Shown here: piece after piece, positions 1 through 38,193 of the stretch | How the letters are laid out: the number at the start of each line of letters is the position of its first letter | Numbering within the stretch: position 1 is the first letter of the stretch | Source: Comamonadaceae bacterium | Lineage (GTDB): Bacteria > Pseudomonadota > Gammaproteobacteria > Burkholderiales > Burkholderiaceae_C | Reading direction: 5' to 3' | DNA length: 38,193 nt | NCBI GenBank assembly: GCA_947378275.1 | Contig: CANCJD010000004.1 | Span: 1-38,193, forward strand | The notes under the pieces: generated by a model | What the model was told of the DNA's origin: nothing | The model's input: the letters and a program-made list of their open reading frames with translations, nothing else | Databases searched by the model: none | Position numbers and translations under genes: made by a program

Positions 1-2
1 TG

Positions 3-197
3 CGCCAGCACATTGAGCAATTGCGCCCCCAACTCGACCACCGCATGCTCGACGACGTGCCCGGCCTGGGCCCGGCCACGCTGGAAAACCTGTGTGCATT
101 TATCTGGCAGGCGCTCTTGCCCCACTTTGACGGTCTGTCACAGGTGCGCGTCTGGCGCGATTCGGTGGGCGACGGTTGCACCCTAGGGCGCTCCTGA
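3..197 (+). CDS. QueD/PTPS-family protein, C-terminal part (partial)
   Basis: Reading frame 3 is open from the window edge to a TGA and gives the last 64 residues of a protein of the 6-carboxytetrahydropterin / 6-pyruvoyltetrahydropterin synthase family. The recognisable pieces are LDHRMLDDVPGL, which holds the family's Asp-His pair, followed by a helix (ATLENLCAFIWQAL) and the strand LSQVRVWRD. QueD makes 6-carboxytetrahydropterin from dihydroneopterin triphosphate on the way to queuosine. In the usual C-terminal motif (like VKETxTxGxxY) a Glu contacts the pterin; here the position reads WRDSVGDGC, so that Glu is not conserved. The gene overlaps guanine deaminase by one base (TGATG), implying co-transcription and translational coupling. 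Because of the missing Glu it may be a PTPS paralogue and not true QueD. The N-terminal half lies outside the window. Confidence 0.75.
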   Translation, partial: RQHIEQLRPQLDHRMLDDVPGLGPATLENLCAFIWQALLPHFDGLSQVRVWRDSVGDGCTLGRS

Positions 198-1516
198 TGC
201 AACAGGCTTACCGCGCCAGCCTGCTCTGGTTTGCCGACCCCGCGCAGGGCCCGGCCAGCGCCCGCTATGAAGAAGACGGTCTCTTGGTGGTCGGCCCCAA
301 CGCCCAGGGCCAGCAGGTGGTGCAAGCCATTGGCAGTTGGCGCGCGCTCTCAAGCCAGTATGGCCAGGTTCCGGTCGAACACTTGCCCGGGCGCATCATC
401 GCGCCGGGCTTTGTGGACATGCATGTGCATTTTCCGCAAACCCATGTCATCGGCTCGCCCGCCTCGGGCCTCTTGCCTTGGCTAGAAAACTACACCTTTC
501 CCGAAGAGCAGCGCTTTGCCGATGCGCATTACGCGGCCGAGTCCGCCACTTTTTTTGTGGATGAACTGCTGCGCAACGGCGTGACCACGGCGCTGGCCTT
601 TGCTACCTCGCACAGCACGTCGGTAGACGCCTTGTTCGCCCAGGCCCAGGCGCGCCAGATGCGCCTGATCACCGGCCTGTGCCTGATGGACCGCCATGCG
701 CCTGCCGCGCTGCTCAACCAGCCGGGCGTGGGCACCAGCGCTGCTGAACAAAGCCTGGTCGAGTCCGAGGCGCTGATCCAGCGCTGGCATGGCCAGGGCC
801 GTCTGGGCTACGCCATCACGCCACGCTTTGCCCCCACGTCCACGGACGCGCAACTGCGCGGCGCGGGCGCGCTTGCGGCGCGCTATCCCGACGTCTGGAT
901 CCAAAGCCATGTGGCCGAAAACAAGGACGAAATCGCCTGGGCGCGCACGCTGTTTCCGCAGTCCACCAGCTACCTGGCCACCTACGCCGACTTTGGCTTG
1001 CTGCGCGAGCGTGCCGTCTACGCCCATTGCATCCACTTTGACGACGCCGACCGCGCCCTGATGCGCGAGAGCGGCGCCGTGGCCGCCATCAGCCCTACGA
1101 GCAACCTGTTTTTGGGCAGCGGTTTTTTTGACTACGCGGGCGCCGACCGTGTGGGCTTTGGCTACGGCCTGGCCAGCGACGTGGGCGGTGGCACCAGCTT
1201 TAGCCCCTTTCACACCATGCTGGCGGCCTATTACGTGGGCCGCGAAGGCCAGACCAAAACCGGCCTGTCGCTCACGCCCCAGCAACTCTGGTGGCAACAC
1301 ACCGCCGGCGCCGCCCAGGCCCTGGGCTTGGGCGGCGTGGTGGGCAACCTGCTGCCCGGCTGCGAAGCCGACTTCGTCGTCCTCAACCCCCGCGCCACGC
1401 CGCTGCTGGCACGCAAGACGGCGCTGGCCGGTTCGCTCGAAGAACTGCTGTTCTCGCTGATCGTGCTGGGCGATGACCGGGTGGTGGAGCGCACGGTGGT
1501 CGGTCAGGCGGTTTAG
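197..1516 (+). CDS. guaD: Guanine deaminase
   Basis: Cytosolic amidohydrolase of 439 residues that hydrolyses guanine to xanthine and ammonia. Metal-binding motifs run in family order: PGFVDMHVHFPQ (His76, His78), SHVAENKDE (His238), AHCIHF (His277) and SDVGGG (Asp328). The length is typical of bacterial GuaD. The ORF track starts at a TTG at 176, but the ATG at 197 overlaps the stop of the upstream PTPS gene as TGATG, a standard coupling arrangement, so I use 197. Pairing with a pterin/7-deazaguanine-type gene suggests a guanine-related operon. The enzyme supplies xanthine to purine catabolism; no ring-hydroxylating xanthine dehydrogenase of the XdhAB type is seen in the window. Function call is secure; the metal identity (zinc) comes from family knowledge. 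Confidence 0.93.
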   Translation: MQQAYRASLLWFADPAQGPASARYEEDGLLVVGPNAQGQQVVQAIGSWRALSSQYGQVPVEHLPGRIIAPGFVDMHVHFPQTHVIGSPASGLLPWLENYTFPEEQRFADAHYAAESATFFVDELLRNGVTTALAFATSHSTSVDALFAQAQARQMRLITGLCLMDRHAPAALLNQPGVGTSAAEQSLVESEALIQRWHGQGRLGYAITPRFAPTSTDAQLRGAGALAARYPDVWIQSHVAENKDEIAWARTLFPQSTSYLATYADFGLLRERAVYAHCIHFDDADRALMRESGAVAAISPTSNLFLGSGFFDYAGADRVGFGYGLASDVGGGTSFSPFHTMLAAYYVGREGQTKTGLSLTPQQLWWQHTAGAAQALGLGGVVGNLLPGCEADFVVLNPRATPLLARKTALAGSLEELLFSLIVLGDDRVVERTVVGQAV

Positions 1517-1540
1517 CGGCGCCTTTGCCCGCTGGCTTTA

Positions 1541-1609
1541 TCCCCACTCTCCCCCAACCTCTCTCTCTCGATGGGCGAGATAGAGCCTGCCGGGGCGTGA
1601 GGCGGGGGA
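1541..1609. repeat. Degenerate nested hairpin, REP-like
   Basis: Between guaD and the nuclease gene, TCCCC at 1541 can pair with GGGGA ending at 1609, and inside this CTCTCTCTCG/CGAGATAGAG form a ten-base stem with one mismatch around the loop ATGGG. No T-run follows, so it does not look like an intrinsic terminator. Pyrimidine-rich then purine-rich halves of this type resemble the dispersed intergenic hairpins common in proteobacteria. Only one copy was noticed in the window. Confidence 0.35.
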
Positions 1610-1678
1610 AAAACAAAAATATTAAAAAATAAACGCGCAAAATGAATACATCAAAAATATCAGTTGAAACGGTTTTCG

Positions 1679-2443
1679 ATGTTTCGCCTTTTGCTGCTGT
1701 TGATCAGCTGCGCCCTAACGACTCAGGCCTTCGCCTGGGGCGCCCAAGGCCACACGGTGGTTGCCAGTTTGGCGTGGCAGGCTTTGCAGCCCAAGGCGCG
1801 CCAGGAAGTAAGCCGGCTGCTGGCCCTGGAGCCCGGCCAGACCCTGGAGTCAGTTGCCACCTGGGCCGATGAGCACCGCAGCGCGGCCACCGGTGTGTGG
1901 CATTACCTTAACTTTCCCAGGGGCACCTGCAGCTACGAGCCACTGCGCGACTGTCCCGATGGCCAATGTGTGGTGGCGGCCATTGCGCGCCAGCAAGCGG
2001 TTTTGGCTTCGCATGCCAGCGACGGCACGCGCCTCAAAGCCCTGAAATACCTGGTGCATCTGGTGGCGGATGTGCACCAGCCCCTGCATGCGGGCTACGC
2101 CGATGACCGGGGTGGCAACCAGTTTCAGTTGCGGGCTTTTATGCGCGCCAGCAATCTGCATGCGCTGTGGGACAGCGGCTTGCTGCACCAGATGGAGCTC
2201 GACAACACGGCGCTGGTGGCGCTGCTGCAAGGCCTTGCCCCTGTGGCAGATGGCAGCGATCTGAACGTGGTTCACATGGCGCAGGAGTCGTGTCGCGTCG
2301 TGGCACTGGCGGACTTTTATCCCCAGGGCGGCCTGAGCGACGCTTACGTGCAGCGCTTCACCCCCGTCGTGCAGCAGCGTCTGGCGCTGGCTGGCGCGCG
2401 GTTGGCGGCCATGCTCAACGCAACGCTCGCACCTGCCGAATAA
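1679..2443 (+). CDS. Secreted S1/P1-type nuclease
   Basis: Predicted exported zinc-dependent nuclease of 254 residues that cleaves single-stranded nucleic acids. An N-terminal signal peptide (MFRLLLLLISCALTTQAFA) ends just before Trp20, and P1/S1 enzymes use the mature N-terminal Trp as a zinc ligand. Further family motifs follow: GAQGH, SVATWADEHR, WHYLNF, the long HLVADVHQPLHAGYADDRGGN-type block, and NLHALWD. These supply the His/Asp ligands of the trinuclear zinc site. The track starts at a TTG (1664); I prefer the ATG at 1679 because it begins the signal peptide directly, although neither start has a clear ribosome binding site. The upstream 60 bases are unusually AT-rich for this region and probably hold the promoter. 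Probable role: scavenging phosphate or nucleosides from extracellular nucleic acid. Confidence 0.88.
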   Translation: MFRLLLLLISCALTTQAFAWGAQGHTVVASLAWQALQPKARQEVSRLLALEPGQTLESVATWADEHRSAATGVWHYLNFPRGTCSYEPLRDCPDGQCVVAAIARQQAVLASHASDGTRLKALKYLVHLVADVHQPLHAGYADDRGGNQFQLRAFMRASNLHALWDSGLLHQMELDNTALVALLQGLAPVADGSDLNVVHMAQESCRVVALADFYPQGGLSDAYVQRFTPVVQQRLALAGARLAAMLNATLAPAE

Positions 2444-2569
2444 GCAGCCACGTCTCAGTGCGGGTTTTAAAAATAAGACCGTTGGAAAGGGACGCTGCCA
2501 AAGCGCGCTAGCATCCGCGCTTGCGCCATGTCGGCGCCAATGGCCTCAAGGCCCGCAAGGAGCAGTCGC

Positions 2570-2848
2570 ATGAAAGCAGTTTGGAAAGACACCGTCATCG
2601 CCGAGAGCGACGACACGGTGATGGTCGAAGGCAACCACTATTTCCCCGAGGCGTCCGTTAACCGGCAGTTCATCAGTTTTAGCAACCATAAAACCAGCTG
2701 CGCCTGGAAAGGGCAGGCGAGTTATTACTCGCTCATCGTCAACGGTGACGTGAACCCCGACGCTGCGTGGTACTACGCAGACCCCAAAGAGGCTGCGGTG
2801 AACATCAAAGGCCGTCTTGCATTTTGGAAGGGCGTGCAGGTTGGTTGA
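2570..2848 (+). CDS. DUF427 domain protein
   Basis: Small single-domain cytosolic protein of 92 residues belonging to DUF427. The pattern is characteristic: an N-terminal KAVWKDTVIAESDDTVMVEGNHYFP, a central CAWKGQASYYSL and a C-terminal AWYYADPKEAAVNIKGRLAFWKGVQV. No enzymatic activity is established for the family as far as I know; the fold is a small beta barrel. The start at 2570 has an AGGAG ribosome binding site at 2558-2562, so I reject the earlier ATG at 2528 offered by the ORF track. It stands alone between the nuclease and the MFS transporter, with about 115 bases on either side, and nothing in the context suggests a specific role. Confidence 0.85.
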   Translation: MKAVWKDTVIAESDDTVMVEGNHYFPEASVNRQFISFSNHKTSCAWKGQASYYSLIVNGDVNPDAAWYYADPKEAAVNIKGRLAFWKGVQVG

Positions 2849-2963
2849 TGCGCGCACCGCGGCCTGACGAAGCTCCAGGCAGCCAGCAGCACCGCAAAAA
2901 CGTCACAAGCCTATCGCTGCGCCACGGTGTGCCCAAGCGCATTCAACGCCCCGCCCGTTTATT

Positions 2964-4559
2964 TTGAAAACAGCACGCCTTACCCCGCCGCAGTCCGACC
3001 GAAGCTTCTTCGAGTCTTTGGCCGCCATGCTGGGCATTGCCCTGGCCTTTATGTTGATTGCCCTGAACACCTCGGTGGTGGGCACCGCCATGCCGCGCAT
3101 CGTCGCCGACTTAAGCGGTTACGACCTGTACCAATGGGCGGCGTCGGCCTTTTTGGTGGGAAACGCGGTGATGATCCCGATTACCGGGCGCCTGGGCGAC
3201 TTGCACGGGCGCAAGCCCTTCGTGCTGGCGGCGGTGGTTTTGTTCGCCTTGGCGTCGATTGCCTGCGCGGCCTCGCAAACCATGCTGCAACTGGTGGTGG
3301 CGCGTGCTTTACAGGGCCTGGCAGGGGGCATGCTGCTGGGCGTGGCCTCGGCTTGCGTGCCGGATTTGTTTCCAGACGCGGTGCAGCGCGTGCGCTGGCA
3401 GGTGCTTTTGTCGGCGGGCTACGGCGTGGCGCTTGCGGTGGGTCCGTGGCTGGGCGGCTGGCTGACCGAACACGCGGGCTGGCGTTATGTGTTTTTGGTC
3501 AACTTGCCGCTGGCACTGGCCGCACTGCTGATGGTGTGGCGCTACTTTCCGCACATCGTCCACCACGCCGAGGGTGATCGGACGATTGACTGGCTGGGCG
3601 CACTGCTGCTGTTGGTGGCCATTTGCGGCCTGTTGGCAGCGGCTGAATACAGCCAGATGCACGGCTTTGGCAGCGCGCAGGCGCTGGGCCTGTGGGTGGG
3701 CACCTGCGCTTTGGTCTATGGCTTTTTTCGCCACCAGTACCACACCAGCGCACCCATCATTGCGCCTGCGCTCTTGGACAACCGGGGCGCGCGCAAACTC
3801 ATGCTACTGGGCGTGCTGACCGGCCTGACGATGTTCACCCTGATTTTTTACACGCCCTTGCTCTTGCAAGGCAGCTTTGGCCAGTCACCGCACGAGGCCG
3901 GGGTGGTGATGACGCCGCTGCTGGTGCTCATCACCATTGGCAGCATCGTCAATTCCCGCCTTTTGCCGCGCCTGCAGCGCGCCGAGCGCCTGATCGCCTG
4001 GGGCCAGTTGGGCACCATGCTGAGTTGCCTTTTGCTGGCGCAGGTGGACGGCCATACGCCCACCAGCCTGCTGATGGTGATTTTTGGCCTGTGCGGCTTT
4101 AGCCTGGGCTTTCAGTTGCCCAATCTGTCTTTGCAAATCATGGCGGTGGCCGGGCGCAGGCACATGGGCGTGGCGTCGGCGCTGGCGCAGTCCACCCGCA
4201 TGATCGGCAGCATGGTGGGTGTGGGCGTGGCCAGCGTGCTGGTCAACGCCTTTTACGCCCGCCACACGGCGGCGGCTCTCCTGCACTACCAAATTACCGA
4301 TGCTGCGCTAGCCACACTTTTGTCGTCGCCCCAAATTCTGATCAGAACGCAAGACCAAGAAGCGCTGCGGGCGCTGGCCCAGGGCCTGGGTCTGGATGCA
4401 GCACCCTTGTTCGAGGCAGCGCGCCTGGGGCTGGTCAGCGGCACGCATGCGGCATTTTTGTTGTGTGCGGTGATTGCCGGCTTGAGCGTGCTGGTGAGCT
4501 GGCGCCTGCCGCATTACACGATTCGTCCCCAGGCCGCGCCTGCAGCCACGGACGACTAA
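2964..4559 (+). CDS. MFS transporter, DHA2 (EmrB/QacA) type
   Basis: Inner-membrane drug:proton antiporter of 531 residues with the hydrophobic pattern of 14 transmembrane segments. Signature sequences are the TM1 region ALNTSVVGTAMPRIVADL, the loop motif GRLGDLHGRKPF (motif A of the superfamily) and ARALQGLAGGMLLG. These place it in the DHA2 family with EmrB, QacA and related exporters. No EmrA-type periplasmic adaptor is adjacent, so it may act alone; the substrate is unknown. The start is uncertain: the track uses a TTG at 2964, and the next ATG (3027) would cut into the first membrane helix, so the TTG is the better choice. No clear Shine-Dalgarno sequence precedes it. Confidence 0.85.
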   Translation: MKTARLTPPQSDRSFFESLAAMLGIALAFMLIALNTSVVGTAMPRIVADLSGYDLYQWAASAFLVGNAVMIPITGRLGDLHGRKPFVLAAVVLFALASIACAASQTMLQLVVARALQGLAGGMLLGVASACVPDLFPDAVQRVRWQVLLSAGYGVALAVGPWLGGWLTEHAGWRYVFLVNLPLALAALLMVWRYFPHIVHHAEGDRTIDWLGALLLLVAICGLLAAAEYSQMHGFGSAQALGLWVGTCALVYGFFRHQYHTSAPIIAPALLDNRGARKLMLLGVLTGLTMFTLIFYTPLLLQGSFGQSPHEAGVVMTPLLVLITIGSIVNSRLLPRLQRAERLIAWGQLGTMLSCLLLAQVDGHTPTSLLMVIFGLCGFSLGFQLPNLSLQIMAVAGRRHMGVASALAQSTRMIGSMVGVGVASVLVNAFYARHTAAALLHYQITDAALATLLSSPQILIRTQDQEALRALAQGLGLDAAPLFEAARLGLVSGTHAAFLLCAVIAGLSVLVSWRLPHYTIRPQAAPAATDD

Positions 4560-4612
4560 GGTGCAAGCGCCGCAGAGCTGACAGTCCCAACCCCAAGTCC
4601 CTCCTTTTCCCC

Positions 4613-4972
4613 ATGCCCAACGCCATTGCTTACCAATCCACCGCCCCCACCCGCGGTGAAATAGACGCCACGCCCGGCGCGCTGCTCTTACAGTTCGGCG
4701 TGGGCTGGTGCGGCCACTGCCAGGCGGCAGAGCCCGCCATTGCCCAGGCCTTGCAGGCCTATGCACAGCTTGCGCACCTGCGCATTGAAGACGGGCCGGG
4801 TAGGGCGCTGGGGCGCTCGTTCAAGGTCAAGCTCTGGCCCACGCTGGTGCTGATGCATGGCGGGCAGGAACTGGCCCGTCTGGTGCGCCCCACGCAGGTG
4901 GAACAGGTGCAAGAATTTTTATGCCATTTGCTGCAAGACCCTACAAGTCGGCGCCGGTCGGGTTTCACCTAG
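4613..4972 (+). CDS. Thioredoxin-like protein
   Basis: Cytosolic thioredoxin-fold protein of 119 residues. It contains the redox motif WCGHC in the expected context (LLLQFGVGWCGHCQAAEPAI) and the cis-proline region KLWPTLVLMHGGQELARLVRP that shapes the active site. The centre is CGHC, not the CGPC of housekeeping thioredoxins, which is usual in more oxidising family members. There is no signal peptide. The start at 4613 is the first ATG in frame after the MFS stop; the track's extended start at 4463 lies inside the MFS gene. The gene follows the MFS exporter by 53 bases and the next gene begins one base after its stop, so these two may share a transcript. Its redox partner is unknown. Confidence 0.82.
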   Translation: MPNAIAYQSTAPTRGEIDATPGALLLQFGVGWCGHCQAAEPAIAQALQAYAQLAHLRIEDGPGRALGRSFKVKLWPTLVLMHGGQELARLVRPTQVEQVQEFLCHLLQDPTSRRRSGFT

Positions 4973-4973
4973 G

Positions 4974-5876
4974 ATGCGCGCGCTCTTCCATCCCACCATG
5001 ACCCTCCCTCCAAGCAATTTGACCCCCGAGCCGCCCGCCGCTCTGCGCATCCGCCCCTACCGGGCCACGCCCTTACCGGGGGATGCGGCGCCTAGCGCAG
5101 CGCCTCGCATCGTGCTGGTGTTGGGCAGCGCGGCGGACGCGGTGCGGGCCCGCAAATGGCCCCGTTCCCCATTTGCCACTGTGGTGGCGATCAACAACGC
5201 CTGGCAAATCCGCAGCGATTGGGATTACCTGATTCATCCGGAAGACTTTCCAAGCGAGCGCTGGCCCGCGTCCTTTGACCAACAAATCCAGACGGTGGTG
5301 ACGGCAGCTGATTACGTGCCCGTGCAAAACCGCTTTGGCGGCTTTGTCTACGCCGGCGGCACCATGGCATTTACGGCGGCGTATTGGGCGCTGGGCGCCT
5401 TGCAGCCCGATGTGATTGCCTTTGTGGGCTGCGACATGGTCTACGACACGGGTCCGAAGACCCATTTTTACGGCAAGGGGGCTGCCGACCCTCTGCGCGA
5501 CGACGTGACATTGCAAAGCCTGGAGGCCAAGTCGCTGCGCCTGCTGGCCCTGGCGGGCGAGGAAAACTGTGTGCTAGTCAACCTGTCCGAGCAGGCCCGC
5601 TCAAGACTGCTGTATCCGCGCAGCAGCGCACACGCCCTGGCGCAATGGTCTCGCTCAGACTGGCGCGTGCAACTGCAGGAGCAGCGTGCCAATCTGGATC
5701 CGCTGGCGCTGCGCGCAGCGCTGCGCCGCGAATCCGAGTTGGGCTATATGGTGCAGTCCGGCCGGTATTGGGAGGTGCGCTCTACGCTGGATGCGGCCAA
5801 GTTGGCCGCGCTTGACCAGCAATGGCTGGCTGTGGGCCAGACGCAAAGCGAACAGTCGGGCGCGATAGGAGGCTAA
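4974..5876 (+). CDS. Unrecognised 300-residue protein, Rossmann-like
   Basis: I do not recognise a family with confidence. The protein begins with a Pro/Thr-rich stretch, then a beta-strand/loop reminiscent of a nucleotide-binding fold (RIVLVLGSAADAVRARKW), and conserved-looking blocks VVAINNAWQIRSDWDYLIHPEDF, GGFVYAGGTMAFTAAYWALG and IAFVGCDMVYDTGPKTHFYG. The combination of an INNAW...HPEDF segment and an FVGCDMVY segment resembles DUF115/MptE-like or sialyltransferase-like glycosyl proteins, but this is only a visual impression. No signal peptide or membrane segment is present. The start is placed at the ATG at 4974, one base after the thioredoxin-like stop; the ATG at 4998 is an equal alternative. 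It converges with the minus-strand small CxxC gene downstream. Confidence 0.7.
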   Translation: MRALFHPTMTLPPSNLTPEPPAALRIRPYRATPLPGDAAPSAAPRIVLVLGSAADAVRARKWPRSPFATVVAINNAWQIRSDWDYLIHPEDFPSERWPASFDQQIQTVVTAADYVPVQNRFGGFVYAGGTMAFTAAYWALGALQPDVIAFVGCDMVYDTGPKTHFYGKGAADPLRDDVTLQSLEAKSLRLLALAGEENCVLVNLSEQARSRLLYPRSSAHALAQWSRSDWRVQLQEQRANLDPLALRAALRRESELGYMVQSGRYWEVRSTLDAAKLAALDQQWLAVGQTQSEQSGAIGG

Positions 5877-5891
5877 AGGCGCTGCGCGCCT
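5877..5891. terminator. Short GC hairpin between convergent genes
   Basis: AGGCGC-TGC-GCGCCT is a perfect six-base stem starting at the stop of the plus-strand gene and ending before the stop of the minus-strand gene. There is no T-run on either side, so intrinsic termination would be weak; the position between two convergent stops is the main support. Confidence 0.3.
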
Positions 5892-5897
5892 AGCCGC

Positions 5898-6149
5898 TTA
5901 AGCCGCTGGATCAGCCGTCGGCGCGGGCACTGGCGCCACTGCGGGCTTTGGAGGCGAACAGTCGCCGCAGACGAACATGCTCTTGCCCGCCAGCTTTTTG
6001 AAAGAGCCCAAAGAACGGGGTTTGTGCAGGCCGCATTTAGCGCAGCTCATGCTGGCATTGCCAGACGATTGTGCAAACGGGGAACCGGAGGCGCGCGATC
6101 GATAGCGCAGGCCGTCGGCACTGATTTTTGTGGTGGTGTTGTCGCGCAT
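5898..6149 (-). CDS. Small protein with two CxxC motifs
   Basis: Encodes 83 residues starting MRDNTTTKIS. The centre carries CAKCGLHKPRS and, about 20 residues later, FVCGDC; the two CxxC pairs would suit a single structural zinc ribbon. The C-terminus is a low-complexity Pro/Ala tail (PKPAVAPVPAPTADPAA). The basic segment GLRYRSRAS precedes the first knuckle, so nucleic-acid or ribosome contact is conceivable but unproven. The alternative start three codons upstream (MGV, at 6158) cannot be excluded; the G-run between the two ATGs could serve as a weak ribosome binding site for 6149. I know of no assigned function. It lies downstream of acetoacetyl-CoA synthetase on the same strand, about 70 bases away. 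Confidence 0.7.
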   Translation of the reverse strand: MRDNTTTKISADGLRYRSRASGSPFAQSSGNASMSCAKCGLHKPRSLGSFKKLAGKSMFVCGDCSPPKPAVAPVPAPTADPAA

Positions 6150-6220
6150 AACCCCCATTTTGCCGCTTTTATGGAAAGTTAGCAAAAAGGGCCGCAGATT
6201 TCCTGCGGCTTGCAGCGCCT

Positions 6221-8389
6221 TCAGGCCGGGGCAGCGCCGCCTGCGCTTGCTTGCAAGTGCCGCTGCGCCATCTGCAAATACCAATCCAGGCAGCCCGGAT
6301 TGGCCATGGCTTCCTTGTTCACCACTTTTTCCAGCGGGTGGCCGAGCATCAGCTTTTTGATCGGCAGCTCCTGTTTTTTGCCCGACAAGGTGCGCGGAAT
6401 TTCTGCCACCTGGAGAATAGCGTTGGGCAAAAAGCGCGGGCTCAGTGCGTTGCGAATGGCTTGTTGGATGCGCGCAGTCAGCGCCGCATCGAGCGTCAGG
6501 CCTGGGCGCAGCACTACAAACAGGGGCATATAACTTTCGCGTCCCAGGTATTCCAGGTCCACCACCATGCTGTCCATTACCTCGGGCAGGGCTTCCACGG
6601 CGCTGTAGATTTCGCTGGTGCCCATGCGCAGGCCGTGGCGGTTGATGGTGGCGTCGCTGCGGCCAAAAATCACGCAGCCGTAACCCGCGCTTTGGGAGTT
6701 GTCCGTACTTTTGGCGTTTCCGATCCGCAGCCAGTCGCCGTGGCGCCAGACGCCGCCCGTCTCTGCGCCCAGGTCGCCACCGCCGGGCTTGCGGCCGTGG
6801 CCTGGCGGGTACATCTCAAAGTAACTCGCCAGGTAGCGCGCGTTGGCCGTGTCGCCCCAAAAATACAGGGGCATGGACGGAATAGGCTGGGTGCAGACCA
6901 GTTCGCCCACTTCGCCCAGCACCGGGTCGCCGGCCTCGTTCCAGGATTCGACTGCGCAACCCAATAGGCGGCATTGCATGACACCGGGCTCTTGCACCAA
7001 TTCGCGGTTGCCGCCAATGAAGGCGCCGCAAAAGTCGGTGCCGCCCGAAATATTGCACCACCAGATGTCAAAGTCAGGCTGCGCCGAATCGGTCTGCTGG
7101 TGAATGCGGCGAAATTGTCCGGTGCCCCAGATTTGTGTCTCGGGCGCTAGTGGCGAGCCAGTGGTGCCCAGCGCGCGCACCTGACTCAGGTCGCCCAGTG
7201 TGGCCAGATCAAGCCCGGCTTTTTGGCAGTTGGCAAAAAACGCCGCGCCTGCGCCAAAAAAGGTGACGCCCGTCTCGGCCGCAAAGCGCCACAGCGTGCC
7301 CCAGTCCGGGCGGTCTTTGTCGCCTGCGGGGTTGCCGTCGTAAATGACGCAGGTGGTGCCATTGAGCAAGCCGCTGAGCTGCGCGTTCCACATCACCCAG
7401 CCGGTGGAGCTGTACCAGTGGTAGCGCTCGCCAAAGCTGTTGGGGTGGTAGCTGCAGCCGATGTCGTTGTGCAAAATCTTGAGCGCCAGCGCCACGATCA
7501 CCGTGCCGCCATGGCCGTGCACGATGGGCTTGGGCAGGCCGGTGGTGCCGCTGGAATACACAATCCACAGCGGGTGGTCAAAGGGCAGCCACAAAGGCGT
7601 AAAGCCAGCCACTGCGTCGTCGTCGCGCGCAGTGGTGTGGGCCATGGGTGTGGCGTCATTCACGGCGCCCGCAGGGTTCAGATCGCCCAGGTTGTGGTGC
7701 ACGATGAGGTGCTGCACGCTAGGGAGTGCGGCGCGCAGTTCTTGCACCACGGCGCGGCGGTCCAGGTCGCGCCCGGCGTAGCGTACGCCGTCCACGGCAA
7801 TCAAAATCTTGGGCTCGATTTGCCTAAATCGGTCGAGCACCGCCGCCGTGCCCATGTCGGGGGCGCAAATGCTCCACACGCCGCCCAGCGACACCGTGGC
7901 CAAAAACGCCACCATGGCCTCGGGAATATTGGGCAAATAGGCGGCTACGCGGTCGCCTGGCTGCAGGCCGTGGGCTTGCAGGTGCAGCGCCAGGGACGCG
8001 ACTTGGCGACGCAACTCGGGCCAGCAAATTTCCTGGTGGTCACCGCGCTCGTTGCGCGACACCAGCGCTGGCAAGCCCGCCGCATGTGCGGCGTCCACAT
8101 GGCGCAGCACCTGGTGGGCGTAATTGGTCTGCGCACCGACAAACCACTGCGCCCCGGGCATCACATTGTGTTGCAGCACCGCGCTGTGGGTCGTAGGCGA
8201 GCGCAGGTCAAAGTAGTCCCAGATGCTTTGCCAAAACGCGTCGAGGTCGGTCACGGACCACTCCCACAGCGTCTGGTAATCGGCAAAGCGCAGGCCGCGC
8301 TGTGCTTGCAGCCAGTCTTGGTACAGCCTGACTTGTGGCACGTGGGGGGCAGGGGCGGGGCGGGCGGTGGCGTGCAAGGGGGATGTCAT
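6221..8389 (-). CDS. aacS: Acetoacetyl-CoA synthetase (acetoacetate-CoA ligase)
   Basis: Cytosolic ANL-superfamily ligase of 722 residues that activates acetoacetate with ATP and CoA. The AMP-binding P-loop YSSGTTGLPKPIVHGHGG, the ASICAPD-like WSICAPDMG block, the adenylation motif FGRSDATINRHGLRMGTSEIY and the catalytic-lysine tail LSGKKQELPIKKL are all present. Family features specific to AacS are the N-terminal WSVTDLDAFWQSIWDYF segment and NISGGTDFCGAFIGG. It feeds ketone bodies or PHB breakdown products into acetyl-CoA metabolism. The ORF track extends to 8554, but the ATG at 8389 is preceded by a -10-like TACGCT at a leaderless distance and the extension lies in the divergent promoter region. 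The gene is somewhat longer than the usual 650-690 residues because of a Pro-rich N-terminus. Divergently transcribed from the amidase operon. Confidence 0.9.
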   Translation of the reverse strand: MTSPLHATARPAPAPHVPQVRLYQDWLQAQRGLRFADYQTLWEWSVTDLDAFWQSIWDYFDLRSPTTHSAVLQHNVMPGAQWFVGAQTNYAHQVLRHVDAAHAAGLPALVSRNERGDHQEICWPELRRQVASLALHLQAHGLQPGDRVAAYLPNIPEAMVAFLATVSLGGVWSICAPDMGTAAVLDRFRQIEPKILIAVDGVRYAGRDLDRRAVVQELRAALPSVQHLIVHHNLGDLNPAGAVNDATPMAHTTARDDDAVAGFTPLWLPFDHPLWIVYSSGTTGLPKPIVHGHGGTVIVALALKILHNDIGCSYHPNSFGERYHWYSSTGWVMWNAQLSGLLNGTTCVIYDGNPAGDKDRPDWGTLWRFAAETGVTFFGAGAAFFANCQKAGLDLATLGDLSQVRALGTTGSPLAPETQIWGTGQFRRIHQQTDSAQPDFDIWWCNISGGTDFCGAFIGGNRELVQEPGVMQCRLLGCAVESWNEAGDPVLGEVGELVCTQPIPSMPLYFWGDTANARYLASYFEMYPPGHGRKPGGGDLGAETGGVWRHGDWLRIGNAKSTDNSQSAGYGCVIFGRSDATINRHGLRMGTSEIYSAVEALPEVMDSMVVDLEYLGRESYMPLFVVLRPGLTLDAALTARIQQAIRNALSPRFLPNAILQVAEIPRTLSGKKQELPIKKLMLGHPLEKVVNKEAMANPGCLDWYLQMAQRHLQASAGGAAPA

Positions 8390-8396
8390 GGGCCCA

Positions 8397-8402
8397 AGCG
8401 TA
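8397..8402 (-). promoter_or_regulatory. -10-like element for aacS, leaderless spacing
   Basis: On the minus strand TACGCT is followed by seven bases and then the aacS ATG at 8389. No Shine-Dalgarno sequence lies between them. The same arrangement recurs before at least six other genes in the window. Confidence 0.35.
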
Positions 8403-8438
8403 CCAGCGCTCGGCGCGGCGCGGCAGTGTGGAAATCCC

Positions 8439-8457
8439 TGCACCAGCATGGTGTGCA
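8439..8457. promoter_or_regulatory. NtrC-like enhancer dyad
   Basis: TGCACCAGCATGGTGTGCA reads as GCACC-N5-GGTGT, one base away from the GCACC-N5-GGTGC core of NtrC sites, and closely resembles the classic glnA enhancer. Its centre lies about 51 bases before the start predicted from the sigma-54-like element at 8472, closer than the usual 100 or more bases. It sits between aacS and the amidase operon. Confidence 0.5.
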
Positions 8458-8471
8458 GAATCGCGGTTTTA

Positions 8472-8486
8472 TGGCGCAGTAGTTGC
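8472..8486 (+). promoter_or_regulatory. Sigma-54-like -24/-12 promoter of amidase operon
   Basis: TGGCGC-N5-TTGC keeps the invariant GG and GC separated by exactly ten bases; TGGC and TTGC match consensus and the run continues TTGCTT. The predicted start is near 8498, two bases before the chosen ATG at 8500. An NtrC-like dyad lies just upstream. Confidence 0.5.
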
Positions 8487-8499
8487 TTAAAGGATGTAC

Positions 8500-9900
8500 A
8501 TGACTTTCCATATGGGTGCAAACGCCCTTGATGACTTGTTGAACTCACCCGCAATGGGCGTGCAAGGCCTGCATGCAGCCTACCAGCGGCGGCAATTGCG
8601 GCCCTCGCAAGTGGTGGAGCGTTCGCTGGCCCTGGCGCGCGCGAGCGAACCCGGCTTGTTTACCTGCCTGCTCGAAGCGCGCGCCCTGTCCGAGGCCCGC
8701 GCCAGCGACGCGCGCTGGGACGCCGGGCGCCCACTCGGCCCCCTGGACGGCGTGCCTGTGGTCTGGAAAGACCTGTTTGACGTGGAAGGCACGCCTACCA
8801 CGGCGGGCTCGGAGACCCGTCGCCACGCCGCGGTGGCGACTGAGGACGCGTTTGCGGTGCAACGCCTGGCCGTGCGCGGCTGCGTCAGCCTGGGCAAAGT
8901 GGGGCTGAGCGAATTTGCCTATTCGGGTCTGGGCCTGAATCCGCACTTTGGCACGCCTGTGAACCGCGCCAGCGTGGATGGCCACCGCGCGCCGGGTGGC
9001 TCGTCCAGCGGCTCGGCCGTGGCGGTGGCCGCGCGCATGGCCTGGATTGGCATGGGCACCGACACCGGTGGCTCGGTGCGTGTGCCTGCGGCCTTTAACG
9101 GACTGGTGGGCTTTAAACCGTCCATTGGGCACTTTGACAAGCGCGGCGTTTTTCAACTGTCGCAGACCTTGGATGTGCCCGGACCCCTTGCCAACACCGT
9201 ACAAGACTGCGCCTGGGTGGACGCTGCGCTGCGTGGCCACCCGCTGCAACCACTGCAAGCCAGTGCGGTGGCTGGAATGGCGTTTGTGGTGCCCACCAAC
9301 CTGGTGTTTGAAGGCATAGAGCCGGAAGTGCGCGCCGCTTTTGAGCTGCTGCTGGAGCGCCTGCGCGCCGCGGGCGCCCACATTGCGCACCGGCACATCG
9401 CCGCGTTTGACGAACTGGCCGCGCTTACCGCGCGCCACGGCACTATCGCTGCGGCCGAAGCCTATTTCTTTCACCAGTCGCTGGTCGATGGCCCGCAGGC
9501 CGGCGCCATGGACCGGCGCGTGCTGGCGCGCTTGGCGCGCGGCAAAACCATGTCCGCCCTCGATTTGCTTACCGTGCAGGCAGCCCATGTGCGCCTGCGC
9601 CACGAATGCGCGGCGCTCTTGGGCGAGGCCTGGATGCTTTGCCCCACGGTGGTGCACGTGGCGCCTTTGGTGGCGCCCCTGGAGGCAGACGACGAACTGT
9701 TTCACAGCACCAACTTGCGCACCCTGCAAAACACCTTGCCGGGCAACTTTTTGGACCTGTGTGGCGTGAGCTTGCCCATGGGCACGGGTGCCGCAGGCAT
9801 GCCGCTGGGCGCGCTGATTTCGGGTGCGGCCGGGCGTGATGCGGCACTCTTGGCCGCGGCGGCCGGCGTGGAGCAACTGCTCGTAGCCAAGGATTCATAG
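8500..9900 (+). CDS. Amidase-signature family amidase
   Basis: Amidase of 466 residues with the complete Ser-cisSer-Lys triad of the amidase-signature family: Lys90 in PVVWKDLFDVEG, the cis-Ser in APGGSSSGSA (about 168-170) and the nucleophile Ser192 in GTDTGGSVRVPAA. It hydrolyses a linear amide to acid and ammonia; relatives include GatA, AtzF and half-amidases. First gene of a four-gene plus-strand unit, followed after 21 bases by an imidase-type enzyme, which suggests it may cut the half-amide that a ring-opening enzyme would release (inference). The start is ambiguous: ATGs occur at 8494, 8500 and 8512. The AAAGGA at 8488-8493 favours 8500, but if the sigma-54-like promoter is used the transcript begins at about 8498 and that Shine-Dalgarno sequence would not be transcribed. 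Confidence 0.88.
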   Translation: MTFHMGANALDDLLNSPAMGVQGLHAAYQRRQLRPSQVVERSLALARASEPGLFTCLLEARALSEARASDARWDAGRPLGPLDGVPVVWKDLFDVEGTPTTAGSETRRHAAVATEDAFAVQRLAVRGCVSLGKVGLSEFAYSGLGLNPHFGTPVNRASVDGHRAPGGSSSGSAVAVAARMAWIGMGTDTGGSVRVPAAFNGLVGFKPSIGHFDKRGVFQLSQTLDVPGPLANTVQDCAWVDAALRGHPLQPLQASAVAGMAFVVPTNLVFEGIEPEVRAAFELLLERLRAAGAHIAHRHIAAFDELAALTARHGTIAAAEAYFFHQSLVDGPQAGAMDRRVLARLARGKTMSALDLLTVQAAHVRLRHECAALLGEAWMLCPTVVHVAPLVAPLEADDELFHSTNLRTLQNTLPGNFLDLCGVSLPMGTGAAGMPLGALISGAAGRDAALLAAAAGVEQLLVAKDS

Positions 9901-9909
9901 GTTTTTTTC

Positions 9910-9915
9910 AAGGAG
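9910..9915 (+). promoter_or_regulatory. Ribosome binding site deciding the 9922 start
   Basis: AAGGAG abuts the upstream ATG at 9916 with no usable spacing but sits six bases before the ATG at 9922, so translation most likely starts at 9922 (MAKEIL). Confidence 0.75.
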
Positions 9916-9921
9916 ATGGGT

Positions 9922-10806
9922 ATGGCTAAGGAAATCTTGTGTGGTTTTGGGGTGGACGTGGACGCGGTGGCCGGTTGGCTGGGCTCTTATGGTGGCGAGG
10001 ATTCGCCCGACGATATTTCGCGCGGCCTGTTTGCCGGCGAGGTAGGTTCGCCCCGCCTGCTCAAGCTCTTTGAGCGCATGGGCATCAAGACCACCTGGTT
10101 TATTCCCGGCCATTCGATTGAAACCTTTCCTGCGCAAATGCAGGCCGTGGCCGATGCGGGACACGAGGTTGGCATCCACGGCTATTCGCACGAAAACCCG
10201 ATCGCCATGACCCCGGCGCAAGAAGAAGCGGTGCTTGACAAGTGCATTGCGCTGGTGGAGCAGCTCTCGGGCAAGCGGCCCACGGGCTATGTGGCGCCAT
10301 GGTGGGAATTTTCCAAAGTGACCAACGAGCTGCTGGTGAAAAAAGGCATCAAGTACGACCATTCGCTGATGCACAACGACTTTTCGCCCTATTACGTGCG
10401 CGTGGGCGATAGCTGGACGCCGATTGATTACGGCAAAAAGCCCGGCGAGTGGATGGTCCCGCTGCAACGCGGTACCGAGACCGACCTGATCGAAATCCCG
10501 GCCAACTGGTATCTCGACGACCTGCCGCCCATGATGTTCATCAAAAAGTCGCCCAACAGCCACGGCTTTGTGAACCCGCGCGACATTGAACAAATGTGGC
10601 GCGACCAGTTTGACTGGGTCTACCGCGAAATGGACTACGCCGTGTTTCCCATCACCATCCATCCTGACGTGGCCGGCCGCCCCCAGGTGCTGCTGATGCT
10701 CGAGCGCCTGTTTGCCTATATCAAGTCGCACCCCGGCGTGCGCTTTGTGACCATGGACGAGATGGCCAACGACTTTGCGGCGCGCCAACCGCGCGCCAAG
10801 GCCTAA
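9922..10806 (+). CDS. Polysaccharide-deacetylase-fold hydrolase, HpPgdA/imidase type
   Basis: Metal-dependent hydrolase of 294 residues with the NodB/CE4-like fold. Its sequence closely follows the family of Helicobacter pylori PgdA from its first residues ([28 protein letters not shown]), and the HpPgdA metal ligands Asp14, His86 and His90 fall at identical positions (VDVDAVAG and HGYSH). As I recall, bacterial cyclic-imide hydrolases belong to this same subfamily. No signal peptide is present, so action on peptidoglycan is unlikely and cytosolic opening of a cyclic imide or ureide fits better, especially beside an amidase. The ATG at 9922 is chosen because of the well-placed AAGGAG. Downstream, a CobW-type GTPase could help load its metal. 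The substrate is not determined by sequence. Confidence 0.87.
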
Positions 10807-10818
10807 GTTCCGCGCTCC

Positions 10819-11118
10819 ATGTGCGGCGTTTGCGGCTCGCTGGGCGGCGAGGAACACTGGACCAGCGGTGCGGGCCGCATCCTGGGTGATAGCGCCCCCA
10901 CGCGCCGAGCCGAGCGGGCCCGGCGTATTCGGGTGATCAACCGCGCGCTCCTTCCCTTGCGCGTGACCGTGAGTGACTGGCAGGGGCGGCTTTATTGGGT
11001 GGCCGGCCCCACCGGCAAACAAATGGTGGTCGATAGCCTGCCCCATATTTGGCAGGCCGCGCAAGAAATCACCGGCCGCAGCTTGGACCCGCTGGCACCT
11101 TCCGTCCTTGTTGCATGA
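10819..11118 (+). CDS. Small MCGVCG protein coupled to CobW GTPase
   Basis: Unrecognised 99-residue protein beginning MCGVCGSLGGEEHW. The CxxC at residues 2-5, the His at 13 and the strongly basic middle (RRAERARRIRVINRALL) are followed by a hydrophobic, beta-rich segment (LPLRVTVSDWQGRLYWVAG) and a C-terminal helix. The N-terminus looks like that of class II glutamine amidotransferases (MCGICG) but the protein is far too short to be one. It starts 12 bases after the deacetylase stop, and its stop overlaps the CobW start as ATGA, so the three genes are very probably translated together. A metal-binding or carrier role beside the CobW metallochaperone is possible but is inference only. No signal peptide. 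Confidence 0.78.
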   Translation: MCGVCGSLGGEEHWTSGAGRILGDSAPTRRAERARRIRVINRALLPLRVTVSDWQGRLYWVAGPTGKQMVVDSLPHIWQAAQEITGRSLDPLAPSVLVA

Positions 11119-12152
11119 CGGAGCGCATTCCTGTCAACGTGCTGACGGGCTTTTTGGGCTCGGGAAAAACCAGCTTGCTCAACCGCCTGCTGCGCGACCC
11201 GCTGTTTAACAACTGTGCGGTACTCATCAACGAATTTGGCGATATCGGCATTGACCACCACCTGGTGGACCGGGTGGACGGCGACATGGTGTTGCTGCAG
11301 TCGGGCTGCATTTGTTGCACCATCCGCGGCGACCTGGCCACCGCCATGCGCGACCTGTATGACCGGCGCGAGCGCGGCGAGATTCCTGCTTTCGTGCGTT
11401 TGGTGATCGAGACCACCGGCCTGGCCGACCCGGTACCCGTGCTGTCCACCGTGATGTACGACCGGGTGCTGCAGCACCACTTTCGCGTGGGCAATGTGGT
11501 GACCACGGTCGATGGGGTCAACGGCGCCGCCAATCTGGGTCAGTACCCCGAATGCCAAAAACAAGCGGCCGTGGCCGATCGCTTGGTGATTACCAAGCTC
11601 GACATTGCCGACGCGGCGCAGACCCCGGCGCTTTATGCCCAATTGGCTCGGGTCAACCCCGGCGCGCCTTGTCTGGCGCTGAACGCGGTGCAGCTCGACG
11701 CCCGCAGTCTGCTGGGCGTGGATGCGTTTGACCTGAGCAGCAAAAGCGACGAAGTGGCCCAATGGCTGCAATCCCCCCGCCAGCGCAACTACTTGTCGCT
11801 GGGCGCAAGCGCGGCAGCAGGCGCCAAGGCCAACGCCAATGTGCACCGCGATATCGTGGCATTTGCCTTGGACTTGCCTGAAACCGTGGATTGGACGGTG
11901 TTCAGCGTGTGGCTGTCTTTGCTGCTGCACGCCCATGGCGCGCAGATTTTGCGGGTCAAGGGCTTGCTGAACGTGGAAGGCGCGGACGCGCCTGTGGTGG
12001 TGCACGGCGTGCAGCAGCTGGTGCATCCGCCCAGCCACCTGGAGCGCTGGCCCACTGCGGACCGAAGTTCGCGCCTGGTGTTCATCGTGCGCGGTTTAGA
12101 GCCCAAGCCCATACAGGACTCGCTGACCCGCTATCTGCGCGACTGCAGCTGA
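11115..12152 (+). CDS. CobW/COG0523 family GTPase, probable metallochaperone
   Basis: P-loop GTPase of 345 residues. Walker A is TGFLGSGKTSLL (about residues 11-22), the metal-binding CxCC is GCICC (Cys65, Cys67, Cys68), the switch region reads ETTGLADP and the guanine-specificity motif is TKLD. A C-terminal CobW_C domain ends near RGLEPKPIQDSLTRYL. Members use GTP hydrolysis to deliver zinc, cobalt or iron to target enzymes. Genomic context, last in a unit with a metal-dependent deacetylase-fold hydrolase, suggests that enzyme or its paralogue in the leftward unit as client. The start at 11115 overlaps the stop of the 99-residue gene; the track's start at 11049 is rejected because it lies inside that gene. 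There is no His-rich loop of the ZigA/YeiR type. Confidence 0.9.
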   Translation: MTERIPVNVLTGFLGSGKTSLLNRLLRDPLFNNCAVLINEFGDIGIDHHLVDRVDGDMVLLQSGCICCTIRGDLATAMRDLYDRRERGEIPAFVRLVIETTGLADPVPVLSTVMYDRVLQHHFRVGNVVTTVDGVNGAANLGQYPECQKQAAVADRLVITKLDIADAAQTPALYAQLARVNPGAPCLALNAVQLDARSLLGVDAFDLSSKSDEVAQWLQSPRQRNYLSLGASAAAGAKANANVHRDIVAFALDLPETVDWTVFSVWLSLLLHAHGAQILRVKGLLNVEGADAPVVVHGVQQLVHPPSHLERWPTADRSSRLVFIVRGLEPKPIQDSLTRYLRDCS

Positions 12153-12171
12153 AAGCTTGCGCATTGCGCTG

Positions 12172-12184
12172 GTGCAACTTGCAC
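12172..12184. repeat. Thirteen-base dyad GTGCAA-C-TTGCAC
   Basis: Six-base perfect arms around a single base, 19 bases after the CobW stop and about 150 bases upstream of the ABC operon start. The left arm includes TGGTGCA, a perfect half of an NtrC site. It may be an operator or a chance dyad. Confidence 0.35.
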
Positions 12185-12264
12185 ATATGCCTGCGCACTA
12201 GAAAAAAGCACCGCACCAAAACAAAGCAAATCTGAAGCGCAGCGCCCAGGCGAAGCTACTTTTG

Positions 12265-12315
12265 TACGCAAACATGCTGCAGATTGTGGACAAAAATTGG
12301 CACGCTGTTTGCGTA
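12265..12315. repeat. Nine-base inverted repeat flanking the ABC promoter
   Basis: TACGCAAAC (12265-12273) and GTTTGCGTA (12307-12315) are perfect inverted copies with 33 bases between. The second copy covers the -12 part of the sigma-54-like promoter and runs into GTATAC. Two related half-palindromes (TTTGTACGCAAA and TTGCGTATACAA) resemble operators of GntR/FCD regulators, and such a regulator is encoded in the operon. Confidence 0.5.
12298..12312 (+). promoter_or_regulatory. Sigma-54 promoter of ABC transporter operon
   Basis: TGGCACG-N4-TTGC is an exact match to the sigma-54 consensus with GG and GC ten bases apart. The predicted start is about 12324, two bases before the ATPase ATG at 12326, so the transcript would be leaderless. 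A weak NtrC-like site (GCACCA at 12213, then GCA) lies about 100 bases upstream. Confidence 0.62.
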
Positions 12316-12325
12316 TACAAGACGC

Positions 12326-13369
12326 ATGAACGCACCGTCCTATCCTTCTTCAGCGGCCATCGAATTGGTCGGTCTGACCAAGCGCTATGCGCCCGGTGCC
12401 AAGCCGGCAGTCGACAGCATCAATCTGCGCATTGCCAGTGGCAGTTATTGCTGTTTGCTCGGGCCCTCCGGTTGCGGGAAAAGCACCACCTTGCGCATGG
12501 TGGCCGGACATGAATCGGTGACTGAGGGCGACATTCTTTTAGAGAATCGCAACATTACCGACCTGCCGGCTGCTGCACGTGGCACGGCCATGATGTTCCA
12601 GAGCTTTGCCTTGTTTCCGCACCTGAGCGCGCTGGACAACGTGGCCTTCAGCCTCAAGATGAAAGGTGTGGCCAAGGCTGCGCGCCTGGAGCAAGCCCGC
12701 AGCCTGCTCGACCGCGTGGCCATGGGCCATTTGGCCGAGCGCAAGCCCGGAGAACTCTCCGGCGGCCAGCAGCAGCGCGTGGCCTTGGCGCGCGCACTGA
12801 TTACCCAGCCGCGCGTGTTGCTGCTCGACGAGCCCTTGTCCGCGCTGGATCCGTTTTTGCGCATCCAGATGCGCGCCGAATTGCGTCGCTGGCAAAAGGA
12901 ATTGGGCCTGACCTTTATCCATGTGACCCACTCGCAAGAAGAGGCGATGGCCCTGGCCGACACGATGGTCGTGATGAACCACGGCGTGATCGTGCAAAGT
13001 GGCTCACCCCACGAGATTTACAACCGCCCAGCCAACGAATTTGTCGCTCGCTTCATGGGCGGTCACAACGTCATTGATACGCCAGCCGGCAAGATCGGTG
13101 TGCGCACCGACCACATCGCACTGTCACCCGCGCAAGCCGCAGACGAAGCAGGTGCACATGCGCAAATCGCGTTGGTGTCGGACGTGGAATACCAAGGCAC
13201 CTACGTGCTGGTCGGACTCCAAAGCCCGGGCGCATCCCACACGGCGCACAGCACGGCGCAATGGTCGGTCATGTTGCTTGAGGCCGCTTTTTCCGCACGG
13301 CCGCTGAATGTCGGCGACACGGTGCGCATGTCCTGGGCGCCCGAAGTCGAGCACCGGCTAGCCGACTGA
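12326..13369 (+). CDS. ABC transporter ATPase, PotA-like
   Basis: Cytoplasmic ATPase of 347 residues in the spermidine/putrescine-iron class of importers. Walker A GPSGCGKST, Q-loop MMFQSFALFPHLS, signature LSGGQQQRVALARAL, Walker B VLLLDEPLSALD and the switch His in HVTHSQEEAM are intact. A C-terminal TOBE-like domain begins around residue 250 (IDTPAGKIGVRTDHIAL). It energises uptake with the two permeases and the binding protein downstream. The ATG at 12326 starts MNAPSYPSS; no Shine-Dalgarno sequence is seen, matching the near-leaderless promoter. The track's extra 14 codons contain the promoter itself and are rejected. Substrate class is uncertain: PotA-like ATPases serve polyamines but also opines, amides and other small organic nitrogen compounds. 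Confidence 0.92.
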   Translation: MNAPSYPSSAAIELVGLTKRYAPGAKPAVDSINLRIASGSYCCLLGPSGCGKSTTLRMVAGHESVTEGDILLENRNITDLPAAARGTAMMFQSFALFPHLSALDNVAFSLKMKGVAKAARLEQARSLLDRVAMGHLAERKPGELSGGQQQRVALARALITQPRVLLLDEPLSALDPFLRIQMRAELRRWQKELGLTFIHVTHSQEEAMALADTMVVMNHGVIVQSGSPHEIYNRPANEFVARFMGGHNVIDTPAGKIGVRTDHIALSPAQAADEAGAHAQIALVSDVEYQGTYVLVGLQSPGASHTAHSTAQWSVMLLEAAFSARPLNVGDTVRMSWAPEVEHRLAD

Positions 13370-13454
13370 TTCCTGTTTTGAAGTAAGCCTTTTTTCCCCT
13401 GTGTTCCACCCCCTCGCTTCGCAAGAAGTTTTTCATCCCCAAGGAGTTTTCCCC

Positions 13455-14741
13455 ATGTCGAATGATTCGAAAGAAGTCCTCAGCACCGCTGCCCCGGTGC
13501 AGCGCCGCACCTTGCTCAAGGGCACGGCTGGTATCTTGGCCGCTGGCGTGTTCCCTGCCGTGCATTCCGCCGACCCCATCGTGTTGCGCTACCTGGGCAC
13601 CGCAGTGAACCAGGACAAGGAAATCGCCGAAAAATTCAAGTCCGACACCGGCGGCAAAGTGGTCATCCAGTACGTGGCCGTGACGACCGACGACGTCTTG
13701 AAGCGCGCCATCACCTCGCCCAACAGCTTTGATTTGCTCGATTCCGAGTACTTCCAGTTGCGCAACCTGGTGCCCACCGGAAACCTCAAGGGCATTGATA
13801 CCAAGCGCATCAAAAACGCGGACAAAATCACCTCGGTGTTTACCACCGGCAAGGTGGCCGGCAAGACCATTGGCGATCAAGGAACGGCCCCCAAGAAAGT
13901 GATCTTTCTGGAAGGCGAAAAGTCCAAGACGTTCGCCAGCAGCCCAACCCAGTACATGTCGCTCATCCCCACGACCTACAACGCTGACACGCTTGGAATC
14001 CGTCCTGACTTGATCAAGCGTCCCATCACGTCCTGGGCCGAGTTGTTGAACCCCGAGTTCAAGGGCAAGGCATCGATTTTGAACATTCCCTCCATCGGCA
14101 TCATGGACGCGGCCATGGTGGTGGAAGCCATGGGCATCTACAAGTACCCCGACAAGGGCAATATGACCAAGAAGGAAATTGACCTGACCATCAAGACCCT
14201 GATTGAAGCCAAAAAACAAGGCCAGTTCCGCAGCCTGTGGAAAGACTTCAATGAGTCCGTCAACCTGATGGCCTCGGGCGAAGTGGTGATTCAGTCCATG
14301 TGGAGCCCCGCTGTTACTGCGGTGCGCACCAAGGGCATTGCCTGCACTTTCCAGCCACTCAAAGAGGGCTATCGCTCATGGGCATCGGGCTTTGGCATGC
14401 CTTCGACCCTGACCGGCAAAAAGCTCGATGGCGCTTACGAGTTCATCAACTGGTTCCTCGACGGCTGGGCAGGTGCCTATCTGAACCGCCAGGGCTACTA
14501 CAGCGCCGTGCTGGAAACCGCCAAGTCCAAGATGGACGCCTACGAGTGGGCCTACTGGATGGAAGGCAAGCCTGCGACCCAAGACATCAAGAGCCCGCAC
14601 GGCGACTTGCTGGCCAAGGCCGGTGAAACACGCGACGGCGGCAGCTACGAGCAGCGCATGGGCGCAGTAGCTTGCTGGAACGCCCTGATGGACGAAAACG
14701 TCTACATGGTGCAAAAGTGGAACGAGTTTGTCGCAGCCTAA
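13455..14741 (+). CDS. ABC transporter substrate-binding protein, PotD-like with Tat-type signal
   Basis: Periplasmic solute-binding protein of 428 residues. The N-terminus holds a twin-arginine style signal, QRRTLLKGTAGILAAGVFPAVHSA, suggesting export in folded form. The mature part follows the PotD/extracellular solute-binding family 1 pattern (VLRYLGTAVNQDKEIAEKFKSDTGGKV, ITSWAELLNPEFKGKASI, FINWFLDGWAGAYLNRQGYYS). Start chosen at 13455 because AAGGAG (13441-13446) stands eight bases upstream; the track's earlier start has no support. The 85-base gap after the ATPase is pyrimidine-rich and shows no obvious terminator. The protein selects the ligand of the importer, so it is the best handle on the substrate of the whole cluster. 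Confidence 0.92.
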   Translation: MSNDSKEVLSTAAPVQRRTLLKGTAGILAAGVFPAVHSADPIVLRYLGTAVNQDKEIAEKFKSDTGGKVVIQYVAVTTDDVLKRAITSPNSFDLLDSEYFQLRNLVPTGNLKGIDTKRIKNADKITSVFTTGKVAGKTIGDQGTAPKKVIFLEGEKSKTFASSPTQYMSLIPTTYNADTLGIRPDLIKRPITSWAELLNPEFKGKASILNIPSIGIMDAAMVVEAMGIYKYPDKGNMTKKEIDLTIKTLIEAKKQGQFRSLWKDFNESVNLMASGEVVIQSMWSPAVTAVRTKGIACTFQPLKEGYRSWASGFGMPSTLTGKKLDGAYEFINWFLDGWAGAYLNRQGYYSAVLETAKSKMDAYEWAYWMEGKPATQDIKSPHGDLLAKAGETRDGGSYEQRMGAVACWNALMDENVYMVQKWNEFVAA

Positions 14742-14785
14742 GCGATAAAGCCTGAATCCCCAATGGAACAACGGATGATTTCACT

Positions 14786-15700
14786 ATGAGCGCTGCTGTC
14801 ACACAGTCATCCGTGGGTTCCGGTTTGCCATCAGGTCGCAGTCTTGCGGCCTGGTGGCAGGCATTGCCTTTGACCCTGGTTTTCTCCCTGTTTTTTCTGG
14901 TGCCGCTGGCACTGGTGCTGATGGTGAGTTTTTGGGACTACAACCAGTACGAGTTGATTCCCGGCTTTACTTTCAAAAGCTATATCGCGATTTTTGAGGG
15001 ATGCGGCAGCGGTGACGAACTGTGCACCACCTTCAAGACCTATGTCTCGACCCTCAAGTTCAGCGCCCTGGTGTGGTTGATCACACTGCTGGTGGGCTTT
15101 GCGGTGTCTTATTTTTTGGCGTTTTGCGTGCGCTCCAGCGGTGCGCAAACGCTGCTCTTTGTGCTGTGCACGATTCCTTTTTGGACGTCCAACGTCATCC
15201 GCATGGTGTCCTGGGTGCCGCTGCTCGGGCGCAACGGGCTGGTGAACCAGGCCCTGGTGGGCATCGGCCTGGTGCAGCAACCGGTGGAATGGATGCTGTT
15301 CTCGGACTTTTCGGTGGTGCTGGCCTTTGTGCACCTCTACACCATGTTCATGATCGTTCCCATCTTCAACTCCATGATGCGCATTGACCGCAGCCTGATC
15401 GAGGCAGCCAGCGACGCGGGTGCCAGCGCCTGGCAGACGCTGTGGAACGTGATCGTGCCGCTGTGCCGCACCGGCATCATCATTGGTTCGATTTTTGTGA
15501 TCACCATCGTGATGGGCGACTTTGTCACCATCGGCGTGATGGGCGGGCAGCAAATTGCCTCGGTGGGCAAGATCATCCAGGTACAGGCGTCCTACCTGCA
15601 GTTTCCGCTGGCGGCGGCCAACGCCATCATTTTGCTGGCCATCGTTTTGATGATCATCTGGGCGCTCACCCGCCTCGTGGACATCCGTAAGGAGTTGTAA
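14786..15700 (+). CDS. ABC transporter permease, PotB-like
   Basis: Inner-membrane permease of 304 residues with about six transmembrane helices. The first helix is LTLVFSLFFLVPLALVLMVSFW, and the cytoplasmic EAA loop that contacts the ATPase reads IEAASDAGASAWQTLWNVIVPL. It follows the PotB/CysU pattern with a periplasmic segment after TM1 containing two Cys (EGCGSGDELCTTFK), a somewhat unusual pair that could form a disulfide. Start at 14786 lies 44 bases after the binding-protein gene; only a weak GGA precedes it. It stops immediately before the ATG of the second permease, so the two halves of the channel are made together. Confidence 0.92.
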   Translation: MSAAVTQSSVGSGLPSGRSLAAWWQALPLTLVFSLFFLVPLALVLMVSFWDYNQYELIPGFTFKSYIAIFEGCGSGDELCTTFKTYVSTLKFSALVWLITLLVGFAVSYFLAFCVRSSGAQTLLFVLCTIPFWTSNVIRMVSWVPLLGRNGLVNQALVGIGLVQQPVEWMLFSDFSVVLAFVHLYTMFMIVPIFNSMMRIDRSLIEAASDAGASAWQTLWNVIVPLCRTGIIIGSIFVITIVMGDFVTIGVMGGQQIASVGKIIQVQASYLQFPLAAANAIILLAIVLMIIWALTRLVDIRKEL

Positions 15701-16582
15701 ATGGCTGCCGAAAAACGTTCTGCTGGCTACTGGCCTCTGGCCCTGTTTTTTGCCGCCTTTGTGCTGTTTTTGTACGGCCCCATGCTGGTGATCGTGGTGC
15801 TCAGTTTTCAGGGGCCTGAGGGCGGCCTGACCTTTCCGCTGCGCGGTGTCTCGCTGCACTGGTTTTACAAGCTGGCCGAGGGCCTGGGCGTGGTGGACAT
15901 TGGTGCGGCGCTAAAACGCTCGCTCGGTCTGGGCTTGGTGGTAATGGCGATTACGGTGGTGTTTTCGGTGCTGGCAGGTCTGGCATTTCGCAAAAAGCTG
16001 CGCGGTGGGAATTTGCTGTTTTTTGTGGTGGTGGCCAGTTTGATCATGCCTTCCATCATTGTCTCGCTCGGTATCGGTCTGGAGTTTCGCTTGCTGGACA
16101 CGGCCCTGAAGGCGGTTTTTACAGCCTTGGAAATGGAAGACACCTTGTCTGAATTTGGCACGTCCATGGGCTTGTTCACCTCCGCCCTGGGTGCGCACCT
16201 GACCTGGACGCTGCCTTTTGGCCTCTTGATCATGTTTGCGATTTTTAACCGCTTTAACCCGGCCTATGAAGAGGCAGCGCGCGACCTGGGCGCTACGCCC
16301 TGGCAGGGATTTCGCCATGTGGTTCTGCCATTGATTGCGCCTTCGATTGTGGGCATCGGCATGTTTGGATTCACCCTGAGTTGGGACGAAATCGCCCGCA
16401 CCTCGCAGGCCATTGGCGACGTCAACACCTTGCCCCTCGAACTGCAGGGCTTGACCAGCACCGTCACCACGCCCTCGATTTATGCCCTGGGTACGGTGAC
16501 CATGGTCGTGTCCTTTCTGGTGATGGGCCTCACGGTCGGCTTGGCCCGCTTGCTGGAAAAACGCCAGCGCGCCGCGCCATGA
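15701..16582 (+). CDS. ABC transporter permease, PotC-like
   Basis: Second inner-membrane permease, 293 residues, of the PotC type, with about six transmembrane helices. The EAA loop is YEEAARDLGATPWQGFRHVVLPL, and the ending GLARLLEKRQR is basic as expected for a cytoplasmic tail. The AAGGAG at 15689-15694, six bases before the ATG, overlaps the last codons of the first permease. Its stop overlaps the ATG of the GntR gene (ATGA), so the regulator is co-translated with the transporter. With the partner permease, ATPase and binding protein it forms one complete importer. Confidence 0.92.
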   Translation: MAAEKRSAGYWPLALFFAAFVLFLYGPMLVIVVLSFQGPEGGLTFPLRGVSLHWFYKLAEGLGVVDIGAALKRSLGLGLVVMAITVVFSVLAGLAFRKKLRGGNLLFFVVVASLIMPSIIVSLGIGLEFRLLDTALKAVFTALEMEDTLSEFGTSMGLFTSALGAHLTWTLPFGLLIMFAIFNRFNPAYEEAARDLGATPWQGFRHVVLPLIAPSIVGIGMFGFTLSWDEIARTSQAIGDVNTLPLELQGLTSTVTTPSIYALGTVTMVVSFLVMGLTVGLARLLEKRQRAAP

Positions 16583-17313
16583 ACGCCAAGGCGGAAGCCC
16601 TCAGCTGGACCGAAGAGGGTATTTACCAGCGCATGGTGCAAACCATCCGCGACCACCAGTTGCACCCCGGCACCAAGCTCGGCGAAGACCGCTTGGCCAG
16701 CGCCTTTGGCGTGTCGCGCACCCGCATTCGCCCGGTGCTCGCACGCCTGGCGGGCGAGCAGGTGGTCACACTGACGCCCAACCGGGGCGCCACTGTGGCC
16801 CGCCCCACCGAGCAAGAGGCGCGCGAGGTCTTTCAGGCGCGCCGCCTGATTGAGCCCACACTGGTCGCTGCCTTTATGGCGCGCGCCAGCAGCGCCGAAC
16901 TGCGGACGCTGGGCCACTGCATCACCCAGGAAGAAGCCGCCCGCACCCAAGGCGAGCGCCATCGCGCCATTCGGCTCGCCGGTGAGTTTCATTTGCACAT
17001 TGCGCGGTTTTCGCAACACCAGACCCTGGGCCGCATCATGGGCGAATTGGTGTCGCGCACCTCGCTCGTGCTTATGGCCTATGGGCAGCCAGCCGACCTG
17101 GGCCAGGGCCCGACATCCAGCGCTTGCGGCTGCCACGACCACCGCGCCTTGCTCGACGCGATGCGCTTGGGCGACCGCCCGCTGGCCGAGCAGTTGATGC
17201 AAGCGCATTTGCGCGGCCTGGAGTCGCAGTTGCGTTTTGCCCCAGCCCGCGCCCAGGTTCCGGACTTCAATGCTTTGTTTCAACCCGCTTATGCCACGGC
17301 TGCTACTGATTAA
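16579..17313 (+). CDS. GntR-family transcriptional regulator, FCD domain
   Basis: DNA-binding regulator of 244 residues. The N-terminal winged helix-turn-helix includes GIYQRMVQTIRDHQLHPGTKLGEDRLASAFGVSRTRIRPVLARL; the recognition helix has RIRPVLARL in place of the common VREALxRL. The C-terminal FCD (FadR-like) domain keeps the metal/ligand histidines in EFHLHIARF, HDHRALLDAM and AHLRGLESQL. Such proteins bind a small organic acid or related effector and usually repress catabolic or transport genes. It is coupled by ATGA to the permease and overlaps the racemase gene by 23 bases, so it is almost certainly the local regulator. Possible operators are the inverted repeats at 12265-12315, one of which covers the -12 region of the ABC promoter. 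Effector unknown. Confidence 0.9.
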   Translation: MNAKAEALSWTEEGIYQRMVQTIRDHQLHPGTKLGEDRLASAFGVSRTRIRPVLARLAGEQVVTLTPNRGATVARPTEQEAREVFQARRLIEPTLVAAFMARASSAELRTLGHCITQEEAARTQGERHRAIRLAGEFHLHIARFSQHQTLGRIMGELVSRTSLVLMAYGQPADLGQGPTSSACGCHDHRALLDAMRLGDRPLAEQLMQAHLRGLESQLRFAPARAQVPDFNALFQPAYATAATD

Positions 17314-18034
17314 TCCCAATACCTCGGCAGGTGTCAGCGCGCTGGTGCTACGCCACGCCCAGGACGCGGTCGGGCACCGGGCGCAGATTGAGGTGGTGAC
17401 TGCGCGCTTTGGCGCACCCTATATTGCCTGCGAAGCCAGTTTTGCTGTGGCCGCGCATGCGGTGCTGGACGCCTGGGCTGCCGCCCAGCTTGCGGTGCAA
17501 ACTGCGGGCCAGGCGCCGTATGACGCAGTGCTGATCGCCTGTTTTGGCGACCCCGGCCTGCTGGCGCTGCGCCAGATGTGCCCAGTACCCGTCACCGGGC
17601 TGGCCGAGGCGGCGTTTTTGCAGGCTTCGGGCCAGGGTCGATTTGCCATCGTGACCGGTGGCGCGGCCTGGGAGCCCATGCTCGCGCGCCTGGCGCACAG
17701 CCTGGGGTACGGGCAAAGTCTGGCCGCCATCCATACCGTGGCCGCAACCGGTGCGGAGCTCGCGCGTGACCCGGTGGCCGCGCACGCCTTGTTGTGCGAC
17801 GCTTGCAGTACGGTGGCCGCAGCCAGTGGCGCGGCATCGGTGATTTTGGGTGGCGCCGGTTTGGCGGGCATGGCGCAGGCCGTGCAGCCAGGCGTGCCGG
17901 TGCCGGTGATTGACAGCGTGGTGGCTGGTGTGCAGCACGCGCTGGCGCTGTGCGGCACACCGGTGGCGCCGCATACATCCTTGGGCTTTGCCTGGCAAGC
18001 CGTGTCGTCGGAGCTGGCGGCTACCGGCGCCTGA
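17291..18034 (+). CDS. Asp/Glu/hydantoin racemase family protein
   Basis: Cytosolic protein of 247 residues with the family start LLLINPNTS and the first catalytic cysteine motif IACFGDPG (Cys84). Hydantoin and allantoin racemases use a second Cys in a LGCAGM-like motif; here that position is Gly188 in ILGGAGLAGM, so classical two-base racemisation is doubtful. Single-Cys members of the superfamily include arylmalonate decarboxylase, which shows that other chemistry is possible. The ATG at 17291 overlaps the end of the GntR gene, and the track's start at 17237 lies further inside it. Last gene of the ABC unit; it converges with the GGT-like gene 15 bases away. Context with two allantoinase-like hydrolases points to a cyclic ureide or hydantoin-like substrate. 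Confidence 0.85.
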   Translation: MPRLLLINPNTSAGVSALVLRHAQDAVGHRAQIEVVTARFGAPYIACEASFAVAAHAVLDAWAAAQLAVQTAGQAPYDAVLIACFGDPGLLALRQMCPVPVTGLAEAAFLQASGQGRFAIVTGGAAWEPMLARLAHSLGYGQSLAAIHTVAATGAELARDPVAAHALLCDACSTVAAASGAASVILGGAGLAGMAQAVQPGVPVPVIDSVVAGVQHALALCGTPVAPHTSLGFAWQAVSSELAATGA

Positions 18035-18049
18035 GCACGAGCGAAGGTC

Positions 18050-19666
18050 TCAGGCCACTGAAGGGCATCCCATCGCGTAACCGTCGCTGCGCGGGTCGTG
18101 CGCGCCGCGCATGCCACCATCGGCGTCTAGCACGATGGCGCCTGGGTGGCCCATCAGCGGGCTGTGCGCGTCCACTGTGCTGATGGTGTGACCGCGCAGT
18201 GACAGTGCCTCGCGCACCTCGGTCCCCACGTCGGCTTCGAGTTTGAGCGAATCGCGCGCGTCCGAGAAAGTCTTGCCCAGCAAAAAGCGCGGCTGCGCCA
18301 GAGCGTCGAACGGGTCCATCTGGTAGTCAATCAGGCGGGTGAGCACGGCCGCCAGCGTTTGGGGCTGGCCGTCGGCGCCCTGCGTGCCGTAGACCATGCG
18401 GGTGCGCCCACCCTTGCGGTAGATGCCGGGGTTCAGGGTGTGAAACGGGCGTTTGCCTGGTGCCAGGCAGTTGGGGTGCCGCGGGTCCAGCGAAAACGAG
18501 GCGCCCCGGTTGTGCCAGACCAGCCCGGTGTCGCCGGCCATCACGCCGCTGCCCCAGTCGTAATACACAGTGGCCAAGAGCGAGACGGCGTTGCCCGCCG
18601 CGTCTGCCGCGCCCACGTACACCGTGTCGCCCGTCTGAAACGGCTGCGGCCAGGGCAGGGCGCTTTGCATGTCGATGCGTGCGGCCAACGCGTCCAGATG
18701 TGCTTTGGACAGCAGGCGCTCGGTGGGTACTGGCACAAAAGCCGGGTCGGCCACAAAGCGCTTGCGGTCCAAAAATGCCTGTTTGGTGGCTTCCACCAGC
18801 AGGTGGTAGTGGTCAGCGCTGCCCTGAGTTACCTTGGACAGGTCAAAGCGCTCGAGCACGCCCATGATTTGCAACGTGGTGATGCCTTGGGTGGGTGGTG
18901 GGTGCGCCAGCAGCGTGCCGCCGCGGTAGTCCACGGCCAATGGCGCCTCGACATGGGCGCGGGTGCGCGCCAGGTCTTCGCGCGTGAGTGGCGAGCCCGC
19001 CGCCGCCATTGCGTCGGCGATGCGCTGGGCCAACGGGCCTTCGTACATCGCGCGCGCGCCGCGCTCGGCGAGTGTTTCCAGGGTGCGCGCCAGCAGCGGC
19101 TGGCGGCGTACGGTGCCCGCTGGCGGCACGCGGCCTTGGTCGGAAAATACGGCAAACACATCGCCCAGCGCACCCGCCTCGGGCAGGCGAAAGTCCAGCC
19201 AAAAGCGCTCGGAGGCGCTGATCTCAAATCCCTCGCGCGCCAGCGCAATGGACGGCGCCAGCAGCGCGCTCCAACTGCGCTTGCCGCCCCAGGTGCTGCG
19301 GCTGATCTCAAAGGCCCGGCCCAGTGCGTCGGCGGCGCCTGCGGTGGTGAGCGCCGCGCGCGGCCCGCGTGTGGGAATGGCGCCGCTGTAACCGTCCACC
19401 TTGTGCGCCGCCTGGCCTATCCCTGAGATGCTTTGCACCACGCCCTGGGCGTTGGCCACCAGCATCAGCACGTCGCCACCCCAGCCGCAAAAATGCGGGT
19501 AGGTCACGTTCAGGGTGGCGACTGTGGCAATGGCGGCCTCAATCGCATTGCCGCCCTTAGAGAGCACATCCACCCCGGCTTGGGTGGCCAGCGCGTGCGG
19601 GCTGGTCACCATGCCGGTGCGGGAGTGCGCACTGCTGCGCGCCGGGCCATTAGGCGTTGTGCTCAT
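18050..19666 (-). CDS. Gamma-glutamyltransferase-like Ntn hydrolase
   Basis: Protein of 538 residues in the GGT superfamily, made as a precursor that self-cleaves before a nucleophilic Thr. That Thr is Thr348 in TGDTVYVGAADAAGNAVS, with the following GSGVMAGDTGLVWHN block and a PGKRPFHTLNP loop typical of the small subunit. The large subunit shows GMVTSPHALATQAGVDVLSKGGNAIEAA. In true GGTs an FRExAP motif carries the Arg that binds the gamma-glutamyl carboxylate; here the position reads SGIGQAAHKV, so a different acyl group is likely. Related GGT-like proteins include HpxW, the oxamate amidohydrolase of uric acid breakdown. No signal peptide is present, unlike periplasmic GGTs. The start at 19666 overlaps the upstream gene's stop as ATGA. 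Confidence 0.87.
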   Translation of the reverse strand: MSTTPNGPARSSAHSRTGMVTSPHALATQAGVDVLSKGGNAIEAAIATVATLNVTYPHFCGWGGDVLMLVANAQGVVQSISGIGQAAHKVDGYSGAIPTRGPRAALTTAGAADALGRAFEISRSTWGGKRSWSALLAPSIALAREGFEISASERFWLDFRLPEAGALGDVFAVFSDQGRVPPAGTVRRQPLLARTLETLAERGARAMYEGPLAQRIADAMAAAGSPLTREDLARTRAHVEAPLAVDYRGGTLLAHPPPTQGITTLQIMGVLERFDLSKVTQGSADHYHLLVEATKQAFLDRKRFVADPAFVPVPTERLLSKAHLDALAARIDMQSALPWPQPFQTGDTVYVGAADAAGNAVSLLATVYYDWGSGVMAGDTGLVWHNRGASFSLDPRHPNCLAPGKRPFHTLNPGIYRKGGRTRMVYGTQGADGQPQTLAAVLTRLIDYQMDPFDALAQPRFLLGKTFSDARDSLKLEADVGTEVREALSLRGHTISTVDAHSPLMGHPGAIVLDADGGMRGAHDPRSDGYAMGCPSVA

Positions 19667-20568
19667 GCTGAAACCGTCTGCATATGCTGGCAAATCTGGC
19701 CCGGCGTGGTGAACCACACGTCCCCCGCGTCACGGGCGCGCACCAGGTGCGTCAGCGCCCGGCGCAAATGCAGCAGCCGGTGCGGCTGGCCCACGATATA
19801 GGGGTGCAGCGCTATGCCCATCACCAAGGGCTGTTGCACGGCCTGGTGGCGCATTTCGTCAAAGTGGTCGGTGATGAGTTCGCCAAAGGTCTTGCCGTCC
19901 ATCAGCCGCCCCATCACCATGGGGATGTCGTTGACCTCTTGCGGGTAGGGAATCGACCACAGGGGCTGGCCTGAGCGGGTGCGCATGCGCGTGGGCTGGT
20001 CGTCGTGGCACCAGTTCAGGGTGTAGCGGTAGCCCGTCTCGGCCAGCAGGTCCGGCGTGACCGAGCTCTCGGAAATCCAGGGCGAGAGCCAACCCGCAGG
20101 TGCTGAGCCGCTGTGCTGCAGCATGCGCTCGCGGCAGCCCGCGAGCAAAGCGCGCTCTTGGTCTTCTGGCAAATCAGACTGGCGCATGGCGTTGCTGTGG
20201 CCGTGGCCAATCAACTCGTCGCCGCGCTGCACCAGGGCCTGCACCAGTTCCGGGCAATGGTCGTAAAGCGCGGTGTTGATCAGCGCGCCCGTGGGCAGCG
20301 CGAGCTGGTCAAAGAGCTCCAAGCAGCGCCAGGCGCCCACGCGGTTGCCGTATTCGCGCCAGGCGTAGTTCAGCACGTCGGGTTGGGGTGATGCGGGGCC
20401 GATGTTGGCGCCTAGGCCGCCGCCAAAGGCGAAATGCTCCACGTTAAAGCCCAAGTACACAGCCAGGCGCGCGCCATTGGGCCAGCAGTAGTCGGGGCGC
20501 CGGGTGATGGGCGTGCAGTCAAAACGGCCGCTGTTGGCGATGGGTGCAAACGGGTCTTGGGGCGTCAT
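19663..20568 (-). CDS. Polysaccharide-deacetylase/allantoinase-like hydrolase
   Basis: Cytosolic hydrolase of 301 residues in the deacetylase (NodB-like) fold, of a subtype different from the plus-strand enzyme. Probable metal-site motifs are YLGFNVEHF, where the usual TFDD is replaced by NVE-H, and ELIGHGHSN, which keeps the HxxxH-like pair. Further conserved pieces are GWLSPWISES and GIALHPYIVGQPHR. PuuE-type allantoinases belong to this group, so opening of a ureide ring is plausible. The ATG at 20568 overlaps the stop of the NTF2-like gene by four bases (ATGA), and its own stop overlaps the GGT-like start in the same way, making a tightly coupled three-gene unit. Sequence divergence at the first Asp motif means the metal and reaction need caution. 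Confidence 0.86.
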   Translation of the reverse strand: MTPQDPFAPIANSGRFDCTPITRRPDYCWPNGARLAVYLGFNVEHFAFGGGLGANIGPASPQPDVLNYAWREYGNRVGAWRCLELFDQLALPTGALINTALYDHCPELVQALVQRGDELIGHGHSNAMRQSDLPEDQERALLAGCRERMLQHSGSAPAGWLSPWISESSVTPDLLAETGYRYTLNWCHDDQPTRMRTRSGQPLWSIPYPQEVNDIPMVMGRLMDGKTFGELITDHFDEMRHQAVQQPLVMGIALHPYIVGQPHRLLHLRRALTHLVRARDAGDVWFTTPGQICQHMQTVSA

Positions 20569-21005
20569 GGCTGCGCTCCGGTGACCACGGGCCAGGGCGC
20601 GGCCAGACCGGCACGCACCAGCATCCATTCGGCGCTGTCGTTCCACACGTCCATTTGCACGATCAGGCCGCCTTGCACCACGTAGCGGTCCACATAGCGG
20701 TTGCCCTCAAACAGGGTGCCGTCGGGCCAGGCGCCGTAGAGCGTGCCGATGTTGTAGACGATGGCGTCAAGCGCGGTGGCACCGTCCACCACGTCGGTCT
20801 GCTCAAAGCGCTTTTTGACCCAGGCGTAGCGCGTGGCGTTGAAGGCGCTGCAGTCGCTGGGGTCACGCATTTCGCGCCCGCCGGTAAAGCGGATGCGCAG
20901 CGCAGGAGACACAAAGGCACGCGCACCGATCGGGTCTGGAACCATGATGGTGTGCAGAAATTTTTCGACCAAGTCTTTGGGGGAGAGAGCGGGAGAGCGA
21001 TCCAT
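20565..21005 (-). CDS. NTF2/SnoaL-like fold protein
   Basis: Protein of 146 residues beginning MDRSPALSPKDLVEKFL. The alternation of an N-terminal helical part with strands LRIRFTGGREM, YGAWPDGTLFEGNRYVDRYVV and LIVQMDVWNDSAEW is the cone-shaped NTF2/SnoaL pattern, which serves many small-molecule enzymes and binding proteins. No assigned reaction can be read from it. It is the first gene of the leftward unit with the allantoinase-like and GGT-like genes, each overlapping the next by four bases. HpxZ of the Klebsiella oxamate cluster is also a small protein of this broad fold next to a GGT-like enzyme, a loose parallel only. The gene is divergent from the secreted-protein gene across a 253-base regulatory region. 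Confidence 0.82.
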   Translation of the reverse strand: MDRSPALSPKDLVEKFLHTIMVPDPIGARAFVSPALRIRFTGGREMRDPSDCSAFNATRYAWVKKRFEQTDVVDGATALDAIVYNIGTLYGAWPDGTLFEGNRYVDRYVVQGGLIVQMDVWNDSAEWMLVRAGLAAPWPVVTGAQP

Positions 21006-21075
21006 GGTTGCTAAAGGTCTTCGTTAATGAGGGATGCCGGGTCCGATGTGGCGTTGTGCCGGTGGAATAGCCTTC

Positions 21076-21090
21076 GCAATTTCTAGGCCA
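21076..21090 (-). promoter_or_regulatory. Possible sigma-54-like element of leftward operon
   Basis: On the minus strand TGGCCTAGAAATTGC has TGGC and TTGC with GG and GC ten bases apart, but the bases after TGGC do not match consensus. The predicted start is about 21064, giving a leader of about 60 bases. It overlaps the 16-base palindrome. Weaker than the two plus-strand sites. Confidence 0.3.
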
Positions 21091-21098
21091 TGGCCTAG
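21083..21098. repeat. Perfect 16-base palindrome CTAGGCCATGGCCTAG
   Basis: A perfect palindrome followed on the plus strand by GTTTTTT, between the divergent NTF2-like and secreted-protein genes. It could be an operator or a weak rho-independent terminator on the plus strand (stem CTAGGC/GCCTAG, loop CATG). The rest of the 21006-21258 gap is AT-rich promoter-like sequence with no further gene. Confidence 0.7.
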
Positions 21099-21191
21099 GT
21101 TTTTTAGCGCCATAGGTGCTTTCATCCTAGGGGGTCGCAGGCACAAGATCGGCACTTTGATCTATGTCATGCGCACAATTTTTTTGATTTT

Positions 21192-21197
21192 TATAAT
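21192..21197 (+). promoter_or_regulatory. -10-like TATAAT upstream of secreted-protein gene
   Basis: Consensus TATAAT within an AT-rich stretch about 60 bases before the ATG at 21259. No convincing -35 lies 16-18 bases upstream. A TTGACA immediately follows at 21197 and could belong to an alternative promoter. Confidence 0.35.
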
Positions 21198-21258
21198 TGA
21201 CAGTTCGTCCGTGCCCAATTAAGGTGCGCGACCAGATTTTTTTTAAGGTGTGCCCCGC

Positions 21259-22212
21259 ATGCGTCGAATTTATTTTTTGTGGTTGCTGCTGCTGGCGGGC
21301 AGTGCGTTTGGCGCCGAAATGCAAGCCATATTGCTGTGGCCCACGATTCCGTTTATTCGCGGCCAAGATTTGTGCCAATACCAAGACGCATATGGCCGCA
21401 GTAAATCAGAAAATTCCCAGGCCCTGACGCAAAACATGATTGGTTTGCTGCGCGAAGGTGCGAGCTCCGGCAGCGCGTTTGCCATGGTATTGGCCATGGA
21501 TGAATTAACCAACAAAAACCGTGCGCTGGCCAGCGCCGGTTTGGGGATGGACGTGGTGCTTGAGGGCAGTCTGAAGGCATCTTTGGACGCTATTTACCGC
21601 GACATTAACCCGCAACAAAAGAAAGTGGCCTTCTTCAATCCGATGCCGCTCATTCAGGTGGTTCACGAGCTGCATGACCAAAAGCGCCAAGGTTACCTGG
21701 ATCAGCGTTATCTCTCGGGCCTGACAGGCGTGGTGTGGGGCATTTATTCATTCAGCCCGAGCTGCCGCGGCGACGTCACGGTGACGCTGCACATTGAAAC
21801 CAAAGAGGGCGTGACCTACAACTTCCAGGGTCAAGGAACGCCAGAGTCGGTCATGCAGGGAATGGCGGGCCAGGTGTTTGAGTTCTTTCAGAGAACCCGG
21901 TTCCCTTCCAAAGTGAAATACGGCAACGGTTTTGTGGAACTCTTGGGCGCACCCGGATCACCCATCAGCCACGCCACTTTGCCCGAGAATGCTGAAAAAT
22001 CCTGCGAAAAAATGCAGGGCCGCCTGCCCACTGCCGAAGAATATATTTTTCTGTCAAGTCTGGGCGACTGGAGCGGTGGCGTCACCCTGCGCCATGAGTT
22101 TTGGGCGATGGCCAATGGCATGGTGATGGCCCCCGACCTGCCCAACCCTAGCCCGGTGCGCAAGGCGGAAGAAATCCGGGTCAACGAATACCATTTTTAC
22201 TGCGTGCGCTGA
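21259..22212 (+). CDS. Secreted protein of unknown function
   Basis: Unrecognised protein of 317 residues. It begins with a cleavable-looking signal peptide (MRRIYFLWLLLLAGSAFGA), so the mature protein is probably periplasmic or exported. The middle contains YLSGLTGVVWGIYSFSPSCRGDVTVTLHIETKEG, a predicted beta-rich region, then VMQGMAGQVFEFFQRTRFPSKV. The C-terminal third (GRLPTAEEYIFLSSLGDWSGG ... EIRVNEYHFYCVR) resembles the end of FGE/C-type-lectin-like or DUF1566-like domains, where LPTxxEW and xYxCVR motifs frame the fold; I cannot assign it firmly. The start at 21259 is preceded by AAGG ten bases away; the GTG at 21250 used by the track overlaps that site. Codon use is slightly more AT-rich than in its neighbours. 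Confidence 0.75.
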   Translation: MRRIYFLWLLLLAGSAFGAEMQAILLWPTIPFIRGQDLCQYQDAYGRSKSENSQALTQNMIGLLREGASSGSAFAMVLAMDELTNKNRALASAGLGMDVVLEGSLKASLDAIYRDINPQQKKVAFFNPMPLIQVVHELHDQKRQGYLDQRYLSGLTGVVWGIYSFSPSCRGDVTVTLHIETKEGVTYNFQGQGTPESVMQGMAGQVFEFFQRTRFPSKVKYGNGFVELLGAPGSPISHATLPENAEKSCEKMQGRLPTAEEYIFLSSLGDWSGGVTLRHEFWAMANGMVMAPDLPNPSPVRKAEEIRVNEYHFYCVR

Positions 22213-22223
22213 GCGCCGCGCGT

Positions 22224-22670
22224 TTATCCCGCCAGCGCCGTCTTCACCGCCGCCGACACGGAAGACATCTCCGCCTTTCCGGCCAGGCGCGTTTTCACTA
22301 CGCCCATGACTTTGCCCATGTCGCCGGGGCCCGCGGCGCCCAGTTCCACTACGATCGCCTTGACCGCAGCCAGCACCTCGTCGGCCGCCATGCGCTGGGG
22401 CAGGTAGGCTTGCAACACAGTGATCTCGGCGGCTTCTTTGTCCGCCAGATCTTGGCGCGCGGCGGCTTCGAATGCGGCAATCGAGTCTTTGCGTTGTTTG
22501 ATGAGCTTGTCTACCAGTCCCACCACGGCGGCGTCGTCCAGCACGATGCGTTCGTCTACCTCACGCTGCTTGCAGGCCGCCAGCAACAGGCGGATGGTGC
22601 CCAGGCGCTCGCTGTCTTTGGCGCGCATGGCGGTTTTCATATCTTCGGTAATCTGGTCTTTAAGCGACAT
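22224..22670 (-). CDS. yqeY: GatB/YqeY domain protein
   Basis: Cytosolic protein of 148 residues of the YqeY family, related to the C-terminal tRNA-binding region of GatB. Recognisable sequence: MSLKDQITEDMKTAMRAKDSERLGTIRLLLAACKQREVDER, then LQAYLPQRM and the ending GDMGKVMGVVKTRLAGKAEMSSVSAAVK. A direct function is not established; the gene typically lies behind rpsU and before dnaG in many proteobacteria. Here it follows rpsU, separated by an intrinsic terminator, and dnaG does not follow: the next gene downstream is the convergent secreted-protein gene. AGGAG precedes the ATG at a suitable distance. Confidence 0.93.
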   Translation of the reverse strand: MSLKDQITEDMKTAMRAKDSERLGTIRLLLAACKQREVDERIVLDDAAVVGLVDKLIKQRKDSIAAFEAAARQDLADKEAAEITVLQAYLPQRMAADEVLAAVKAIVVELGAAGPGDMGKVMGVVKTRLAGKAEMSSVSAAVKTALAG

Positions 22671-22705
22671 GGCCGTAGGCTCCTGCGGATGGGGGTGGAG
22701 AAGTT

Positions 22706-22742
22706 AAAAAAGCCCGCCGGAGCGTCCCCAGGCGAGCTTTTT
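22706..22742 (-). terminator. Intrinsic terminator between rpsU and yqeY
   Basis: On the minus strand AAGCTCGCC pairs with GGCGGGCTT (nine pairs, one G-U) around a 12-base loop and is followed by a T-run. The plus strand also has a T-run, so it can work in both directions. It lies 41 bases after the rpsU stop and 36 bases before the yqeY ATG, and so would reduce read-through from rpsU. Confidence 0.75.
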
Positions 22743-22782
22743 GGGCTTTAGAAGCCTTTGGGGCTTCTGTGGCAAAAGAAAC

Positions 22783-22995
22783 TTAGAACAGTTTCTTGGG
22801 CAACTGCATGCTGCGAATGCGCTTGTAGTTGCGCTTCACGGCAGCAGCTTTTTTGCGCTTGCGAATGGCAGTGGGCTTTTCGTAGAACTCGCGGGCGCGC
22901 AAGTCAGTCAGCAAGCCGAGCTTCTCGATAGTGCGTTTAAAGCGGCGCAGTGCGACGTCAAAGGGTTCGTTCTCTTTTACACGGATCGTGGTCAT
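22783..22995 (-). CDS. rpsU: 30S ribosomal protein S21
   Basis: Small basic ribosomal protein of 70 residues, the standard length for beta-proteobacterial S21, which helps mRNA docking on the 30S subunit. The sequence [29 protein letters not shown] and the Lys/Arg-rich middle ([18 protein letters not shown]) are diagnostic. No strong Shine-Dalgarno sequence lies before the ATG, which fits a gene that can be translationally self-regulated, though this is not shown. It has a long leader with a candidate hairpin and its own consensus -10 box upstream, and a terminator directly after it. Confidence 0.96.
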
Positions 22996-23072
22996 TACGT
23001 AATGGTGTCCAAAATATGCCGACGAAGGTCATGGTGGAAGATCGGGCCACCCATGCCACGTACAGCGAAGTT

Positions 23073-23103
23073 CCCCGCTATTAAAGTTGATCAGGCAGCG
23101 GGG
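23073..23103 (-). other. Candidate hairpin in the rpsU leader
   Basis: CCCCGCT and AGCGGGG form a perfect seven-base stem around a 17-base loop, between the predicted rpsU promoter and its ATG, in a leader of roughly 120 bases. It might affect translation or transcript stability. Confidence 0.3.
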
Positions 23104-23123
23104 GTTTGCCAGCAAAGCCTCGG

Positions 23124-23129
23124 ATTATA
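23124..23129 (-). promoter_or_regulatory. -10 box of rpsU
   Basis: Consensus TATAAT on the minus strand, giving a predicted start near 23117 and a leader of about 120 bases. No good -35 was found, and the box lies just downstream of the HI0933-type gene's stop. Confidence 0.45.
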
Positions 23130-23140
23130 GCCCTGACGGA

Positions 23141-24409
23141 TCAGGCTTTTGGCACTTTCAGGGCATCAGCCAGCGCAATTGCGCACGCATGGGCACTGGC
23201 CCAGGCCCATTGGAAGTTGTAACCGCCCAGCCAGCCGGTCACATCCACCACTTCGCCAATGAAATACAGGCCTTTTTGGCGCGACTCCAGGGTCTGGCTG
23301 GAAAGCACCGCGGTGCTCACGCCGCCAGCGGTAACTTCGGCCTTGCGGTAGCCCTCGGTGCCGTTGGGCGTGATTTCCCAGCGGCTCACGCGCTCGGCCA
23401 GGGCGGCAAGCGCCTTGTCGGGCGTGTCGGCTACCGAGCGGTCCCAAGGCTGGCCCAGGGCTTTTCCCTGTTCCACCCAGGTGTCGGCCAAGCGGGCGGG
23501 TAAGACGGCGGCGAGTTCATTGGCCAGCAGTTTGCGCGAATGGATTTTGGCCTGCACGAGCTGCTGCGCCACGTCGGTGTGGGGCGCCAGATTCAGGCGG
23601 ATCGGCGTGTTGGGCTGCCAGTAGCTCGAAATCTGCAACACCCCCGGGCCGCTCAGGCCCCGGTGGGTGAACAACAAGTCTTCGTTGAACGCCATGGCCG
23701 TTTTTTTGCTGCCTGTGGCAATTTGCACCGGCAGCGACAGGCCGGCCAACTGCGCGAAAGGCGCCCAGTCGGCCTCGTCAAAGGTGAGCGGCACCAGCGC
23801 CGGGCGGGGCGCGACGAGTGGCAGTCCAAACTGGCTGGCAATGCGGTAGCCAAAGTCGGTGGCGCCGATTTTGGGAATGGACAGGCCGCCAGTGGCAATG
23901 ACCACAGCGCTGCAGGCCACCGGGCCCTGGCTGGTGTCAAGCAAATAGCGGGGCGCGGGCGGGCTGGCTTGCACAGCATCACCGTTGGCGTGCGCAGGTG
24001 CGGCGCGCAGCGATTGGACGCTGCAGGGCTGCCAGCGGGTGACGCCGCCCGTGGCGCATTCGGCCAAAAGTACGTTGATGATGTCTTCGGCCGAGCGGTC
24101 GCAAAAGAGCTGGCCCTTGTGCTTTTCATGGAAGGCTACGCCGTGCTTTTGCAACAGGTCCAGAAAATCGCGCGGCGTGTAGCGCGACAGTGCCGAGCGG
24201 CAAAAGCGCGGGTTCTCGCTCAAAAAGTTGGCCGGTGTGGTGTCGAGGTTGGTGAAGTTGCAGCGTCCGCCGCCCGAGATGCGGATTTTTTCCGCCACTT
24301 TCTCAGCGTGGTCGATCACTAACACCTTCAGGCCACGCTGGCCCGCGGCTCCCGCACAAAACAAACCGGCAGCGCCTGCGCCCACCACCACCACGTCAAA
24401 AAATTGCAT
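23141..24409 (-). CDS. HI0933/BaiN-type FAD-dependent oxidoreductase
   Basis: Flavoprotein of 422 residues. The N-terminal dinucleotide-binding motif DVVVVGAGAAGLFCAGAAGQRG, the family signature KIRISGGGRCNFTN and the C-terminal FAD-contact block GLYFIGEVVDVTGWLGGYNFQWAWASAHACA identify the HI0933-like family (COG2081), whose members are annotated as NAD(P)/FAD-dependent oxidoreductases or aminoacetone-oxidase-like. The physiological substrate is unknown. The length is slightly above the family's usual 390-410 residues because of an Ala-rich insertion (APAHANGDAVQASPPAP). The ATG at 24409 has a TACACT box seven bases upstream and no Shine-Dalgarno sequence, suggesting a leaderless transcript. 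Monocistronic appearance, upstream of rpsU. Confidence 0.9.
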   Translation of the reverse strand: MQFFDVVVVGAGAAGLFCAGAAGQRGLKVLVIDHAEKVAEKIRISGGGRCNFTNLDTTPANFLSENPRFCRSALSRYTPRDFLDLLQKHGVAFHEKHKGQLFCDRSAEDIINVLLAECATGGVTRWQPCSVQSLRAAPAHANGDAVQASPPAPRYLLDTSQGPVACSAVVIATGGLSIPKIGATDFGYRIASQFGLPLVAPRPALVPLTFDEADWAPFAQLAGLSLPVQIATGSKKTAMAFNEDLLFTHRGLSGPGVLQISSYWQPNTPIRLNLAPHTDVAQQLVQAKIHSRKLLANELAAVLPARLADTWVEQGKALGQPWDRSVADTPDKALAALAERVSRWEITPNGTEGYRKAEVTAGGVSTAVLSSQTLESRQKGLYFIGEVVDVTGWLGGYNFQWAWASAHACAIALADALKVPKA

Positions 24410-24416
24410 GGTGGCG

Positions 24417-24422
24417 AGTGTA
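24417..24422 (-). promoter_or_regulatory. -10-like TACACT at leaderless spacing
   Basis: Minus-strand TACACT is followed by seven bases and the ATG at 24409, with no ribosome binding site between. It lies in the 53-base gap after the molybdoenzyme gene. Confidence 0.4.
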
Positions 24423-24462
24423 GGCGCAGGGCTTGCGCGCTGGCGCAGGTTTGTGGGTCGGT

Positions 24463-26736
24463 TTAGGCCTGAGTCACCAGCGGCAGGCTGCGCAGGCGTT
24501 TGCCCGACAGCGCGAACAGCGCGTTGGACACGGCAGGCGCCAGTGGCGGCAGGCCCGGCTCGCCCACGCCGCTGGGTTTGCGGGTGCTGGCCATGATGTG
24601 CGTTTCCACAACGGGTGCGTGGGCCATTTGCACCATGGGGTAGTTGGTGAAGTTGTTTTGCTGCACCACGCCCGCCACGATGTCGATCTTGCCCCAGAGC
24701 GCGGCTGAGAGGCCAAACACCACGGCGCTTTCCATTTGCTGGGCCACGATGCCGGGGTTCACCACGGTACCGCAGTCAATGGCGCAGACCACGCGGTGTA
24801 CGCGCGGCACGCCGTCTTGCACCGACACTTCGGCCACCTCGGCCACGATGGAGCCAAACGACTCGTGCAGCGCAATGCCACGCGCGTGGCCTGCGGGCAG
24901 GGCACTGCCCCATTTCGCTTGTTCGGCCGCGAGGTTGAGCACCGCCAGATAGCGCGGCGCTGCCTGCAGCAGGCTGCGGCGAAACTCGAGCGGGTCTTTT
25001 TGGCTTGCAGCGGCCAGCTCGTCGATAAAGCTTTCCGAGAAAAACGCGTTGTGCGAATGCCCCACCGAACGCCAAAAGCCTACGGGAACACCCATGTTGG
25101 TGGCCACGTGCGCCATGTGCTGGTGTTTGAAGCCATAAGGCAGGTCAAACAGGCCTTCGGACGTCGTTTTGTCAGGCAGGTCCACGGGGCCGGCCAACAG
25201 GGGTACGGCGCGCTCCATCCAGCGCGGCGAAATAGCGTCACCCGCCGACTTGATGCGCAGGCTTTGCACTTGGCCTTGCGCGTCGAGCGTGGCTTTCAGG
25301 CGGGCAGCGTGCATGGGGCGGTAGAAGTCGTGGCCCATGTCTTCTTCGCGCGACCACGAAAGTTGCACCGGTTTGCCACCCGTGGCCAAGGCCACTTTGA
25401 CGGCCTGGGCGATAAAGTCCACTTCCAGCCGGCGGCCAAAGCCACCGCCCAGAAGCGTGACGTGCACCACCACGTCGCCTGCGCCCGCGCCGGCGGCTTT
25501 GGCGGCGGCAGCACGTGCGGACGAGGGGATTTGCGTGGGCGCCCAGATTTCTACCTTGCCGTCTTTGACTTGCGCGGTGCAATTCATGGGTTCCATGGTG
25601 GCGTGGGCCAGGTAGGGCGCGGTGTAGCTGGACTCAATCACTTGGCCGCCCGATTTTTCGGCGCTGGCGATGTCGCCTTGCTCAAAAAAGGTGAAGCCGC
25701 TTTCTTTATCGAGCTGGATTTGCAAGGCCGCGGCAATTTGCTGCGTGTCCAGGGCGCCTTGGGCGCGCTGCTGCCATTGGGCGGTGACGGCTTGGGCGCC
25801 CTGGCGGGCGTGCCAGGTGGTTTTTGCCACCACGGCAAAACCGGCGCTCGCGCCATGCAGTGCGTCGAGCGCCACGACCTGTTGCACGCCGGGCAAGGCC
25901 AGGGCGGTTCGGGTGTCGAGCGAGGCGGCGCTGCCGCCGATCATGGGAGACAGGCGCACGGTGGCAAACAGCATTTCGGGCAGGCGCACATCCAGCCCAA
26001 AGGTGGCGCTGCCATTGGTTTTTCCGACCAAATCGGTGCGCGGGGCGGCGGTGCCGATCAGCTTCCAGTCCTTGCGCGCTTTGGGCGCCACGGTACCCGG
26101 CGCCGTGCCTACTGCGGCCTGGGCAAATTCGCCGTAGTGGCCGGACTTGCCAGAGGCGTGTTGCAGCTTGCCTTGTTGCACGGTGATCTCAGTGGCTGGC
26201 ACTTTCCATTGGGCGGCAGCGGCGCCCAGCAGACTGGCGCGTGCCGTGGCCGCAGCCATGCGCAGCGGCTCCCAGCCGTCGGACACGCTCGACGAGCCGC
26301 CCGTGGCGATGATGCCCAGTTCGCGGCCCAACTTGCCCACGATCCATTCGCCCACTTTGACGGACGTGGGCTTGGCGCCGCCTTCAGAGGCCAGTGGATG
26401 GAAAGGCAGGCTGCCCAAAAGCATGGCCACGTTGCCGTAAATGGCGTCGGGCCCGGCTTGTTCCAGCCGCACCTGCGCCAAGGGCACGTCGAGTTCCTCG
26501 GCCACCAGCATGGACAAGGCGGTGTGCACGCCCTGGCCCATTTCGCTGCGCGGCATGGCCAGTACCACGGTGCCGTCCTGGGCGATCTTGATCCAGCCGT
26601 TCAGGGCCACGTCGTTTTGGGTGGCCAGCATGTTCGCCGGGGTGCCTAGGCGCGAGCGCGCGGGCATTACGCCCCAGCCCACGACCAAGGCGCCAGTAGC
26701 GCCCAGGGCGCTCAGTATCCAGGTGCGGCGCTTCAT
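24463..26736 (-). CDS. Molybdopterin oxidoreductase large subunit, isoquinoline 1-oxidoreductase beta-like
   Basis: Large catalytic subunit of 757 residues of the xanthine-oxidase family, of the IorB/aldehyde-dehydrogenase subtype that places the molybdopterin-cytosine cofactor on a membrane- or periplasm-facing enzyme. A twin-arginine signal ([22 protein letters not shown]) is present. Cofactor-contact motifs include [62 protein letters not shown] and the C-terminal [21 protein letters not shown], where the active-site Glu lies. The 2Fe-2S partner is encoded just upstream, overlapping by four bases. It probably hydroxylates an N-heterocycle or oxidises an aldehyde; the substrate is not predictable. 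No FAD subunit or cytochrome c is adjacent. Confidence 0.9.
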
Positions 26737-27239
26737 ACGGTCACCTCCGCTGCTTTGGATGCAATGGATGCGCCTTGCGCGTTGGCAACTTGGGGTGCGC
26801 CCGCAGCGCGGTGGATGGCAGCGCGCACCCGCTGGTAGGTGCCGCAGCGGCAGATGTTGTTCATGGCGACGTCAATGTCGGCGTCGGTGGGGTGGGGGTT
26901 GGCAGCTAGCAGGGCAGCAGCAGCCATGAGCATGCCGCTTTGGCAATAGCCACATTGCGGCACTTGTTCTGCAATCCAAGCGAGTTGCAGCGCGTGGGGC
27001 TTCTCGGCGCTGCCGAGCGACTCAATGGTGCGGATGTCTTTGCCCACAAGGGCCGATGCGGGAGTGACGCAAGAACGCACCGCTTGGCCGTCCACGTGCA
27101 CGGTGCAGGCACCGCACGCCGCCACGCCACAGCCAAACTTGGTGCCGGTGAGGTGAAGTTGGTCGCGCAACACCCACAACAGGGGCATGTCGGCTTCGGC
27201 ATCGGCTTGTACGGCCTTGCCATTGATCTTGAGGTCCAT
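26733..27239 (-). CDS. 2Fe-2S subunit, isoquinoline 1-oxidoreductase alpha-like
   Basis: Iron-sulfur subunit of 168 residues. The plant-type cluster ligands are [23 protein letters not shown], and the second, alpha-helical cluster is held by QCGYCQSGM and [14 protein letters not shown]. Electrons pass through these two clusters from the molybdenum site to an acceptor. Start chosen at 27239 ([11 protein letters not shown]), which has an AGGAAA sequence just upstream; the track's 20-residue N-terminal extension is unusual for the family. Its stop overlaps the large-subunit start (ATGA). It has no signal peptide and would be exported with its Tat-signal partner. Confidence 0.92.
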
Positions 27240-27344
27240 GGGCGTTTTCCTGGTTGAAGCAGGCGCGCATGGTAATGCAGGCGAGGGCGCTTGTGCCAAC
27301 AGAGTTGAATAACCCCCCGCCGCCGCACCGTGTCCGATGTACGG

Positions 27345-27770
27345 CTATTTGACCAATACCACCGGTTGTTTGGCCAGCGCACATAAACGTTGCGCCACAG
27401 AACCCAGCACCAGATCGCTCAGGCCGGAGCGGCCCTTGCTGCCGAGCACCAATGTGTCAAATTTGCCAGCGTTGGCGGTTTTCATGATTTCTTCCACCAC
27501 GTGGCCGATTTTGATCAACATATCGTGGGGCAGATCCGCTTTGTCGAGCAGTTTGCGGGCAGGCTTGAGGTCGCGTTCGCTGACGTCACGGAAATAGTCC
27601 TCCAAGCCGTCTTTGGGCAGGTACTTGCGCATGTGCCGCAGCCCGGTGTCGTCGTGCACGGTTATCAGGGTGATGTGGGGCTTTTTAACCAGTTGCTTGG
27701 CCAGCGCTGTGGCGTATTTCACCGCGCGCAGGGCGGAACTGGAGCCGTCAACTGCAATCAAAATTTTCAT
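27345..27770 (-). CDS. Universal stress protein (UspA family)
   Basis: Cytosolic UspA-domain protein of 141 residues. The strand MKILIAVDGSSSALRAVKYA and the ATP-binding signature GSKGRSGLSDLVLGSVAQRL (the G-2x-G-9x-G-S/T pattern) are present, so it should belong to the ATP-binding Usp class. The middle is rich in Lys/Asp (HMRKYLPKDGLEDYFRDVSERDLKPARKLLDK). The start at 27770 has GGAGA eight to twelve bases upstream; the track's MEIP extension is rejected. An FNR-type box lies about 125 bases upstream in the divergent promoter region, and Usp genes are common targets of FNR/ANR, so induction under oxygen limitation is likely. Confidence 0.93.
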   Translation of the reverse strand: MKILIAVDGSSSALRAVKYATALAKQLVKKPHITLITVHDDTGLRHMRKYLPKDGLEDYFRDVSERDLKPARKLLDKADLPHDMLIKIGHVVEEIMKTANAGKFDTLVLGSKGRSGLSDLVLGSVAQRLCALAKQPVVLVK

Positions 27771-27893
27771 AGGAATCTCCAAAAAATAGCCGGAGTTGGC
27801 GAGAGCGCCACTAAGAAATGCAGTGGCAAAAGTGCCGCTAACTGGCGAGCGTGTGCGCTGGGTCTATGGTCGCCCCAGGGCGCGCGGCGTATA

Positions 27894-27907
27894 TTGATAC
27901 GCATCAA
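27894..27907. promoter_or_regulatory. FNR/ANR box TTGAT-N4-ATCAA
   Basis: TTGATACGCATCAA is a perfect FNR consensus in the 167-base gap between the divergent universal-stress gene and the MgtC/DUF4010 gene. Spacing favours the Usp gene (a class II start near 27859 would leave an 89-base leader), since for the plus-strand gene a start 41 bases downstream would fall inside the coding region. Confidence 0.62.
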
Positions 27908-27937
27908 CCATTGCCCCCAAGCGCACACCCACCACCT

Positions 27938-29197
27938 ATGCTGGCTCCAAGCGATATTTCTACCTGGTTCAATCTGAGCGTCGCCCTGGGCATTGGCCTG
28001 CTGGTGGGGGCCGAGCGCGAGCGGCGCAACGCCCCTGACAAGCAGCGCAGCGCAGCAGGCATACGTACTTTTGCCCTGAGCGCGCTCGTTGGCGGCGTGG
28101 CCACAGCACTCGACCAGCCCTATGTGTTTTTGGTGGTTTTGCTAGTCGTAGGTGGGCTGTCTCTGGCCTCCTACCAGCGCAAGGTGGAGCGCGAACCCGG
28201 CCTCACCTCGGAGGTGGCGCTGCTGATGACCTGCCTGCTCGGTGCCTTGTGCGTGACCCGCCCGGCCATGGCCGCTGGTATTGGCGTGGTGCTGGTGGCG
28301 TTGTTGGCCGGGCGCGACCAGATGCACCGCTTTGTGCGCATGGCGCTGACTGAAGAGGAACTGCACGACGTCATCCTCTTTTTGGGTATGGCGCTGATCG
28401 CGCTGCCGCTGGCGCCCGACCGTTACCTGGGGCCATTTGGCGCCATTAATCCGCATGCGCTGGTGCGCTTTGTGGTGATGATCATGGCCGTGGGCGCCAT
28501 GGGTCATGTGGGGAGGCGTCTGCTGGGCGCCCAGTATGGGCTGGCGGTGAGCGGTTTGGCCGGTGGATTTGTGTCCAGCACCGCCACCATTTATTCCATG
28601 GCCCAGTTGGCCGCGCGCGACACCTTGCAACTGCGAGGTGCTGCCGCCGGTGCAGTGTTGTCTACGGTGGCAACCATGGTGCAACTCTCTTTGGTGTTGT
28701 GGCTGCTGCTGCCGCAGTTGTTTTTGATGCTGGTTTGGCCACTGGCTTTGGGCGGGGCAGCGGCAGCCCTGTACGCGCTGGCGCTGTTGCTGAGCAGCCC
28801 GATGCAAGCCAATGCGGCGCCTGGCGACTTGGTCCACGGCCATGCGTTTGAACTCAAAACCACCTTCACCCTGGCGGCGTTTGTACTGTTGGTAACCCTG
28901 GTGGCCGCAGCGCTCAATGCCTGGATAGGCGCGGGCAGCTTGGTTTACAGCGCAGCGGCTACGGGCTTGGTGGACGCGCATTCCATCGTTGCGTCGGTGA
29001 GCGCGCTGGTGGGCAGCGGCAAGTTGCTGCTGGCCGACACGCCCTGGGCGGTGTTTGCGGCGCTGACCTCGAACACCGCAACCAAGGCGGTCATCGTTTG
29101 CTCCAGCGGCACGCCCGCTTTTCGCTGGCGCGTGCTGCCGGGCTTGGCTCTGCTGATGTCAGCGGTGTGGCTGTCGGCGCTGGCGACCTTGCCTTGA
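27938..29197 (+). CDS. MgtC/SapB-N and DUF4010 membrane protein
   Basis: Inner-membrane protein of 419 residues with about ten hydrophobic segments. The N-terminal MgtC/SapB-like part includes GIGLLVGAERERRNAPDKQRSAAGIRTFALSALVGGV, and the C-terminal half matches DUF4010 (LYALALLLSSP ... ALTSNTATKAVIVCSSG). The family is of unknown function; MgtC homologues affect magnesium homeostasis or ATP synthase but DUF4010 proteins need not. The ATG at 27938 follows the divergent control region with the FNR box; an upstream alternative (MVAP, 27866) is possible. There is no obvious Shine-Dalgarno sequence. It converges with cobA downstream. Confidence 0.85.
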   Translation: MLAPSDISTWFNLSVALGIGLLVGAERERRNAPDKQRSAAGIRTFALSALVGGVATALDQPYVFLVVLLVVGGLSLASYQRKVEREPGLTSEVALLMTCLLGALCVTRPAMAAGIGVVLVALLAGRDQMHRFVRMALTEEELHDVILFLGMALIALPLAPDRYLGPFGAINPHALVRFVVMIMAVGAMGHVGRRLLGAQYGLAVSGLAGGFVSSTATIYSMAQLAARDTLQLRGAAAGAVLSTVATMVQLSLVLWLLLPQLFLMLVWPLALGGAAAALYALALLLSSPMQANAAPGDLVHGHAFELKTTFTLAAFVLLVTLVAAALNAWIGAGSLVYSAAATGLVDAHSIVASVSALVGSGKLLLADTPWAVFAALTSNTATKAVIVCSSGTPAFRWRVLPGLALLMSAVWLSALATLP

Positions 29198-29207
29198 GCG
29201 CGCGTTT

Positions 29208-30005
29208 TTAGCGCTGGGCGCTGCGCAGCGCCAGCGTCGCGTCTGCGGCATGCGCCGCTTGCAAGCCTTGCAGCACATTGCCCACCACGATCACACTGGG
29301 GCTGCCCAGGTGCTCGCTTTGCAAGGTGGCGTGCAGCGTAGCCAAGGTGGCGGTGGCGTGGCGCTGGTTAGGCAGGCTGGCGTTTTGGATGATGGCTACC
29401 GGCGTGTCGCCGCTGAGGCCTTGCAGCAGCGCACTTTGGATGGTGGCCGCGCCGCTCACGCCCATGTAAATTACCAGCGTGAGTTTGGCTTGGTGCGCGG
29501 TGTGGGCCAGGGCCACCCAGTCGGTGCCGCTGTCGCCGGGTTTGGCGTGGCCGGTGACAAACACTACGCCGTGCGCGTGCTCGCGGTGGGTGAGCGGTAC
29601 GTTCAGGCGGGTCAGCGCCGCCAGGCCTGCGGTAAGGCCGTTGACCACGCTGACCGCAATGCCTGCGGCCTGCAAGGCTTCGACCTCTTCGCCGCCACGG
29701 CCAAACACAAAGGGGTCGCCGCCCTTGAGCCGCACCACCTGTTCGCCGCGCTGGGCTTCGCTGACCATGAGTTTTTCAATAAAGGCCTGCGGCGTGGATG
29801 CGCAGCCGCCGCGCTTGCCCACATAAACAATGCGCGCGTTGGGCGCGGCGTGGGCCAGTACCGCGTCGTTCACCAAGTCGTCCACCAGCAGCACGGTGGC
29901 GCTGGCAATGGCCTTGACGGCCTTGAGGGTGAGCAGCTCCGGGTCGCCGGGGCCGGCGCCCACCAAAGTGACGCTGCCTGCGGGGGTATTGAAATGGGAG
30001 GACAT
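29208..30005 (-). CDS. cobA: Uroporphyrinogen-III C-methyltransferase
   Basis: SAM-dependent methyltransferase of 265 residues that converts uroporphyrinogen III to precorrin-2 for siroheme or cobalamin. The motif VTLVGAGPGDPELLTLKAVKAI, the loop YVGKRGG, the SAM-site block RLKGGDPFVFGRGGEEVEAL and the C-terminal VNGLTAGLAALTRLNVPLTHRE are diagnostic. It is the single-domain form without the CysG dehydrogenase/ferrochelatase part. It lies 12 bases after ybiB on the same strand, so the two are probably one unit; in related genomes cobA of this type often accompanies nitrite or sulfite reduction genes, none of which is seen here. Confidence 0.94.
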   Translation of the reverse strand: MSSHFNTPAGSVTLVGAGPGDPELLTLKAVKAIASATVLLVDDLVNDAVLAHAAPNARIVYVGKRGGCASTPQAFIEKLMVSEAQRGEQVVRLKGGDPFVFGRGGEEVEALQAAGIAVSVVNGLTAGLAALTRLNVPLTHREHAHGVVFVTGHAKPGDSGTDWVALAHTAHQAKLTLVIYMGVSGAATIQSALLQGLSGDTPVAIIQNASLPNQRHATATLATLHATLQSEHLGSPSVIVVGNVLQGLQAAHAADATLALRSAQR

Positions 30006-30017
30006 GAAAAAGTCGTT

Positions 30018-30923
30018 TTAAAGGCGGGATGCCAGTTGCACGATGTGGACCACTTGCTGGGCAATGGGCGCGGGCAGGGGCTGGCTGCCGCTCAGAACCG
30101 CTTGTATGTAGCGCGCGGTAGACGCTGCATCAATAGCCGTGGGCAGCGCGGGCAGCTCACTCAAGGTGCCAGACTGGGGCGCTTGCAGCAGCACGCTTTG
30201 GCCGTGGATAAAGGCCTGCATCTTGGGCGCGCGCCGGGGGTCGGCCACGGCTTCGCCTTCGGTGCCGCGCAGCAGCAATGCGTTGGCCTGCGTTAGCGCC
30301 AGTGTGGCGGCCATGGATTCGGCGTATTCCGGGTGGGTGTAGCTGCTCACCAGCAGGCTGGGGCCCGCGCAGGGGTTCATCAGCTTGACCAGGCTGTGGG
30401 CGGAGTTGCGCAAATTAACGACCCGACGCACATCCAAGAGGCGCTGCAAGCCAGGGTGCAGCAGCACTGTGGGAATAAAAGCCACGCTGCCCGGCGCAAT
30501 TTGCCTCACTGCGGTTTCCGGCGCAACGCCCAACTCGGCCAGCACTTCGGCGGTAAACACGCGCGTGTTTTCGGTAGCCACACCGTGGATCAGCACCGGC
30601 AAACCTTCGCGCGCCAGCAGCAGCGCCAGCAGCGGCGTGAGCACCGGCAGCTTGCGCGCGCCGTTGTAGCTGGGAATGACGACGAGCGGAGCGGCGCCCG
30701 CAGGCACGCGCTGCATGCGCGCGGTGGTGGCGTCCAAAAAGCCAGCCATCTCGTCTGGTGTCTCGCCCTTGATGCGCATGGCCAGGCAAAAAGCGCCCAC
30801 TTCCAGGTCGGTAACGCTGCCGTCCAGCAGCTGCCCCCACAAATCGCAGGCCTGCGCACGCGTGAGTGAGCGCGCGCCTTCTTTGCCGCGCCCGATTTCC
30901 TTGAGGTAAATGCCGATTCCCAT
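30018..30923 (-). CDS. ybiB: YbiB-type TrpD2-like DNA-binding protein
   Basis: Protein of 301 residues resembling anthranilate phosphoribosyltransferase but belonging to the YbiB (TrpD2) group, which in Escherichia coli binds nucleic acid and is SOS-linked. Sequence hallmarks: IGIYLKEIGRGKEGARSLTRAQACDLWGQLLDG, VIPSYNGARKLPVLTPLLALLLAREGLPVLIHG, and NLRNSAHSLVKLMNPC. The TrpD catalytic GTGGD motif is replaced by PSYNGARK, consistent with loss of transferase activity. A -10-like GACAAT lies six bases before the ATG, with no ribosome binding site. Possibly co-transcribed with cobA. Confidence 0.88.
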   Translation of the reverse strand: MGIGIYLKEIGRGKEGARSLTRAQACDLWGQLLDGSVTDLEVGAFCLAMRIKGETPDEMAGFLDATTARMQRVPAGAAPLVVIPSYNGARKLPVLTPLLALLLAREGLPVLIHGVATENTRVFTAEVLAELGVAPETAVRQIAPGSVAFIPTVLLHPGLQRLLDVRRVVNLRNSAHSLVKLMNPCAGPSLLVSSYTHPEYAESMAATLALTQANALLLRGTEGEAVADPRRAPKMQAFIHGQSVLLQAPQSGTLSELPALPTAIDAASTARYIQAVLSGSQPLPAPIAQQVVHIVQLASRL

Positions 30924-30929
30924 GGGGTG

Positions 30930-30935
30930 ATTGTC
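30930..30935 (-). promoter_or_regulatory. -10-like GACAAT at leaderless spacing for ybiB
   Basis: Minus-strand GACAAT followed by CACCCC and then the ATG at 30923. The spacing of six bases makes a leaderless transcript likely if it is used. Confidence 0.3.
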
Positions 30936-30965
30936 GGGGATGGTTGAAAACTCGGGGGTATGAGC

Positions 30966-31721
30966 TTATGCAGGGGGCCGACGCCAGTAGTGGTACCGCC
31001 AAGCCGTCACAAACCCCGCCTTGCCGTACAAGCCCTGCGCCACCAGGTTGTCGTCTTCCACCTGCAAAAACACGCGGTGCACACCTTGCGCTGCCGCATG
31101 CGCGGCCAGGCCGGCCAAGATGCGCGAGGCCAAACCGCGCCCCTGGGCGCCGGGCGCGGTGCGCATGCCGTGGATGCTGAGCCAGCCTTGGCTGATAGAG
31201 CCGGTGCCCGCCGCCAGCGCCTGGCCGTTTTCGCCTTCGCCTGCACACGCGTACACCACATGTCGGCTGCGGCTGAGCAATTGCACGCGGTTGGCGCCGT
31301 CTACCGGGTCAAAGCCATCGGCGGTGTAAACCGAGGCCCAGGGCGCGCTGGGCGATGCGCTTAGTGTGGCTGCGTCGGGCGGGGCCAAGCGTAGCAAGCC
31401 AGCCAGTTCGGCCACTTGCACCAGCACGCCGTGGTGTCCAGAGTAGCCCATGGCCTGCAGCGCGTCGCCTATCTCGGGGCGGATCAGGCCCTCCGGCAAA
31501 CGAAACACCGTGGGCCGCTGGCGCTCCTGGTAGTGCGCCTCGATGTGTAGCAACTCGGGCAGCGCAAGCGGCGTGTGCGCCAACGGCACCGCGCTTTGCG
31601 CGCGGCCAATGGGCAGGGGGTCATAGGGCAGCAGCCAGCCAGGAAACTCGTGGACTTCGGCGGGGCACACCGCGTCCAACGTGGCGCGTTCGATGGACGC
31701 AATGTCGTTGGGGCTCATCAT
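30966..31721 (-). CDS. GNAT-family N-acetyltransferase
   Basis: Acetyltransferase of 251 residues. The GNAT acetyl-CoA motif is seen near the C-terminus: GWLSIHGMRTAPGAQGRGLASRILAGLAAHAAAQGVHRVFLQVEDDNLVAQGLYGKAGF, where QGRGLA is the pyrophosphate-binding loop. The N-terminal 120 residues form a second, divergent region (YDPLPIGRAQSAVPL, VFRLPEGLIRPEIGDALQAMGYSGHHG) that may be a degenerate GNAT domain, common in two-domain members of the family. The acceptor is unknown. The ATG at 31721 is followed by a second ATG; a -10-like AACAAT lies seven bases upstream. It is divergent from tsaD across 45 bases, so the two promoters overlap. Confidence 0.85.
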   Translation of the reverse strand: MMSPNDIASIERATLDAVCPAEVHEFPGWLLPYDPLPIGRAQSAVPLAHTPLALPELLHIEAHYQERQRPTVFRLPEGLIRPEIGDALQAMGYSGHHGVLVQVAELAGLLRLAPPDAATLSASPSAPWASVYTADGFDPVDGANRVQLLSRSRHVVYACAGEGENGQALAAGTGSISQGWLSIHGMRTAPGAQGRGLASRILAGLAAHAAAQGVHRVFLQVEDDNLVAQGLYGKAGFVTAWRYHYWRRPPA

Positions 31722-31728
31722 GCTTGAG

Positions 31729-31734
31729 ATTGTT
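31729..31734 (-). promoter_or_regulatory. -10-like AACAAT at leaderless spacing for GNAT gene
   Basis: Minus-strand AACAAT, seven bases (CTCAAGC) before the ATG at 31721, in the 45-base gap shared with tsaD. On the plus strand TAAACT at 31750 could serve tsaD in the same way. Confidence 0.3.
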
Positions 31735-31766
31735 ACCCAGTCGCTGCCCTAAACTTGGCGCCCTGT

Positions 31767-32930
31767 ATGACATTTGCCGCACCCTCTTTCCCCGCCAACG
31801 CCCCGCCTGACACCGCCCCCACCACGCTGGTGCTGGGCTTTGAGTCGTCCTGCGACGAAACCGGCGTGGCGCTGGTGGCCCTGCGCGGGGGCGAGGTGCC
31901 GGTTTTGCTGGCCCACGCCTTGTACAGCCAGGTAGAAATGCACCAGGCGTTTGGCGGCGTGGTGCCCGAGCTGGCCAGCCGTGACCATATTCGCCGCGTG
32001 CTGCCGCTCACCGAACAGGTGCTGGCCCAGGCGCAGCGCAGCCTGGGCGACGTGGACGTGGTGGCTTACACCCGGGGCCCCGGTCTGGCCGGGGCTTTGC
32101 TGGTGGGTGCGGGCGTGGCCTGCGCGCTAGCCGCCGCCCTGGACAAACCCGTGCTGGGCGTGCACCACCTGGAAGGCCATTTGCTCTCGCCTTTTTTAAG
32201 TGCAGACCCGCCGCAGTTTCCGTTTGTGGCGCTGCTGGTCTCAGGCGGCCATACCCAGCTGATGCGGGTGGACGGCGTGGGCCGCTATGAGCTGCTGGGC
32301 GAAACCATTGACGACGCCGCAGGCGAAGCCTTTGACAAATCCGCCAAGCTCATGGGCCTGGGTTACCCCGGCGGCCCGGCGCTGGCCGCGCTGGCCGCCA
32401 ATGGCAACCCGCAGGCCTTTGCGCTGCCGCGCCCGCTGCTGCACAGCGGTAACTTGGATTTTTCGTTTGCCGGCCTGAAAACCGCCGTGCTGGTGCAATC
32501 GCAAAAAATGGTGGCGGCGCAGGGCGACGTGGCCTGGAACGGTTCGGCCTCGGGCGTCAAGCTGGCATCGGGCGCCACGCCGGGCTTTGAAGATTTACCC
32601 CTGCAAGCGCGCGCCGATCTGGCGGCGTCTACCCAGGCGGCCATTGCCGATGTGCTGGTCAAAAAATCGATCACCGCGCTCAAAAACACCGGCCTCAAAC
32701 GCCTGGTGGTAGCCGGTGGCGTGGGCGCCAACACGAGTTTGCGCGCCCAGCTCAATGCCGAATGCGCCAAGCGCGGCGTGCGCGTGCATTACCCCGAACT
32801 GCATTTGTGCACCGACAACGGCGCCATGATCGCCATGGCCGCAGCCATGCGCCTGCAAAGCGGCTTGCAGGCCGCGCGGTGTGACTACGCGTTTGACGTC
32901 AAACCGCGCTGGCCGCTGCACGCGCTTTAG
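31767..32930 (+). CDS. tsaD: tRNA threonylcarbamoyladenosine transferase subunit TsaD
   Basis: Cytosolic ASKHA-fold enzyme of 387 residues that transfers the threonylcarbamoyl group to A37 of ANN-decoding tRNAs, with TsaB and TsaE. Motifs are [12 protein letters not shown], the metal-binding [45 protein letters not shown] and the C-terminal [12 protein letters not shown]. It is about 40 residues longer than typical TsaD, mainly through an N-terminal Pro-rich tail and an insertion ([26 protein letters not shown]) after the FAGLKTAV segment. The ATG at 31767 is chosen over the track's start four codons upstream. TAAACT 11 bases upstream may be the -10. The partner gene tsaE lies 5 kb away in the same window. 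Confidence 0.95.
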
Positions 32931-32974
32931 GCGACCTGGCGCCCCAGCACGCGCAAGCTCAGACACACGCAAGC

Positions 32975-33397
32975 TTAGGCAATCGCCAGTTCGGCCACTT
33001 TGCTCACAGGCACGACTTTGGCCAAGGTCAGCGTCAGCACGCCGTTTTCCAGGCTGGCGCTGCTACTGGCGCTGTCAATGTCCTGGCCAAACTCGTAGGC
33101 CGCGCGGTAACGCCGGGGCGCGTCTTCTTTGGACTCAATGCGCACCACCGCGCCTTCGATGCTGATGCGCAACTGGTCCTTGCTGATGCCGGGCACGTCG
33201 AGCGTGAGCGTGAACTGCTTTTCGTCCTGGGTAAGAGCGGCGTCTTGTGCCGCAGGATTGCGCGATGCGGCCACGGCGTTTTCCAAAAACTGGGCGGCTG
33301 AACGGCCAGCCTGGGCGTAAACCCGGCGGCGTAGCGGGTGGTCAAAAGCCGTGCCAAAACCAGCGGTCAAAGGGGAGGGGGCGGTAGCAAAAAACAT
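32975..33397 (-). CDS. Small heat-shock protein, Hsp20/alpha-crystallin
   Basis: Cytosolic chaperone of 140 residues. The alpha-crystallin domain spans roughly residues 55-140, with strands KQFTLTLDVPGISKDQLRISIEGAVVRIESKED and the conserved ending SASLENGVLTLTLAKVVP. It holds unfolding proteins for refolding by DnaK. The N-terminus is Ala/Phe-rich and typical in length; the usual GxL motif is present as NGVLTL. The start at 33397 has a GGAGTG site eight to ten bases upstream; the track's extension to 33442 is rejected. It is divergent from an ABC binding-protein gene. No CIRCE or ROSE-like element was recognised in the gap. Confidence 0.92.
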   Translation of the reverse strand: MFFATAPSPLTAGFGTAFDHPLRRRVYAQAGRSAAQFLENAVAASRNPAAQDAALTQDEKQFTLTLDVPGISKDQLRISIEGAVVRIESKEDAPRRYRAAYEFGQDIDSASSSASLENGVLTLTLAKVVPVSKVAELAIA

Positions 33398-33488
33398 AAA
33401 CACTCCAAGTACACTGCGCGGCCCCCACAGTGGGCGCCGCATGGACCAGAGGTGCGCGCATTCCCTCGCAATTCAAGCTTTTTTCTGC

Positions 33489-34808
33489 ATGTTTATTCTT
33501 CTCCCCCGACCCTTGAAATCTCTTTTGGTGGCGCAATGTGCGCTGTTTTTTTTCGCCCTAGGTAGTGCGTGTTTTGCACAAACGCCGAACTCCACGCCGC
33601 TCAAATTGGCCTTGATCGAAGGCCTGAGCGGCGCCAACGCCAACGGCGGCGAGGCCGTGTTTCGCAACCTGGCCTGGGCGGTAGAACGGGTCAACGCGCG
33701 CGGCGGCGTGGCGACAGCGGGCGGCACTGCGCCCAAGCAGCTTCTGGCGCTAGAGCGCATGGACAGCAAAGGCCAGACCGAAGAGGCGCTGTCCAACCTG
33801 CGCCTGGCCATTGACGGCGGCGCGCGCTTTGTGCTGCAAGGCAACTCGTCCGCTACGGCAGCGGCGCTGATCGACGCCATCAACAAACACAATGAGCGCG
33901 AGCCCACTCGCCGCGTGCTGTTTTTGAACTATTCGGCCGTAGACCCGTCGCTCACCAACGAGAAGTGCAGCTTCTGGCACTTTCGCTTTGACGCCCATGC
34001 CGACATGCGCATGGCCGCGCTCATGCAGGTGATTCGCGACGACCAGGCGCTCAAGAGCGTGTACCTGATCGGCCAGGACTACAGCTTTGGCCAAAGCGTG
34101 CTGCGCGAGGCCAAACACCAGCTCGGGCTGCAGCGCCCCGACATCCGCATTGCCGGTGAAGAGCTGCACCCCATGCTGCGCATCAAAGACTTCGCGCCCT
34201 ACATGGCCAAGATCAAGGCCAGCGGCGCGCAGGCGGTGATTACTGGCAACTTCAGCGCCGACCTGACCCTGCTGGTCAAGGCCGCCAAAGAGGCGGGGTT
34301 TGACGGCAAGTTCTACACCTTTTACGGCAACGCCCTGGGCGCGCCCGCGGCCATTGGCGAGGCTGGCTTGGGCCGCGTGCTGGCCGTGGCCGACTGGCTG
34401 CCCAATGTGCAAACCAAAGCGAGTGAGGCCTTTTACAAATCCTTTCGCACGCGCTTTCCCCAGCCCGAAGACGACTACGTGCATCTGCGCATGCAACTCA
34501 TGGTCGAGGCCCTGGCCCAGGCGCTGGACGCAGCAGGCCGCAGCGCCAAGCCCGGTGCCGCGCTGGACCTCGTGGCCGTGGCCAAGGCGCTGGAAGCGGC
34601 CCAAGTGACGCTGGCCGGCCAGACCGGCACCATGCGCGCTGCCGACCACCAGTTTCAGCAGCCACTGGTGGTGGGCATGATGGAGCGCCAGGGCACCCCC
34701 GGCGTGCCCTTTGATGTGGAAGGTTCCGGCTACGGCTTCAAGGTCGTCAAGACCTTGTCCGCCCAAGCGGCCGAACAAGCCAGTAGCTGCAAAATGCAGC
34801 GTTACTAA
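33489..34808 (+). CDS. Orphan amino-acid-type ABC substrate-binding protein (LivK-like)
   Basis: Periplasmic type I binding protein of 439 residues. A signal peptide (MFILLPRPLKSLLVAQCALFFFALGSACFA) precedes the mature start LKLALIEGLSGANANGGEAVFRNLAWAVERVN, which is typical of branched-chain-amino-acid/urea/amide binding proteins (Peripla_BP_6). Other family pieces are VLQGNSSATAAALIDAIN, YLIGQDYSFGQSVLREAKHQLG and DFAPYMAKIKASGAQAVITGNFSADLTLLVKAAKEAG. No permease or ATPase genes accompany it, so it must share a transporter encoded elsewhere or act as a sensor. An alternative ATG at 33441 would give a longer leader; 33489 starts the signal peptide best. It is followed by dedA after 24 bases. 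Confidence 0.87.
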   Translation: MFILLPRPLKSLLVAQCALFFFALGSACFAQTPNSTPLKLALIEGLSGANANGGEAVFRNLAWAVERVNARGGVATAGGTAPKQLLALERMDSKGQTEEALSNLRLAIDGGARFVLQGNSSATAAALIDAINKHNEREPTRRVLFLNYSAVDPSLTNEKCSFWHFRFDAHADMRMAALMQVIRDDQALKSVYLIGQDYSFGQSVLREAKHQLGLQRPDIRIAGEELHPMLRIKDFAPYMAKIKASGAQAVITGNFSADLTLLVKAAKEAGFDGKFYTFYGNALGAPAAIGEAGLGRVLAVADWLPNVQTKASEAFYKSFRTRFPQPEDDYVHLRMQLMVEALAQALDAAGRSAKPGAALDLVAVAKALEAAQVTLAGQTGTMRAADHQFQQPLVVGMMERQGTPGVPFDVEGSGYGFKVVKTLSAQAAEQASSCKMQRY

Positions 34809-34832
34809 AACCTATTTCAATCAAAGCCCCCC

Positions 34833-35480
34833 ATGGAAATCATCACCCCCTTGCTCGACTTTGTGCTGCACGTGGACAAGTACCTGGAAGTCTTTGTTGC
34901 GCAGTACGGCCTGTGGGTGTACGCCTTGCTGTTTGTGGTGATTTTTGTGGAAACCGGCGTGGTGGTCATGCCGTTTTTGCCAGGCGACTCGCTCTTGTTT
35001 GTGGTGGGCGCGATGTGCGGTGTCGGGCTGATGAGCTACCCGCTGGCCGTGGGCTTGCTGTTTGCGGCGGCGGTGCTGGGCAACCAGAGCAACTACACGG
35101 TGGGCCGTGCCATTGGCCCCAAAGTGTTCCAGTGGGACAACTCGCGCTGGTTCAACAAGGCCGCGTTTGACCAGGCGCACGCCTTTTACGAACGCTATGG
35201 TGGCATCACCATCGTGGCCGCGCGCTTCATGCCTTTCCTGCGCACCTTCGCGCCTTTCGTGGCTGGCGTTGCGCACATGACGCGCGCGAAGTTCACCTTC
35301 TTTGACGTGATCGGCGGCGCCCTGTGGGTCGGCGGCATCGTCACCATCGGCTACTTCTTTGGCAACATCCCCTGGGTCAAACTGCACCTGGACAAAATCA
35401 TCTGGGCGATGATTTTTGTGCCGGGCTTGTTGGTGGGGGTGGGGGCTTGGCGGGCGAGGCGGGCGGCCGGGGCGTTGTAA
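34833..35480 (+). CDS. DedA-family membrane protein
   Basis: Inner-membrane protein of 215 residues of the DedA/SNARE-associated family, members of which support undecaprenyl-phosphate or lipid recycling. The re-entrant loop motif ETGVVVMPFLPGDSLLFVVGAM, the mid GNQSNYTVGRAIGPK and the arginine-containing block RFMPFLRTFAPFVAGVAHM are conserved. About five to six hydrophobic stretches are visible. It may be co-transcribed with the upstream binding-protein gene (24 bases apart), and the PACE gene starts 28 bases after its stop with its own -10-like element. Confidence 0.94.
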   Translation: MEIITPLLDFVLHVDKYLEVFVAQYGLWVYALLFVVIFVETGVVVMPFLPGDSLLFVVGAMCGVGLMSYPLAVGLLFAAAVLGNQSNYTVGRAIGPKVFQWDNSRWFNKAAFDQAHAFYERYGGITIVAARFMPFLRTFAPFVAGVAHMTRAKFTFFDVIGGALWVGGIVTIGYFFGNIPWVKLHLDKIIWAMIFVPGLLVGVGAWRARRAAGAL

Positions 35481-35494
35481 TCAAACGCCTGCGC

Positions 35495-35500
35495 TATGCT
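35495..35500 (+). promoter_or_regulatory. -10-like TATGCT at leaderless spacing for PACE gene
   Basis: TATGCT, then eight bases (GCCGGCCC) and the ATG at 35509, with no Shine-Dalgarno sequence between. Confidence 0.38.
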
Positions 35501-35508
35501 GCCGGCCC

Positions 35509-35949
35509 ATGAATCCAAGTACCCGACGCGTTTTTCAGGCAGTTCTTTACGAGGCGATCGCTGTTGCCGTGGTGGGGCCGGCGATTGGTTTTTTGTTTTC
35601 GGAGCCGGTGGGTTCGACGATGGGGCTTGCGGTGTGCATGTCCACGGTGGCGCTGGCGTGGAACTACCTGTTTAACGGCTGGTTCGAGAAATGGGAGGCC
35701 AAGCAGGCGGTGCGTGGCCGGTCCTTGTGGCGGCGGCTAGCGCATGGCGTGGGCTTTGAGGGCGGCCTGCTGCTCATGCTGGTGCCGATCATGGCGTGGT
35801 GGCTGGATGTGACGCTGCTCACGGCGTTTGTGGCCGACCTGGGAGTTTTGGCCTTCTTCTTTGTCTATGCCGTGGTTTTTACCTGGACTTTTGACCGCAT
35901 CTTTGGCCTGCCGCAGTCGGCCTCCGTGGTGCCCGCAGCGGACGCCTAA
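35509..35949 (+). CDS. PACE-family multidrug efflux protein
   Basis: Small inner-membrane transporter of 146 residues with four transmembrane segments, built of two tandem bacterial transmembrane pair domains. Family features: the membrane-embedded Glu15 in RRVFQAVLYEAIAVAVVGPAIG, WNYLFNGWFEKWE, RRLAHGVGFEGGLLLMLVPIMAWWL and AFFFVYAVVFTWTFDRIFG. PACE proteins such as AceI export chlorhexidine, acriflavine or short-chain diamines with proton exchange. The substrate is unknown. The start at 35509 replaces the track's 35416, which lies inside dedA. The stop overlaps the convergent amiC stop by four bases. Confidence 0.9.
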   Translation: MNPSTRRVFQAVLYEAIAVAVVGPAIGFLFSEPVGSTMGLAVCMSTVALAWNYLFNGWFEKWEAKQAVRGRSLWRRLAHGVGFEGGLLLMLVPIMAWWLDVTLLTAFVADLGVLAFFFVYAVVFTWTFDRIFGLPQSASVVPAADA

Positions 35950-37325
35950 CCCACGGTTCTGCAGCGCGAGAGCGGCGGGTTTCTCGCAAAATAAGCCAGC
36001 AGGCCGCGCATCAGCGCGTCGGCAAACTGGTTCTGGAATTCTTCGCTGTTGAGCTTGCGTTCTTCGGCCGGGTTGCTGATGAACGCGGCTTCGACCAGCA
36101 CGCTGGGAATATCGGGCGCCTTGAGCACTGCAAAAGAGGCCTGCTCCACCTGCCCCTTGTGCAGCTTGCCAACGCGCCCGACTTCGCCCAAGAGCGTGCC
36201 GCCGAGCTTCAAGCTGTCCACAATTTGCGCGGTGGTGCTCATGTCCAAGAGCGCGCTTTGCACTTCCAGGCCCTTGGCTTTGACGTTGAGGCCGCCAATC
36301 AGGTCGGCCTTGTTTTCTTTGGCCGCCATCCAGCGCGCGGCGCTGCTGGACGCGCCACCCTGGCTGAGCGCAAATACACTCGCACCCTGGGGCTCGGGCG
36401 TGAAAAAAGCGTCGGCGTGCAGGCTCACAAATAAATCGGCCTGCACCCGGCGCGCCTTTTGCACCCGCACATGCAGGGGCACAAAGTAGTCGGCGTCGCG
36501 CGTCAAAAAAGCGCGCATGGGTGTGCCCTTGATGCTGCTGGCGTTGATGCGCTCGCGCAGCAGGTGGGCGAGTTTGAGCACCACGTCTTTTTCCAGCGTG
36601 CCGCCGGGGCCAATGGCGCCGGGGTCTTCGCCACCGTGGCCGGCGTCCAGCGCAATGATGATGAGCCGGTCCGTGCCCAAGTACGAAGGCCCTTGCGTCA
36701 TATTGGCGCCGGGGCTGGACGGTGCCGGTGGTGGGGAAGGTGCCGGAGCGGGCGCGGCGGCGGACTCGGTGGCTTTGCCCAGGCGCTGCGCCATCAACTC
36801 GCCCAGCGGGTCGTGGGCGGCGCGCGCAGGGGCACCGCTGGCTGGGGCGGATGCTTTGGGTTGGGCGTATTGCGCCACCAGCGCGTCCAGCGGGTCCACG
36901 CTGCGCACCGGGTACAAGTCCAGCACCAGGCGGTGCTGGTAGGCCGCCACGGGCGCGAGCGTGAACATCTGCGGGCGCACGCCTTGCTTGAGGTCGATCA
37001 CCAGGCGCACCACGTCGGCCGAATACTGGCCCACACGAATGCCCTCGATATTGGGGTCGTCCGCCTTGACCTTGGCCACCAGTTCCTTGAGCGCCGGGTT
37101 AAGTGTTACCCCGGCAATGTCCACGGCCAGGCGCGGCGGGTTGGTGATCACCGTCTGGCTGGCGCTCAAGGGCGAGTCCGATTCAATGGTGACGCGCGAA
37201 TACTCGGGCGCGGGCCATACCCGCACCGTCAGGATGGTGGGGTTTTGCGCACCCAGCGCGTGGCGTTGCAGCAGGCCCAAGGTCAGCACCAGGGCGCCTT
37301 GCTGCACCAGGCTGCGCCGCCTCAT
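35946..37325 (-). CDS. amiC: N-acetylmuramoyl-L-alanine amidase AmiC
   Basis: Periplasmic peptidoglycan amidase of 459 residues that cleaves the stem peptide from MurNAc during daughter-cell separation. A short Tat-like leader (MRRRSLVQQGALVLTLGLLQRHALGA) is followed by an AMIN domain (about 30-140) that targets the septum, an Ala/Pro-rich linker (about 150-215) and the zinc Amidase_3 domain: IIIALDAGHGGEDPGAIG, FVSLHADAF and VLVEAAFISNPAEERKL, which carry the His, Glu, His and Glu of the active site. It starts four bases before the tsaE stop (overlap 37322-37325), the tsaE-amiC order known from many proteobacteria. Confidence 0.95.
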   Translation of the reverse strand: MRRRSLVQQGALVLTLGLLQRHALGAQNPTILTVRVWPAPEYSRVTIESDSPLSASQTVITNPPRLAVDIAGVTLNPALKELVAKVKADDPNIEGIRVGQYSADVVRLVIDLKQGVRPQMFTLAPVAAYQHRLVLDLYPVRSVDPLDALVAQYAQPKASAPASGAPARAAHDPLGELMAQRLGKATESAAAPAPAPSPPPAPSSPGANMTQGPSYLGTDRLIIIALDAGHGGEDPGAIGPGGTLEKDVVLKLAHLLRERINASSIKGTPMRAFLTRDADYFVPLHVRVQKARRVQADLFVSLHADAFFTPEPQGASVFALSQGGASSSAARWMAAKENKADLIGGLNVKAKGLEVQSALLDMSTTAQIVDSLKLGGTLLGEVGRVGKLHKGQVEQASFAVLKAPDIPSVLVEAAFISNPAEERKLNSEEFQNQFADALMRGLLAYFARNPPLSRCRTVG

Positions 37326-37825
37326 GCGCCGCGTTCCTCGTCGCCCAGGCCTTGCAGCAAGGCCGCGCCTGCGGGCGTGTTCGCCGCCAGCGTGACTTGG
37401 CGCGCGCCATCGGCCCGGGTGGTCAGCGTGATGTCCAGGTCAATCACCGGCAAGACCTGTGCGGCTTTTTCGGGCCACTCGGCGAGTTTGAGGCCGGGGC
37501 TGGCAAAGATGTCGCGAAAACCGGCGTCTTCCCACTCGCGGGCATCGCCAAAACGGTAAAAGTCGAAGTGCCAGATGTTCAGGTGCGGCAATTCATAAGG
37601 CTCCACCACGGCGTAGGTCGGGCTTTTTACCCGGCCTTGCACGCCCAGGGCGCGCAGCAGGTGGCGCACCAGCGTGGTTTTGCCCGCGCCCAGGTCGCCG
37701 TGCAGCGCGATAAAGACGTCGCTAATGCCAGGCTGGCGCGCCAGACGCGCGGCAAAAGCCCCGGTAGCGGCCTCGTCGGTCCAGGCCAGTGCGGCGGTTT
37801 TTACAATCGCGGGGTGAACATCCAT
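37322..37825 (-). CDS. tsaE: tRNA threonylcarbamoyladenosine biosynthesis ATPase TsaE
   Basis: P-loop ATPase of 167 residues that regenerates the TsaBD complex in t6A synthesis. The nucleotide site is GDLGAGKTTLVRHLL (about residues 43-57), the switch-like segment VKSPTYAVVEPYE and the Trp/His-rich NIWHFDFYRFGDAREWEDAGF follow, as does LAEWPEKA. The C-terminal tail is longer than usual (about 20 extra residues). The start at 37825 is used over the track's 38020, which would run through the divergent queG gene. A -10-like TAGTCT lies seven bases upstream. The starts of tsaE and queG overlap head to head by 12 bases, so both are probably leaderless. Confidence 0.93.
   Translation of the reverse strand: MDVHPAIVKTAALAWTDEAATGAFAARLARQPGISDVFIALHGDLGAGKTTLVRHLLRALGVQGRVKSPTYAVVEPYELPHLNIWHFDFYRFGDAREWEDAGFRDIFASPGLKLAEWPEKAAQVLPVIDLDITLTTRADGARQVTLAANTPAGAALLQGLGDEERGA
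37802..37807 (+). promoter_or_regulatory. -10 TACAAT of queG, leaderless
   Basis: TACAAT (5 of 6 consensus) then six bases and the GTG at 37814. The predicted transcription start coincides with the start codon. It lies inside the 5' end of tsaE. Confidence 0.45.
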
Positions 37826-38193
37826 AACGCGCAGACTAGCACTCCAAAAATAAGCCCAACAACAGGCGCTGACTTGCGGGCGCAGTTGCAGCAGTGGGGG
37901 CAAGAGCTGGGATTCTCCCAAATTGGCGTGGCCGGTGTGGATCTGGCGTCCGCCGAGCCCGGTTTGCTGGCTTGGCTGGCCCAGGGTTTTCAGGGTGACA
38001 TGGACTATATGCAGCGCCACGGCCTCAAGCGCGCCCGCCCCGCCGAGCTGGTGCCCGGCACCCTGAGCGTGATTACCGCCCGCATGGACTACCTGCCACG
38101 CAGCACGCCTGAGGGCTGGCAGGCGCTGGAATTGGACCGCCTAAACCACTCCGCCACCGGCACCGTGTCGCTCTACGCCCGGGGACGGGACTA
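37814..38193 (+). CDS. queG: Epoxyqueuosine reductase QueG, N-terminal part (partial)
   Basis: Open frame from a GTG to the window edge, 126 residues, absent from the ORF track because it has no stop. It matches the start of QueG, the cobalamin- and 4Fe-4S-dependent enzyme of the last queuosine step: ELGFSQIGVAGVDLASAEPGLLAWLAQGFQGDMDYMQRH, LKRARPAELVPGTLSVITARMDYLP and TGTVSLYARGRD. The cofactor-binding cysteine motifs lie downstream of the window. The GTG start is inferred from the N-terminal length expected in the family and from the TACAAT box at a leaderless distance; no ATG lies in a better place. It is divergent from tsaE. Confidence 0.85.
   Translation, partial: MNIHNAQTSTPKISPTTGADLRAQLQQWGQELGFSQIGVAGVDLASAEPGLLAWLAQGFQGDMDYMQRHGLKRARPAELVPGTLSVITARMDYLPRSTPEGWQALELDRLNHSATGTVSLYARGRD
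37833..37838 (-). promoter_or_regulatory. -10-like TAGTCT of tsaE, leaderless spacing
   Basis: Minus-strand TAGTCT, seven bases before the ATG at 37825, inside the 5' coding part of queG. No ribosome binding site is visible. Confidence 0.32.

Follow-up and report, generated by a model that had tools for sequence, protein, structure and literature searches.

Sigma-54 promoters under nitrogen control, and the leaderless mRNAs of rhizobia, are the described systems closest to the locus analysed here. In Burkholderia cenocepacia, NtrC activates a potA-potD pair and is needed for the use of acetamide and allantoin (PMC5491218), and the hydantoin racemase and PotD families are listed in a survey of predicted sigma-54 regulons (PMC12316311). 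Leaderless mRNAs of Sinorhizobium and Bradyrhizobium start at or adjoining the ATG (PMC3616915, PMC4842269). Within the genus of the present locus, the promoters of glnA and glnK have the form TGGCAC-N5-CTGC, with TGCAC-N7-GTGCA 79-140 bp upstream, and their leaders of about 50-90 nt carry a Shine-Dalgarno sequence; in a scan over all spacers, the exact GCAC/GTGC pairs at these genes had a spacer of 7 in 16 of 17 cases. We found no paper devoted to the gene cluster described below or to leaderless mRNAs from sigma-54 promoters.

The window, that is, the whole stretch of 38,193 nt analysed here, belongs to a draft genome of 2.2 Mb and 70% completeness. Its relatives with a name are drafts labelled Comamonadaceae and Rhodoferax sp. 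Neither rpoN nor a full-length ntrC was found in this 70% complete draft. Since 58 of the 61 related-set genomes encode rpoN and ntrC scores above the cut-off in 9 of the 12 genomes tested, sister genomes included, incompleteness of the draft best explains why both are missing. The glnK gene of the source genome itself (L082) offers a canonical sigma-54 site and NtrC-site standards for comparison.

Gene content and the intergenic region

The genes relevant to this work are the following:

6221-8389, minus strand: divergent acetoacetate-CoA ligase (NF002937, 923 bits)
8500-9900, plus strand: amd, amidase (PF01425, Pfam E 2.5e-72)
9916-10806, plus strand: enzyme of the polysaccharide deacetylase family, weakly PuuE-like
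11049-12152, plus strand: CobW-type GTPase
12326-16582, plus strand: ABC transporter genes of the potA-potD-potB-potC type (polyamine-like class)
16580-17313, plus strand: GntR/FCD regulator gene (PF00392 and PF07729)
17288-18034, plus strand: gene of the Asp/Glu/hydantoin racemase family (PF01177)

The nearest NCBIfam model for amd, the amidase PRK06102, scores slightly under its cut-off. The cluster probably serves nitrogen scavenging or supply, and the amidase was apparently added to it in this clade. The first-pass annotation had placed an NtrC-like dyad and a sigma-54-like promoter in the intergenic region ahead of the amidase, and both the placement and the positions proved correct: the ligase starts at ATG 8389 on the minus strand and amd at ATG 8500, and the 110 bp between them hold the dyad TGCACCAGCATGGTGTGCA at 8439-8457 and the element TGGCGCAGTAGTTGC at 8472-8486. 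The following features of this region enter the argument:

8430-8444, no strand assigned: block GGAAATCCCTGCACC, which in the alignment and upstream listing is kept in a wider range of relatives than the dyad's right half
8438-8458, no strand assigned: dyad CTGCAC-N9-GTGCAG, not of NtrC geometry, with a spacer of 9 conserved in the close clade
8472-8486, plus strand: sigma-54-like -24/-12 element of amd, TGGCGC-AGTAG-TTGC, with the start predicted at about 8498
8488-8493, plus strand: Shine-Dalgarno-like AAAGGA of amd (the letters themselves at about 8489-8494), conserved as AGGA/GGAG in orthologs

Conservation of the element upstream of amd

The GG-N10-GC geometry claimed for the right-hand motif is present (GG at 8473-8474, GC at 8485-8486). 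We compared 15 distinct orthologous amd upstream regions, nearly all of them beside the same divergent ligase. The TGGC/TTGC element is intact in 13, each time 13 nt before the ATG and with no indel between the two, and T or A follows TTGC in every intact copy. In an alignment right-anchored at the ATG, TGGC (-28 to -25) and GTTGC (-18 to -14) stand out from the poorly conserved sequence between them. On the amd tree the eight core columns require 0.62 parsimony steps each, versus 3.4 for the spacer, 3.6 for upstream sequence and 2.7 for third codon positions, and none of 17 slid layouts matched the conservation of the core. The element at 8472-8486 is under clear purifying selection. As aligned, the columns under constraint coincide with those of sigma-54 promoters, even though the AC of TGGCAC never occurs at the amd element and is replaced by GC, CC or CT. 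The G preceding TTGC (G-18) is also invariant, which counts against a sigma-54 reading because sigma-54 does not require such a G. The element is lost or broken in L013 and altered in L046; when its loss was compared with loss of the operon, L013 fitted a link between the two and L017 and L043 did not.

It is this conservation, rather than the single sequence, that lifts the sigma-54-like element above chance. The co-occurrence of dyad and promoter had been called unlikely by chance, a claim that fails on the window alone, where neither motif exceeds expectation: with up to two mismatches, TGGCAC-N5-TTGCA occurs 28 times versus 28.2 expected, and TGCACC-N5-GGTGCA 7 times versus 5.6. A search of 8300-8600 showed no sigma-70-type promoter. 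Two further candidates were rejected: a structured RNA leader of amd, which folds no better than shuffles, and a conserved short upstream ORF (ATG GCG CAG TAG or similar), whose stop is lost in L006, L016, L017, L043, L046 and L052.

With GG-N10-GC, TGGC and TTGC, the amd element resembles known sigma-54 promoters such as those of glnA and glnK-amtB in the genus. It differs from the genus glnA and glnK promoters in having GC, CC or CT for AC, a predicted leader of about 2 nt rather than about 50-90 nt, and a Shine-Dalgarno-like sequence within the promoter.

The potA promoter

Scanning the cluster's other gene starts turned up an exact TGGCAC-N5-TTGC before potA, the sole copy in the window, together with candidate regulatory sites upstream of it:

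12160-12176, plus strand: another NtrC-like site, in which the half TGGTGC is conserved; distance to the potA sigma-54 site 121 bp
12212-12228, plus strand: NtrC-like site of which one half, GCACCAAAA, is good; distance to the potA sigma-54 site 69 bp
12262-12293, plus strand: GntR-type operator pair TTGTACGCAA-N12-TTGTGGACAA, 0.03 expected by chance, kept in relatives
12298-12312, plus strand: canonical sigma-54 promoter of potA, TGGCAC-GCTGT-TTGC, with the start predicted at about 12324 and the ATG at 12326

By these features, the best candidate for an NtrC/sigma-54 promoter in the cluster is that of potA, 3.8 kb downstream of the amd element. The site lies 13 nt before the ATG in the window and 12-15 nt before it in 12 distinct sequences from three genera, most of which carry the exact consensus. 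All clade orthologs examined keep it, and two other genera (L136 and L137) have it with a single mismatch. A blind search of 60 genus genomes for TGGCAC-N5-TTGC followed by an ATG recovered potA in three further species, where the distances are 12, 13 and 15 nt; no peak in the distance from sigma-54 site to ATG across genomes was seen among the matches listed, which are full of coding matches.

Each of the two NtrC-like dyads upstream of potA has only one good half in the window; the N7 dyads are perfect in L141 and L142 and near-complete in L122 and L125, and the exact GCAC/GTGC pairs at potA mostly have a spacer of 7. The GntR/FCD regulator, whose gene (16580-17313) belongs to the same operon as potA, probably has the TTGTACGCAA/TTGTGGACAA pair as its operator. 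In the simplest model, potA would be activated by NtrC and sigma-54 in response to nitrogen, with substrate control exerted by the GntR protein. At potA as at amd, the sigma-54-type element stands 13 nt ahead of the ATG. The potA promoter departs from the amd element in its exact TGGCAC, its NtrC-like sites, its GntR-type operator pair and, in the source genome, the lack of a Shine-Dalgarno sequence.

The sigma-54 half of the first-pass annotation therefore gains support from the strong conservation of precisely the -24/-12 core, from rpoN in 58 of 61 related genomes and from a canonical potA promoter at an equal offset. Based on these comparisons, we judge it somewhat likelier than not that the right-hand motif is a sigma-54 element.

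Start sites and translation initiation

Sigma-54 transcripts start 12 nt after the GC of the -12 element. At amd and at potA the predicted starts consequently fall 2 nt before the ATG, so that the mRNAs would be near-leaderless. Shine-Dalgarno sequences before potA are absent in the window and in L122, L124, L126 and L018, and a leaderless mRNA is therefore the natural reading for this gene. At amd the Shine-Dalgarno sequence changes position among orthologs yet remains intact; since it would fall outside the predicted transcript, it fits a near-leaderless amd mRNA poorly, and its location upstream of the predicted start is the main doubt on the sigma-54 reading.

We propose the following model, to which we give only slightly better than even confidence. 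The stretch 8472-8486 would be a real RpoN element for amd and one of two sigma-54 promoters in the cluster. Sigma-54 polymerase bound there would start near 8498, two nucleotides ahead of ATG 8500, so that the amd mRNA would be almost without a leader, like the one predicted for potA, whose canonical and putatively NtrC-linked site would be the cluster's second sigma-54 promoter. The dyad at 8438-8458, with its spacer of 9, would be a separate operator, whose target may be amd, the divergent ligase or both genes. Our confidence stays near one half because either amd has a second, upstream promoter, none of which could be recognised in 8300-8600, or sigma-54 does not use the element as a promoter. 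If the model is correct, the amidase and polyamine-class transporter cluster of Rhodoferax-like bacteria would be under nitrogen (sigma-54) control.

A more far-reaching proposal, which we put forward tentatively and regard as rather doubtful, is that sigma-54 promoters with their GC 12-15 nt before the ATG give leaderless or near-leaderless mRNAs at both potA and amd. This would couple nitrogen control to leaderless translation, and the amd Shine-Dalgarno sequence would be silent, used only by transcripts from other promoters. In position at the ATG, the predicted starts of amd and potA resemble those of the Sinorhizobium and Bradyrhizobium leaderless mRNAs; the promoter motif there is sigma-70-like (TGnTA), unlike the sigma-54 motif here. 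A recurrent sigma-54 promoter about 13 nt from a start codon is unusual, and it allows a simple test of leaderless sigma-54 transcripts.

Could TGGC...GTTGC...AGGA instead act at the RNA level? As an element of translation initiation within an amd leader whose transcription begins at a promoter further upstream, one with a poor match to sigma-70, it would resemble a sigma-54 site by accident. A conserved Shine-Dalgarno sequence can work only within an mRNA, G-18 and the entire GTTGC block continue directly into it, and CAGAAT-like sequences near -44 could provide a weak -10. Against this stand conserved columns at exactly -24/-12, separated by a spacer that varies in sequence and keeps its length, the equal offset at potA of an exact sigma-54 consensus, the failure of any fold to beat shuffles and of our search to find an upstream promoter. 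We consider this explanation unlikely, and retain the RpoN element as the preferred reading of 8472-8486.

The dyad

The first-pass annotation had gone further and proposed that under nitrogen limitation NtrC binds the dyad at 8439-8457 and stimulates sigma-54 polymerase at 8472-8486. The likeness behind this proposal is real: GCACC-N5-GGTGT is, as claimed, one base off GCACC-N5-GGTGC, and the 5-bp arms of the dyad are identical to those of the NtrC enhancers (TGCAC-N7-GTGCA). NtrC and RpoN exist in the genus, NtrC-like sites accompany the potA promoter of the same cluster, and potA/potD genes and amide use are controlled by NtrC in B. cenocepacia (PMC5491218). The spacer, however, is 9 and not 7. 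In close relatives the dyad is kept as TGCAC-N9-GTGCA, the exact GCAC/GTGC pairs at amd have a spacer of 9 and never 7 in the scan over all spacers, and the N7 position reads GTGTG. L012 has changed a base required by the N7 (NtrC) half while preserving the N9 arms. With a matrix built from the NtrC sites of the genus, a check that the first-pass annotation had suggested, the dyad ranks only seventh in the window.

Distribution and distance argue in the same direction. The dyad is absent in L006, L014, L015, L017, L018, L043 and L052, all of which keep the sigma-54 element, and the NtrC reading is unsupported for this reason; in addition, no N7 site with fewer than two mismatches occurs within 500 bp in any orthologous amd upstream region. 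The gap between dyad and element, given earlier as 15 bases, is 14 nt in the window, and the dyad's distance of 16 bp from the promoter is far below the 79-140 bp of NtrC sites at genus glnA and glnK, so that the concern already voiced over a short enhancer-promoter distance was justified. Taken as a whole, activation of amd by NtrC from this dyad seems quite improbable to us. On the alignment evidence, the dyad is best described as a conserved putative operator and not an NtrC enhancer; the comparison of orthologs thus tells a conserved promoter from a look-alike enhancer. No convincing activator site at amd was found in the orthologous upstream regions, and the dyad is present in part of the orthologs.

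In L010 (2930-2960), a 7-bp insertion repeating CAGAAT lies between dyad and sigma-54 element, and the spacing between the two is accordingly not fixed. A search of 103 genomes for further dyads returned, beyond the amidase loci, several matches in recurrent near-identical groups, which are probably coding since the longest open frame over the match exceeds 280 codons at most loci.

The divergent ligase and other observations

A scheme in which the dyad and the wider GGAAATCCCTGCACC block belong to the divergent ligase, with no sigma-54 promoter behind the transcription of amd, is in our estimation very unlikely: the block is common to the whole intergenic region and the ligase has an extended -10 without a good -35, as expected of an activated promoter, but the conservation of the TGGC/TTGC core beside amd would be left unexplained.

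At the ligase itself, the extended -10 TGGTA(G/C)GCT is conserved 7 nt from the ATG (8389-8405 in the window, minus strand), and neither a good -35 nor an evident Shine-Dalgarno sequence was seen. From this arrangement, the ligase mRNA is probably leaderless and of the sigma-70 type, its promoter resembling the TGnTA leaderless motif (PMC4842269).

A recurrent TGGCA(C/T)TGGAATTGC site near ntrC was rejected as a promoter, being coding sequence of ntrB: in nine of nine genomes examined (L065:3793 and its equivalents in L066-L073) it lies inside ntrB, in conserved histidine-kinase codons. Our first sigma-54 matrix is not relied on here, since it included this site and its background count consisted partly of the orthologous sites themselves.

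Among clade orthologs, the products of the deacetylase gene (9916-10806) and of potD (13455-14741) are 97-100% identical and the amidases 76-94%. Loci from other genera (L136, L137, L123 and L128) carry the deacetylase-CobW-pot-racemase cluster without the amidase, and in G035 and G112 the amidase adjoins the ligase and the remaining cluster is absent.
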